The position numbers and the translations under genes are program-made. Of a stretch of DNA of 33,749 nucleotides, positions 1 through 33,749 are shown one piece after another. Each line of letters opens with the position of its first letter. Position 1 is the first letter of the stretch. A model generated the notes under the pieces. The model ran no database searches. It was not told the DNA's origin and saw nothing but the letters and a program-made list of their open reading frames with translations. The stretch comes from Syntrophales bacterium (GTDB taxonomy: Bacteria > Desulfobacterota > Desulfobaccia > Desulfobaccales > 0-14-0-80-60-11): NCBI GenBank assembly GCA_028688935.1, contig JAQTXE010000005.1, forward strand, positions 1-33,749. Reading direction: 5' to 3'.

Positions 1-1
1 G

Positions 2-502
2 GCGGTACTGTTCTGGGTGGGCGCCGAGTGGATTCACCGGGGCAAGCCCCCCACCCTGGGCGCGGCCTCCGGCGCCGTGGCCGGCCTGGTGGCCATTCCC
101 CCGGCGGCGGGTTTTGTGGGTCCCATGTCTGCCATTCTCATCGGCTTGGTGGCCGGGATTGTCTGTTACCTGGCGGTTTTGGCCAAACCTAAACTGGGCT
201 ATGACGACTCCCTGGACGTGGTGGGGGTGCACTGCGTGGGGGGCGTCGTGGGGGCCCTGCTCACCGGCTTGTTTGCGTCCAAACTGGTGAATGCCGCGGG
301 CGCCGACGGCCTCTTTTTCGGCAATGCCGGACAGCTGGGGATTCAGGCGGTCGCCGTGGGCGTGACCCTGGTTTACTCCTTTGTCATTAGCTATATCCTC
401 TTTAAAATCCTGGACGCCACCATGGGCCTGAGGGTCAGCCCGGAAGACGAAGTGGCGGGCCTGGACATCACTGAACACCAAGAAACCGGATATAGTCTGT
501 AA
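2..502 (+). CDS. amtB: Ammonium transporter AmtB, 5'-truncated by window edge
   Basis: This is the C-terminal part of an Amt/Rh-family ammonium channel. The open frame continues to base 2, upstream of the GTG used by the ORF track, so the true start lies outside the window. About 166 residues are visible, containing several hydrophobic helices. The DVVGVHCVGGVVG segment carries the second pore histidine region of the family. The cytoplasmic tail ends GLRVSPEDEVAGLDITEH, the typical C-terminus that contacts PII. A PII gene starts 18 bases after the stop, the classic amtB-glnK arrangement. A second complete amtB lies downstream and shares the tail motif. Family membership is seen in the sequence; ammonium specificity follows from the family. 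Confidence 0.93.
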   Translation, partial: AVLFWVGAEWIHRGKPPTLGAASGAVAGLVAIPPAAGFVGPMSAILIGLVAGIVCYLAVLAKPKLGYDDSLDVVGVHCVGGVVGALLTGLFASKLVNAAGADGLFFGNAGQLGIQAVAVGVTLVYSFVISYILFKILDATMGLRVSPEDEVAGLDITEHQETGYSL

Positions 503-859
<357 letters not shown>

Positions 860-878
860 GGCGTTATCCGCAGATAAG

Positions 879-914
879 GGAGGGCTCCAGGGGGGCCCTC
901 CGGTCTTTTTTTTT
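879..914 (+). terminator. Rho-independent terminator after first amtB-glnK pair
   Basis: GGAGGGC and GCCCTCC form a 7-bp GC-rich stem with a 9-nt loop, followed by GGTC and a run of nine T. It closes the first amtB-glnK unit and separates it from the second pair. Confidence 0.88.
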
Positions 915-1041
915 ACGATCCGACCTGTCTCCGGCCTATTTTTTGAACTGACCTGCCAATCAAATATTCTAATTATCATCAAGAGTTACCCTAAAAACCT
1001 TCTTCCGTTAACATATTATTAACAAAAATGAGTAAAAGGTT

Positions 1042-1057
1042 ATTGTTTGCTAACAAT
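1042..1057. promoter_or_regulatory. Dyad ATTGTT-N4-AACAAT, candidate enhancer-binding site
   Basis: This perfect 6-bp inverted repeat with a 4-nt spacer lies about 70 bp upstream of the sigma-54 -24 element, in an AT-rich stretch. A second, looser dyad (GTTAA-N7-TTAAC, 1007-1023) lies further upstream. The distance suits a bacterial enhancer-binding protein, but the sequence does not match the NtrC consensus I know, so the regulator is unidentified. Confidence 0.35.
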
Positions 1058-1117
1058 TGTGTAATTTTAACCAAGCGGCATTTTTTGTATGTGACTAATA
1101 TTATTAACTATTTATGG

Positions 1118-1133
1118 TGGCACGGCAATTGCT
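1118..1133 (+). promoter_or_regulatory. Sigma-54 (RpoN) promoter for second amtB-glnK pair
   Basis: TGGCACGGCAATTGCT matches the sigma-54 consensus TGGCACG-N4-TTGCW exactly, with GG and GC separated by 10 bp. Transcription would start near 1144, leaving a leader of about 95 nt before amtB. Nitrogen-controlled sigma-54 transcription of amtB-glnK is well established in proteobacteria, which supports the call. Confidence 0.9.
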
Positions 1134-1143
1134 TTGAGTTGCC

Positions 1144-1159
1144 TGTGAGCGTTCTCACA
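1144..1159 (+). promoter_or_regulatory. Hairpin at the predicted 5' end of the amtB leader
   Basis: TGTGAG-CGTT-CTCACA is a perfect 6-bp stem with a tetraloop. It begins at the base where the sigma-54 promoter should start transcription (about 12 nt past the -12 GC). A 5'-terminal hairpin can protect mRNA from 5'-end-dependent decay. That role is inferred from position only. Confidence 0.45.
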
Positions 1160-1238
1160 AAACTCGCTCAAATCGACACAAAGCAGGGTTTTAACGGTCT
1201 GGTTGGGGTTTTGATTTAAATTATCCGGAGGTTGAATC

Positions 1239-2615
1239 ATGTTAAGGCGCATTCTTTTTTTGGGTTTTCTGGCGATGCTTTTACTGGCTATGGTAGCCGG
1301 GGCTTGGGCAGCAGCCCCTGACCCCACCGGCGCGGCCACGTTGAAGGCCGACCCCGGCAAGGCGGTGGACTACGTTTGGGTGCTGGTGTGCGGTTTTCTG
1401 GTGATGTTCATGCAGGCCGGGTTCGCCTGTGTGGAGTCGGGCTTCTGCCGGGCCAAGAACGTCACCAATCTCATGACCAAGAACCTGCTGGATTTCGTGG
1501 TGGGTTCCCTGGCCTTTTGGGCCGTGGGTTTCGGCATTATCATGGGCACCGACTGGGGGGGGCTGATCGGTTCCTCCAAGTTTTTCCTGGCCGGTGACAG
1601 CTATGATGTGGAAACATACTTAAGCTTTTTCTGGCAGCTGGTCTTCGCGGCCACTGCGGCCACCATCGTTTCCGGGGCCGTGGCCGAGCGCCTCAAGTTC
1701 AAGGCTTATCTGGTCTATTCCGCGGTGATCTGCCTCTTCATTTATCCGGTGTACGCTCACTGGGTCTGGGGCAGCGGCTGGCTGTCCAAACTCCCCTTCG
1801 GTTTGGGCCATCTGGACTTTGCCGGTTCCGGCGTGGTGCATGCGGTGGGCGGTTTTGTGGGTCTGGCCGGGGCCATCGTCCTGGGACCGCGTTACGGGAA
1901 ATTCGGCAAGGACGGCAAACCCAGAGCCATTCCGGGCCATAGCATCTCCCTGGCCGCTTTGGGCACCTTTATCCTCTGGTTCGGCTGGTTCGGTTTTAAC
2001 CCCGGCTCCACTTTCTCGGCGCATCAGTTGCGGATTTCCGTGATCGCCGTGAATACCACCATGTGCGCGGCCTCCGCTTCGCTCACGGCGCTGCTTCTGG
2101 TCTTGGGAAAGACCGGAAAGTATGACTTAGGTATGGCCTTGAACGGGGCCCTGGCGGGGCTGGTGGCGGTTACCGCCCCCTGCGCCTGGATCTCCTCCTG
2201 GGCCGCGGTGGTTATCGGCATCGTCGCCGGCTTTTTGGTGGTGGGTGGCGTTTACTTCTTAGAGGCCCTCAAGATTGACGACCCGGTGGGCGCGGTGTCG
2301 GTGCACGGCTTTAACGGTGTCTGGGGCCTGCTGGCGGTGGGGATCTTTGCGGATGGCACCTACGGCAACTACGCCACCAAGGCTCCTTTTGTCGAGGGTC
2401 TGCTTTTCGGCGGCGCGGGGGCCGGCCAATTCATGGCGCAATTGATCGGCGCGGTGGTGGTGATTGCCTGGGCCTTCGGCTGCGGCCTCATCCTCTTTAA
2501 GGTACTGGACGCGGTACTGGGCGTGCGGGTCGATCCCCATGAAGAATTGCAGGGGCTGGATATTGTCGAGCATGGCACTCCGGGGTATCCTGAGTTCTAC
2601 ATCACCCGGTCATAA
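1239..2615 (+). CDS. amtB: Ammonium transporter AmtB (second copy), complete
   Basis: A 458-residue Amt-family channel with a cleavable-looking N-terminal signal (MLRRILFLGFLAMLLLAMVAG, AWA site), as in E. coli AmtB. It is followed by about eleven hydrophobic helices. The twin pore histidines are visible as GSGVVHAVGG (His201) and SVHGFNGVWG (His356). The FGWFGFNPGS segment and the C-terminal tail GVRVDPHEELQGLDIVEHG are typical. GGAGG precedes the ATG by 7 nt. The gene sits downstream of a consensus sigma-54 promoter and is followed, 67 nt later, by a second PII gene. Having two amtB-glnK pairs in tandem suggests channels that differ in regulation rather than redundancy (inference). Confidence 0.96.
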   Translation: MLRRILFLGFLAMLLLAMVAGAWAAAPDPTGAATLKADPGKAVDYVWVLVCGFLVMFMQAGFACVESGFCRAKNVTNLMTKNLLDFVVGSLAFWAVGFGIIMGTDWGGLIGSSKFFLAGDSYDVETYLSFFWQLVFAATAATIVSGAVAERLKFKAYLVYSAVICLFIYPVYAHWVWGSGWLSKLPFGLGHLDFAGSGVVHAVGGFVGLAGAIVLGPRYGKFGKDGKPRAIPGHSISLAALGTFILWFGWFGFNPGSTFSAHQLRISVIAVNTTMCAASASLTALLLVLGKTGKYDLGMALNGALAGLVAVTAPCAWISSWAAVVIGIVAGFLVVGGVYFLEALKIDDPVGAVSVHGFNGVWGLLAVGIFADGTYGNYATKAPFVEGLLFGGAGAGQFMAQLIGAVVVIAWAFGCGLILFKVLDAVLGVRVDPHEELQGLDIVEHGTPGYPEFYITRS

Positions 2616-2682
2616 ACCAATAGCCCGGGCCAGGGGCGGGGTGGCCTATCCCGCCCGGGACCCGGCTGGCGAGGAGAAGAGC

Positions 2683-3021
2683 ATGAAAGAAATAAGGGCT
2701 ATAGTCCGTCTGGAGAAAGTGCGGGATATCCTGGATGCCCTGGAGGATAGCGGCCATCCCGGAGTATCGGTGGAAAGAATAGAGGGCCACGGGCGGCAAA
2801 CCGGTCTGGTGGAACAGTTCCGGGGACGGGAGTTCAAAGTGGACCTGCTGCCCAAGGCGCGGCTGAACATCGTCTGCGCCGATGAGGAAGTGGACAAACT
2901 GGTAAATACCATCGTGGATAATGCCAAAACCGGAGCCATCGGAGACGGCAAAATCTTCGTTTATCCGGTGGAGAATGCCTTGCGCATCCGCACCGGAGAA
3001 GTCGGCCAGGAGGCCATTTAA
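2683..3021 (+). CDS. PII-like nitrogen regulatory protein with Phe at position 51
   Basis: A 112-residue PII homologue starting MKEIRAIVRLEKVRDILDAL, with GAGGAG before the ATG. The longer ORF-track start at 2464 lies inside amtB in another frame and is rejected. The B- and C-loop signature [14 protein letters not shown] is conserved, so nucleotide and 2-oxoglutarate binding are likely. The T-loop reads RGREFKVDLLPK. Alignment without gaps to the first PII of this window places Phe at position 51 instead of the uridylylated Tyr. This copy therefore should not be modified by GlnD in the usual way. It probably regulates the adjacent AmtB through ligand binding alone (inference). GlnK2 is the simplest name; a NifI-type role has no contextual support here. 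Confidence 0.92.
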   Translation: MKEIRAIVRLEKVRDILDALEDSGHPGVSVERIEGHGRQTGLVEQFRGREFKVDLLPKARLNIVCADEEVDKLVNTIVDNAKTGAIGDGKIFVYPVENALRIRTGEVGQEAI

Positions 3022-3025
3022 CCCA

Positions 3026-3055
3026 AAAGGCGGAGGCTTTAAGGTCTCCGCCTTT
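3026..3055. terminator. Strong symmetric hairpin after second PII gene
   Basis: AAAGGCGGAG and CTCCGCCTTT form a perfect 10-bp stem around a 10-nt loop, right after the PII stop codon. The trailing T run is only three bases, so it may act as a partial terminator or 3'-end stabiliser between the PII gene and the porin-like gene. Confidence 0.65.
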
Positions 3056-3125
3056 GCCAAACTCATAACCTGCGACATTAAACACGGTCTTTTTATACCT
3101 AATTAAGGAGAAGGGGGAAGCAAAC

Positions 3126-4103
3126 ATGAAACTGTTTCGGCATGTTTTGAACAAGACTTATCTGCTGGTCTTGGTCCTGTTTTGTCTGGGACTAGGCCTG
3201 GTTACCGGAACTCCGGCCTGGGCCCAGGTCCCGGGGGAGCCGGCGCCGTCCACAGAGAAGGGGACACCGGCCCCGGTGGCGGCGGAAAAGACCGCAGCCG
3301 AGGAAGATAAGCCCACCGCCAGTGTGTCCTTTGATATCTTAAGCCAATACATCTGGCGGGGTATCGCCTTGAGCCGCAGATCCGCGGTGATCCAACCATC
3401 GGTGACCTTGGGCTACAAGGGCTTTTCCTTAAATGTCTGGGGCAACCTCGACACCGGCGAGGATAACCGTTTCTTATATCCTTCGCCCGGCAAACGGGGA
3501 CTCAAGTGGAACGAAACCGACTTTACCTTCGGCTACAGCCGGGACCTTTATACCGGCAAGATCATCAAAGCCCTCAGCGCCAACGTGGGGGTGATTTATT
3601 ACGCTCTGGACTCCACGGCCAACCCCCAGGGTGATTCCTTTGAGCTTTATTGGGGCTTAGGCCTGGATGTCAATTGGTTCAAACTGGCGGTGACGGTGAA
3701 CAAAGAGATGTTGCATTATCCGGGTTGGTGGTTGACGATAGGGATTTCCCGGGTCTTTGAATTGCCGTGGAAGATTCAGAATAACAGCAACCTCAGTTTA
3801 GAGGTGGGGCATAATTTTCTCTTTTTATTCTCTGAGGATGCCGCTGCCTATCCTAATCCCAACAGAGCCAATTTAACCACCCCGTTTTCCGGTCCTTTAG
3901 CCGGGCAGTTATATGCCACTTTGAATATTCCGGTGTACAAATATGTGACCCTGGCGCCTAAGGTCGGGTTCTGGTACGCCGCGGGTGGCAACGCCACCGA
4001 CCTGTTGGGCAACGGCGGCGCTAAGCAGTATATGACCGGCCTGTCCTGGGACCAGCAACATAACCATGTCTATGGCGGGTTAAACTTAACCTTTGCCTTT
4101 TAG
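3126..4103 (+). CDS. Putative outer-membrane beta-barrel protein
   Basis: A 325-residue exported protein. A signal peptide (basic start, long hydrophobic core, AWA cleavage near residue 33) precedes a Pro/Ala/Glu-rich linker and then a beta-rich domain opening VSFDILSQYIWRGIALS. The D-x-x-S-x-Y-x-W-R-G opening, the alternating polar/aromatic strands and the terminal aromatic (ending LTFAF) are typical of bacterial outer-membrane barrels, resembling TorF/Gcw_chp-type putative porins. AAGGAGAAGGGGG precedes the ATG. It lies 104 nt after the second PII gene in the same direction and may be co-expressed with the ammonium genes, though a hairpin intervenes. An outer-membrane passage for ammonium is only a guess from position. 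No enzymatic motif is visible. Confidence 0.7.
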   Translation: MKLFRHVLNKTYLLVLVLFCLGLGLVTGTPAWAQVPGEPAPSTEKGTPAPVAAEKTAAEEDKPTASVSFDILSQYIWRGIALSRRSAVIQPSVTLGYKGFSLNVWGNLDTGEDNRFLYPSPGKRGLKWNETDFTFGYSRDLYTGKIIKALSANVGVIYYALDSTANPQGDSFELYWGLGLDVNWFKLAVTVNKEMLHYPGWWLTIGISRVFELPWKIQNNSNLSLEVGHNFLFLFSEDAAAYPNPNRANLTTPFSGPLAGQLYATLNIPVYKYVTLAPKVGFWYAAGGNATDLLGNGGAKQYMTGLSWDQQHNHVYGGLNLTFAF

Positions 4104-4131
4104 GGATTTAACAGAAAGAGTTAATGCGGAC

Positions 4132-4175
4132 GAGGAGGTATGAAGATGGACAATACTTCTGGTTCATGCCTCCTC
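4132..4175. repeat. 13-bp inverted repeat enclosing a ribosome-binding site
   Basis: GAGGAGGTATGAA and TTCATGCCTCCTC pair over 13 positions with one G-U, around an 18-nt loop. The left arm contains a perfect Shine-Dalgarno (AGGAGG). If folded, the RNA would hide this site. Confidence 0.6.
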
Positions 4176-4196
4176 TTCCTACTGCCTGACGCCTAG
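4146..4196 (+). CDS. Possible 16-codon small ORF
   Basis: ATG at 4146 lies 7 nt after AGGAGG and opens a frame reading MDNTSGSCLLFLLPDA, then TAG. It is too short for the ORF track. The ribosome-binding site lies inside a strong inverted repeat, which suggests either a leader peptide with structured initiation or coincidence in an intergenic hairpin. There is no homology evidence. Confidence 0.25.
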   Translation: MDNTSGSCLLFLLPDA

Positions 4197-4331
4197 CTAC
4201 TTATTATAAGACGGCGCGTTAATAACGGTTGCCGCGGTCACCATCCCCGCAATGAACTTGTCTGCCAGCCTCCGGGCGGAGAAACGATCTGTCATCTCCC
4301 CGCATCAGGAGAATTGTCCGGAAGGGGCAAC

Positions 4332-4646
4332 ATGTTTTGGACCTTGCTGCCATTCGGGGTCGTGGTCATCTTAGTGTTAGGCATGCTCTTGATTGCGGTC
4401 GTTAGGGATCAAAAGCTGGGTGTACCTGGGCCTAAAGGAGTTTGTCCGGTGGAAAGGACCAAAACGTCTGACCAGTATCAAGGCAAGCGTTTCGCTATTG
4501 TGGATAAGGATACGCCCATCCGCTTCCTGAGCCGGGAAGAGTTTGACGCCATCAAGAAGTTCAACGGCAACTTCATTGAAATGAAAGCCGGCGATATCGT
4601 CTATCTGACGGAACTGCCGCCAGGTACTTGCCAACTTATCCTCTGA
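4332..4646 (+). CDS. Small single-pass membrane protein, unknown function
   Basis: A 104-residue protein opening MFWTLLPFGVVVILVLGMLLIAVV, one clear transmembrane segment at the very N-terminus. A soluble domain of about 80 residues follows (VVRDQKLGVPGPKG... to the C-terminus), with two Cys (in VCPVER and GTCQLIL). I chose the ATG at 4332, preceded by GAAGGGG, over the TTG at 4314, whose AGGAG is only 2 nt away. I do not recognise the family. It stands alone between a 228-bp non-coding stretch and a terminator-like hairpin. The topology suggests an anchored cytoplasmic or periplasmic domain. Confidence 0.7.
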   Translation: MFWTLLPFGVVVILVLGMLLIAVVRDQKLGVPGPKGVCPVERTKTSDQYQGKRFAIVDKDTPIRFLSREEFDAIKKFNGNFIEMKAGDIVYLTELPPGTCQLIL

Positions 4647-4689
4647 GGATAGGCCAGAAAGCCTTCGGTTCTCTTCGCATCCTCAGAGG
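4640..4689. terminator. Bidirectional terminator-like inverted repeat
   Basis: CCTCTGAGGAT and ATCCTCAGAGG are perfect 11-bp arms separated by 28 nt, followed by AAAATTT. The left arm contains the stop codon of the plus-strand gene, and the element lies between two convergent genes, so it can serve both. Confidence 0.65.
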
Positions 4690-4726
4690 AAAATTTATCA
4701 TGGGCGGAAAAATACGAATCTAGGGG

Positions 4727-5131
4727 TTAATTACCCGAGCGGAACCAGCCGGTTTGTTTGTTCACCTGGATTTTATCCACCAGGGAGCCGTCCTTGGTGA
4801 CTACCTCCACCACATAGTTGCCTTCTTTCTCGGAAACCTTGCCAGCCTTCAAGTTAGGGTTAGAGCTGATGTGCTGCGCCACCATGGCCTTAGCCTGATC
4901 TGCTGTCAATGGCTTTCCAGGTTTAGCCACCGGGGGACCTGTCTGGGTTCCCATCCAAGGACAATACCATCCCCCCCGTCCTCCTTGCCAGCAGGGACCC
5001 TGGCCGCCGCCCATCCAGGGACAGTAATAACCGCTGCCCTGGCCGGAACCCTTGGGTTGAGCCAAGGTGGTTCCGGCAATTAACATAATGGCCAGAAACG
5101 CAAGTAATCCTGTAATAGCTAATCTTTTCAT
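4727..5131 (-). CDS. Small secreted protein with repeated CPWMG motifs and PepSY-like C-terminus
   Basis: A 134-residue exported protein. The N-terminal signal peptide (MKRLAITGLLAFLAIMLIAG, cleavage after TLA) is followed by a Gly/Trp/Pro-rich region holding two copies of YCPWMG plus a third Cys (GPCWQGG). The last 70 residues (LTADQAKAMVAQHISSNPNLKAG... to GWFRSGN) look like a small alpha/beta PepSY-type domain. A very strong AAGGAGG lies 7 nt before the ATG. The Cys/Met/Trp repeats could bind a soft metal ion such as copper (inference). The next minus-strand gene upstream encodes another tiny secreted protein with YCPMGPG and WCPWN, so the two may belong together. No catalytic motif is visible. 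Confidence 0.75.
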   Translation of the reverse strand: MKRLAITGLLAFLAIMLIAGTTLAQPKGSGQGSGYYCPWMGGGQGPCWQGGRGGWYCPWMGTQTGPPVAKPGKPLTADQAKAMVAQHISSNPNLKAGKVSEKEGNYVVEVVTKDGSLVDKIQVNKQTGWFRSGN

Positions 5132-5170
5132 GCTCGTGCCTCCTTTTTACTGCCGATTAGACCTCGAGCA

Positions 5171-5186
5171 TCCGGCTTAAGCCGGA
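5171..5186. promoter_or_regulatory. 16-bp perfect palindrome upstream of CPWMG gene
   Basis: TCCGGCTTAAGCCGGA is a perfect palindrome 40 bp upstream of the minus-strand start codon at 5131. It could be a dimeric-repressor operator or part of a transcript end. No regulator is identified. Confidence 0.35.
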
Positions 5187-5231
5187 CGACCCGGACAATC
5201 TGGTAGACATTGCCTCCAAAAGCGTGCTAAT

Positions 5232-5267
5232 AACATCGGCCCGGCCGCCCGGGGCCAGGCCGATGTT
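5232..5267 (-). terminator. GC-rich hairpin downstream of small secreted protein gene
   Basis: AACATCGGCC and GGCCGATGTT are perfect 10-bp arms around a 16-nt GC-rich loop, 14 nt after the minus-strand stop at 5282. No T run follows, so termination strength is uncertain. Confidence 0.55.
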
Positions 5268-5281
5268 GCTAGCGGTTCAGA

Positions 5282-5602
5282 TTACCGGCAGCCCCAGCCG
5301 CTCCGGGAGCCCCGGGTATTACCGGAGTTCCAGGGGCACCAGGCGCCTTGGTACCCTTGTCCCCAGGTACGGGAACCATTATTACGGTAGTCCCCCTTGA
5401 CCGGGGGGGAATATCCGTAACCAGGTCCCATGGGGCAGTAAGTCCCGGCGTAGTTGTTATTATAGTCGTAGCTACCGGTATAGTTCTGCCCTGCAGGAGC
5501 AGGAAGGTTTTGCTGGGCCTGAGAATCGACCGGCAGGCCCATCGTCAGGGTAAAAGCCAGCACCAGGGCCATTCCAAAAATCAGGCAATTGCGTATGTTC
5601 AT
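5282..5602 (-). CDS. Small secreted Tyr/Asn/Gly-rich protein with CPMGPG / CPWN motifs
   Basis: About 106 residues from the internal Met (MNIRNCLIFGMALVLAFTL). That start is preceded by AGGAG at 9 nt, whereas the longer ORF-track start has no such site. A signal peptide ends near SQA. The mature part is low complexity (SYDYNNNYAGTYCPMGPGYG, then GAWCPWNSGN) and ends in Cys-Arg. The paired Cys-Pro-aromatic/Met motifs resemble those in the next gene downstream on the same strand. Metal binding or cell-surface roles are possible but unproven. Low-complexity composition makes homology searching unreliable. Confidence 0.65.
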   Translation of the reverse strand: MNIRNCLIFGMALVLAFTLTMGLPVDSQAQQNLPAPAGQNYTGSYDYNNNYAGTYCPMGPGYGYSPPVKGDYRNNGSRTWGQGYQGAWCPWNSGNTRGSRSGWGCR

Positions 5603-5633
5603 GAGATAACTCTCCTTTACAGGTAGATTTATT

Positions 5634-5668
5634 CCCCATCCCAATAGGCGCTTAAAGGGGATGGGGGC
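5634..5668 (-). terminator. Hairpin between two minus-strand genes
   Basis: CCCCATCCC and GGGATGGGG form a 9-bp stem in the spacer between the genes ending at 5757 and starting at 5602. A second small dyad (GGAAAACC/GGTTTTCC, 5701-5720) lies nearby. These suggest separate transcripts rather than one operon. Confidence 0.4.
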
Positions 5669-5756
5669 AATAATTTATATTGTAGGTTGAAGATCACTCC
5701 GGAAAACCGGGTGGTTTTCCATCGGAGCAAGGACAGCGAATTACCGGGAGGCGAAG

Positions 5757-6035
5757 TTAAACGCGGGGAGGATGGAAAAAAGTTGAAACCAGGAGCATCG
5801 GGGCCATGGCTACCGGGACCTGGGAATATGGGGTCACGTTTTCTGCGTGGATAATGGGGCTGACGTGGATTACTCCGGCAATATGGCAGCAGATGCAAGG
5901 GAGCAGGCAGTTGCCGTCCCGATCGGTCACCTTCTGGCAAACCACTGCTTCCGCCACCGCTGCAAAAGCAAAGACCATGATCAGCAGGAGCGTCACCACC
6001 CGCAAGAGAAGGTTTTTTCGCCAGCCACTTAACAT
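5757..6035 (-). CDS. Small exported Cys/His protein, CzcI/DUF2946-like layout
   Basis: A 92-residue protein with a basic start, then one hydrophobic segment that could be a signal peptide or anchor (LLLRVVTLLLIMVFAFAAVAEA). A short Cys-rich motif (CLLPCICCH) comes next, and the tail ends STFFHPPRV. The order of helix, Cys-x-x-C-His region and short tail ending in Pro-Pro recalls small periplasmic proteins encoded beside heavy-metal efflux systems (CzcI/DUF2946 type). This is a resemblance in layout, not a proven homology. No Shine-Dalgarno precedes the ATG. Instead a near-consensus promoter lies immediately upstream, implying a leaderless mRNA. Confidence 0.55.
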   Translation of the reverse strand: MLSGWRKNLLLRVVTLLLIMVFAFAAVAEAVVCQKVTDRDGNCLLPCICCHIAGVIHVSPIIHAENVTPYSQVPVAMAPMLLVSTFFHPPRV

Positions 6036-6041
6036 AAATTT

Positions 6042-6069
6042 ATTATAAACGTTAAATTGGTCAAGTCAA
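6042..6069 (-). promoter_or_regulatory. Sigma-70-type promoter producing a leaderless transcript
   Basis: Read on the minus strand: TTGACT, 16-bp spacer, TATAAT, then AAATTT and ATG. The -10 is perfect and the -35 matches 5 of 6. With the usual 6-7 bp from the -10, transcription would begin at or next to the A of the start codon at 6035. Confidence 0.7.
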
Positions 6070-6165
6070 TATCCTAACAGACGCAAGTCCTCTTCCCCCT
6101 TCAGGCTCATAACCACCGGCTAAACACGATGGCGAGAAGAAATTCATAACGAGAAGGGGCAGTTC

Positions 6166-6193
6166 TTGACTCTCCATGATTAAACCTTATTTT
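6166..6193 (+). promoter_or_regulatory. Weak sigma-70-like promoter
   Basis: TTGACT, a 16-bp spacer and TATTTT lie about 25 bp upstream of the start at 6222. The -35 matches 5 of 6 and the -10 matches 4 of 6. Confidence 0.35.
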
Positions 6194-6221
6194 TTAAGAA
6201 AATCATAGTGGGAGGATGCCG

Positions 6222-6602
6222 ATGAACTTCCGAGGGAAGAAGGCTTTTTTAGTCCCTCTTCTGGTCCTGGTCTTGTCTGCCGGGGCATGGGGGGCCGTGG
6301 AAAAGGCCGAAATGATTAATGGCGTTCAATGGGCCCAATGGTCGAACCAGGACAAGCTGGTTTACATCCGAGGGATTTCCAACTATGTCGATTTTGACTC
6401 CTCGGCCCAGATCCAAACCATGAAGAGTAAAGGCAAGCACTGGTTTTCGATCTCTATTGGCCTGGCGAAGATCCTCAAGACCAAAACTTTAGGCCAGGTC
6501 GTGACCGACGTAGATAATTATTACCGGAATAATCCCGGGAACCGGGACGTTTCAGTGATTGAGATAATCTTCAAGCACTGCGCCAAGATGTGCCCGTCTT
6601 AA
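6222..6602 (+). CDS. Small secreted protein, unknown function
   Basis: About 126 residues with a signal peptide (NFRGKKAFLVPLLVLVLSAGAWG). The mature domain contains the segments NGVQWAQWSNQDKLVYIRGI and AKILKTKTLGQVVTDVDNYY and a C-terminal Cys pair (HCAKMCPS). I chose the second ATG because GGGAGG is 6 nt from it but abuts the first ATG directly. The alpha-helical mature part with 'DKL.YI.G' and 'VDnYY..NP' resembles small periplasmic proteins of the Rap1a/Tai kind in pattern only. A glycine-zipper lipoprotein gene follows 23 nt later, so the two are probably co-transcribed. Confidence 0.65.
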   Translation: MNFRGKKAFLVPLLVLVLSAGAWGAVEKAEMINGVQWAQWSNQDKLVYIRGISNYVDFDSSAQIQTMKSKGKHWFSISIGLAKILKTKTLGQVVTDVDNYYRNNPGNRDVSVIEIIFKHCAKMCPS

Positions 6603-6625
6603 AACGGGGAGAAGGAGAAGAAGTC

Positions 6626-6877
6626 ATGAAGAAATATCTGGTTTTGCTTTTGGCGGTCCTCATGTTGGTCGGCGCCTGCGGCGGCTATGGCGGCGGCTCC
6701 CAAGCTACGGTCGAACGGACCCTGGGCGGTGGGGCCTTAGGCGCTGCGAGTGGCGCACTTATCGGCGCGGGGGCTGGCAACCCTGCCGCCGGCGCTGCCA
6801 TCGGTGGCGGAGCCGGTCTCATCGGCGGCTATTTATACGACCAGTATCAGAAAAACAAGTATGGGTATGGGTACTAA
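6626..6877 (+). CDS. Glycine-zipper lipoprotein
   Basis: An 83-residue protein. A type II signal peptide with lipobox LVGAC (Cys near residue 18) is followed by a Gly/Ala-rich stretch with regular small-residue spacing (GGALGAASGALIGAGAGNPA, then GAAIGGGAGLIGGYLYDQYQ). This is the glycine-zipper 2TM pattern of outer-membrane-associated lipoproteins. I use the ATG at 6626, which is preceded by GGAGAAG. The longer ORF-track start at 6590 runs into the upstream gene. Likely an envelope lipoprotein, with no specific role deducible. Confidence 0.78.
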   Translation: MKKYLVLLLAVLMLVGACGGYGGGSQATVERTLGGGALGAASGALIGAGAGNPAAGAAIGGGAGLIGGYLYDQYQKNKYGYGY

Positions 6878-6928
6878 TTGAAGGACCGGTAATCGTCTTT
6901 GGTTAGGACCTCCCCCCGATATCAACGG

Positions 6929-6960
6929 ATAAGGGTGGAAGTCGCTACTTTCGCCCTTAT
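6929..6960. repeat. 14-bp stem with tetraloop downstream of lipoprotein gene
   Basis: ATAAGGGTGGAAGT, loop CGCT, then ACTTTCGCCCTTAT pairs over all 14 positions if two G-U pairs are allowed. There is no T run, so it is either a Rho-dependent end or stabiliser, or part of a small RNA. Confidence 0.5.
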
Positions 6961-7384
6961 GAGTCAACCTAAAACGGTGGAGTCGGTCGGACTAAACTCT
7001 TTTGCCGGCCGGTATCCGAGCTGACACCCCGGCTGGAGGCTAACCACTCAAAGGTTTACTTGCTGACAACCCCGGCTGCGACCTGGGTAGCTTTAATGGT
7101 CATCTGGCCGGGTGGAATTCCTTTCACCTTTTGAGCTTCCCCTCTATTTTCGCTTGAGTCTCCTCCGAGAAAACCGCTGAGCAAGGATGAATGCCTTTAC
7201 ATTGCAGGCTAATATGTCACTATCTGCTATATCTGTGCCGTTTCAACCAAAATAATCGATATTCTGGATGGTAGTCCTAGCTGGAGTTCAGATCATGCCG
7301 ATTGCCCCGCTCTGCTTAAGTTCCCGGCTTGGAAACCGGAACCGGAAAAGGTCCCCCCACAGTTCGACTTGACCTCCTTGCCCC

Positions 7385-7430
7385 GGAACATTATATTGAC
7401 CTCCAGGGATATCCGGGGAAATAATGTTCC
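7385..7430. repeat. Perfect 10-bp inverted repeat upstream of hydrogenase operon
   Basis: GGAACATTAT and ATAATGTTCC are perfect arms separated by 26 nt, about 40 bp before the hydB start. An overlapping pair CCCCGG/CCGGGG allows an alternative fold. It could be a leader RNA switch or a pair of protein half-sites. Confidence 0.45.
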
Positions 7431-7467
7431 CTGCTGCTATTGCCAGATCCCGGAGGAGAGCCCGGTG

Positions 7468-8676
7468 ATGCGCCCTGCAGCCTCAAACTTGGGGGATGAG
7501 GTGGTCCTGGAGGCCCAGGCCCTCCAACAACTGCTGGAGGTCTTGTCCGGCCGGGGTTATCAAGTGGTGGGCCCCACCTTGCGTCAGGGTTCCCTGGTCT
7601 ATGACCGGCTCTCCTCCCTGGACGATCTCCCCCGGGGCTGGGGGGACCAACAGGAGGGGGGCTTTTTCCGGCTGCGGCCCCTGAACGAGCCGGCCCTGTT
7701 CGGCTACGGGGTGGGGCAGAAATCCTGGAAGGAGTTTCTCTATCCTCCCCGCCGCCGGTTGTGGCCGGCCAGGCAGGAGGCTCATGGCCTCCAGATCCTC
7801 CCCCCCGGCGAAGATGCGGTGAAATTTGCCTTTATCGGCGTCCATCCTTGCGACCTGCACGCCATCGCCGTCCAGGATAAAGTCTTTCTGGAAGGTCCCT
7901 ATCTTGACCTGCATTATCAGGCCCGGCGGCAATCCGCCTTTATCCTGGCGGTGAACTGCGGGCACGCTTGCGGCACCGGTTTCTGCGTCTCCATGGGCAC
8001 CGGCCCCCGGGCTAGTTCCGGTTTTGACCTGGCCCTGACGGAAATTCTGGCAGAGGCGCGGCATTATCTGGTGGTGACCGTGGGCTCGGAAAAGGGGCGG
8101 CAAGTCATCAGCCAACTGCCTCACCGGCGGGCCCAGGCTCAGGAGCTGGAGGCCGCGGCCAAAGTGGTGGCCCAGGCCGCGGGGCAGATGGGGCGGAGCC
8201 TGGATACCACGGAGATCAAGGCCTTACTTTATCGTAACTATGACAATCCCCGTTGGGACCAGGTGGCGGCCCGCTGCCTCACTTGCGGCAACTGCACCCT
8301 GGTCTGCCCCACCTGCTTCTGCCATACCGTTGAAGATACTTCGGGCCTGACGGGCGAGCAGGCGGAGCGCTGGCGGCGCTGGGATGTCTGTTATACCGTG
8401 GATTTTAGCTACCTGCACGGCGGCAGTATCCGGGCCACGCCCCGGTCCCGCTACCGCCAGTGGCTGACCCACAAACTGGCCACCTGGATCGATCAGTTCG
8501 GGGTTTCGGGCTGCGTGGGCTGTGGCCGCTGTATCACCTGGTGTCCGGTGGCCATCGACATTACCGCGGAAGTCCGGGCCATCCGGGAAGGCGAGAGGTC
8601 AGGGGCCAGGGGCCAGGGGCCAGGGGCCAGGGGCCAGGGGGCAGGGATTAGTAAAGGAACGGATAAATCAAATTGA
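7468..8676 (+). CDS. hydB: [NiFe] sulfhydrogenase beta subunit (iron-sulfur; HydB / AsrA-like)
   Basis: A 402-residue iron-sulfur protein related to sulfhydrogenase HydB and anaerobic sulfite reductase subunit A. Two C-terminal ferredoxin-type clusters are visible: [16 protein letters not shown] (from residue 270) and [13 protein letters not shown] (from about residue 348). Together they pass electrons from the FAD subunit towards the hydrogenase core. Two Cys pairs also occur mid-protein ([10 protein letters not shown]). GGAGGAG precedes a GTG/ATG pair; I use the ATG at 7468, and the longer start at 7369 lacks support. The last 25 or so residues are an in-frame (GGGGCCA)n repeat translated as [13 protein letters not shown], absent from the conserved fold. 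It is the first gene of the hydrogenase operon. Confidence 0.88.
8597..8650 (+). repeat. Heptamer tandem repeat (GGGGCCA)n, family C copy 1
   Basis: Five tandem GGGGCCA-type units (AGGGGCC phase) plus degenerate flanks, inside the 3' end of hydB. Related tracts occur on the opposite strand in cbiA (29306-29335) and, degenerate, at 28283-28317. Confidence 0.85.
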
Positions 8677-8757
8677 TCTTTGACCCCCTAATATGTCAAT
8701 TCACCTTCAATTGAAACAAACTGGCAATGTAACTCACTGGGAATGCAGCTTTTTTAA

Positions 8758-8788
8758 CGGAAAACGAAAAACGGAAAACGAAAAACGG
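8758..8788 (-). repeat. Heptamer repeat (TTTTCGG/TTTTCGT)n, family A copy 1
   Basis: CGGAAAACGAAAAACGG repeated, the reverse complement of the TTTTCGGTTTTCGG tracts at 10969 and 27281. It ends at the Shine-Dalgarno of the cNMP-binding gene. Confidence 0.85.
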
Positions 8789-8798
8789 GAGTAACGGC

Positions 8799-9251
8799 AT
8801 GGAGACGCTGGAGCCCGTGTTAGCGGCACACCCTTTTTTACAAGGCCTGGACCCCCGGCATCTGAAGATTATCGGGGAGTGCGCCTCCAAGGTGAATTTC
8901 AGCGCCGGGGAATTTCTTTTCCGGGAGCAGGATGAGGCCACCAATTTCTATCTGATCAATCACGGCCGGGTGGCGGTGGAGATTTTCCGGGCCCGCCGGG
9001 GTCCCGTCAACGTGCAAACCCTGAGGGAAGGTGAGGCCGTGGGCTGGCTCTGGTTCGGAAAGCCCTACCACTGGCACTTCGACGCCCGGGCCGTCCAGCT
9101 TACCCGGGCCCTGGCCCTGGACGTCAAATCCCTGATGCAAAGATGTGATCAAGACCCCCAGTTGGGCTACGAGCTGATGAAGAGATACGCCCACATGCTG
9201 GCGGTGCAGTTCCGGGTGGCTATTTTGCAACTAGGTGATATGTATGGATGA
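8799..9251 (+). CDS. Stand-alone cyclic-nucleotide-binding-domain protein in hydrogenase operon
   Basis: A 150-residue protein consisting of a cNMP-binding (Crp-type) beta-roll only. FLQGLDPRHLKIIGECASKV opens the domain, then FSAGEFLFREQDEATNFYLI and the GRVAVE turn. LREGEAVGW stands where the phosphate-binding cassette (GE...) is expected, but the usual R-A/S-A motif is replaced by a Trp/His-rich stretch (FGKPYHWHF), so nucleotide binding may be altered. No DNA-binding helix-turn-helix follows, so it is not a classical Crp/Fnr regulator. It lies between the beta and gamma genes, in the same direction, with GGGAG 6 nt before ATG. A regulatory or structural subunit of the hydrogenase is inferred. 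Confidence 0.8.
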   Translation: METLEPVLAAHPFLQGLDPRHLKIIGECASKVNFSAGEFLFREQDEATNFYLINHGRVAVEIFRARRGPVNVQTLREGEAVGWLWFGKPYHWHFDARAVQLTRALALDVKSLMQRCDQDPQLGYELMKRYAHMLAVQFRVAILQLGDMYG

Positions 9252-9253
9252 TT

Positions 9254-9319
9254 AGCTGCCAGCGGTCAGCTTATTTTTTGGGTTTTATGTTTTTAGCTGA
9301 AAGCTGACCGCTGATAGCT
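9254..9319. repeat. 19-bp inverted repeat of AGCTGAC type, family B copy 1
   Basis: AGCTGCCAGCGGTCAGCTT (9254-9272) and AAGCTGACCGCTGATAGCT (9301-9319) pair at 17 of 19 positions around a T-rich 28-nt loop. The same words recur at 12418-12467 and 16472-16506. It fills the spacer between the cNMP gene and hydG. Confidence 0.85.
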
Positions 9320-9339
9320 TTCTTTCAAGATCGATAAAT

Positions 9340-10179
9340 ATGTGTAGCCAACTTACCGACCCCATGCTGCCGACTCCCTATCAGGTCCTGAAAAGGGTCC
9401 GGGAAACCAAGGACACCTTTACCCTGACCTTGGCTCCGGTTAAGGGCGGGCAGGGTTTTCCTTTTGCCCCCGGCCAGTTCAATATGCTCTATATCTTCGG
9501 CGTGGGGGAAGTGCCCATCTCCATCAGCGGCGACCCGGACCGGCCGGAGAAGCTGGTGCATACAGTCAGGGCCGTGGGCGCGGTGAGCCGGGCTATCTGC
9601 GGTCTGAAGAAAGGGGACACCCTGGGGGTGCGGGGCCCCTACGGCGTGCCCTGGCCGGTTAAAGCCGCGCCGGGCTATGACGTGTTGGTGATCGCCGGGG
9701 GCTTGGGATTGGCTCCGGTGCGGCCCGCGGTTTACCATCTATTGGCCCGCCGCCCGGAGTATGGCAACCTGGAACTTATTTACGGGGCCCGCACCCCGGA
9801 AGACTTGGTCTATCGCCGGGAACTGTCGCTTTGGCGGGGGCGCTTCGATTTCCGGGTGCACGTCACCGTGGACGCGGCCCGCAATGGCTGGCGGGGCAAC
9901 GTGGGGGTGGTGCCCAATCTCATTGCCCGGGCCCGGTTCGACCCGGAGCAGACCATGGCCCTGGTCTGCGGCCCCGGGGTGATGATGCGCTTCACGGTCC
10001 AGGAGCTGGTGAACCGGGGACTGAAGATGGAAAACATCTACGTCTCCCTGGAGCGGAACATGAAATGCGGCCTGGGCCTCTGCGGCCACTGCCAGTTAGG
10101 GCCCTTTTTCGTCTGCAAGGACGGGCCAGTCTTCCCCTATGACCGGGTCCGGGACTGGTTCCTGATGCGGGAGGTTTAA
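9340..10179 (+). CDS. hydG: [NiFe] sulfhydrogenase gamma subunit, FAD/NAD(P)-binding (HydG / AsrB-like)
   Basis: A 279-residue flavoprotein of the ferredoxin-NADP reductase fold. An N-terminal FAD barrel ([20 protein letters not shown]) is followed by an NAD(P) domain with [16 protein letters not shown] and CGPGVMMRF. The C-terminus carries a [2Fe-2S] motif, [17 protein letters not shown], spaced C-x4-C-x2-C-x7-C. This is the domain order of HydG and of dihydroorotate-dehydrogenase electron-transfer subunits. By family knowledge it exchanges electrons with NAD(P)H. The ATG at 9340 lacks a good Shine-Dalgarno, and Met9 (9364) is an alternative. The hydD gene starts 1 nt after its stop, indicating tight coupling of the two products. 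Confidence 0.9.
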
Positions 10180-10180
10180 C

Positions 10181-10963
10181 ATGCCCCGGAAAAGACGCCC
10201 CAAGCTGGCGGTGTGGAAATTCGCCTCCTGCGACGGCTGCCAGTTGTCCTTGCTGGATTGCGAAGACGAACTGCTGACCATCGCCGGGGAGCTGGAGATC
10301 TCCTACTTCGTGGAGGCCTCGAAAGCGGTGGTCAAAGGCCCCTACGATATTTCCCTGGTGGAGGGCTCCATTGCCGCGCCCCACGACCTGGAGCGCATTC
10401 AGCACGTGCGGCAAATTTCCAAATTCGTTATGCCCATCGGCGCCTGCGCCACCGCCGGGGGCATCCAGGGGCTGCGCAATTTCGCTAAGGTGGAAAATTA
10501 TATCCCCCTGGTCTATGCCCGCCCCCAAGTTATCGAGGCCCTGGAGACCTCCACTCCCATCTCCGCCCATGTGCCGGTGGACTTTGAGCTCCAGGGCTGC
10601 CCCATCAACAAGCGGCAGCTGGTGGAGGTGGTGAGCGCCCTGCTCCAGGGGCGCAAACCCGTGGTCTCGCCCCACAGCGTCTGCATGGAATGTAAAATGC
10701 GGGGAAATATCTGCGTGCAGGTGGCCTTGGGGATTCCCTGTCTGGGGCCGGTGACCCACGCGGGCTGCGGCGCCATCTGCCCCACTTATCAGCGTGGCTG
10801 TTACGGCTGCTATGGACCCAAGGAGACGCCCAACACCGCGTCCTTGAGCGCCTGGTTCAGCCAGCGCCTGGGGGTGACGGAGCCCGAACTGCTGCGGCTC
10901 TTCCGCACCTTCAACGCCGGGGCCGAACCCTTCCGCCAGGAGAGCGAGGCCCATGACCACTGA
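10181..10963 (+). CDS. hydD: [NiFe] sulfhydrogenase delta (small) subunit HydD
   Basis: A 260-residue small subunit of a group 3 [NiFe] hydrogenase, related to the 20-kDa subunit of complex I. The proximal cluster motif [12 protein letters not shown] (Cys near 18 and 21), the GACATAGG segment and a Cys-rich C-terminus ([14 protein letters not shown], then [19 protein letters not shown]) are visible, consistent with three [4Fe-4S] clusters. It lacks a Tat signal, so it is cytoplasmic. GGAGG lies 6 nt before the ATG. A 139-nt gap with two repeat elements separates it from its partner, the large-subunit gene. Confidence 0.93.
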
Positions 10964-10968
10964 AAGAC

Positions 10969-10999
10969 GGTTTTCGGTTTTCAGTTTTCGGTTTTCGGT
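10969..10999 (+). repeat. Heptamer repeat (TTTTCGG)n, family A copy 2
   Basis: GGTTTTCGGTTTTCAG followed by TTTTCGGTTTTCGG, in the hydD-hydA spacer directly after the hydD stop codon. Confidence 0.85.
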
Positions 11000-11033
11000 A
11001 AAGGGCGGCAGAGAGAAATTTATAAGCATTTGA

Positions 11034-11071
11034 AAATCCCCCTAAATCCCCCTTTAGGAAAGGGGGACTTT
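11034..11071. repeat. CCCCCTAAAT-type element with hairpin, family D copy 1
   Basis: AAATCCCCCTAAATCCCCC is followed by TTTAGGAAAGGGGGA. CCCCCTTT-AGG-AAAGGGGG can form an 8-bp hairpin. The same words recur at 28422-28505. It lies between hydD and hydA and could attenuate or process the operon mRNA. Confidence 0.8.
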
Positions 11072-11102
11072 AACACCGGCTGCGGCAAACCCCGGTTGAG
11101 AA

Positions 11103-12413
11103 ATGATCATGCCATCTAAAGGACAAAATACCAGAACCATCAAGGTGGACTACCTGGCCCGGGTGGAGGGGGAAGGCGCCCTGCATATCAAGATCAAGGA
11201 GGGCGCAGTGGCCGGGATGCAACTCCAGATCTGGGAGCCCCCCCGCTTTTTCGAGGCCTTCTTAAGGGGCCGCTATTTCACCGAGGCCCCGGACATCACC
11301 GCCCGCATCTGCGGTATCTGCCCGGTGGCCTACCAGATGAGTTCCGTGCACGCCCTGGAAGACGCCCTGGGGGTGCAGGTGGATGGACCTTTAAGGGCGC
11401 TGCGGCGCCTGATCTATTGCGGGGAGTGGATCGAAAGCCACGCCCTGCACCTCTTCATGCTCCACGCCCCGGATTTTTTGGGGTACGACGACTCCCTGCG
11501 GATGGCCCGGGACCACCCGGAATTGGTGAAGATGGGCCTGCAATTGAAAAAGGTGGGCAACCAGTTGGTGGCCCTGGTGGGGGGCCGGGAGATCCACCCC
11601 ATCAACGTGCGGGTGGGGGGCTTTTATCGGGTGCCCACCAAGGCTGAACTGGCGCCCCTGGCAGAGCGCCTCAAGTGGGCCCGGGACGCGGCGGTCAAGA
11701 CTGTGGCCTGGGTGGGGGGCTTTACTTTTCCCGACCACGAGATGGACTATGAATTCGTGGCCCTGCGCCACCCGGACGAATACCCCTTCAATGCCGGCCG
11801 TCTGGTGTCCAACCGGGGCCTGGACCTTGAGGTTAGGGATTACGAGGAGCATTTCCAGGAAGAGCACATCCCCTATACCCATGCCCTCCATTCGGTGCTG
11901 CAAGGCCGGGGAGCTTATTTTGTTGGTCCTTTGGCCCGCTATAACCTCAACTTTGACCGCCTCCCACCCCTGGCCCAGGAGGCCGCTAGGCAAGCGGGCC
12001 TGGGGCCGGTGTGTTCGAATCCCTTTCAGAGCATCATTGTTAGGGCCGTGGAAATCCTTCATGCGGTGGATGAAGCCCTGCGCTTGATTGAGAGTTACGA
12101 GATGCCGGACGCTCCTGCGGTGAAACTGGAGGTCCGGGCCGGGGCAGGATGCGGCTGCACCGAAGCCCCCCGGGGGATCTTATATCACCGCTACCGCTTG
12201 GATGAGGCGGGACTGATCCAGGAAGCGAAGATCGTCCCCCCCACTTCCCAGAACCAGAAGAGCATCGAGGAGGACCTGCGGCGATTTGTCACCGGCCACC
12301 TGGACCTGCCCCAGGATCAGCTCACCTGGCAATGCGAACAGATGATTCGCAACTATGACCCGTGTATTTCTTGTGCGACGCATTTTTTAAAGTTGAAGCT
12401 GGAAGGCGAGTAA
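11103..12413 (+). CDS. hydA: [NiFe] hydrogenase large (alpha) subunit HydA, group 3b-like
   Basis: A 436-residue catalytic subunit. The two [NiFe]-ligand motifs are intact: [10 protein letters not shown] (Cys70, Cys73) and DPCISCATH (Cys421, Cys424). The nine residues after His427 (FLKLKLEGE) are the C-terminal extension that the maturation protease removes. Length and motifs fit cytoplasmic group 3 enzymes. The gene order beta-gamma-delta-alpha and the NAD(P)-binding gamma subunit point to group 3b (sulfhydrogenase / NADP-linked) rather than F420-linked 3a or heterodisulfide-linked 3c. The start is ATG at 11103 or 11109; neither has a strong Shine-Dalgarno, perhaps because repeats fill the upstream spacer. 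The enzyme interconverts H2 and NAD(P)H, and may reduce polysulfide. Confidence 0.95.
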
Positions 12414-12417
12414 AAGA

Positions 12418-12467
12418 AGCTATCAGCTTAAAAGCTTAAAGGCTGAAAGCTGATCGCTGACAGCTTT
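12418..12467. repeat. AGCTGATAGCT-type dyad, family B copy 2
   Basis: AGCTATCAGCTT and a downstream AAGCTGATCGCTGACAGCTT resemble the arms of the 9254-9319 element. It fills the hydA-protease spacer. Confidence 0.8.
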
Positions 12468-12512
12468 CCCCTCTTTCACGATGACGGTTCCGGAGGCCAG
12501 GTTATTGATAAA

Positions 12513-12977
12513 ATGAATAAGAATGGTGAGACCTTAATCATCGGCATCGGCAATATCTTCAGGGGCGATGACCTGGCGGGCCTGGCCGCGGCCCGCCTGC
12601 TCCGGGAAGGGCAGCTTCCGGGGGTAAAGGTCCTGGAATTCGACGGAGATATGACCGGGTTGTTGGACGCCTGGGAGGGGGCCGCCAAGGTAATCGTCAT
12701 CGACGCGGTGACTTCCAAGTCGCCGGCGGGCACCATCTTCCGGTTCGACGCCCATGAGCAGCCTCTGCCCCAAAAGATGTTCGCCACCTGCTGCTCTTGC
12801 CACGCCTTCGGGGTGGCCCAGCAGATCGAAATCGCCCGCTCCCTCAAGCAACTGCCGCCTTGTCTCATTGTTTACGGCATTGAAGGGCAAGATTTTACCC
12901 TGGGGTCCAAGCTTTCGCCGGAAGTGGAGCAAGCCCTGCCCCGGTTGGTGGAGCAGGTCCAACAGGAATTGAATTAA
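12513..12977 (+). CDS. [NiFe] hydrogenase maturation protease (HycI/HybD family)
   Basis: A 154-residue endopeptidase of family M52. The opening LIIGIGNIFRGDDLAG, the IDAV segment and SCHAFG supply the three expected nickel-sensing ligands: Asp20, Asp64 and His97 by direct count. By family knowledge it cleaves the C-terminal extension of the large subunit after nickel insertion; the adjacent hydA product has a nine-residue extension for it. The ATG at 12513 has GGAGG about 16 nt upstream, which is far for a ribosome site, yet no better start is in frame. It is the last gene of the operon and faces a minus-strand EF-hand gene. Confidence 0.92.
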   Translation: MNKNGETLIIGIGNIFRGDDLAGLAAARLLREGQLPGVKVLEFDGDMTGLLDAWEGAAKVIVIDAVTSKSPAGTIFRFDAHEQPLPQKMFATCCSCHAFGVAQQIEIARSLKQLPPCLIVYGIEGQDFTLGSKLSPEVEQALPRLVEQVQQELN

Positions 12978-12991
12978 GTTGCCGCCAAAAA

Positions 12992-13016
12992 GTAGGGGCG
13001 GGAAACCCCGCCCCTG
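12992..13016. terminator. Hairpin AGGGGCGGG-AAAC-CCCGCCCCT after hydrogenase operon
   Basis: A perfect 9-bp GC stem with a tetraloop, 15 nt after the protease stop. There is no T run. The words resemble dispersed intergenic repeats, so it may be a repeat that doubles as a transcript end between convergent genes. Confidence 0.5.
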
Positions 13017-13107
13017 GGATGTGCTTGGAGGAGGCAGAGACTGGTGGCCCAGTTTCTGCCCCTTGTCCTCTAAATTGCTTCGACAAAAGTCCAAGCCAGG
13101 GTTCGTC

Positions 13108-13770
13108 TCAAGCGAAGTAGTCCATGCCTTGAAAGTTCTGCGACTCCTGGGAATATTGGGCATAGTAGTCTTTTTCCATGGTCCCCAGCAAATCGAGAAA
13201 TTGGGCCAGCAGCGCCGCCAGGCTGTTGTCCTCGGTGGATGCCGTGGAAGTTTCGGCATCGGTGGCGGCAGCCTCAGAAGTTGAACTGTCGCTGCTTGAG
13301 GCTTCTGCCGTGGTGCTTTCCGTCTGGTTTCCGAGCTCTTCCATGGCCGTCTCATACTCGGACTGGTCAATAACGCCGTCTTCATTGGTGTCCATGGCGG
13401 AGAAAATCTGATCCACCAGATCGGACATCTCGCTGCTCATGTCGGGAGGAGGCGGGGGCGGGCCCATGGGCCTCATGCCGGATCCCTCCATGAGGCTGGC
13501 CATATGCTTTTCCCACTCAGGGCTGGCCTCGGTCTGTTCGGCCTGGGTAATGACCCCATCCTGATTCAGGTCAAAGATGGACATCATTTCATCCGCAGTA
13601 ATGGACAGGCCGGTTTTTTGGGACATATCGCTGGCCGCGGTGGCGCACTCAGAGGAGCTGATCACCCCGTCGCCGTCCTGGTCCATCCGGTTGAACATTT
13701 TTTGCCGCATTTCGGTTAAGGAAGGCAGGTTACATCCGCCGCCACAACCGCCAATTCCTCCAATGCTCAT
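13108..13770 (-). CDS. EF-hand calcium-binding protein
   Basis: A 220-residue protein with three canonical 12-residue EF-hand loops: DQDGDGVISSSE (30-41), DLNQDGVITQAE (67-78) and DTNEDGVIDQSE (127-138). A Gly/Cys-rich start (GGIGGCGGGCN), a poly-Pro linker (PMGPPPPPPD near 102-110) and a Ser/Thr/Ala-rich low-complexity stretch (about 150-180) surround them. There is no signal peptide or membrane helix. GGAGAGG lies just before the ATG. Calcium binding is strongly indicated; the partner and purpose are unknown. The pairing of loops suggests that EF1 and EF2 form one lobe and that EF3 lies with a degenerate or missing fourth hand. It is monocistronic, convergent with the hydrogenase operon. 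Confidence 0.88.
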   Translation of the reverse strand: MSIGGIGGCGGGCNLPSLTEMRQKMFNRMDQDGDGVISSSECATAASDMSQKTGLSITADEMMSIFDLNQDGVITQAEQTEASPEWEKHMASLMEGSGMRPMGPPPPPPDMSSEMSDLVDQIFSAMDTNEDGVIDQSEYETAMEELGNQTESTTAEASSSDSSTSEAAATDAETSTASTEDNSLAALLAQFLDLLGTMEKDYYAQYSQESQNFQGMDYFA

Positions 13771-14341
13771 GACCCTCTCCTTTTTGATTGAAGGGTTTGT
13801 GGTGAAATTCAGTTCCGATCAACCACTTTGCCGCCTGTTGCTGCATTTTATCCAGCTACTTTTGCCACCCCCTTTCCCTCGCCACCGGGACCAAGTGGAG
13901 TACCCCACCGGGCCCCGGGGAATACCTCTCCACGTCAAGTGGGTGACTGCCAGGTAAGCAGCCGCCAGAGAACGCCACGGGCAGTCACCCGGATTTAATT
14001 AGAAAAAGCGGCTGTCACGGGGCTGGTAAGACGATCGCAGGTGATAAATGTTGATTAAAATTAATCGTCAAGAAAATTATGTACTTATCTTAGGCAAGGC
14101 ATGTGCCAGGTTGATAACGCACAATTTGTTAATATCGTTGATGTATTGTTTAAAATAGTCAGGCAGGGGCCTCAAAGAAGCAAAATTTTCCCACCTAAAC
14201 GGGGAAAAGCTTGCCGGGCGGGAAGATTTTTGCCGATAAGGAACAACAAAATGTTAGGCTAGCTAATGGGTTGAGTTGCTGGCTGGCAGAGTAATTTTCT
14301 CATCCTTCCACCCTAACCTCAGGTAAAGGAAAGGCGGCTAA
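13771..14341. other. 570-bp divergent intergenic region with two hairpins
   Basis: No ORF is supported. It lies between the divergent EF-hand and acyl-CoA synthetase genes, so it should hold both promoters. Two structured elements stand out: GTGGAG...CTCCAC (13895-13933) and a perfect 11-bp dyad (13941-13990). An AT-rich stretch (about 14040-14170) follows. I do not recognise a known riboswitch. Confidence 0.6.
13941..13990. repeat. Perfect 11-bp inverted repeat in divergent promoter region
   Basis: GGGTGACTGCC and GGCAGTCACCC are separated by 28 nt. The element lies 170 bp upstream of the EF-hand start and 350 bp upstream of the synthetase start. It may be an RNA fold or paired operator half-sites. 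Confidence 0.5.
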
Positions 14342-16465
14342 ATGGATAAGTCTTCTCCCAGGTCCGACCTCCAGAGAATCTTCGCGCCCCAATCCGTGGC
14401 GGTCATCGGCGCGTCCACCCGTCCGGAAAGCGTGGGGCGGGCGGTTTTCAGCAATGTTCTCCGTTACGACTACACCGGGGTGGTTTATCCGGTGAATCCC
14501 AAAGCCCGGTCCATCATGGGGGTGCGGGCCTACACTTCAGTCCTGGCAATCCCGGACCCCGTGGACCTGGCCGTGATCATCGTTCCCAGCGACGGCGTGG
14601 CCCATACCCTGGAGGAATGCGGCCGGAAAGGGATTAAAGGGGCCATCGTCATTACCGCGGGCTTTAAGGAATTGGGGGGGGAAGGAATTCAAAAAGAAGC
14701 CGCGGTGCGGGACGCGGCCCGGCGGAGCGGTATTCCCCTGTTGGGCCCCAACTGCCTGGGGATCATCAATACCGACCCCCAGGTCTCCCTGAACGCCAGT
14801 TTCTCCCGCCTGATGCCCCGATCGGGCAACATCGCCCTGATTTCCCAAAGCGGCGCGGTGGGGACGGCGGCTCTGGAGTACGCCCAATCGGAGCGCATCG
14901 GGCTCTCCAAATTCGTCTCCGTGGGCAACAAGGCCGACCTCAGCGAGAACGACTTTTTGGCCTACCTCCTGGAGGACCCCCAAACGGAGGTGATCCTCCT
15001 TTACCTGGAAGATTTGACCGAGCCCCGGAGATTCTTCCAGTTGGCCGAAGGCAGCTCCCCCCGGAAACCCATCCTGGCCATCAAGTCCGGTCGCACCGCG
15101 GCCGGGGCCAAGGCCGCGTCTTCCCACACCGGGGCCCTGGCCGGCTCCGACGCGGCCTATGACGCCCTGTTTGCCCAGTGCGGCGTCTTCCGGGTGGAGT
15201 CCCTGGAGGAACTCTTTGATTACGCCGTCGCCTTTGCCACTCAGCCGCTGCCCCAGGGGAACCGGGCGGCCATCGTCACCAATGCCGGGGGCTTAGGGAT
15301 CATGGCCACGGACGCGGCAGTGCGTTACGGCCTGACCATGGCCGATTTTGAGAAAGAGACCACGGCCCGGCTTAAAGAAAGCCTGCCGCCCGCGGCCAAC
15401 CTCCACAATCCTGTGGACGTCCTGGGGGATGCCAGCGAAGAGCGCTACGCCGCGGCCCTGGAAAGAGTACTGGCTGATGCCGGGGTGGACGGGGCCATCG
15501 TCATCTCCACCCCCCAGTTGATGACTAACCTGGCGGCTATTGCTCAAGCCGTCACCCGGGTGGCCGCCCAGCACCAAAAACCCACTCTGGTGTGCCAGAT
15601 GGCCCTGGGGGAGATTGAAGAGACCTTGACTATCTTGTCCCAGGGGGGCCTGCCTCATTACCACTTCCCGGAGGAGGCGGCCCGGGCCCTGGCAGCCATG
15701 GCCCGCTATGCCCGGAGCCTGGCCCGGCCCCTGTACGAAGTCAAGACTTTCGATGACGTGGACCGGCAAGAAGTCAGGGAGGTATTTGCCGGCGTAAGAA
15801 AGGCTGGGCGGAGTTTCGTCCTGGAACCGGAGGCCCACCGGATCTTTGCGGCTTATGGCTTCCCGGTGCTGCCCCATAGCTGGGTGCACAGCGCCGGGGA
15901 AGCCGCCCGGGCCGGGGAGGCCCTGGGCTATCCGGTGGCCGTGAAGATCGTCTCTCCGGATATCGTCCACAAGTTCGAGGTGGGCGGTGTCAAGGTGCAA
16001 CTCCATAACGCCGAGGAGGTGCGCCGGGCCTATGACCAGGTCCAGGAAAATGCCGGGAAAAGTAGGCCCCAGGCGGCGCTGGCCGGAGCCCTGGTCCAGA
16101 AAATGGCGGCCCCGGGTACGGAAATGATCCTGGGCATGACCCGGGACCCCCACTTCGGTCCCCTGTTGATGATCGGCCTGGGGGGTACCCTGGTGGAGAT
16201 TTTTAAGGACGTGGTCTTCAGCGTGGCCCCCATCTCGGAACAGTGGGCCCGGCAAATGATTGAAGATCTTAAAGCCTTTCCCCTGCTGAACGGCTACCGG
16301 GGCGAACCCCCCGGAGACCTGGAGACCATTGCCGACTGCCTGGAACGGCTTTCCCAACTGGCCCTGGACTTCCCGGAAATCCGGGAATTGGACATCAATC
16401 CCCTTTTAGTCGTCCCCCGGGGCCAGGGCGCGACCGTGGTGGACGCGCGGATCTTTATAGGATGA
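14342..16465 (+). CDS. Acyl-CoA synthetase (NDP-forming), fused alpha-beta chain
   Basis: A 707-residue ADP-forming acetate/acyl-CoA ligase. Residues about 10-140 form the CoA-binding Rossmann domain (FAPQSVAVIGASTRPESVGR). Residues 150-460 are the succinyl-CoA-ligase-like domains with the phospho-accepting histidine in SSHTGALAGSD (His262). The C-terminal 230 residues are an ATP-grasp domain (YPVAVKIVSPDIVHKFEVGG, ending in ELDINPLLV). In this family, acyl-CoA plus ADP and phosphate gives the free acid, ATP and CoA, so it can make ATP from acetyl-CoA in anaerobes. The reverse reaction activates acids. The substrate cannot be told from sequence. It is monocistronic, with AAAGGAAAGG upstream of the ATG and family B repeats after the stop. 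Confidence 0.93.
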   Translation: MDKSSPRSDLQRIFAPQSVAVIGASTRPESVGRAVFSNVLRYDYTGVVYPVNPKARSIMGVRAYTSVLAIPDPVDLAVIIVPSDGVAHTLEECGRKGIKGAIVITAGFKELGGEGIQKEAAVRDAARRSGIPLLGPNCLGIINTDPQVSLNASFSRLMPRSGNIALISQSGAVGTAALEYAQSERIGLSKFVSVGNKADLSENDFLAYLLEDPQTEVILLYLEDLTEPRRFFQLAEGSSPRKPILAIKSGRTAAGAKAASSHTGALAGSDAAYDALFAQCGVFRVESLEELFDYAVAFATQPLPQGNRAAIVTNAGGLGIMATDAAVRYGLTMADFEKETTARLKESLPPAANLHNPVDVLGDASEERYAAALERVLADAGVDGAIVISTPQLMTNLAAIAQAVTRVAAQHQKPTLVCQMALGEIEETLTILSQGGLPHYHFPEEAARALAAMARYARSLARPLYEVKTFDDVDRQEVREVFAGVRKAGRSFVLEPEAHRIFAAYGFPVLPHSWVHSAGEAARAGEALGYPVAVKIVSPDIVHKFEVGGVKVQLHNAEEVRRAYDQVQENAGKSRPQAALAGALVQKMAAPGTEMILGMTRDPHFGPLLMIGLGGTLVEIFKDVVFSVAPISEQWARQMIEDLKAFPLLNGYRGEPPGDLETIADCLERLSQLALDFPEIRELDINPLLVVPRGQGATVVDARIFIG

Positions 16466-16471
16466 CAGTCG

Positions 16472-16506
16472 AAGCTGTCAGCTAGCAGCGGTCAGCTTTC
16501 AGTTTT
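16472..16506. repeat. AGCTGTCAGC/GGTCAGCTTTCAG repeat, family B copy 3
   Basis: AAGCTGTCAGCTAGCAGCGG followed by TCAGCTTTCAG shares its words with the elements at 9254 and 12418. It lies immediately after the synthetase stop codon. A looser relative (GCTATTCGCTGTTAGCTAAA) lies at 16587-16606. Confidence 0.75.
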
Positions 16507-16628
16507 TAAAAAAAATAAGGATCAACCCCCTGAATTTGGCTGGATCAGAACTTATATTAACCATCAGACCAAATTCTTTTGCTATTTGCTATTCGCTGTT
16601 AGCTAAAAGCCAACAAAGGGGGTTGATT

Positions 16629-17282
16629 ATGGACGAGAAAGAAAGGGTTGAAATCCGGCCTCTGCCCCGCATCGGGGACCAGGCCCCGGCCTTCGAAGCG
16701 GAGACTACCTGGGGCCGTCTGGCCCTGGAGGATTTTCGGGACCGCTGGCTCATTCTTTTTTCCCACCCCGCGGATTTCACCCCGGTGTGCACCACGGAAT
16801 TTTTGGCCTTCCAGGAACTCCACCAATCCCTGAAGGATTTGGGGGTGGACCTCCTGGGCCTCAGCGTGGACAGCGTCACCGCCCACATTGCCTGGCTCCG
16901 GAACATGGAGGAAAAATTCGGGGTAAAGATTCCCTTCCCGGTCATCGCCGATTCGGACCGCAAAGTGGCGGGTCTTTACGGCATGATCATGCCCGGAGAA
17001 AGCAAGACCGAAACCTCCCGGTGCGTCTTCGTCATTGACCCCAAAGGGGTGCTCCGGGCCATGATTTATTATCCGTTGACCACCGGCCGCAACATGCAGG
17101 AAATTTTACGCCTGGTGAAGGCCCTCCAGACCACGGATCAACACGGGGTGGCCACCCCGGCCAACTGGCAGCCCGGAGAGCAAGTCATCATGCCGCCGCC
17201 CAAAACCATGGAAGCCGCGGAGGAGCGCGTGCAGCAGGGTATGGAATGCAAGGACTGGTATTTTTGTAAGAAAAAGCTGTGA
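16629..17282 (+). CDS. Peroxiredoxin, Prx6-like archaeal type with C-terminal Cys pair
   Basis: A 217-residue peroxiredoxin. The peroxidatic site is HPADFTPVCTTEF with Cys54. The C-terminal extension ends MECKDWYFCKKKL with Cys207 and Cys213. This matches the three-cysteine archaeal 2-Cys peroxiredoxins of the Prx6 clade, such as the Aeropyrum pernix enzyme, which has Cys at 207 and 213. It reduces peroxides with a thiol donor. The ATG at 16629 follows AAAGGGGG. The longer ORF-track start at 16536 runs through family-B-like repeat sequence and is rejected. The next gene starts 9 nt after the stop, giving a likely three-gene oxidative-stress operon. Confidence 0.93.
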   Translation: MDEKERVEIRPLPRIGDQAPAFEAETTWGRLALEDFRDRWLILFSHPADFTPVCTTEFLAFQELHQSLKDLGVDLLGLSVDSVTAHIAWLRNMEEKFGVKIPFPVIADSDRKVAGLYGMIMPGESKTETSRCVFVIDPKGVLRAMIYYPLTTGRNMQEILRLVKALQTTDQHGVATPANWQPGEQVIMPPPKTMEAAEERVQQGMECKDWYFCKKKL

Positions 17283-17291
17283 GGAAGGGCC

Positions 17292-17543
17292 GTGGCCTGC
17301 ATACAACCCGACGGCAGCCTGTCCCGCTCCGGGGAGTTAATTCTCCTGGCCGTGCATGCGCCCGCCACTCCGCAAGAGGTAGCCCGGGAAACGGGAGCCG
17401 ATCTCTTCCTGGTCCGGGCGGCTATGCGGGAATTTATGCAGGCCGGGTATGTGGAGAAGTTGGGGGACAGGTACCAGGTTACCCCCCAAGGGGAGGCCGC
17501 ACTGGAAGGCGCCAAAGCAGGAAAGATTGAGGAAATTACATGA
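17292..17543 (+). CDS. Small winged-helix-like protein
   Basis: An 83-residue protein from a GTG start with AGGAAGGG directly upstream. The sequence TPQEVARETGADLFLVRAAM, then EFMQAGYVEKLGDRYQVTPQGEAAL, reads as a winged helix-turn-helix: recognition helix followed by a beta-wing and the TPxGE turn common in DNA-binding wHTH domains. It is short enough to be the bare domain. It is sandwiched between the peroxiredoxin and the rhodanese gene and overlaps the latter by 4 nt (ATGA), so translation is coupled. It could regulate this operon, or be an adaptor without DNA binding. Confidence 0.75.
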   Translation: MACIQPDGSLSRSGELILLAVHAPATPQEVARETGADLFLVRAAMREFMQAGYVEKLGDRYQVTPQGEAALEGAKAGKIEEIT

Positions 17544-18394
17544 TCCAACTAAGAAAATTGTTTACCCCGGTGGAGGCTATGGACGCGGAGAAGGCCAGGG
17601 AATTCCTGGCCTCCCGCCCGGAGGGCACTTTTACCCTCCTGGACGTGCGCCAGCCCGGGGAGTATGAAGCAGAGCATATCCCCGGGGCCATCCTCATCCC
17701 CCTGCCCCAACTCAATGACCGCTACCAGGAGTTGGACCCGGAAAAGCCCACCCTGGTCCACTGCGCCATCGGCGGCCGCAGCCGGGTGGCGGCCCAGCTC
17801 CTGTCCGGACAGGGCTTCCAAGAGGTCTATAACCTGGCGGGAGGCATCAAGGCCTTTAAGGGCCAGAAGGCCACCGGCCCCCGGGAGCTTAACCTGGAGA
17901 TGATCCGGGGCGATGAATCTCCTGCGGAAGTGGTGGTGCTGGCCTATTCCATGGAAAAGGGCTTGCAAACCTTTTACGAAACCGTGGCTGCGAAAACCAC
18001 CGATGCCGATTTAGCCGGTCTCTGCCGCCAACTGGCCCACATCGAGGAACTGCACGAAGAGAAGCTGGCCGGTCTTTACCGCCAGTTGGAGCCCTCAGGT
18101 AAGGACCTGCCTGCTTTAATGGCGGAACGGGAGCCCGCGTTGATGGAAGGGGGTTTTAAGCCCCAGGAATTTCTGCAACAGAATGCGGCTTGGACGAAGT
18201 CCCTGCCCGAGATGCTGGAACTGGCGATGATGCTGGAGACCCAGGCTTTGGACCTCTACCTGCGCTTTGCCGCCAAACTTGACCACCCCCAGGCCAAAGA
18301 GGTGCTCTTTACCCTGGCCCAGGAAGAGAAGGCGCATCTGGCGAGGCTGGCGGAACTGTGGGAGGAGAAGGCGGGCAAGGCCGGATCAAGCTAG
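17540..18394 (+). CDS. Rhodanese domain fused to rubrerythrin/ferritin-like domain
   Basis: A 284-residue two-domain protein. Residues 1-115 are a single-domain rhodanese with the active-site loop HCAIGGRSR (Cys75), expected to carry a persulfide. From about residue 125 a four-helix ferritin-like domain follows, with metal-ligand-type motifs (Glu in SMEKGLQTFYE, HIEELHEEKL, LETQALDLYLR, EEKAHLARLAEL). This is the E...ExxH pattern of rubrerythrin, but the rubredoxin-like iron site of classical rubrerythrin is absent. It overlaps the upstream wHTH gene by 4 nt. Coupling of sulfane-sulfur transfer to a di-iron peroxide scavenger is inferred; context with a peroxiredoxin supports an oxidative or sulfur-stress role. 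Confidence 0.88.
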   Translation: MIQLRKLFTPVEAMDAEKAREFLASRPEGTFTLLDVRQPGEYEAEHIPGAILIPLPQLNDRYQELDPEKPTLVHCAIGGRSRVAAQLLSGQGFQEVYNLAGGIKAFKGQKATGPRELNLEMIRGDESPAEVVVLAYSMEKGLQTFYETVAAKTTDADLAGLCRQLAHIEELHEEKLAGLYRQLEPSGKDLPALMAEREPALMEGGFKPQEFLQQNAAWTKSLPEMLELAMMLETQALDLYLRFAAKLDHPQAKEVLFTLAQEEKAHLARLAELWEEKAGKAGSS

Positions 18395-18443
18395 ACTGGA
18401 GGCAGAACCGGAAAATTTATGGGTGGTCCAGGTCAAAGAAAAG

Positions 18444-18509
18444 GGGCTTGATAGGCGTAATGGTGAGGAATCTGGGCCTTAAAAGACTTCGGAGTTCCTA
18501 ATCAAGCCC
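18444..18509. terminator. Inverted repeat between convergent genes
   Basis: GGGCTTGAT and ATCAAGCCC are 9-bp arms with a long, partly self-complementary middle. The right arm ends at the stop codon of the minus-strand zinc-ribbon gene. It probably marks the end of both transcripts. Confidence 0.45.
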
Positions 18510-18709
18510 TAAAGTTTCCACCAGCCCCAGCCGCCTTTTCCCACTTGAAAGTAACGGCCCAAAAAAGTTGTCAGAAAGCGGGCATGACAGAATTCACAGT
18601 AGAAATGCCCGCTAAAGGGCAGCAGCCGCATCCACAAATGGCGATGTATCCGTACCAGTCTTCCAGTATGGCACTGGGGGCAGAAATCTCCGGACTTTAG
18701 CCGTTCCAT
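18509..18709 (-). CDS. Small zinc-ribbon protein
   Basis: A 66-residue protein with two CxxC knuckles (CPQC at 10-13, CEFC at 38-41) spaced as in a zinc ribbon. His and aromatic residues between them (RIHRHLWMRLLPFSGHF) and a Trp/Gly C-terminus (GGWGWWKL) complete it. AGGAAGGG lies about 9 nt before the ATG. Zinc binding is likely; the function is unknown. It is isolated between non-coding stretches. Confidence 0.6.
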   Translation of the reverse strand: MERLKSGDFCPQCHTGRLVRIHRHLWMRLLPFSGHFYCEFCHARFLTTFLGRYFQVGKGGWGWWKL

Positions 18710-19145
18710 GGCGTTGTGCCCTTCCTAAAATAGAGGGGTGTCCGTATATCTAACAAACTCCTATAATCAATTATTGTATAGTAAAACTATCATCCTGATA
18801 AATGCAAGTTAATTTTTTACATAAAATTAATATCTTATAAATTTAAAATGATCCTTTATTAAGGATTTGGCTTGAGCAAACCACTAGATACCACCTTGGA
18901 GTGCTAGGGTGGGAGAGTGACAGCAAACCGCACCACTCATTTAAGGGGATATTTTTTGCTGCTAAGGTAGCCGCGACCCATAAAGCTGACTGGCGCCGGC
19001 CGCAAGTTGACCGCCTCTGGCAGGAGGGACAAATGATAAAAAATATGGGACTGGGGGCCCTGCTCCTGGCAGGTTGATTGGTAATCTTCTCCGACTAGCG
19101 AAGGCGGGATGCGTTTCGCTTTCCCGCCCTAAAACTCTGACTGCT
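18710..19145. other. 436-bp AT-rich region without a supported gene
   Basis: No credible ORF on either strand. The left half (18740-18860) is strongly AT-rich and could hold the promoter of the zinc-ribbon gene. The right half contains the hairpin at 19103-19128. The small minus-strand ORF 18962..19162 crosses this hairpin and looks spurious. Confidence 0.55.
19103..19128 (-). terminator. Hairpin downstream of the 87-aa coiled-coil gene
   Basis: GGCGGGA and TCCCGCC form a 7-bp stem with a 12-nt loop, 18 nt past the minus-strand stop codon at 19146. No clear T run follows. Confidence 0.45.
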
Positions 19146-19409
19146 TCAGAGGCGTTTGACACTCCCCAGGGCTTCTTCGTATTCGATCAAGCGCTTTTGC
19201 CAGTACTGCAACTCTTGATATTCTTGCTTCCAACTCTGGATGGGATGCTGTGCGGATAGACTTCCCTCCTCCAGGGATTGCAATAACCCTGCCGTCGTCA
19301 TGCCGTATTGCACCTCCCGCTTTTCCAGCGAATTCTCCAATTTCTTTATCATTTTCCGGCATAGGGCGATTTCCCTACCCATAGTTATCTCATACTCATC
19401 CGTATGCAT
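19146..19409 (-). CDS. Small coiled-coil protein, possible orphan antitoxin
   Basis: An 87-residue, highly charged helical protein. MIKKLENSLEKREVQYGMTTAGLLQSLEEG is followed by HPIQSWKQEYQELQYWQKRL. The pattern of helix, 'YGMTTxxLLxxLEEG' turn, 'W' helix recalls small antitoxin-type proteins encoded with short toxins, but no toxin ORF is adjacent. GGAGAGG lies 8 nt before the ATG. The overlapping ORF at 19129..19362 in another frame is a shadow. I cannot name the family with certainty. Confidence 0.55.
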   Translation of the reverse strand: MHTDEYEITMGREIALCRKMIKKLENSLEKREVQYGMTTAGLLQSLEEGSLSAQHPIQSWKQEYQELQYWQKRLIEYEEALGSVKRL

Positions 19410-19497
19410 TGCCCAATCCTCTCCGAAGCTTATACCGAGTTCGGTTTCTGCTGCAACAAAATTAACTTATAACTTATTGATAATTTGATATTTATCT

Positions 19498-19515
19498 ACC
19501 GAAAACCGAAAACGG
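19498..19515 (-). repeat. Short (TTTTCGG)n tract, family A copy 3
   Basis: ACCGAAAACCGAAAACGG, the reverse complement of TTTTCGGTTTTCGG, 20 bp beyond the stop codon of the chelatase-like gene. Confidence 0.75.
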
Positions 19516-19535
19516 TATTATACCCCTTTCCCCCT

Positions 19536-21503
19536 CTATTCCCGTATCTCGGCAATCCGGGCCACCACCTCGGAGGCCTGCAAATCCTCGATATCGCAAT
19601 ACTGCCCCCCCATGATCTTGCTCAATTCCGGGAGGCAGCCGAAGTCGATCATGGGACTATGGACTTCCGTGTCCAGGACCAGGGTGTTGATGTTCAGAGT
19701 CCGGAGTTGCCGGGCCAGTTTTTTGGTTTCCTCTATGGCCGGGGCATCTCCCAGGCTGATGTTGGCCTGGCCGTCGGTGATCAGGACCAGGAGAAAGGCG
19801 TCCTGGGGGTGTTTCAGTTTTTCCCGGGTGATTACTTCATAAGCCAGATGCAGGGCGTGGGGCAGGGGAGTCTTGCCGCCGGTGGGCAGGTGCTCCAGGC
19901 ATTTCCGGGCGGTCTCCACGCTGTTGGTGAAGGGCAGGGCCAACTCCGCTTTCTGCCCCCGGAAGGTAATCAAGCCTACCCGTTCCCGTTTCTGGTAGGC
20001 ATCGAGAAGCAGGGATAAAATGGCGGCCTTGGTCTCGGCCATGCGTTCCCGCGCGCCCATGGAGCCGCTGGCGTCCACCACAAAGAGGATCTGGTGGCCG
20101 ATGCGTTTCTCCCGGACCTTGTGGCGCACATCCGGGGGAGCCACAGCCAGGGCCAGATTGCCCTTGGACCGCAGCGTCTGGTAGGGGGCCGCGGCCCTTA
20201 AGGTGGCGTCCAGGGCCAGGTCCGGCGCGCCCCTGGGAGAGGGGGTGGAGCGCACGTAACGGCCGCTTTTGTCTTCGGTGGGGGCCTGGGTGCGGCGGCC
20301 CTGGGCCTTCTTGGGGGTCCGGTCCGGGGGCAGGTCCGGGGGTTTGACCGGAAAAGTCTCCGCCGGGGCAAAGACGACTTCCTTCATCCCGGGGGCCTGG
20401 CTGGCAGAAGAGGCTGTATCTTTGGGGGAGCCGTCCCCGGTGGGGGTATGGGTCCGGTGTTTGCGATTTTCTTGGTGCTGTTTAAGGCTTGCTTCCAATT
20501 TTTCCAGGTCCAGTTGCCGGTCGCTCAAGGGTTTGCGCCGCAGGCGGTGGGGAAGCACCAGTTCCGCGGCGTCCCGCACTTCTTGGGGACCGGCTTCCTC
20601 CCGGCCGTAGTAGGCGGCCAGGGCCAGGGCCACCTTGAGCATGTAGATGTCGGCCCGGTGGCCGTCCACGCCCTGATCCAGGCAGATACGGGAGATGAGC
20701 GGCAACAGGTCGTCTGCGGGATGCACCCGGGGCAGGCGCTCCCGGGCGGACAAAATAGCCTGGCGCAAGCGCTCCTGCTCCGGTTGCCATTTGTTAGAAA
20801 ATCCCTCCGGGTCGCCTTCGTAGGCCAGCCACCGCTCCACCACGGCAATGCGGTCTTCCAGGTCCTGGAGCCCGGTCACTTCCACGCAAAGGCCGAAGCG
20901 ATCCAGGAGCTGGGGACGCAATTCCCCTTCTTCCGGGTTCATGGTGCCCACCAGGATGAAACGGGCCGGGTGGACAAAGGAGACGCCTTCCCGTTCCACT
21001 ACGTTGATGCCCATGGCCGCGGCGTCCAGGAGCACGTCCACCAGGTGGTCGTCCAAAAGATTGACTTCGTCCACGTAGAGGATGCCCCGGTTGGCCGCGG
21101 CCAGAATCCCGGGTTCGAAATGTCTTTCGCCGCTTTTAATGGCCTTTTCCAGGTCGATGGTTCCCAGGAGGCGGTCTTCGGTGGTGCCCAGGGGCAGATC
21201 CACCACCGGCAGGGGCCGTTCCCTGACGGCCAGTTCTTGGCCTCCGGCCAGGCGGCTGCGGCAGGCGTCGCACAGGGCCTCTGCCGCTTCCGGGTCGCAG
21301 TTGAAAGGGCAATCCTTGACCATGCGGATGGGGGGGAGGAGTTCCGCCAGGCCCCGGGCCGCGGTGGATTTGGCGGTGCCCTTTTCCCCCCGGATGAGCA
21401 CGCCGCCGCTCAAAGGGTTGATGGCGTTCAGGATCAAGGCTTTTTTCAGGCGTTCCTGGTCCACCAGGGCCGCAAAGGGAAAAACCGGGCGTTTATAGGT
21501 CAT
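19536..21503 (-). CDS. Fused AAA+ / VWA chelatase-like protein (putative cobaltochelatase or Mg-chelatase ChlI-ChlD type)
   Basis: About 655 residues from the Met of [13 protein letters not shown]. The ORF-track extension of 17 residues is mostly family F repeat and is rejected. The N-terminal AAA+ ATPase shows a Walker [10 protein letters not shown], a Walker B-like [12 protein letters not shown] and a sensor [19 protein letters not shown] Pro/Lys/Thr-rich linker follows. The C-terminal third is a von Willebrand A domain with a MIDAS motif ([25 protein letters not shown]). This is the BchI-BchD fusion layout known from magnesium and putative cobalt chelatases. Metal insertion would need a large catalytic subunit (CobN/ChlH type) encoded elsewhere. 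Nearness to the corrinoid operon favours cobalt (inference). Confidence 0.88.
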
Positions 21504-21537
21504 GCAGGTCCCCGCATTTTCTCGGAAAAGTTTGGCC

Positions 21538-21573
21538 TCGCGCAAAGACGCCAAGGCGCAAAGTAAGACGCAA
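21538..21573. repeat. GCAAAGACGCCAAGGCGCAAAG element, family F copy 1
   Basis: CGCAAAGACGCCAAGGCGCA, then AAGTAAGACGCAAA. A close copy is at 32737-32774. It lies between the SDR gene and the chelatase-like gene on the minus strand. Confidence 0.85.
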
Positions 21574-21609
21574 ATTTATAGAAATAGAAGTGGTCCTTTG
21601 CTTAAATAA

Positions 21610-23148
21610 TTATTTCCTCTTTTTCCCCCCACCGCTCTTCCGGGGCAGGGCCGGGGTGAAGCGCGTCGGGCCGGAGAGGATGGGTTTACCCACCGCCCGG
21701 GCCAGGGCCTTAAGCATCCCCCGGTAAATCAACTGGTGGAAAGGAAAAAGGCTGTACCAGTAGAGTATACCACCAAGGCCCCGGGGTAAAAACCGGGAAA
21801 GCTGTTGCACTTCTGTCTGCTCCCCATTCAAGGGGGTGAGGCGAAACTCCTTCAGGGCCTCACCCGGCATCTTCATCTCCGCCAGCAGCAGCAGGCGCTG
21901 AGGTGGCTCCACGGCCAGCACCCGCCAGAAATCCAGGGCATCTCCCGGTTTGAGTTCCGTGGGATGGAGGCGGCCCCGGTTCAGGCCCGCGCCCCCCACG
22001 AGCCGGTCCAGCCAGCCCCGGATTTCCCAGAGCCAGTCGCCGAAATAATAGCCGGTCTCGCCGCCGATCTTGCTGATGGGGTCCCAGACCTCCTCCGGTG
22101 CGGCCTGGAGTTGCACCCGGTAGCCGCAGCTAAGAACGGTGCCCCCGGCAAACTCGGTGTCGCCGCAGTGGGTCCATTCCGGGGGAATCATGGGACCCGC
22201 GTCCCGCCAGCAGGTTTCCACGGTCTGCTGCTTGATCCTCTCCAGGGCCAAGTGTATGGTCTGGCGGCAGTCCAGCAAATCCTGGGGGATCAGGTCCCGG
22301 ATGCGATTATCCTGACAAATTACCGGGTTGCTTAAGCCCGCAGCCAGTGGTTGGGCCAGGGACGCGGGCACCGGGGTGATGAGGTGAATCCAGTAAGAGC
22401 TCAGGCGGGGCGTGAGCACGGGGACGGGGATGATCAGGCGTTTGGGTAGATGGGCTTCCTCGGCGTAAATATCGAATAGTTGGCGGTAGGTCACCACTTC
22501 CGGGCCACCGATATCGAAGGTCTCGCCCTTCACCTGGGGATGCTCCAGGCAACCCACCAAATAATTAAGGACGTTGCGGATGGCGATGGGCTGCACCGGG
22601 GTGTTGACCCACCGGGGCGTGAGCATCACCGGCAGGCGGTCCACCAGGTAGCGCATGATCTCAAAAGCCGCGCCCCCGGACCCCAGGATCATGGCGGCCC
22701 GCAGGAAAGTGGCGGGCACCGGCCCGGATTGGAGGATGGCAGCCACCTCCTGGCGGGAGCGCAGGTGTTCGCTGAGATGGGGATCGGCCGCATGCCCCAG
22801 CCCCCCCAGATAGATGATCCTCTCCATCCCGGCCGCCGCCGCAGCCTGGGCCATGTTGGTTGCGGCTTGGCGGTCTTTGGCCGAAAAATCCCCGGTGGCG
22901 GTCATGGAGTGGACCAGGTAATAAGCAGCCCGGCAGCCCTGGGCGGCCTCAAAGAGGGACTCATAGTCCAGCACGTCGCCCGCGGCCAACTCGACACGGG
23001 GGTGCCCGGCCCAGGGACGGCCCTGCAATTTGACGGTGGACCGGGCCAGGGTCCGGACCCGGTAGCCCGCGTCCAGGAGGCGGGGTACCAGGCGGCCGCC
23101 CACGTAGCCGGTGGCGCCGGTGACTAACACGGGTTTAGCGGTGGGCAT
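21610..23148 (-). CDS. NAD(P)-binding SDR-type protein with C-terminal DUF2867
   Basis: A 512-residue protein. The N-terminal Rossmann domain opens with VLVTGATGYVGGRLVPRLLD (TGxTGxxG nucleotide motif) and continues as an extended/atypical SDR of the NmrA/YbjT type to about residue 320. The C-terminal 170 residues (FAGGTVLSCGYRVQLQAAPE to the HQLIYRGM segment) match the DUF2867 layout found fused to such SDRs. The extreme C-terminus is Lys/Arg-rich. AGGAG lies 5 nt before the ATG. It starts 23 nt after the DUF523 gene stop, so these two are co-transcribed. Substrate unknown; lipid or quinone modification has been suggested for related proteins, but nothing here proves it. Confidence 0.85.
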   Translation of the reverse strand: MPTAKPVLVTGATGYVGGRLVPRLLDAGYRVRTLARSTVKLQGRPWAGHPRVELAAGDVLDYESLFEAAQGCRAAYYLVHSMTATGDFSAKDRQAATNMAQAAAAAGMERIIYLGGLGHAADPHLSEHLRSRQEVAAILQSGPVPATFLRAAMILGSGGAAFEIMRYLVDRLPVMLTPRWVNTPVQPIAIRNVLNYLVGCLEHPQVKGETFDIGGPEVVTYRQLFDIYAEEAHLPKRLIIPVPVLTPRLSSYWIHLITPVPASLAQPLAAGLSNPVICQDNRIRDLIPQDLLDCRQTIHLALERIKQQTVETCWRDAGPMIPPEWTHCGDTEFAGGTVLSCGYRVQLQAAPEEVWDPISKIGGETGYYFGDWLWEIRGWLDRLVGGAGLNRGRLHPTELKPGDALDFWRVLAVEPPQRLLLLAEMKMPGEALKEFRLTPLNGEQTEVQQLSRFLPRGLGGILYWYSLFPFHQLIYRGMLKALARAVGKPILSGPTRFTPALPRKSGGGKKRK

Positions 23149-23171
23149 GAGAGCTCCTTTTCAAGGGCGGT

Positions 23172-24122
23172 TTAAGCATGATAGCGCAATAGTAATTCCA
23201 AGGGGTGGGGATGCAAATAATACTGCTCCTGGAGATAAGGGGGGCCGTATTTCCTAACATAGTGGTTGATCAGGGTCAGGGGTCCCAGCAAGGGCAGTTC
23301 GCCCTGGCGGTAGGCGTTGATGAGTTCCAGCAGCTCTTGTTTTTCCTCAGCAGTGAGGACCTTCTTAAAATATCCCAGGATATGCTGGAGGACATTGGCC
23401 TGTTTCTTGTTGGTGGCCTGCAACTTCAGGGCTGTAAGGAGATGTGCCTGGTATTGGGCGGCCAGTTCCTGGCCGGGGATTTCTTTAGCATGTGCCACCA
23501 GGCGGCCCATGGCCTGGTAATGCTTAGGGCTATGGGCCATGATCAACAGTTTATGGCGGCTATGAAAAGCGATAATATCGGCCAGGGTCCATTTTATCGC
23601 CAATAGCTCCTGCCAGCGCCGGAAAGTAAAAATCCGCGCCACGAAGTTCTCCCGGATCTGGGGATCATGCAAGCGGCCTTCGTCTTCCACGGGCAGCAGG
23701 GGGAAACGGGCCATAAAGACCGCGGCAAAGAGGCCGGTCCCCCGACTAGAGGGAACCCCCTGGTCATTATAAACCTTGACCAGGGCCAGGCCGCTGCTGG
23801 GGGAGCGGCTCTTAAAGATGAAGCCGGAAAGATTCTCCCGGGCCAGTTCCTCCACCCGGCTCCGGGCCCAGTTAAGCATCCGCTCTGTCAAGTCCTGATG
23901 AGTGCGCACCGTGACCAACCTGGGGGTTGCGGGGTCCCCGGTAAGGCGCATGGCTTCCCGGGGTACGCCCAAGCCGCACTCCATCTCGGGGCAGACCGGC
24001 AAAAAATCCACGTAGCGCCCTAAGGTGCCGGTGAGGAACCGGTCCCATTTATGTCCGCCGTCATAGCGGACTTTTTCCCCCAGGAGGCAGGCGCTGATGC
24101 CGAGCTTAATTTTGGCATGCAT
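23172..24122 (-). CDS. DUF523 and DUF1722 protein
   Basis: A 316-residue protein starting at the Met of MHAKIKLGISACLLGEKVRYDGG. The extra 12 upstream residues of the ORF track read through a TTGAACC repeat and are rejected. Residues 1-150 form DUF523, with the characteristic ISACLLGxxVRYDGG, CPEMECGLGVPREAM and FIFKSRSPSSGL segments; the conserved Cys residues are present. Residues about 180-310 form the helical DUF1722 (LLIMAHSPKHYQAMGRLVAH, ending in HPHPLELLLRYHA). This two-domain fusion is common in bacteria. Its function is not established; a role in tRNA 2-thiolation or DNA repair has been discussed for parts of the family, and I do not assign one here. Confidence 0.9.
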   Translation of the reverse strand: MHAKIKLGISACLLGEKVRYDGGHKWDRFLTGTLGRYVDFLPVCPEMECGLGVPREAMRLTGDPATPRLVTVRTHQDLTERMLNWARSRVEELARENLSGFIFKSRSPSSGLALVKVYNDQGVPSSRGTGLFAAVFMARFPLLPVEDEGRLHDPQIRENFVARIFTFRRWQELLAIKWTLADIIAFHSRHKLLIMAHSPKHYQAMGRLVAHAKEIPGQELAAQYQAHLLTALKLQATNKKQANVLQHILGYFKKVLTAEEKQELLELINAYRQGELPLLGPLTLINHYVRKYGPPYLQEQYYLHPHPLELLLRYHA

Positions 24123-24145
24123 GGGAGTACTCGAGAGAGTTTTTA

Positions 24146-24172
24146 GTTCAAGGTTCAAAGTTCAAAGTCAAG
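24146..24172. repeat. Heptamer-like (GTTCAAA/G)n repeat, family G copy 1
   Basis: GTTCAAGGTTCAAAGTTCAA then AGTCAAG: tandem seven-base units. It lies directly upstream of the DUF523 start. The element at 28538-28560 has a similar GGAACTTGGAACT texture, but its kinship is uncertain. Confidence 0.7.
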
Positions 24173-24370
24173 GGCAGTTGGATAAGAGAGAATTTATTTT
24201 GCTTGTTTTTTAAGGAAGCAGACCAAATCCGTAACTAATTAAGCAAGTTCTATTTATTTTAGCGGAAAAGCAAAAACTATAAATGAAAAACTTTATTAAC
24301 GGTGGGTTGTGAGAGTCTGACTGACCGTTTCTCTGGATAGTTTCCGGTATGGATGTTTCCACCTAACAGC

Positions 24371-24398
24371 AAAAAAGCCCGGTGGATGCCGGGCTTTT
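24371..24398 (-). terminator. Rho-independent terminator of Pro-rich secreted protein gene
   Basis: AAAAGCCCGG-TGGATG-CCGGGCTTTT forms a 10-bp stem. Read on the minus strand it ends in six T. It lies about 30 nt past the stop codon at 24427. Confidence 0.88.
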
Positions 24399-24426
24399 AC
24401 CATAGTTAGCCTTTGACCTTAATTCA

Positions 24427-24675
24427 TCACTTTTTTTTGGGCCTGGCCGGAGGAGGCGGTTCTTTAATCTTCAGGCTTGGTTTGGCAGGCGGCTTATACT
24501 CTCTGATAGGCTGACCCACAGGACTCGGCTTGGGGGTGGTGGATACTTTGGGGGGGTCCGCTTTGCGGATGTTATTGACGGTGCCTTTGGCCTTTCCGAG
24601 ATCGGCGGCCCAGACCGAACCGAACACCAAAAAGATCATCACACTGAGGATAATGACTGTCCGTACAGCCTTCAT
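24427..24675 (-). CDS. Small Pro/Lys-rich secreted protein
   Basis: An 82-residue protein: signal peptide MKAVRTVIILSVMIFLVFGSVWA, then a mature part of about 58 residues that is Pro/Lys-rich and probably disordered (KPSPVGQPIREYKPPAKPSL, ending PARPKKK). GGAGGTG precedes the ATG by 4 nt and a clear terminator follows, so it is a genuine single-gene unit. The basic, proline-rich mature form suggests binding to a negatively charged envelope component. Function unknown. Confidence 0.68.
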   Translation of the reverse strand: MKAVRTVIILSVMIFLVFGSVWAADLGKAKGTVNNIRKADPPKVSTTPKPSPVGQPIREYKPPAKPSLKIKEPPPPARPKKK

Positions 24676-24971
24676 TAAACACCTCCAACAATGATTTTAT
24701 ATGCCGGTTGCCGAAAGTTTTTTCCGCCCCCCCTCACCCTGACCCTCTCCCCCCGCCGGGGGGAGAGGGAATAAGAGGAAAGAACTTTTGGCAAATGCTA
24801 TAAAAGTCCCCGAAAGGGGAGGCAATATCGGCCTGTATAGCAGAAATAAGGGGAATTGTATATTTTTATAAATCCATCTTCCCAAGGAATTAATAACTGC
24901 GCATTATCAGCGCCGGGAACCGAAAATCGGATAAAGTTGACAGCCGCGCCATTTCTTTATATGCTTTACCA
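24676..24971. other. 296-bp intergenic region upstream of the cobalamin riboswitch
   Basis: No ORF is supported. It holds the family E repeat at 24726-24770 and an AT-rich stretch (24850-24900) that should carry the promoter of the riboswitch-controlled operon. Confidence 0.55.
24726..24770. repeat. CCCTCACCCTGACCCTCTCC element with hairpin, family E copy 1
   Basis: CCCTCACCCTGACCCTCTCC is followed by CCCCGCCGGGGGGAGAGGG. CCCTCTCCCCC and GGGGGAGAGGG form a strong hairpin. Related elements are at 27354-27390 and 30153-30193. It lies between divergent genes. Confidence 0.8.
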
Positions 24972-25128
24972 TCCGGGTACCCTTCGGGGTGTAATAGGGA
25001 AGACGGAGAGCCGTCGCGGTCCCGCCGCTGTGACCGGGGACGAAACCTGCAGTGGGCCACTGTACCACTTGAGTGGGATGGGAAGGCGCAGGGAGTAGGA
25101 GGATCCGGGAGCCAGAAGACCTGCCTGG
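24972..25128 (+). ncRNA. Cobalamin (B12) riboswitch
   Basis: The conserved blocks of the cobalamin aptamer occur in order: AATAGGGAA (about 24993), CGCGGTCCCGCCGCTGTGA (about 25015), GGCCACTG (about 25055), ATGGGAAGGCGCAGG (about 25080) and the B12 box GAGCCAGAAGACCTGCC (25109-25125). It precedes a corrinoid transport and biosynthesis operon, as expected. By family knowledge adenosylcobalamin or a related corrinoid binds it and turns expression off. A terminator/antiterminator platform follows (25198-25257). Confidence 0.93.
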
Positions 25129-25197
25129 AGGTCTGGCGTCTTGGCGAGAGACGAGAGGCCCAGACACCGGAGCCGCCCTGGACAAGCGTCTCCTTTC

Positions 25198-25257
25198 CTT
25201 AAGGATAAAGAAGCTGGGTGCATCCTTAAGTCCATCGGGACTTAAGGATTTTTTTTT
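25198..25257 (+). terminator. Riboswitch expression platform: terminator with competing antiterminator
   Basis: ATCCTTAAGTCC (25222-25233), loop ATCG, GGACTTAAGGAT (25238-25249), then eight T: a perfect 12-bp intrinsic terminator. Upstream CTTAAGGAT (25198-25206) can pair instead with ATCCTTAAG (25222-25230) over 9 bp, which would dissolve the terminator. This is the expected architecture of a transcriptional OFF switch. Confidence 0.9.
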
Positions 25258-25352
25258 GGCCCCAGAGGGGAACCTGGGGAGTTTGGGAGAGCCGCCGGGG
25301 TCTTTAGGCCCTGGGCCGCTTCCAGTAAAACCCCTGCCCCAAAGGTTGGAAC

Positions 25353-26459
25353 TTGCCCAATTCCTCCATTTCCGCCAAAGCTGCGGCCCCCCTGGACCTG
25401 GCAGTCGCCAGGGACCGGAGGCGCACCGGAGTCCGGCGTTTTATCATGGCGCTTCTGGCCCTGGGCCTGGGACTCCTGGTCTCGGTGGTCCTGGCTACGG
25501 GCATCGGCCGCATGGAGGTAAGCTGGCCCACCGTCTTCAGCGTCATTTTCGGCAAATTGGGCTTTACCGTGGCCCCGGTGGACCGCACCACGGAAGTGGT
25601 AGTTTGGGGCATCAGGCTCTCCCGGGTGGTGCTCTCCGGCCTGGTGGGCGCCGCCCTGGCCACCGCCGGGGTGGTCTTCCAGGGGTTGTTGTTGAACCCC
25701 CTGGCAGATCCCTTCACCCTGGGGGTGTCCACCGGCGCGGCCCTGGGGGTGGCGCTGTTGGTGATGCTGGGCGTGGGCGGGTCTTTCTTGGGTTTGAGTC
25801 CCCTGCCCCTGGGAGCTTTGCTGGGGGCCCTGGGGGCCATGGTGGTGGTGCTGGTCCTATCCCGGGAGTCCGGGGGGCGCATCCGCAAGGAATCCTTGAT
25901 TCTGGCGGGGATCGTGGTAAGTACTTTTCTTTCCGCGCTCATCAGTCTCATCAAGAGCCTGGACGAGGAGTCCTTATCGGCCATCGTCTTTTGGATCATG
26001 GGCAGCTTTTCCGGCCGGGGTTGGATTCACGTGGGTTTCCTTCTGCCCTATATGGTCCTGGGCCTGGTCCTTTCCTTCTGGTATCACCGGGAACTGGACA
26101 TCATGGCCCTGGGAGAAGAACAGTCCCATCACCTGGGAGTGGCCGTCTCCAAAGTAAGGCTCAATTTATTACTGGGGGCATCGCTCCTCACCGCCGGGGC
26201 CGTGTCCGTCTCCGGGGTCATCGGTTTTGTGGGTTTAGTGGTGCCGCACCTGGTGCGGGTCCTGGCGGGTCCCTCCCATGGGCGGCTCCTGGTTTTGTCG
26301 GCTTTGACGGGCGCTTTGATCCTCATCTGGGCGGACGTGGCGGCCCGGGTTCTTTTGGCCAGCGGCCAGGAACTGCCGGTGGGGGTGGTCACCGCCCTGT
26401 TAGGCGGCCCCTTTTTCTTCTACCTCCTGAAATCCCGGCGCACTCGAGGTATGTGGTGA
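25353..26459 (+). CDS. btuC: Vitamin B12 / Fe-siderophore-type ABC transporter permease (BtuC/FecCD family)
   Basis: Up to 368 residues with about ten transmembrane helices typical of FecCD/BtuC permeases. It contains GVVFQGLLLNPLADPFTLGVSTGAALG and, near the C-terminus, GVIGFVGLVVPHLVR, the segments that contact the ATPase and line the pore. The start is uncertain: TTG at 25353 has AAAGG 7 nt upstream and keeps the basic stretch RDRRRTGVRRF before helix 1, whereas Met32 (25446) has no ribosome site. The large plus-strand ORF 25073..27274 in another frame is a shadow over this gene. B12 specificity comes from the riboswitch and cbi neighbours. It overlaps the ATPase gene by 4 nt. Confidence 0.9.
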   Translation: MPNSSISAKAAAPLDLAVARDRRRTGVRRFIMALLALGLGLLVSVVLATGIGRMEVSWPTVFSVIFGKLGFTVAPVDRTTEVVVWGIRLSRVVLSGLVGAALATAGVVFQGLLLNPLADPFTLGVSTGAALGVALLVMLGVGGSFLGLSPLPLGALLGALGAMVVVLVLSRESGGRIRKESLILAGIVVSTFLSALISLIKSLDEESLSAIVFWIMGSFSGRGWIHVGFLLPYMVLGLVLSFWYHRELDIMALGEEQSHHLGVAVSKVRLNLLLGASLLTAGAVSVSGVIGFVGLVVPHLVRVLAGPSHGRLLVLSALTGALILIWADVAARVLLASGQELPVGVVTALLGGPFFFYLLKSRRTRGMW

Positions 26460-27274
26460 TCCGGGTAGAGACGCTGGAACTGGGCTACGGCGAACGCCTG
26501 GTGCTTAAGGACCTGAATTTTCAGGTAAAGCAGGGGGAGTTTGTGGGCCTCCTGGGTCCCAACGGCAGCGGTAAATCCACCCTCCTCCATGCCCTCTCCG
26601 GCCTGCTGGCTCCCCGCCAGGGGAAGATCATCATCCGTGATGAGCACTTAGGAACCCTCAGCAGCCGCCTCCGGGCCCAAATGTTGGCGGTGGTGCCGCA
26701 AACCAGCGACGTGCGCTTTCCCTTTCCCTGCCTGGAGATCGTCCTCATGGGGCGTTATCCGCATCGCCAGCGGCTGGGGTCCCTGACGGACGAAGATTTG
26801 CTTTGGGCTTTAAGGTCCATGCGCCGCACCACCACCGAGCATTTGCAGGAGCGGCCGGTCACCGAGGTCTCCGGGGGCGAGCGCCAGCGGGTGGTGATTG
26901 CCCGGGCGTTGGCCCAGGACCCCCAAATTTTGTTGCTGGATGAGGCCACCTCCTCTCTCGATGTCCGGAAAAAACTGGAGATTTTTGAAATTCTGAAATT
27001 CCTGAACGCCACCCAGAATCTCACGGTGCTCTGCGCCATGCACGACCTGAACCTGGCCGCGCTTTACTGCGGGCGGCTGATGTTCATCAGGGACGGGGGT
27101 ATTGTCCGGGACGGCCCCACGGAAGAGGTCTTTACTCCGGCCATCCTGGGGCAGGTCTATGAGACGCCCATGGAAGTCATCCGCCATCCCGGGCATCAGC
27201 GGCCCTATGCGGTGATGCTGCCCCTGTCGCCGGGGGAGATGGAGGAAGACGCCCCGGAGGTGGCCCGGGCATGA
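26456..27274 (+). CDS. btuD: ABC transporter ATP-binding protein, B12/corrinoid uptake (BtuD/FecE type)
   Basis: About 272 residues from a GTG overlapping the permease stop (GTGA). Walker A is GPNGSGKST (residues 34-42), the signature VSGGERQR, Walker B ILLLDEAT and the H-loop AMHDLN, all intact. The real start is hidden in the 733-aa ORF 25073..27274, whose first 460 residues are an untranslated-looking Gly/Pro-rich shadow of the permease gene. GAGG lies 6 nt before the GTG chosen. It would energise the BtuC-like permease, and the binding protein is encoded next with a 4-nt overlap. Confidence 0.92.
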   Translation: MIRVETLELGYGERLVLKDLNFQVKQGEFVGLLGPNGSGKSTLLHALSGLLAPRQGKIIIRDEHLGTLSSRLRAQMLAVVPQTSDVRFPFPCLEIVLMGRYPHRQRLGSLTDEDLLWALRSMRRTTTEHLQERPVTEVSGGERQRVVIARALAQDPQILLLDEATSSLDVRKKLEIFEILKFLNATQNLTVLCAMHDLNLAALYCGRLMFIRDGGIVRDGPTEEVFTPAILGQVYETPMEVIRHPGHQRPYAVMLPLSPGEMEEDAPEVARA

Positions 27275-28293
27275 GAATACAGTTTTCAGTTTTCGGTTTT
27301 CGGTTTTCGGTTAAAAGAAAGTACGGAGGCCCGCCTCACCGCGAAAGACCTAGCCCCACCCCGGTCCTCCCCCCTCAAGGGGGAGGGGGATATAGGGCCT
27401 CCTCGAAGCTTTTAGTCATCTGCTCCTTGCTATTGCTTATAGGGGGATGGGTCCGGGACTTGGGGGCAACGATACTGATAAGGGATGACCGGGGAAAAGA
27501 AATCTCCCTGGCGGCTCCGCCCCGGCGCATCGTCTCCTTATATGGCGGGTTGTCGGAAATCCTGGAGGCCCTGGGGGTGGCCGACCGGGTAGTGGCCCGC
27601 ATCCAGGGGGATGACACGCTACAAAAAATCCCCACCGTGGGCACCCATCTCCAGCCCAACGTGGAGATGATCCTGGCCCTGAAACCGGACCTGGTGGTCC
27701 AGGGTGGGGTCTCCAAGGGCATGCCGGCCTTGAGAAAGCTGGAGGCGGAGAAGGTGCCGGTGGCCCTGTTCGCGCCCCATGATTTTCCCGGGCTCTTCAG
27801 CGTCATCCGGCGTTTGGGGGTCATCACCGGGCGGGATAAAGCTGCGGCCACCATCAACCGGGGGATGGAGAAGCGTCTTGAGGAAGTGGCTAAGCGGGTA
27901 GCCGGGCTCAAGCCCCCCCGGGTCTTTTTCGAGGTGCGCTATCATAACCTCCTGGCCGCGGGCCGGGGTTCCCTGGTGAACGACATCATCAACCGGGCCG
28001 GGGGGGTGAATATCGTGGACAGCCCCAAAAAGCTGGCGCCCTTCGGCCTGGAGGCCCTGATCCAGGCCCAGCCGGAGGTCTATATCATCCAGCAGGGGCC
28101 CATGAACCGCAGCCCGGAGGACATCTACACCCGGCCTTATTTCCAGGAATTGCGGGCGGTGAAAACGAAGCGGGTGCTGGTGGTGGCCGAAAGCCTCTTT
28201 TCCCGGCCCGGACCCCGGTCCGCAGAGGCGGTGGAGAAATTGGCCCGGTTTCTCCATCCGGACGCCTGGGGCAAGGCAGGAAGCAGGGATTAG
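27271..28293 (+). CDS. btuF: Corrinoid/siderophore-type periplasmic binding protein (BtuF-like) with repeat-encoded N-terminus
   Basis: A 340-residue class III substrate-binding protein. After a hydrophobic signal segment (KLLVICSLLLLIGGWVRDLGA, about residues 46-66) the fold starts ILIRDDRGKEISLAAPPRRI, with the PRRIVSLYGGLSEIL and LKPDLVV motifs of BtuF/FhuD-type proteins. The ATG overlaps the ATPase stop (ATGA). The first 45 residues are translated from two dispersed repeats: FSVFGFRFSVK from (TTTTCGG)n and PSPTPVLPPQGGGG from a CCCTC-type element. They precede the real signal peptide, and no good ATG exists after them. The last residues (GSRD) run into another repeat. It delivers corrinoid to the permease (inference from operon). 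Confidence 0.88.
   Translation: MRIQFSVFGFRFSVKRKYGGPPHRERPSPTPVLPPQGGGGYRASSKLLVICSLLLLIGGWVRDLGATILIRDDRGKEISLAAPPRRIVSLYGGLSEILEALGVADRVVARIQGDDTLQKIPTVGTHLQPNVEMILALKPDLVVQGGVSKGMPALRKLEAEKVPVALFAPHDFPGLFSVIRRLGVITGRDKAAATINRGMEKRLEEVAKRVAGLKPPRVFFEVRYHNLLAAGRGSLVNDIINRAGGVNIVDSPKKLAPFGLEALIQAQPEVYIIQQGPMNRSPEDIYTRPYFQELRAVKTKRVLVVAESLFSRPGPRSAEAVEKLARFLHPDAWGKAGSRD
27281..27311 (+). repeat. (TTTTCGG)n tract inside btuF 5' end, family A copy 4
   Basis: AGTTTTCAGTTTTCGG followed by TTTTCGGTTTTCGG, nearly identical to the tract at 10969-10999. Here it lies inside the open frame of the binding protein. Confidence 0.88.
27354..27390. repeat. CCTCCCCCCTCAAGGGGGAGG element, family E copy 2
   Basis: CCCCACCCCGGTCCTCCCCC then CTCAAGGGGGAGGGGG. 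CCTCCCCCCT and AGGGGGAGG can form a hairpin. It is in frame within the btuF N-terminus. Confidence 0.8.
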
Positions 28294-28317
28294 GGGTCAG
28301 TGGCCAGGGATCAGGGA
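28283..28317 (+). repeat. Degenerate (GGGGTCA/GGGGCCA)n tract, family C copy 3
   Basis: GCAGGGATTAGGGGTCAGTG then GCCAGGGATCAGGGA, resembling the GGGGCCA heptamers at 8597. It overlaps the btuF stop codon. Confidence 0.65.
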
Positions 28318-28333
28318 ATAGAAGGACTCTCTT

Positions 28334-28361
28334 CTGTCATCCTGAGCGCAGCGAAGGATCT
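28334..28361. repeat. TCATCCTGAGCGCAGCGAAGGATCT element, family H copy 1
   Basis: TCATCCTGAGCGCAGCGAAG then GATCT. From memory this word is a recurrent intergenic repeat in unrelated bacterial genomes. A partial relative (GAGCGAAGCGACCGAAGAAT) lies at 30130-30153. Confidence 0.75.
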
Positions 28362-28421
28362 AAGGTTGCGCCTCACAGATTGTGTGGCACTTATCGCACC
28401 TTTAGTCTTTAAACCGCTTTT

Positions 28422-28505
28422 TAAGTCCCCCTTTATAAAGGGGGATTTAGGGGGATTTGCAGCACCTTATAAAATCCCCCCTACCCCCCTTTAAAAAAGG
28501 GGGGA
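28422..28505. repeat. Double CCCCCTTT...AAAGGGGG element, family D copy 2
   Basis: AGTCCCCCTTTATAAAGGGGGATTT, then a second hairpin CCCCCCTTTAAAAAAGGGGGG. The words match the 11034-11071 element between hydD and hydA. Two hairpins back to back inside an operon spacer could affect mRNA stability. Confidence 0.82.
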
Positions 28506-28537
28506 GAAATTCTGGTTTCTCAGAGTCTTACTTGTAA

Positions 28538-28560
28538 CCTGGAACCAGGAACTTGGAACT
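28538..28560. repeat. CCTGGAACCAGGAACTTGGAACT unit
   Basis: Seven-base GGAACYW-type periodicity just before the cbiA start. It may be a member of family G (24146-24172) or an unrelated unit. Confidence 0.5.
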
Positions 28561-28572
28561 ATCGGAAACTTG

Positions 28573-29994
28573 ATGCGCCAAACCCGAGGATTAGTCATCG
28601 CCGGCACGCAGAGCGGGGTGGGCAAGACCACCATCACCCTGGGGCTGATCGCCGTGCTGCGCCGCCGGGGGCTGACGGTGCAGCCCTTTAAGGTGGGCCC
28701 GGATTTCATCGACCCCGGGCACCACACCCGGGCCGCGGGCCGCATTTCCCGGAACCTGGACGGCTGGATGCTGAGTCAAGAGGCTAATCTATCCCTTTTT
28801 CGCCGCCAGGCCGGGTCCGCCCAGGTGGCGGTGGCGGAGGGGGTGATGGGGCTCTTTGACGGCTATGACGGTATGAGCGAAGCCGGGTCCACCGCCCAGA
28901 TGGCCAAGTGGCTGGGGCTGCCGGTGCTCTTGGTGGTGGATGCCCGCTCTATGGCCCGGAGCGCCGGGGCCCTGGTTCACGGCTTTGCCACCTTTGATCC
29001 GGACCTGGCCCTGGCCGGGGTGGTTTTTAACCGGGTGGGCAGCCCTACGCACTTGCATTATCTGGAGCAGGCCCTGAACGGGCTTGAAGGAATCAAATGC
29101 TTCGGCGGCCTGCCCCGGGAAGGGGAACTAGCCATCCCGGAAAGACATCTGGGCCTCGTAACCTCAGAGGACCATCCCCTGGAGGAGACGCGCTTGGAGT
29201 ATCTGGCCGATTTCCTGGAACAAAACCTGGACCTGGACGGGTTATTGGCGTCGCTGCCGGTTTTATCCTTCCCCCCGGAAACCTTGGTGGATAGCGCTTC
29301 TCCTCCTGGCCCCCGGCCCCTGGCCCCTGGCCCCTCCAGCGTGCGTCTGGGGGTGGCCCGGGACCCGGCCTTTTGTTTTTATTACCAGGAAAACTTGGAA
29401 TTGCTGGCCCATTCCGGGGCCGAACTGGTGCCTTTTTCCCCTTTGGCGGACCGGGAACTGCCGGAAAATCTTGATGGAATCTACCTGGGCGGAGGCTACC
29501 CGGAATTATACGCGGCCCAATTGGCGGCCAATGAAGGCTTGAAGCGCAGCATTGCCGCCCAGGCCGCGGCCGGGCTGCCCATTTATGCGGAATGCGGCGG
29601 CTTGATGTATCTTGCCCAGGAGATCGAGGATCTGGAGGGCCACCCCCACCCCCTGGCCGGAGTGCTGCCCCTACAGGTGCGCATGCTGCCCCGGCTCAAG
29701 ACCCTGGGCTACCGGGAAATCACCCTGGCGGCCTCCGGCCTCTTGGGGCCGGCGGGGACCAAGGCCCGGGGGCATGAATTTCATTACTCGGAAATTACCA
29801 CCATAGATGGCAACCTGTCCCGGCTCTACCAAATCACGGCCAGGCAGGGCGGAGAAGCGGTACCGGAAGGCTACTCTATTAAAAATGTTTTGGCCAGCTA
29901 CGTCCACCTCCATTTCGGCAGCAACCCGGAAGTGGCCCGGCAGTTAGTAGGCAGGTGCCTTGATTATAAGTTGAAAGCGGCAAAAGTCGCGTAA
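28573..29994 (+). CDS. cbiA: Cobyrinate a,c-diamide synthase CbiA
   Basis: A 473-residue amidotransferase. The N-terminal ATPase domain (IAGTQSGVGKTTITLGLIAV P-loop, FKVGPDFIDPGHH, NLDGWML) activates the corrin carboxylates. The C-terminal class I glutaminase-like domain has the catalytic Cys341 in YAECGGLMYLAQE and a late His in KARGHEFHYSEI. It makes cobyrinate a,c-diamide in the anaerobic B12 pathway. The linker between the domains (about residues 240-258) is PPGPRPLAPGPSS, translated from a (GGCCCCT)n repeat like that in hydB. I use ATG 28573; the TTG one codon earlier is also possible. No clear Shine-Dalgarno is visible. Confidence 0.94.
   Translation: MRQTRGLVIAGTQSGVGKTTITLGLIAVLRRRGLTVQPFKVGPDFIDPGHHTRAAGRISRNLDGWMLSQEANLSLFRRQAGSAQVAVAEGVMGLFDGYDGMSEAGSTAQMAKWLGLPVLLVVDARSMARSAGALVHGFATFDPDLALAGVVFNRVGSPTHLHYLEQALNGLEGIKCFGGLPREGELAIPERHLGLVTSEDHPLEETRLEYLADFLEQNLDLDGLLASLPVLSFPPETLVDSASPPGPRPLAPGPSSVRLGVARDPAFCFYYQENLELLAHSGAELVPFSPLADRELPENLDGIYLGGGYPELYAAQLAANEGLKRSIAAQAAAGLPIYAECGGLMYLAQEIEDLEGHPHPLAGVLPLQVRMLPRLKTLGYREITLAASGLLGPAGTKARGHEFHYSEITTIDGNLSRLYQITARQGGEAVPEGYSIKNVLASYVHLHFGSNPEVARQLVGRCLDYKLKAAKVA
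29306..29335 (-). repeat. (GGCCCCT)n tract inside the cbiA linker, family C copy 2
   Basis: CTGGCCCCCGGCCCCTGGCC then CCTGGCCCCT, the reverse complement of the heptamer tract in hydB (8597-8650). It is in frame and encodes PGPRPLAPGPS between the two CbiA domains. Confidence 0.85.
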
Positions 29995-30006
29995 AGAGAC
30001 TTGGGG

Positions 30007-30076
30007 TAAATGGGAAAAAGGTAAAGGGGAAAAGGTAAGAAGGAAAAAAATAAGGTAAAAAGGGAAAAGATAAGCC
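30007..30076 (+). repeat. Polypurine tract of GGGAAAAGGTAA-type units, family I
   Basis: Repeated variants of GGGAAAAAGGTAAAGGGGAA over 70 bases, almost free of C. It could form unusual DNA structure or act as a ribosome/polymerase pause region. A reverse-complement-like stretch (TTCCTCTTTTTCCCTTTT) lies at 30251. Confidence 0.7.
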
Positions 30077-30129
30077 TCTTTCAAAATTCTTCGTTTCCCT
30101 AAGAAGTTTCCTGAAGAATTGTTTTTTTG

Positions 30130-30153
30130 CGGGAGCGAAGCGACCGAAGAATC
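30130..30153. repeat. GGGAGCGAAGCGACCGAAGAATC element, family H-like
   Basis: It contains GAGCGAAGCGACCGAAGAAT, a recurrent intergenic-type word related in style to the 28334-28361 element. Confidence 0.6.
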
Positions 30154-30193
30154 CCCTCCCCTTTTGAGGGGGGAGGGTTAGGGTGGGGGTGGT
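30153..30193. repeat. CCCCTCCCCTTTTGAGGGGGGAGG element, family E copy 3
   Basis: CCCTCCCCTTTTGAGGGGGG then AGGGTTAGGGTGGGGGTGG, the mirror orientation of the 24726-24770 element, with its own hairpin (CCTCCCCTTTTGAGGGG). Confidence 0.8.
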
Positions 30194-30316
30194 GTCTTTT
30201 GGGCTGATTACAGATAGTTAGCCAGGTCGCCCCCCTATCCAATTATCATTTCTTCCTCTTTTTCCCTTTTCGCCCCCCGGGTTAAAGTCGGCCTCATCAA
30301 CAAGAGAGGAATTTAA

Positions 30317-30955
30317 ATGACTTGGCAACCACGCCTCCCCCAGGAGATCGAGGCGGAGAGTTTCCGCCGCATCGACGCCCAGGTGGGGGCCCATGATTTT
30401 TCTAGCCTGGTCTGGCCCGTAGTGCGGCGCATGATTCACACCACCGGCGACCTGGGTTACTTGCAGACGGTGCGGGTGCACCCCGAGGCTGTCGCCGCCG
30501 GGGTGGCGGCCCTGCGCCGGGGCGCGGTGGTGGGCACGGACACGCGGATGCTCCTGGCGGGCATCTCCACGGGCCGCCTGAGCCGCCTGGGAGTGGAGCC
30601 GTTTTGTCTCCTGGATGATCCGGAGGTGGCTGAAGCCGCGGCCCGCCAGGAAACCACCCGCACCGCCGCGGGCCTGGAACTGGCCCTGCCCCGCCTGGCC
30701 GGAGGCATCGTCGCCATCGGCAATGCACCCACGGCCTTGTTAAGGCTCCTGGAGTTGCTGGCTGCCGGGGCCCCGCCCCCGGCCCTGGTGGTGGGGCTGC
30801 CCGTGGGCTTTGTCAATGCCGCGGAGTCCAAAGAAGCGCTGACGCAGCAGAACTGTCCTTTTATCACGTCTTTGGGACCTAAAGGAGGCTCGGCCGTGGC
30901 CGCGGCCGTGATTAATGCCCTGGCCGTCTCGGCCCTGAAGGAGATGGACTCATGA
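30317..30955 (+). CDS. cbiC: Cobalt-precorrin-8 methylmutase CbiC
   Basis: A 212-residue CbiC/CobH-family enzyme. The conserved start IEAESFRRIDAQVG, the catalytic histidine region VVRRMIHTTGD (His41), the substrate segment GTDTRMLLAGI and the end VGLPVGFVNAAESKEAL are all present. It moves a methyl group from C-11 to C-12, giving cobyrinate. GAGAGG lies 7 nt before the ATG. The stop overlaps the next gene start by 4 nt (ATGA), so translation is coupled to cbiL. Preceded by a repeat-filled 322-bp spacer, yet oriented and placed as part of the cbi operon. Confidence 0.95.
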   Translation: MTWQPRLPQEIEAESFRRIDAQVGAHDFSSLVWPVVRRMIHTTGDLGYLQTVRVHPEAVAAGVAALRRGAVVGTDTRMLLAGISTGRLSRLGVEPFCLLDDPEVAEAAARQETTRTAAGLELALPRLAGGIVAIGNAPTALLRLLELLAAGAPPPALVVGLPVGFVNAAESKEALTQQNCPFITSLGPKGGSAVAAAVINALAVSALKEMDS

Positions 30956-31674
30956 CCCCGAAAATCGGGACGCTTTACGGGATCGGCGTGGGACCGGGCG
31001 ATCCGGATCTGATCACTTTGAAGGCCCTGCGGGTGTTGCAGCGGGTGCCCCACATCTTTGCTTCCTGCTCCAGCAAAAACAGCTACAGCCTGGCTTTGAA
31101 CATTGTCCGCTGCCACTTGAACGGGGCGGGCATTGAGCATCTCCCCTTTCCCATGACCCGGGACCCCCAGGTCTTACAAGATGCCTGGGACAAGAACGCC
31201 GCCCGGGTCCTGGAAGTTTTGGCTGCCGGCAGTGACGCGGCCTTCGTCACCCTGGGGGACCCCCTGACCTACTCCACCTTCGGCTACCTCCTGAAAACCA
31301 TCAAGCGGTTGCAACCGGAGGCCCGGGTGGTCACCATCCCCGGCATCACTTCCTACAGCGCGGCTGCAGCCTTGACTCATACCCCCCTCACCGAAGGGGA
31401 GGAATCCTTTTCTCTGGTGTCCGGGGCCCAGGGCGCGGCCCGGCTCCGGGAAGTGGTGGACAAGAGCGATAATATCGTCATGCTCAAGACCTACCGTAAT
31501 TTTGCTGAAATCTACCAGGCCCTGGAGGAGCTGGACCTGTTGGACCGGGCCGTGTGCATCAGCCGCTGCGGCTTGGACGGGGAAACGGTGGTGGAAAACC
31601 TCCGGGACCTGAAAGAGGAGTCCCTATCCTATCTCTCCATGATTATTATTAAAAAGAAGGGCAAAGGTTATTGA
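30952..31674 (+). CDS. cbiL: Cobalt-factor-II C20-methyltransferase CbiL
   Basis: A 240-residue SAM-dependent uroporphyrin-type methyltransferase. The N-terminal motif GTLYGIGVGPGDPDLITLKA and the SAM-binding TLGDPLTYSTFGYLLKTI and ITSYSAAAALTHTPL segments identify the CbiL/CobI branch, which methylates C-20 of the early corrin ring. It overlaps cbiC at its start. Its stop overlaps the TTG start of the next gene by 4 nt, so three genes are translationally coupled. Confidence 0.93.
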   Translation: MTPKIGTLYGIGVGPGDPDLITLKALRVLQRVPHIFASCSSKNSYSLALNIVRCHLNGAGIEHLPFPMTRDPQVLQDAWDKNAARVLEVLAAGSDAAFVTLGDPLTYSTFGYLLKTIKRLQPEARVVTIPGITSYSAAAALTHTPLTEGEESFSLVSGAQGAARLREVVDKSDNIVMLKTYRNFAEIYQALEELDLLDRAVCISRCGLDGETVVENLRDLKEESLSYLSMIIIKKKGKGY

Positions 31675-32729
31675 AGGCGGCACAAAAAACCTCGGGAGGT
31701 TGGGGGCGATGGCTAGTGCTCCTGGTGGTCGGCCTGGTGGTGATGAGTTATTGGCTGGGGTGGTGGCCCGGGGCGCATCACCTTACGGTGCACAAGCTCT
31801 ATCGCCAACTGGCCAGCCCTCTCCTGCGGCTGTTGATTTACATGGGCGCGGGCCTGCTGGTGGGGCAGGCCATCGAGTCCCTGGGCTGGGCCGCCAGATT
31901 AGGGGGCCTGGCCGCGCCGCTGCTGCGCTGGGGGCATCTCCGCCGGGAATGCGGGGCCAGCTTCACGGCCGCGTTTTTTTCCGGGATAATGGCCAACACC
32001 ATGCTGATTACTCTGTACCAGGAAGGGAAAATCAGCCGCCGGGAAATGACCTTGACTTACCTGTTAAACAGCGCCTTGCCGGTCTATCTGCTGCATCTGC
32101 CCACCACGTTTTTTATAATTTTGCCGTTAGTCAAGGAGGCCGGCCTGATTTATCTGGGGCTGACCCTGAGTTCAGCCGTGCTCCGGACTGCGGTCTACCT
32201 GATTTACGCCCGTTTCCGGCTCATGGCGGCACCGGGAGGAGAAAGCGCCGCGGCTGGGACGGTCCAGGAGCGGAAAGAAGGGTTGGCGCGGGAAATCTGG
32301 GGCAAGTTCCGGCAGCGGTTTACCCGGGTGATCCTTTACACCCTGCCCATCTATCTGTTCATTTTTATCCTCAATGATGGGGGATTTTTTAAGTGGCTCC
32401 GGGATGTTACCGCCTCTCATATAGCCGTGGGCTTTTTCCCCATGGAGGCGGCCAGCGTGGTGATTTTCAGCGTGGCCACGGAGTTCACTTCCGGCATGGC
32501 CGCGGCGGGCGCGTTTTTACAGGCCGGGACCCTGACCATCCATCAGACGGTCCTGGCCCTGGTCCTGGGGAATATCGTAGCCACGCCCATCCGGGCCTTA
32601 AGGCACCAGCTGCCCTCGCATATGGGGATTTTTTCCCCGAAGTTGGGGACCGAATACCTGTTGCTGAGCCAGGGCCTGCGGCTGGCGAGCCTGGTGCTGG
32701 TGGCGGTGCCTTATGCGCTGTGGGGATAA
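31671..32729 (+). CDS. Membrane protein with nucleoside-recognition (Gate) domain in the cbi operon
   Basis: A 352-residue membrane protein with about eight hydrophobic helices. The Gate-domain pattern is visible in two halves: PLLRLLIYMGAGLLVGQAIE with FFSGIMANTMLITLY, and a second set around MEAASVVIFSVATEFTSGMA. Such proteins are predicted permeases without an ATPase. The TTG start overlaps the cbiL stop (TTGA), with AAAGG upstream. It lies between cbiL and cbiD, so cobalt or corrinoid transport is plausible, but the family is also linked to nucleosides and other ions. No known cobalt-binding signature (CbtA/CbiM type) is visible. Confidence 0.82.
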   Translation: MKAAQKTSGGWGRWLVLLVVGLVVMSYWLGWWPGAHHLTVHKLYRQLASPLLRLLIYMGAGLLVGQAIESLGWAARLGGLAAPLLRWGHLRRECGASFTAAFFSGIMANTMLITLYQEGKISRREMTLTYLLNSALPVYLLHLPTTFFIILPLVKEAGLIYLGLTLSSAVLRTAVYLIYARFRLMAAPGGESAAAGTVQERKEGLAREIWGKFRQRFTRVILYTLPIYLFIFILNDGGFFKWLRDVTASHIAVGFFPMEAASVVIFSVATEFTSGMAAAGAFLQAGTLTIHQTVLALVLGNIVATPIRALRHQLPSHMGIFSPKLGTEYLLLSQGLRLASLVLVAVPYALWG

Positions 32730-32736
32730 TAATATC

Positions 32737-32774
32737 TCACGCAAAGGCACCAAGGCGCAAAGAGAAAGACGCAA
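32737..32774. repeat. GCAAAGGCACCAAGGCGCAAAG element, family F copy 2
   Basis: CACGCAAAGGCACCAAGGCG then CAAAGAGAAAGACGCAAG. It matches the element at 21538-21573 and sits in the spacer before cbiD. Confidence 0.85.
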
Positions 32775-32783
32775 GAGAATTAT

Positions 32784-33749
32784 TTGGAAGATCGGGATTT
32801 AATTAATTATTCGGAGATAGAAAAGCCGCCCCGGCCCCGGAAGGAGCTGCGCCAGGGCTTTTCCACGGGCACTGCGGCCGCAGCCGCGGCCCAGGGCGCC
32901 CTGCGGGAGTTGCTAGAGTTGACTTGCCCGGATAAGGTAGAGGTGGCTCTACCCGGCGGCGGCAGCCTCAAGATACCCCTGCATTATCATCGCCGCGATG
33001 GCGGGACAGGCATCGCCGCGGTCATCAAAGACGCGGGGGACGACCCGGATGTGACCAATGGCGCAGAGATCGGCGTCTGTGTGCGCTTACTGGCTGATCA
33101 GGAGGGTAAAGAAGAGATTGTTTTTCAGGCCGGAGCAGGCGTGGGCCGGGTGACCAAACCGGGGCTGGTCCTGGCCGTGGGGGAGCCGGCTGTCAACCCG
33201 GTGCCCCGGCGGATGATCCGGGGCAGCCTGAAGGCGGTATGGGACCAAGTTTTTCCGGAAAAGCCCATGCGCCTGGGAGTGGAAATTATCGTGCCCCGGG
33301 GCGAGGAATTGGCCCGGCACACTTTGAACCCGCGGCTGGGAATCATGGGCGGCATCTCCATCTTAGGAACCACCGGTCTGGTGAAACCTTTCTCCCATGC
33401 GGCTTACCGGGCCACTATCGCCGCCAGCCTGCGGGTGGCCCAGGCTGCGGGGTTGAAAAAGATCGTCTTCAGCACCGGGGGCAAAAGCGAGCAATACCTG
33501 CAAACCCTGCTGCCGGAGCTGCCGGAAGAGGCCTTTGTGCAGATGGGGGATTATGTGCGTTTCGCCCTGAAGGCCGGGGCCAACCTCAAGTTTCCGGAAA
33601 TGACGGTGGGGGCCTTTTTCGGCAAGGCCATGAAAATCGCCCAGGGTTTCGGCCACACGCATGCTTCCCGGGGTTTGGCCAACCTGAGACAGTTGGGCCG
33701 GTTGACCGCGGAGAAAACTGGAAACGCCCGCTTAGCTCAGGAGGTGGCC
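32784..33749 (+). CDS. cbiD: Cobalt-precorrin-5B C1-methyltransferase CbiD, 3'-truncated by window end
   Basis: An open frame of 322 codons reaching the last base; it is missing from the ORF track because it has no stop in the window. The CbiD signature ELRQGFSTGTAAAAAA lies near the N-terminus. TNGAEIGV, the NPRLGIMGGISILGTTGLVKPFS region and IVFSTGGKSEQYL follow. The enzyme methylates C-1 during anaerobic corrin ring contraction. I chose TTG at 32784: the frame is closed by TAA at 32730 and no ATG is available before the signature. The family F repeat ends only 10 nt upstream. Confidence 0.9.
   Translation, partial: MEDRDLINYSEIEKPPRPRKELRQGFSTGTAAAAAAQGALRELLELTCPDKVEVALPGGGSLKIPLHYHRRDGGTGIAAVIKDAGDDPDVTNGAEIGVCVRLLADQEGKEEIVFQAGAGVGRVTKPGLVLAVGEPAVNPVPRRMIRGSLKAVWDQVFPEKPMRLGVEIIVPRGEELARHTLNPRLGIMGGISILGTTGLVKPFSHAAYRATIAASLRVAQAAGLKKIVFSTGGKSEQYLQTLLPELPEEAFVQMGDYVRFALKAGANLKFPEMTVGAFFGKAMKIAQGFGHTHASRGLANLRQLGRLTAEKTGNARLAQEVA

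Follow-up and report, generated by a model that had tools for sequence, protein, structure and literature searches.

In the window, the whole 33,749-nucleotide stretch of DNA from a Syntrophales bacterium that was analyzed here, four of the five gene junctions of a hydrogenase operon are filled by dispersed repeats of different families, which raises the question of whether these tracts serve the operon. An earlier note on this DNA had suggested that repeats insert preferentially at operon seams, or that they act on the mRNA, as spacers or in its processing, to give the correct proportions of the hydrogenase subunits. On re-examination, the gene identities agreed with that note and repeats were seen again at all four named junctions, in the following arrangement.

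7369–8676, plus strand: hydB-like iron-sulfur subunit (sulfhydrogenase beta/AsrA-like), open reading frame (ORF) and gene identity
8599–8646, plus strand: (GGGGCCA)n tract, 6.7 units, within the hydB ORF
8756–8788, minus strand: (TTTTCNG)n tract in the hydB-cNMP junction, reading AACGGAAAACGAAA on the plus strand
8799–9251, plus strand: cyclic-nucleotide-binding-domain protein (cNMP gene)
9254–9319, plus strand: AGCTGA element in the cNMP-hydG junction, beginning 2 nt past the cNMP stop codon
9340–10179, plus strand: hydG-like flavin/NAD(P)-binding subunit
10181–10963, plus strand: hydD-like small subunit
10953–11033, plus strand: remnant of the ancestral hydA start, 26 codons, frame taken from the sequence
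10968–10999, plus strand: (CGGTTTT)n tract, 4.6 units, 4 nt past the hydD stop codon
11034–11067, plus strand: CCCCCTAAATCCCCCTTTAGGAAAGGGGG hairpin (CCCCCTAAATCCCCC hairpin) in the hydD-hydA junction, from a 39-copy family
11103–12413, plus strand: hydA-like NiFe hydrogenase large subunit, new start
approximately 12418–12466, plus strand: short AGCTGA element in the hydA-protease junction, left end 4 nt past the hydA stop codon, fold z −2.4
12513–12977, plus strand: hydrogenase maturation protease

The (TTTTCGG)-type tract reported for the hydB-cNMP gap was found on the minus strand, stopping approximately 10 nt upstream of the cNMP gene, and the relatives G003 and G005 have this tract too. 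The (GGGGCCA)n tract had been placed in the same gap, but it falls inside the hydB ORF, where it encodes a C-terminal tail; the final ~26 residues correspond to the repeat and the sequence 3' of it. This tract matches a G-quadruplex pattern, and similar tracts are present in G003 and G005 and absent from G001 and G006. In the cNMP-hydG gap, the expected AGCTGA-type dyad, 66 bp long, consists of a left arm (AGCTGCCAGCGGTCAGCT, 9254–9271), an AT-rich loop and a right arm (AGCTGAAAGCTGACCGCTGATAGCT, 9295–9319), with a predicted fold of −30.9 kcal/mol (z −5.5), and a second, smaller dyad was recovered between hydA and the protease gene. The hydG-hydD junction is 1 nt long and free of repeats, as had been described. 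Both the tract and the hairpin named for the hydD-hydA gap are present; they were not inserted between two separate genes, however, as the tract begins at the sixth codon of the frame that hydA once used (old ATG at 10953), whose remnant reads ATG ACC ACT GAA AGA, then the repeat, and then a TGA stop codon at 11031–11033. Searches with Rfam covariance models yielded no match in the hydrogenase junctions, the sole match being a cobalamin riboswitch at 24958–25142, and terminator and promoter scans gave no excess over shuffles.

The operon is conserved in about 20 species, providing a natural series of filled and empty junctions, and a clean or overlapping state is known among these relatives for every junction. 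Clean spacers measure 3–5 nt for hydB-cNMP, 5–27 nt for cNMP-hydG and 4–14 nt for hydA-protease, with 1 nt or an overlap for hydG-hydD, and 18 of 20 relatives, G006 among them, have overlapping hydD and hydA genes. The repeats in the window lie within the ancestral hydA start and break this overlap, leaving a junction of 139 nt. The hydG-hydD junction, clean in the window, carries a GTTCAAG-type repeat in G001 and G005, a CGCAAAG-type in G003 and a CCCTCACCCC-type in G006, the last of which lacks the AGCTGA element at cNMP-hydG. Similar turnover was seen at unrelated genes in a syntenic 14–33 kb block. The junction repeats thus vary in presence from one sister species to the next and are not fixed parts of the operon.

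Across the genome, strict searches yielded 86 AGCTGA, 122 TTTTCGG and 39 CCCCCTAAAT matches, compared to 0, 2 and 0 for reversed-pattern controls. The claim that all of the families recur thus stands for these three, but GGGGCCA, by short motif, is not an intergenic family (18 genome matches; 8 coding versus 3 intergenic in the sample). Tandems with a period of 7 numbered 29, while other periods from 4 to 15 gave at most 3 each, except 14 (13 tandems, twice 7), and shuffles gave 0. Junction statistics come from 0.76 Mb, 19% of the genome, in which genes were predicted with a home-made caller. In this sample, repeats occupy 18% of co-directional, 22% of convergent and 18% of divergent junctions (87/473, 13/59 and 10/57; P = 0.69), compared to 2–3% after shuffling, and the ratio of intergenic to coding density is 41–77 for AGCTGA, TTTTCGG and GTTCAAG. 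The count of copies per intergenic class that the earlier note had called for therefore shows no excess in co-directional junctions, and of its preferential insertion at operon seams there remains the placement of AGCTGA directly behind stop codons in tight seams. Given the genome-wide rate for co-directional junctions, four occupied junctions out of five lie in the upper tail (nominal P ~0.004); this run was chosen post hoc, however, and approximately one such run is expected at this sample size. Neighboring occupied junctions showed slight clustering in one test (25 versus 18.4, P = 0.048) and none in a stricter one (8 versus 7.4).

We consider it probable, at roughly three in four, that the tracts in the hydrogenase junctions are separate copies, each specific to its lineage, from a number of small non-coding dispersed-repeat families, mostly of 7-bp units, in AGCTGA arranged as inverted heptamer arms around a loop, and do not constitute a hydrogenase-specific device. 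Such families would turn over at all non-overlapping seams of the genome, and would be visible there because copies within genes are presumably purged and because AGCTGA, and TTTTCGG more weakly, may settle or be retained directly behind stop codons, the sole free stretch in a tight operon. The main predicted effect in this operon would be longer spacers and the replacement of the ancestral hydD-hydA overlap, as a consequence of which hydA would now require its own start. Spread probably took some route of transposition or recombination, and the effect of the repeats may be largely neutral or mildly regulatory. Repeat-filled operon spacers should accordingly be read with caution and not be taken as operon-specific regulation.

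While the repeats in the hydrogenase operon are replaceable, AGCTGA obeys a strict rule of position. The heptamers form the arms of inverted-pair elements with loops of 3–254 bp; for 29 of 38 tracts an inverted partner lies no more than 300 bp upstream, and for none does one lie downstream, giving the elements terminal inverted repeats of the kind expected of MITEs. In co-directional gaps, 18 of 23 elements start no more than 10 nt past the upstream stop codon, and all four elements in convergent gaps span exactly from stop to stop. The residual spacer with an element has a median of 27 nt, compared to 111 nt in ordinary co-directional gaps. The preference is thus for the position behind stop codons, convergent genes included, rather than for operons as such; TTTTCGG shows a weaker tendency of this kind. 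Purging of coding insertions alone leaves the avoidance of long spacers and the exact filling of convergent gaps unexplained, which indicates a targeting rule or a function.

The rule also extends beyond this genome. At least 12 phyla contain an exact AGCTGA 20-mer, with arm polarity mostly unchanged, and 32 of 64 elements in other phyla abut a stop codon, compared to 7.8% at random and 14% in non-ORF DNA. One cultured carrier with a complete genome, Roseithermus sacchariphilus, has two matching loci. These elements might conceivably represent one trans-phylum class of stop-abutting hairpins, portable 3'-end modules spreading among bacteria with no recognized carrier and with a layout that follows gene orientation, with plain loops in co-directional gaps and multi-layer nested palindromes across convergent ones, although we advance this tentatively. 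The position rule leads to a testable prediction for translation termination or mRNA 3' ends. A plasmid search for the repeats gave one weak match.

In a related alternative, selection would maintain the AGCTGA elements behind stop codons because they function as 3'-end modules in the manner of E. coli REPs, the stem slowing ribosomes or shielding the mRNA end and the convergent form, with its nested palindromes, serving the genes on both sides as a 3'-end or terminator structure. Stop abutment here and across phyla is consistent with this, as is the finding that in E. coli a REP reduces translation when fewer than 16 nt separate it from a stop codon (PMC12306157). Nested CACAGAG arms with a central hairpin lie in the loops of 4/4 convergent elements versus 1/26 others (P = 0.0002), the fold predicted for a convergent element of 196 nt has −132 kcal/mol (z −14), and the element or its traces are retained at two orthologous convergent junctions in several congeners. 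However, elements are also reduced or lost at orthologous sites (12 nt remaining in G004, one arm in G001, none at cNMP-hydG in G006), the stems lack a strong U-tract downstream, and on folding, own arms pair no better than arms exchanged between elements. Selected modules are therefore a possibility that we hold in some doubt. A tuned RNA stem was not supported by the same folding comparison; by unit dinucleotides, arm co-evolution shows a weak excess at a one-unit offset and a deficit in the symmetric register.

In situ slippage, which would make the tracts immobile heptamer microsatellites, could account for the dominance of the 7-bp period, has been proposed for over-represented heptamers (PMC4692102) and is plausible for the almost pure GGGGCCA tract. 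For AGCTGA, by contrast, neighboring units share the variable dinucleotide in only 17 of 150 cases, below the 17.5% chance level, the arms are inverted pairs and an identical 20-mer recurs in distant phyla, making slippage an unlikely general origin.

Mobilization as REP/REPIN elements by RAYT tyrosine transposases is suggested by Y1 RAYT-like genes in most repeat-bearing relatives and by the resemblance of the inverted pairs to REP doublets. Yet the palindromes that flank RAYT genes in these genomes are different ones (GCGAGACGCC, TAGGGTGCGT), AGCTGA never being among them, and several genomes with Y1 matches have no AGCTGA or TTTTCGG copies. Among 17 Y1/RAYT regions, AGCTGA units were near none, a TTTTCGG tract near 3, and other REP-like palindromes in opposite orientation at 6; no GTAG/CGTC tag was seen by eye in 28 AGCTGA elements, whose two ends are AGCT heptamer arms. 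This route is quite improbable for the repeats described here. No mobility was observed: 0 of 28 elements have a direct flank repeat of at least 3 nt (0.5 expected by chance), the genes enclosed by long stretches between AGCTGA arms (C89, C265, C289, plus 20 arm pairs at other loci) are ordinary ones, with no transposase, and no autonomous transposon with AGCTGA ends was found in the stretches examined, where ORFs between distant arms (own genome and 117 loci) resemble ordinary genes.

Finally, the proposal of hydrogenase mRNA spacing or processing for a correct subunit ratio, which drew on the four filled junctions and the strong hairpin at 9254–9319, is not supported and very improbable, because most relatives have clean or overlapping junctions, one junction can hold different families in sister species, insertion destroyed the hydD-hydA overlap and turnover is equal at unrelated genes.

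Earlier reports of bacterial intergenic heptamer repeats come from cyanobacteria, Geobacter, Beggiatoaceae and Xanthomonas, with no agreed function or carrier, and no literature mention of exact AGCTGA-type sequences was recognized as describing these repeats. Among the closest by description are the paired hepta/octanucleotide “global regulator binding sites” (classes 1–3) of Geobacter metallireducens, described as confined to that single genome, with IHF/HU as the guessed binding proteins, in the accessible part of the report (PMC2700814). The likeness in description lies in opposite-strand pairs of 3–5 tandem 7–8-bp units, dispersed and at variable distance, as found here; the class 3 consensus MTYCTGA has the CTGA core in common with AGCTGA, while stop-codon abutment and cross-phylum copies, both features of AGCTGA, go unreported in that part. 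The cyanobacterial STRR heptamers likewise are hairpin-forming 7-bp units and occur in a hydrogenase operon, between hupS and hupL (PMC2670836), and the tandem 7-bp units, intergenic position and many copies of STRRs are all found in the present repeats; stop-abutting inverted arms are not described in the available portion of that source, which sets AGCTGA apart by description. TAACTGA repeats of Beggiatoaceae, Cyanobacteria and Bacteroidetes are also intergenic heptamer arrays, patchy over distant phyla, with no known carrier and sometimes within operons, but they are direct repeats mostly just 5' of start codons, whereas most AGCTGA elements are inverted pairs immediately 3' of stop codons (PMC4679880). 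REP/BIME/REPIN elements with RAYTs (PMC3733652, PMC12306157) have in common with AGCTGA their small size, hairpin form and dispersed distribution; many lie no farther than 15 nt from a stop codon, and they too come as two inverted copies. AGCTGA differs in its tandem-heptamer arms and wide range of loops, with neither the tag nor a flanked RAYT noticed. The G-rich (GGGGCCA)n tract at 8599–8646 is analogous to the GGGAATC G-quadruplex heptamers of Xanthomonas and Nostoc (PMC4692102), although those occur in large numbers between genes, whereas GGGGCCA has few copies in this genome and its tract sits within the hydB ORF.

The genes of the hydrogenase operon were confirmed with NCBIfam and Pfam as hydB, a cNMP-binding protein gene, hydG, hydD, hydA and a maturation protease gene, and the following repeat tracts were located along them.

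8599-8646: (GGGGCCA)n tract, inside the hydB open reading frame
8756-8788, minus strand: (TTTTCNG)n tract
9254-9319: AGCTGA arms
10968-10999: (CGGTTTT)n tract
11034-11067: CCCCCTAAAT hairpin
12418-12466: AGCTGA arms

The (GGGGCCA)n tract, which the earlier note had placed between hydB and the cNMP gene, is present but not intergenic, as the hydB open reading frame spans it and ends at 8676 with a gained tail of the GARGQGPG type. Reading the frames directly, the ancestral hydA ATG is still present at 10953 (ATG ACC ACT GAA AGA, then the TTTTCGG tract), and its frame closes at a stop at 11031-11033; the present hydA start is at 11103, with the new N-terminus MIMPSKGQN.

The operon, whole or in part, was compared in five congeners and about 15 other species of the order, and each junction is clean in at least one relative: 3-5 nt at hydB-cNMP, 5 nt at cNMP-hydG (related genome G006), 1 nt or an overlap at hydG-hydD and 4-5 nt at hydA-protease, with the hydA start lying within the hydD 3' end in 18/20 relatives. 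The hydB-cNMP insertion is common to the window, G003 and G005. Different repeat families occupy one and the same junction in sister species: at hydG-hydD, clean in the window, G001 and G005 have GTTCAAG heptamers, G003 has CGCAAAG octamers and G006 has a CCCTCACCCC hairpin. In a syntenic control block (window 14-33 kb against G001, G002 and G006), like repeat turnover was found at junctions without gene overlap, and overlapping junctions showed none. Because of these clean junctions, family swaps and equal turnover in the control block, the hydrogenase operon is nothing special with regard to repeats, and the proposal that they set the subunit ratio through mRNA spacing or processing is without support.

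Strict patterns searched across the whole assembly (3.94 Mb, 384 contigs) bore out that the families recur elsewhere, with 86 matches for AGCTGA (reversed pattern 0), 122 for TTTTCGG (2), 39 for CCCCCTAAAT (0) and 18 for GGGGCCA (0). Exact tandems showed a marked excess of period 7 (n = 29), with three or fewer for each other period from 4 to 15, 14 excepted. A degenerate (GGTAAAGGGAAAAA)n repeat was also seen at window 30005-30074, in the 29994-30317 junction, and G002 carries a related AAAAGGGG array at the corresponding position. A home-made script called genes on 81 pieces totalling 763 kb, made up of the window and 80 other stretches, and junction occupancy was scored with 12 repeat families. 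The suggested preference for operon seams did not hold, there being no co-directional excess (co-directional 87/473, convergent 13/59, divergent 10/57; P = 0.69); occupancy in shuffled sequence was 2-3%. Clustering of occupied neighbor junctions was absent with strict patterns (8 vs 7.4 expected) and marginal with broad ones (25 vs 18.4, P = 0.048), and four of five occupied junctions, with a nominal P of about 0.004, is a run expected about once in the 763-kb sample. Densities of AGCTGA, TTTTCGG and GTTCAAG were 41-77 times higher between genes than within them. The likeliest reading is that the repeats are small dispersed elements tolerated at gene seams, with the AGCTGA family placed, or else retained, behind stop codons.

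AGCTGA units form the arms of inverted-pair elements: a left arm AGCT-NTCAGC-NNTCAGC...TCAGCT, an AT-bordered loop of 16-254 bp, and a right arm AGCTGANN-GCTGANN...AGCT. An inverted partner lay upstream of 29/38 tracts and downstream of none, and adjacent pairs in the sample had the same polarity in 11/11 cases. No target-site duplication was found at these elements. Slippage as the origin of the units is countered by adjacent units not being mutual copies (identical dinucleotides in 17/150 neighbors, 17.5% expected), and a stem tuned by compensatory change by the two arms of an element pairing no better than arms swapped among elements.

Thirty full AGCTGA elements in this genome had gene context (23 co-directional, 4 convergent, 3 divergent). 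Eighteen of the 23 co-directional elements start no more than 10 nt from the upstream stop codon, compared with 10.2 under random placement in the same junctions; the residual spacer has a median of 27 nt vs 111 in ordinary co-directional gaps (P = 0.003) and vs 511 when length-weighted, with no resample equally small. All four convergent elements span the whole distance between the two stops, to within 0-5 nt, and adjoin TGA, TAG and TAA without distinction. Read inward, the arms carry no stop codon, and therefore the adjoining stops pre-exist. TTTTCGG tracts abut stops more weakly (14/39 stop sides within 15 nt, 4.8 expected), and GTTCAAG, CCCCCTAAAT and CGCAAAG showed no abutment. The best functional rival would be a REP-like effect of AGCTGA elements behind the stop, as E. 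coli translation is lowered by REPs at most 15 nt from the stop (PMC12306157).

The convergent elements are nested. Nested palindromes between convergent genes were noted at these positions in the sequence stretches (L-numbers):

L107:5540-5735
L117:4303-4506
L299:2544-2747
L300:2992-3187

Each is a palindrome of about 200 bp in three layers (GCTGA arms, CACAGAG arms, central hairpin) and the sole spacer of its gene pair. Among the 30 elements of this genome, a second inverted pair (CACAGAG/CGCAGAG octamers) with a central hairpin, for example GGGCCCTTGGCGC-AAA-GCGCCAAGGGC, occurs in 4/4 convergent elements vs 1/26 others (P = 0.0002), and one is predicted to fold as a single 196-nt hairpin (-132 kcal/mol, z -14). 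At two such loci, congeners have the composite, one arm alone or, between both stops, a remnant of 12 nt (AAGCTGTCAGCT); the elements are therefore old there, and they are decaying and dispensable.

Across phyla, the exact 20-mer AGCTGAAAGCTGACCGCTGA was found in at least 117 contigs of a GTDB-based collection, against about 0.5 match expected by chance in 257 Gb by our own arithmetic. By record title, the groups include Desulfobacterota, Planctomycetota, Chloroflexota, Cyanobacteria, Nitrospirota, Acidobacteriota, Calditrichota, Bacteroidota, Rhodothermota (a complete genome), Methylomirabilota, Elusimicrobiota, Bacillota and Betaproteobacteria. The records are mostly MAGs, of which individual ones may be mis-binned; mis-binning as the general cause of the spread is countered by this breadth and by presence in a complete genome. 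The inverted partner was upstream in 66/118 cases and downstream in 2, and a stop (open reading frame of at least 100 codons) fell within -8 to +12 nt of one of the element ends in 32/64 testable elements (background 7.8% random, 14% in non-ORF DNA). Copy number within family and order is patchy, from none to more than 200 strict matches per genome. The MAG 'bacterium isolate 2_bin.9' holds many AGCTGA-armed elements with their own GC-rich 88-89-bp loop in both orientations (L124, L131, L144, L147, L154, L162, L179, L190, L195), as if one element had multiplied to high copy number in a burst.

Known kin include the paired hepta/octanucleotide sites of G. metallireducens (PMC2700814), G. bemidjiensis multicopy sequences (PMC2996986), STRR repeats between hupS and hupL (PMC2670836), TAACTGA repeats (PMC4679880) and GGGAATC G4 heptamers (PMC4692102); in the openly accessible main texts read, no repeat was found that unites inverted heptamer arms with stop abutment and identity across phyla. 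No transposase was recognized between AGCTGA arms in the stretches covered, and the RAYT genes seen here have palindromes other than AGCTGA at their flanks. In the following regions of RAYT-like Y1 transposases, GCGAGACGCC or TAGGGTGCGT palindromes are found in opposite orientation, in most cases flanking the gene on each side:

L061:2415-2449
L265:733-1220
L269:820-1362
L271:938-1558
L272:832-1448
L274:1023-1509

These palindromes are genuine REP-type families of this genus, and they occur also in the hydrogenase junctions of relatives.

Elsewhere in the window, a cobalamin riboswitch (RF00174, 102.8 bits) at 24958-25142 precedes a gene run at 25.4-33.7 kb that includes CbiA/CobB-type amidase and CbiC genes. 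An EF-hand protein, encoded on the minus strand at 13108-13770, matches the XopAW calcium-binding family below the cut-off and is poorly conserved among congeners (53-59%).

Follow-up and report, generated by a model that had tools for sequence, protein, structure and literature searches.

A [NiFe] hydrogenase operon in the window (the whole stretch of DNA analysed, 33,749 nucleotides of a Syntrophales bacterium contig) carries a small gene for a cNMP-type (CNB) protein, which raises the question of what such a domain does among the subunits of an enzyme that exchanges electrons between H2 and NAD(P)H. The genes of the operon follow one another in the order beta, cNMP, gamma, delta, alpha and maturation protease, all on the plus strand (Table 1), with the cNMP gene flanked by beta and gamma just as the first-pass annotation had placed it. 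The alpha, beta, gamma and delta subunits are all homologous to sulfhydrogenase, and by this subunit homology we class the enzyme as group-3b-like; the best NCBIfam matches of the subunits are Shy/Hyd models, all scoring under their Thermococcales-type equivalog cut-offs (for example, alpha at 283.8 of 700 bits).

Table 1 Features of the hydrogenase operon and of the CNB protein, in window coordinates
Feature	Position	Strand	Remark
Hydrogenase beta subunit (HydB/AsrA-like, Fer4_22)	7462..8676	+	ORF reaches upstream to TTG at 7369
cNMP-type (CNB) single-domain protein, proposed sensor subunit	8799..9251	+	150 aa
Altered phosphate-binding cassette, residues 78-98	9030..9092	+	G-x-x-x-G-W-x-W-x-x-x-P-Y-x-W-x-x-D-A-R-A
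Predicted C-terminal helix, residues 120-149 (30 residues); possible dimerisation/docking helix	9156..9245	+	AlphaFold prediction
Hydrogenase gamma subunit (HydG-like FAD/NAD(P) reductase)	9340..10179	+	
Hydrogenase delta (small) subunit	10181..10963	+	
Hydrogenase alpha (large, NiFe) subunit	11103..12413	+	
Hydrogenase maturation protease (HycI-type)	12513..12977	+	TIGR00072 above cut-off

A single-domain CNB protein under purifying selection

The cNMP ORF is intact, with 150 codons, an ATG start and a good ribosome-binding site (GGGAG, about 7 nt 5' of the ATG). It is separated from the beta gene by 122 nt containing short repeats. Repeats of this sort, with a 7-nt period, are of three kinds in the window (GGGGCCA, AAAACGG/AAAACGA and TCAGCGG/TCAGCTT) and lie at positions 8597-8645, 8756-8790, 9254-9319, 12448-12465 and 16480-16504; the GGGGCCA repeat extends the C-terminus of beta, and the TCAGCGG/TCAGCTT repeat makes up an inverted repeat in the interval from cNMP to gamma.

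The Pfam profile PF00027 (cNMP_binding) matched residues 32-119 of the protein (E=1.3e-11; 44.7 bits against a cut-off of 27.5), and the same profile search found no second Pfam family. An AlphaFold model built from 81 input sequences (mean pLDDT, 87.5) begins with two short helices, continues with a beta-roll and another short helix, and closes with a C-terminal helix of 30 residues, and Foldseek searches with this predicted fold matched both Crp-type and PKA-type CNB structures. Profile match and predicted beta-roll together place the protein in the CNB domain superfamily. In both the Pfam search and the model a helix-turn-helix is absent, the chain stopping after the C-helix, which rules out a Crp/Fnr transcription factor and agrees with the earlier description of a bare Crp-type beta-roll lacking a DNA-binding domain. 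An anti-phage role was considered and dropped, since PADLOC gave no match. Comparison with same-genus orthologues yielded a dN of 0.12-0.16 versus a dS of 0.58-1.05, indicating purifying selection; together with the presence of orthologues in 27 of the 29 genomes of the window's class, Desulfobaccia, this shows that the gene is not a product of chance.

Distribution and gene order

All 27 full-length Desulfobaccia orthologues adjoin beta, with gamma on the opposite flank wherever the contig goes on. An alignment-led scan for the cNMP gene itself, limited to one genome per species, yielded 182 confirmed relatives, of which 80 were kept, and beta lies immediately 5' of the cNMP gene in every one of these 80 loci. 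Gamma lies immediately 3' in all but two, namely L105, where the contig ends after the cNMP gene, and L114, where beta is apparently broken and hypE comes next. The 80 loci come from about 19 named phyla and include one archaeal MAG, Candidatus Benthortus lauensis (L086), in which beta-cNMP-gamma-delta-alpha is found on a contig binned to the archaeon, perhaps through transfer or mis-binning. The same beta-cNMP-gamma order occurs on plasmids of Burkholderia savannae and Rhodococcus sp. DK17. The first-pass annotation had noted such genes beside some group 3b hydrogenases, and this association proved to extend across about 20 phyla with gene order kept.

A survey of group 3b neighbourhoods, which the annotation had also proposed, was carried out by searching a gamma-subunit profile in five phyla and then classifying the loci. 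Among the 61 group-3b-type loci, 52 carry the cNMP gene, a fraction biased upward because operons with the cNMP gene supplied the sequences for the gamma profile; 44 of these have the order beta-cNMP-gamma (one, L242, with no delta or alpha inside its stretch) and 8 have the order cNMP-beta-gamma. That the gene stays with the operon when its order changes in this way supports an operon subunit. The other nine loci were found to be without the gene when stretches of 8-16 kb were checked, so the enzyme as such does not depend on it. For Desulfobacterota the two surveys agree, as the top 10 genomes by gamma match and the top 10 by cNMP match are the same. In several Chloroflexota loci (L284-L288, L211-L214 and L222) beta and gamma are fused in one ORF of about 650-760 aa, with the cNMP gene upstream.

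In a FastTree phylogeny of the delta subunit, the beta-cNMP-gamma loci occupy one side of a branch with support 86, cNMP-first and negative loci branch near the base of that side, and three changes suffice to explain presence and absence of the cNMP gene, on a tree of modest support with some long branches. Overall, we consider a functional link between the gene and the hydrogenase highly likely.

Single-domain CNB homologues with a GWSW motif are also encoded on Streptomyces plasmids away from hydrogenases (L039:6983-7438 and L041:6938-7390), the latter beside genes for universal-stress and CBS-domain proteins. These homologues would be in keeping with a passenger of the operon, or with what is left of a Crp-type transcription factor, whose action, if it has one, lies elsewhere in the cell. 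Such an origin sits poorly with a length of about 150 aa throughout, the missing helix-turn-helix, purifying selection and a gene that has persisted in about 20 phyla even where the gene order changed, and we regard it as highly improbable.

Genomic coupling to the beta-gamma module

Spacing within the operon is tight: the cNMP gene starts within 50 nt of beta in 74 of the 80 scan loci, and in 38 its start overlaps the stop of beta, most commonly by 14 nt. Pairwise distances of the cNMP protein track those of delta (correlation 0.76) and gamma (0.66), as expected for co-inherited parts, and give no pointer to a docking partner. None of 210 cNMP ORFs was a natural fusion with beta or gamma, of the kind that would demonstrate direct contact. 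The protein is probably a physically bound subunit of the hydrogenase.

Loci with other hydrogenase or electron-transfer genes were also seen. In two Terriglobia MAGs (L065:4830-12432 and L096:4833-12351) a beta-cNMP-gamma block lies directly upstream of hoxEFUYH (group 3d), with HoxE and HoxU of L065 exceeding their NCBIfam cut-offs; with this combination, a single group-3d hydrogenase would have two modules able to react with NAD(P)H. In another locus (L179:1-8060, genome G151) an HdrA2-like gene is followed by beta-gamma, behind which comes a divergent cNMP gene; NiFe subunits were not seen within the stretch. In L065, L096 and L179 the constant neighbour of the cNMP gene is the NAD(P)H/Fe-S module and not the group-3b NiFe subunits, and by this neighbourhood inference the blocks with hoxEFUYH and the HdrA2-like gene suggest beta-gamma as the partner. 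A counter-example comes from Anaerolineae genome G226, which holds three close copies of the cNMP gene; there (L226:382-6949), two tandem cNMP genes, one of the W92 type, follow the NiFe subunits in an hdrA-vhuG-vhuA-protease cluster, with no beta-gamma.

A tight coupling of this kind would also be expected of a scaffold or assembly factor, that is, a ligand-free CNB partner that stabilises beta-gamma (through FAD/Fe-S loading or oligomerisation) and senses nothing. The same explanation could accommodate the loss of canonical ligand contacts described below and the C-terminal helix, where R137, Q144, D147 and Y149 are among the highly conserved residues. However, conservation of the pocket cassette equals that of the C-helix, which is unexpected in a dead pocket, and the precedent of HoxI (see below) is regulatory, making a mere scaffold unlikely in our view.

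An altered ligand pocket

In alignment with three CNB proteins of the window's genome that retain GE...R[ST]A (L002, L003 and L005), W83 of the window protein replaces the canonical Glu and W92 the phosphate-binding Arg. Among 126 beta-cNMP-gamma relatives, position 83 is mostly Trp and never Glu, and position 92 is Trp in about 91% and Arg in only three; Trp occupies both positions in 98 and the pair Ala/Trp is found in 12. The suspected alteration of the phosphate-binding cassette is thus confirmed. Its characterisation as Trp/His-rich needs dividing, with Trp prevailing among these relatives and His enrichment applying to this lineage (H91-W-H93) but not to the family, in which Arg is the usual residue at position 91 and 58% have His at position 93. 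With its length of about 150 aa, its gene next to beta in a hydrogenase operon and Trp at position 92, the window protein belongs to a CNB subfamily linked to group-3b hydrogenases. In cNMP-first lineages W83 is mostly kept and cassettes are T/S-rich, two of them with an R-T-A motif.

Having W83 and W92 instead of Glu and Arg, the protein does not qualify as a canonical CRP/PKA-type cyclic-nucleotide sensor, and with both key phosphate-cassette residues gone, cAMP is unlikely as a canonical ligand. G82, W85, P89, Y90, W92 and A96 are nevertheless conserved within the cassette; the family is not a canonical binder of cAMP, yet its cassette looks maintained as though there were still something to bind. 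A sensor of cAMP or cGMP with an unusual but working cassette would account for the PF00027 match and for the R-T-A motif kept in some cNMP-first relatives, and the window's genome encodes 11 class-III cyclase domains, so that an argument against cAMP from absent cyclases fails. The counts of Glu83 and Arg92 among the 126 relatives nonetheless make such a sensor very unlikely.

Conserved cysteines offer a further explanation, in which Cys28, Cys111 and Cys116 would sense oxidation and set hydrogenase activity as a thiol redox switch, the pocket being secondary. Cys28 and Cys111 occur together in 116 of the 126 relatives, 97 of which also have Cys116, but the window protein itself has Ser111, Cys111 is missing in 8 of the 27 class members and the cNMP-first relatives are without both Cys28 and Cys111. 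We consider this switch quite unlikely.

A proposed regulatory subunit

The explanation that we favour, with a probability of roughly 0.55, is that the cNMP gene encodes a regulatory subunit dedicated to the group-3b [NiFe] hydrogenases of bacteria, one that binds a ligand and tunes H2/NAD(P)H exchange. Its basis in this analysis is the predicted CNB fold, the absence of a DNA-binding domain, the altered cassette, operon association with co-inheritance, and the finding of the gene alongside other beta-gamma modules. Running counter to a subunit are the Streptomyces relatives away from hydrogenases, the L226 locus without beta-gamma and the solved Pyrococcus chains, among which only beta and gamma were matched. 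Ligand sensing and regulation as such we hold to be slightly more likely than not, and with HoxI as a real precedent the allosteric subunit suggested by the first-pass annotation is plausible.

Mechanistically, the regulatory subunit would form a homodimer through its long C-helix and dock on the beta-gamma NAD(P)H:Fe-S module. A small ligand other than a canonical cyclic nucleotide may occupy the beta-roll pocket, with an aromatic, Trp-based cassette in place of the contacts to the cAMP phosphate. Ligand occupancy would then shift the C-helix and thereby set the ease of electron passage between H2 and NAD(P)H, or would bring oxidised enzyme back to activity, in a manner akin to that of HoxI and NADPH in the Cupriavidus soluble hydrogenase. 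More tentatively, and as something less likely than not, one could picture a CNB subfamily that swapped cyclic-nucleotide binding for a Trp-lined pocket and became a near-standard fifth subunit, sensing the NADP(H) pool or some other ligand that is not cyclic and gating H2/NAD(P)H exchange at beta-gamma, with the beta-cNMP-gamma block also moving onto group 3d enzymes.

Group 3b hydrogenases are widespread, and the solved relatives of beta and gamma that we found are from Pyrococcus only, with no cNMP subunit matched. If most bacterial enzymes bear a sensor subunit, the archaeal model misses how they choose between making and using H2, and a rebuilt pocket, if true, would give a very common fold a ligand specificity new to it. 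These predictions are directly testable because the gene has cultured carriers, including Desulfobacca acetoxidans, Paraburkholderia kururiensis, Halomonas beimenensis and Rhodococcus sp. DK17. The protein is probably a regulatory part of the enzyme that has so far gone unstudied.

Comparison with known systems

The nearest functional parallel is HoxI of the Cupriavidus necator H16 soluble hydrogenase (HoxHYFUI2, plasmid pHG1), which is likewise a bare CNB protein without a helix-turn-helix from the operon of a cytoplasmic NAD-linked group 3 hydrogenase (PMC3702609, PMC3189943). HoxI is bound to the diaphorase as a homodimer, activation by NADPH is confined to the six-subunit, HoxI-containing enzyme (PMC3702609), and high salt and alkaline pH detach HoxI (PMC3189943). 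In contrast to the window gene, hoxI follows hoxW in a group 3d operon, and its product retains the cassette Glu, with His at the Arg site. HoxI has 21% identity to the window protein and scores 40.5 bits on the window family profile, under L004 (55) and L001 (46), two ordinary CNB proteins encoded in the window's genome, for which reasons we reject orthology and family membership; as HoxI lies outside this subfamily, the parallel is one of analogy.

CNB genes have been listed in the group 3b cluster of Rhodococcus equi 103S (PMC13332983) and, under the name HoxI, in the methanotroph 'M. acidophilus' 29 (PMC12319191), in both cases as annotation without a functional test, which fits the earlier statement that the role is not established, as far as the open-access literature goes. 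In Mycobacterium smegmatis Hyd3, beta and gamma have consecutive locus tags (PMC2799521), from which the cNMP gene may be lacking there. Beta and gamma of Pyrococcus furiosus sulfhydrogenase 1 (PDB 9nez, 9nf0) are homologous to those of the window and were matched in a sequence search of its chains, in which the cNMP protein found no match.

Among solved structures the closest to the window protein, and its best sequence match (E=1e-6), is Gmet_1532 of Geobacter metallireducens (PDB 3mdp), a structural-genomics entry with 25% identity, a TM-score of 0.77/0.87 and a K-P-Y-H-aromatic cassette stretch common to both. A more distant parallel, and only that, is the cAMP-independent PKA regulatory subunit of Trypanosoma (PDB 6ftf, 6hyi, 6hyq), which differs in being a eukaryotic two-domain kinase regulator (about 26% identity); its CNB structures were solved with inosine or guanosine and indicate that the CNB fold can switch ligand.
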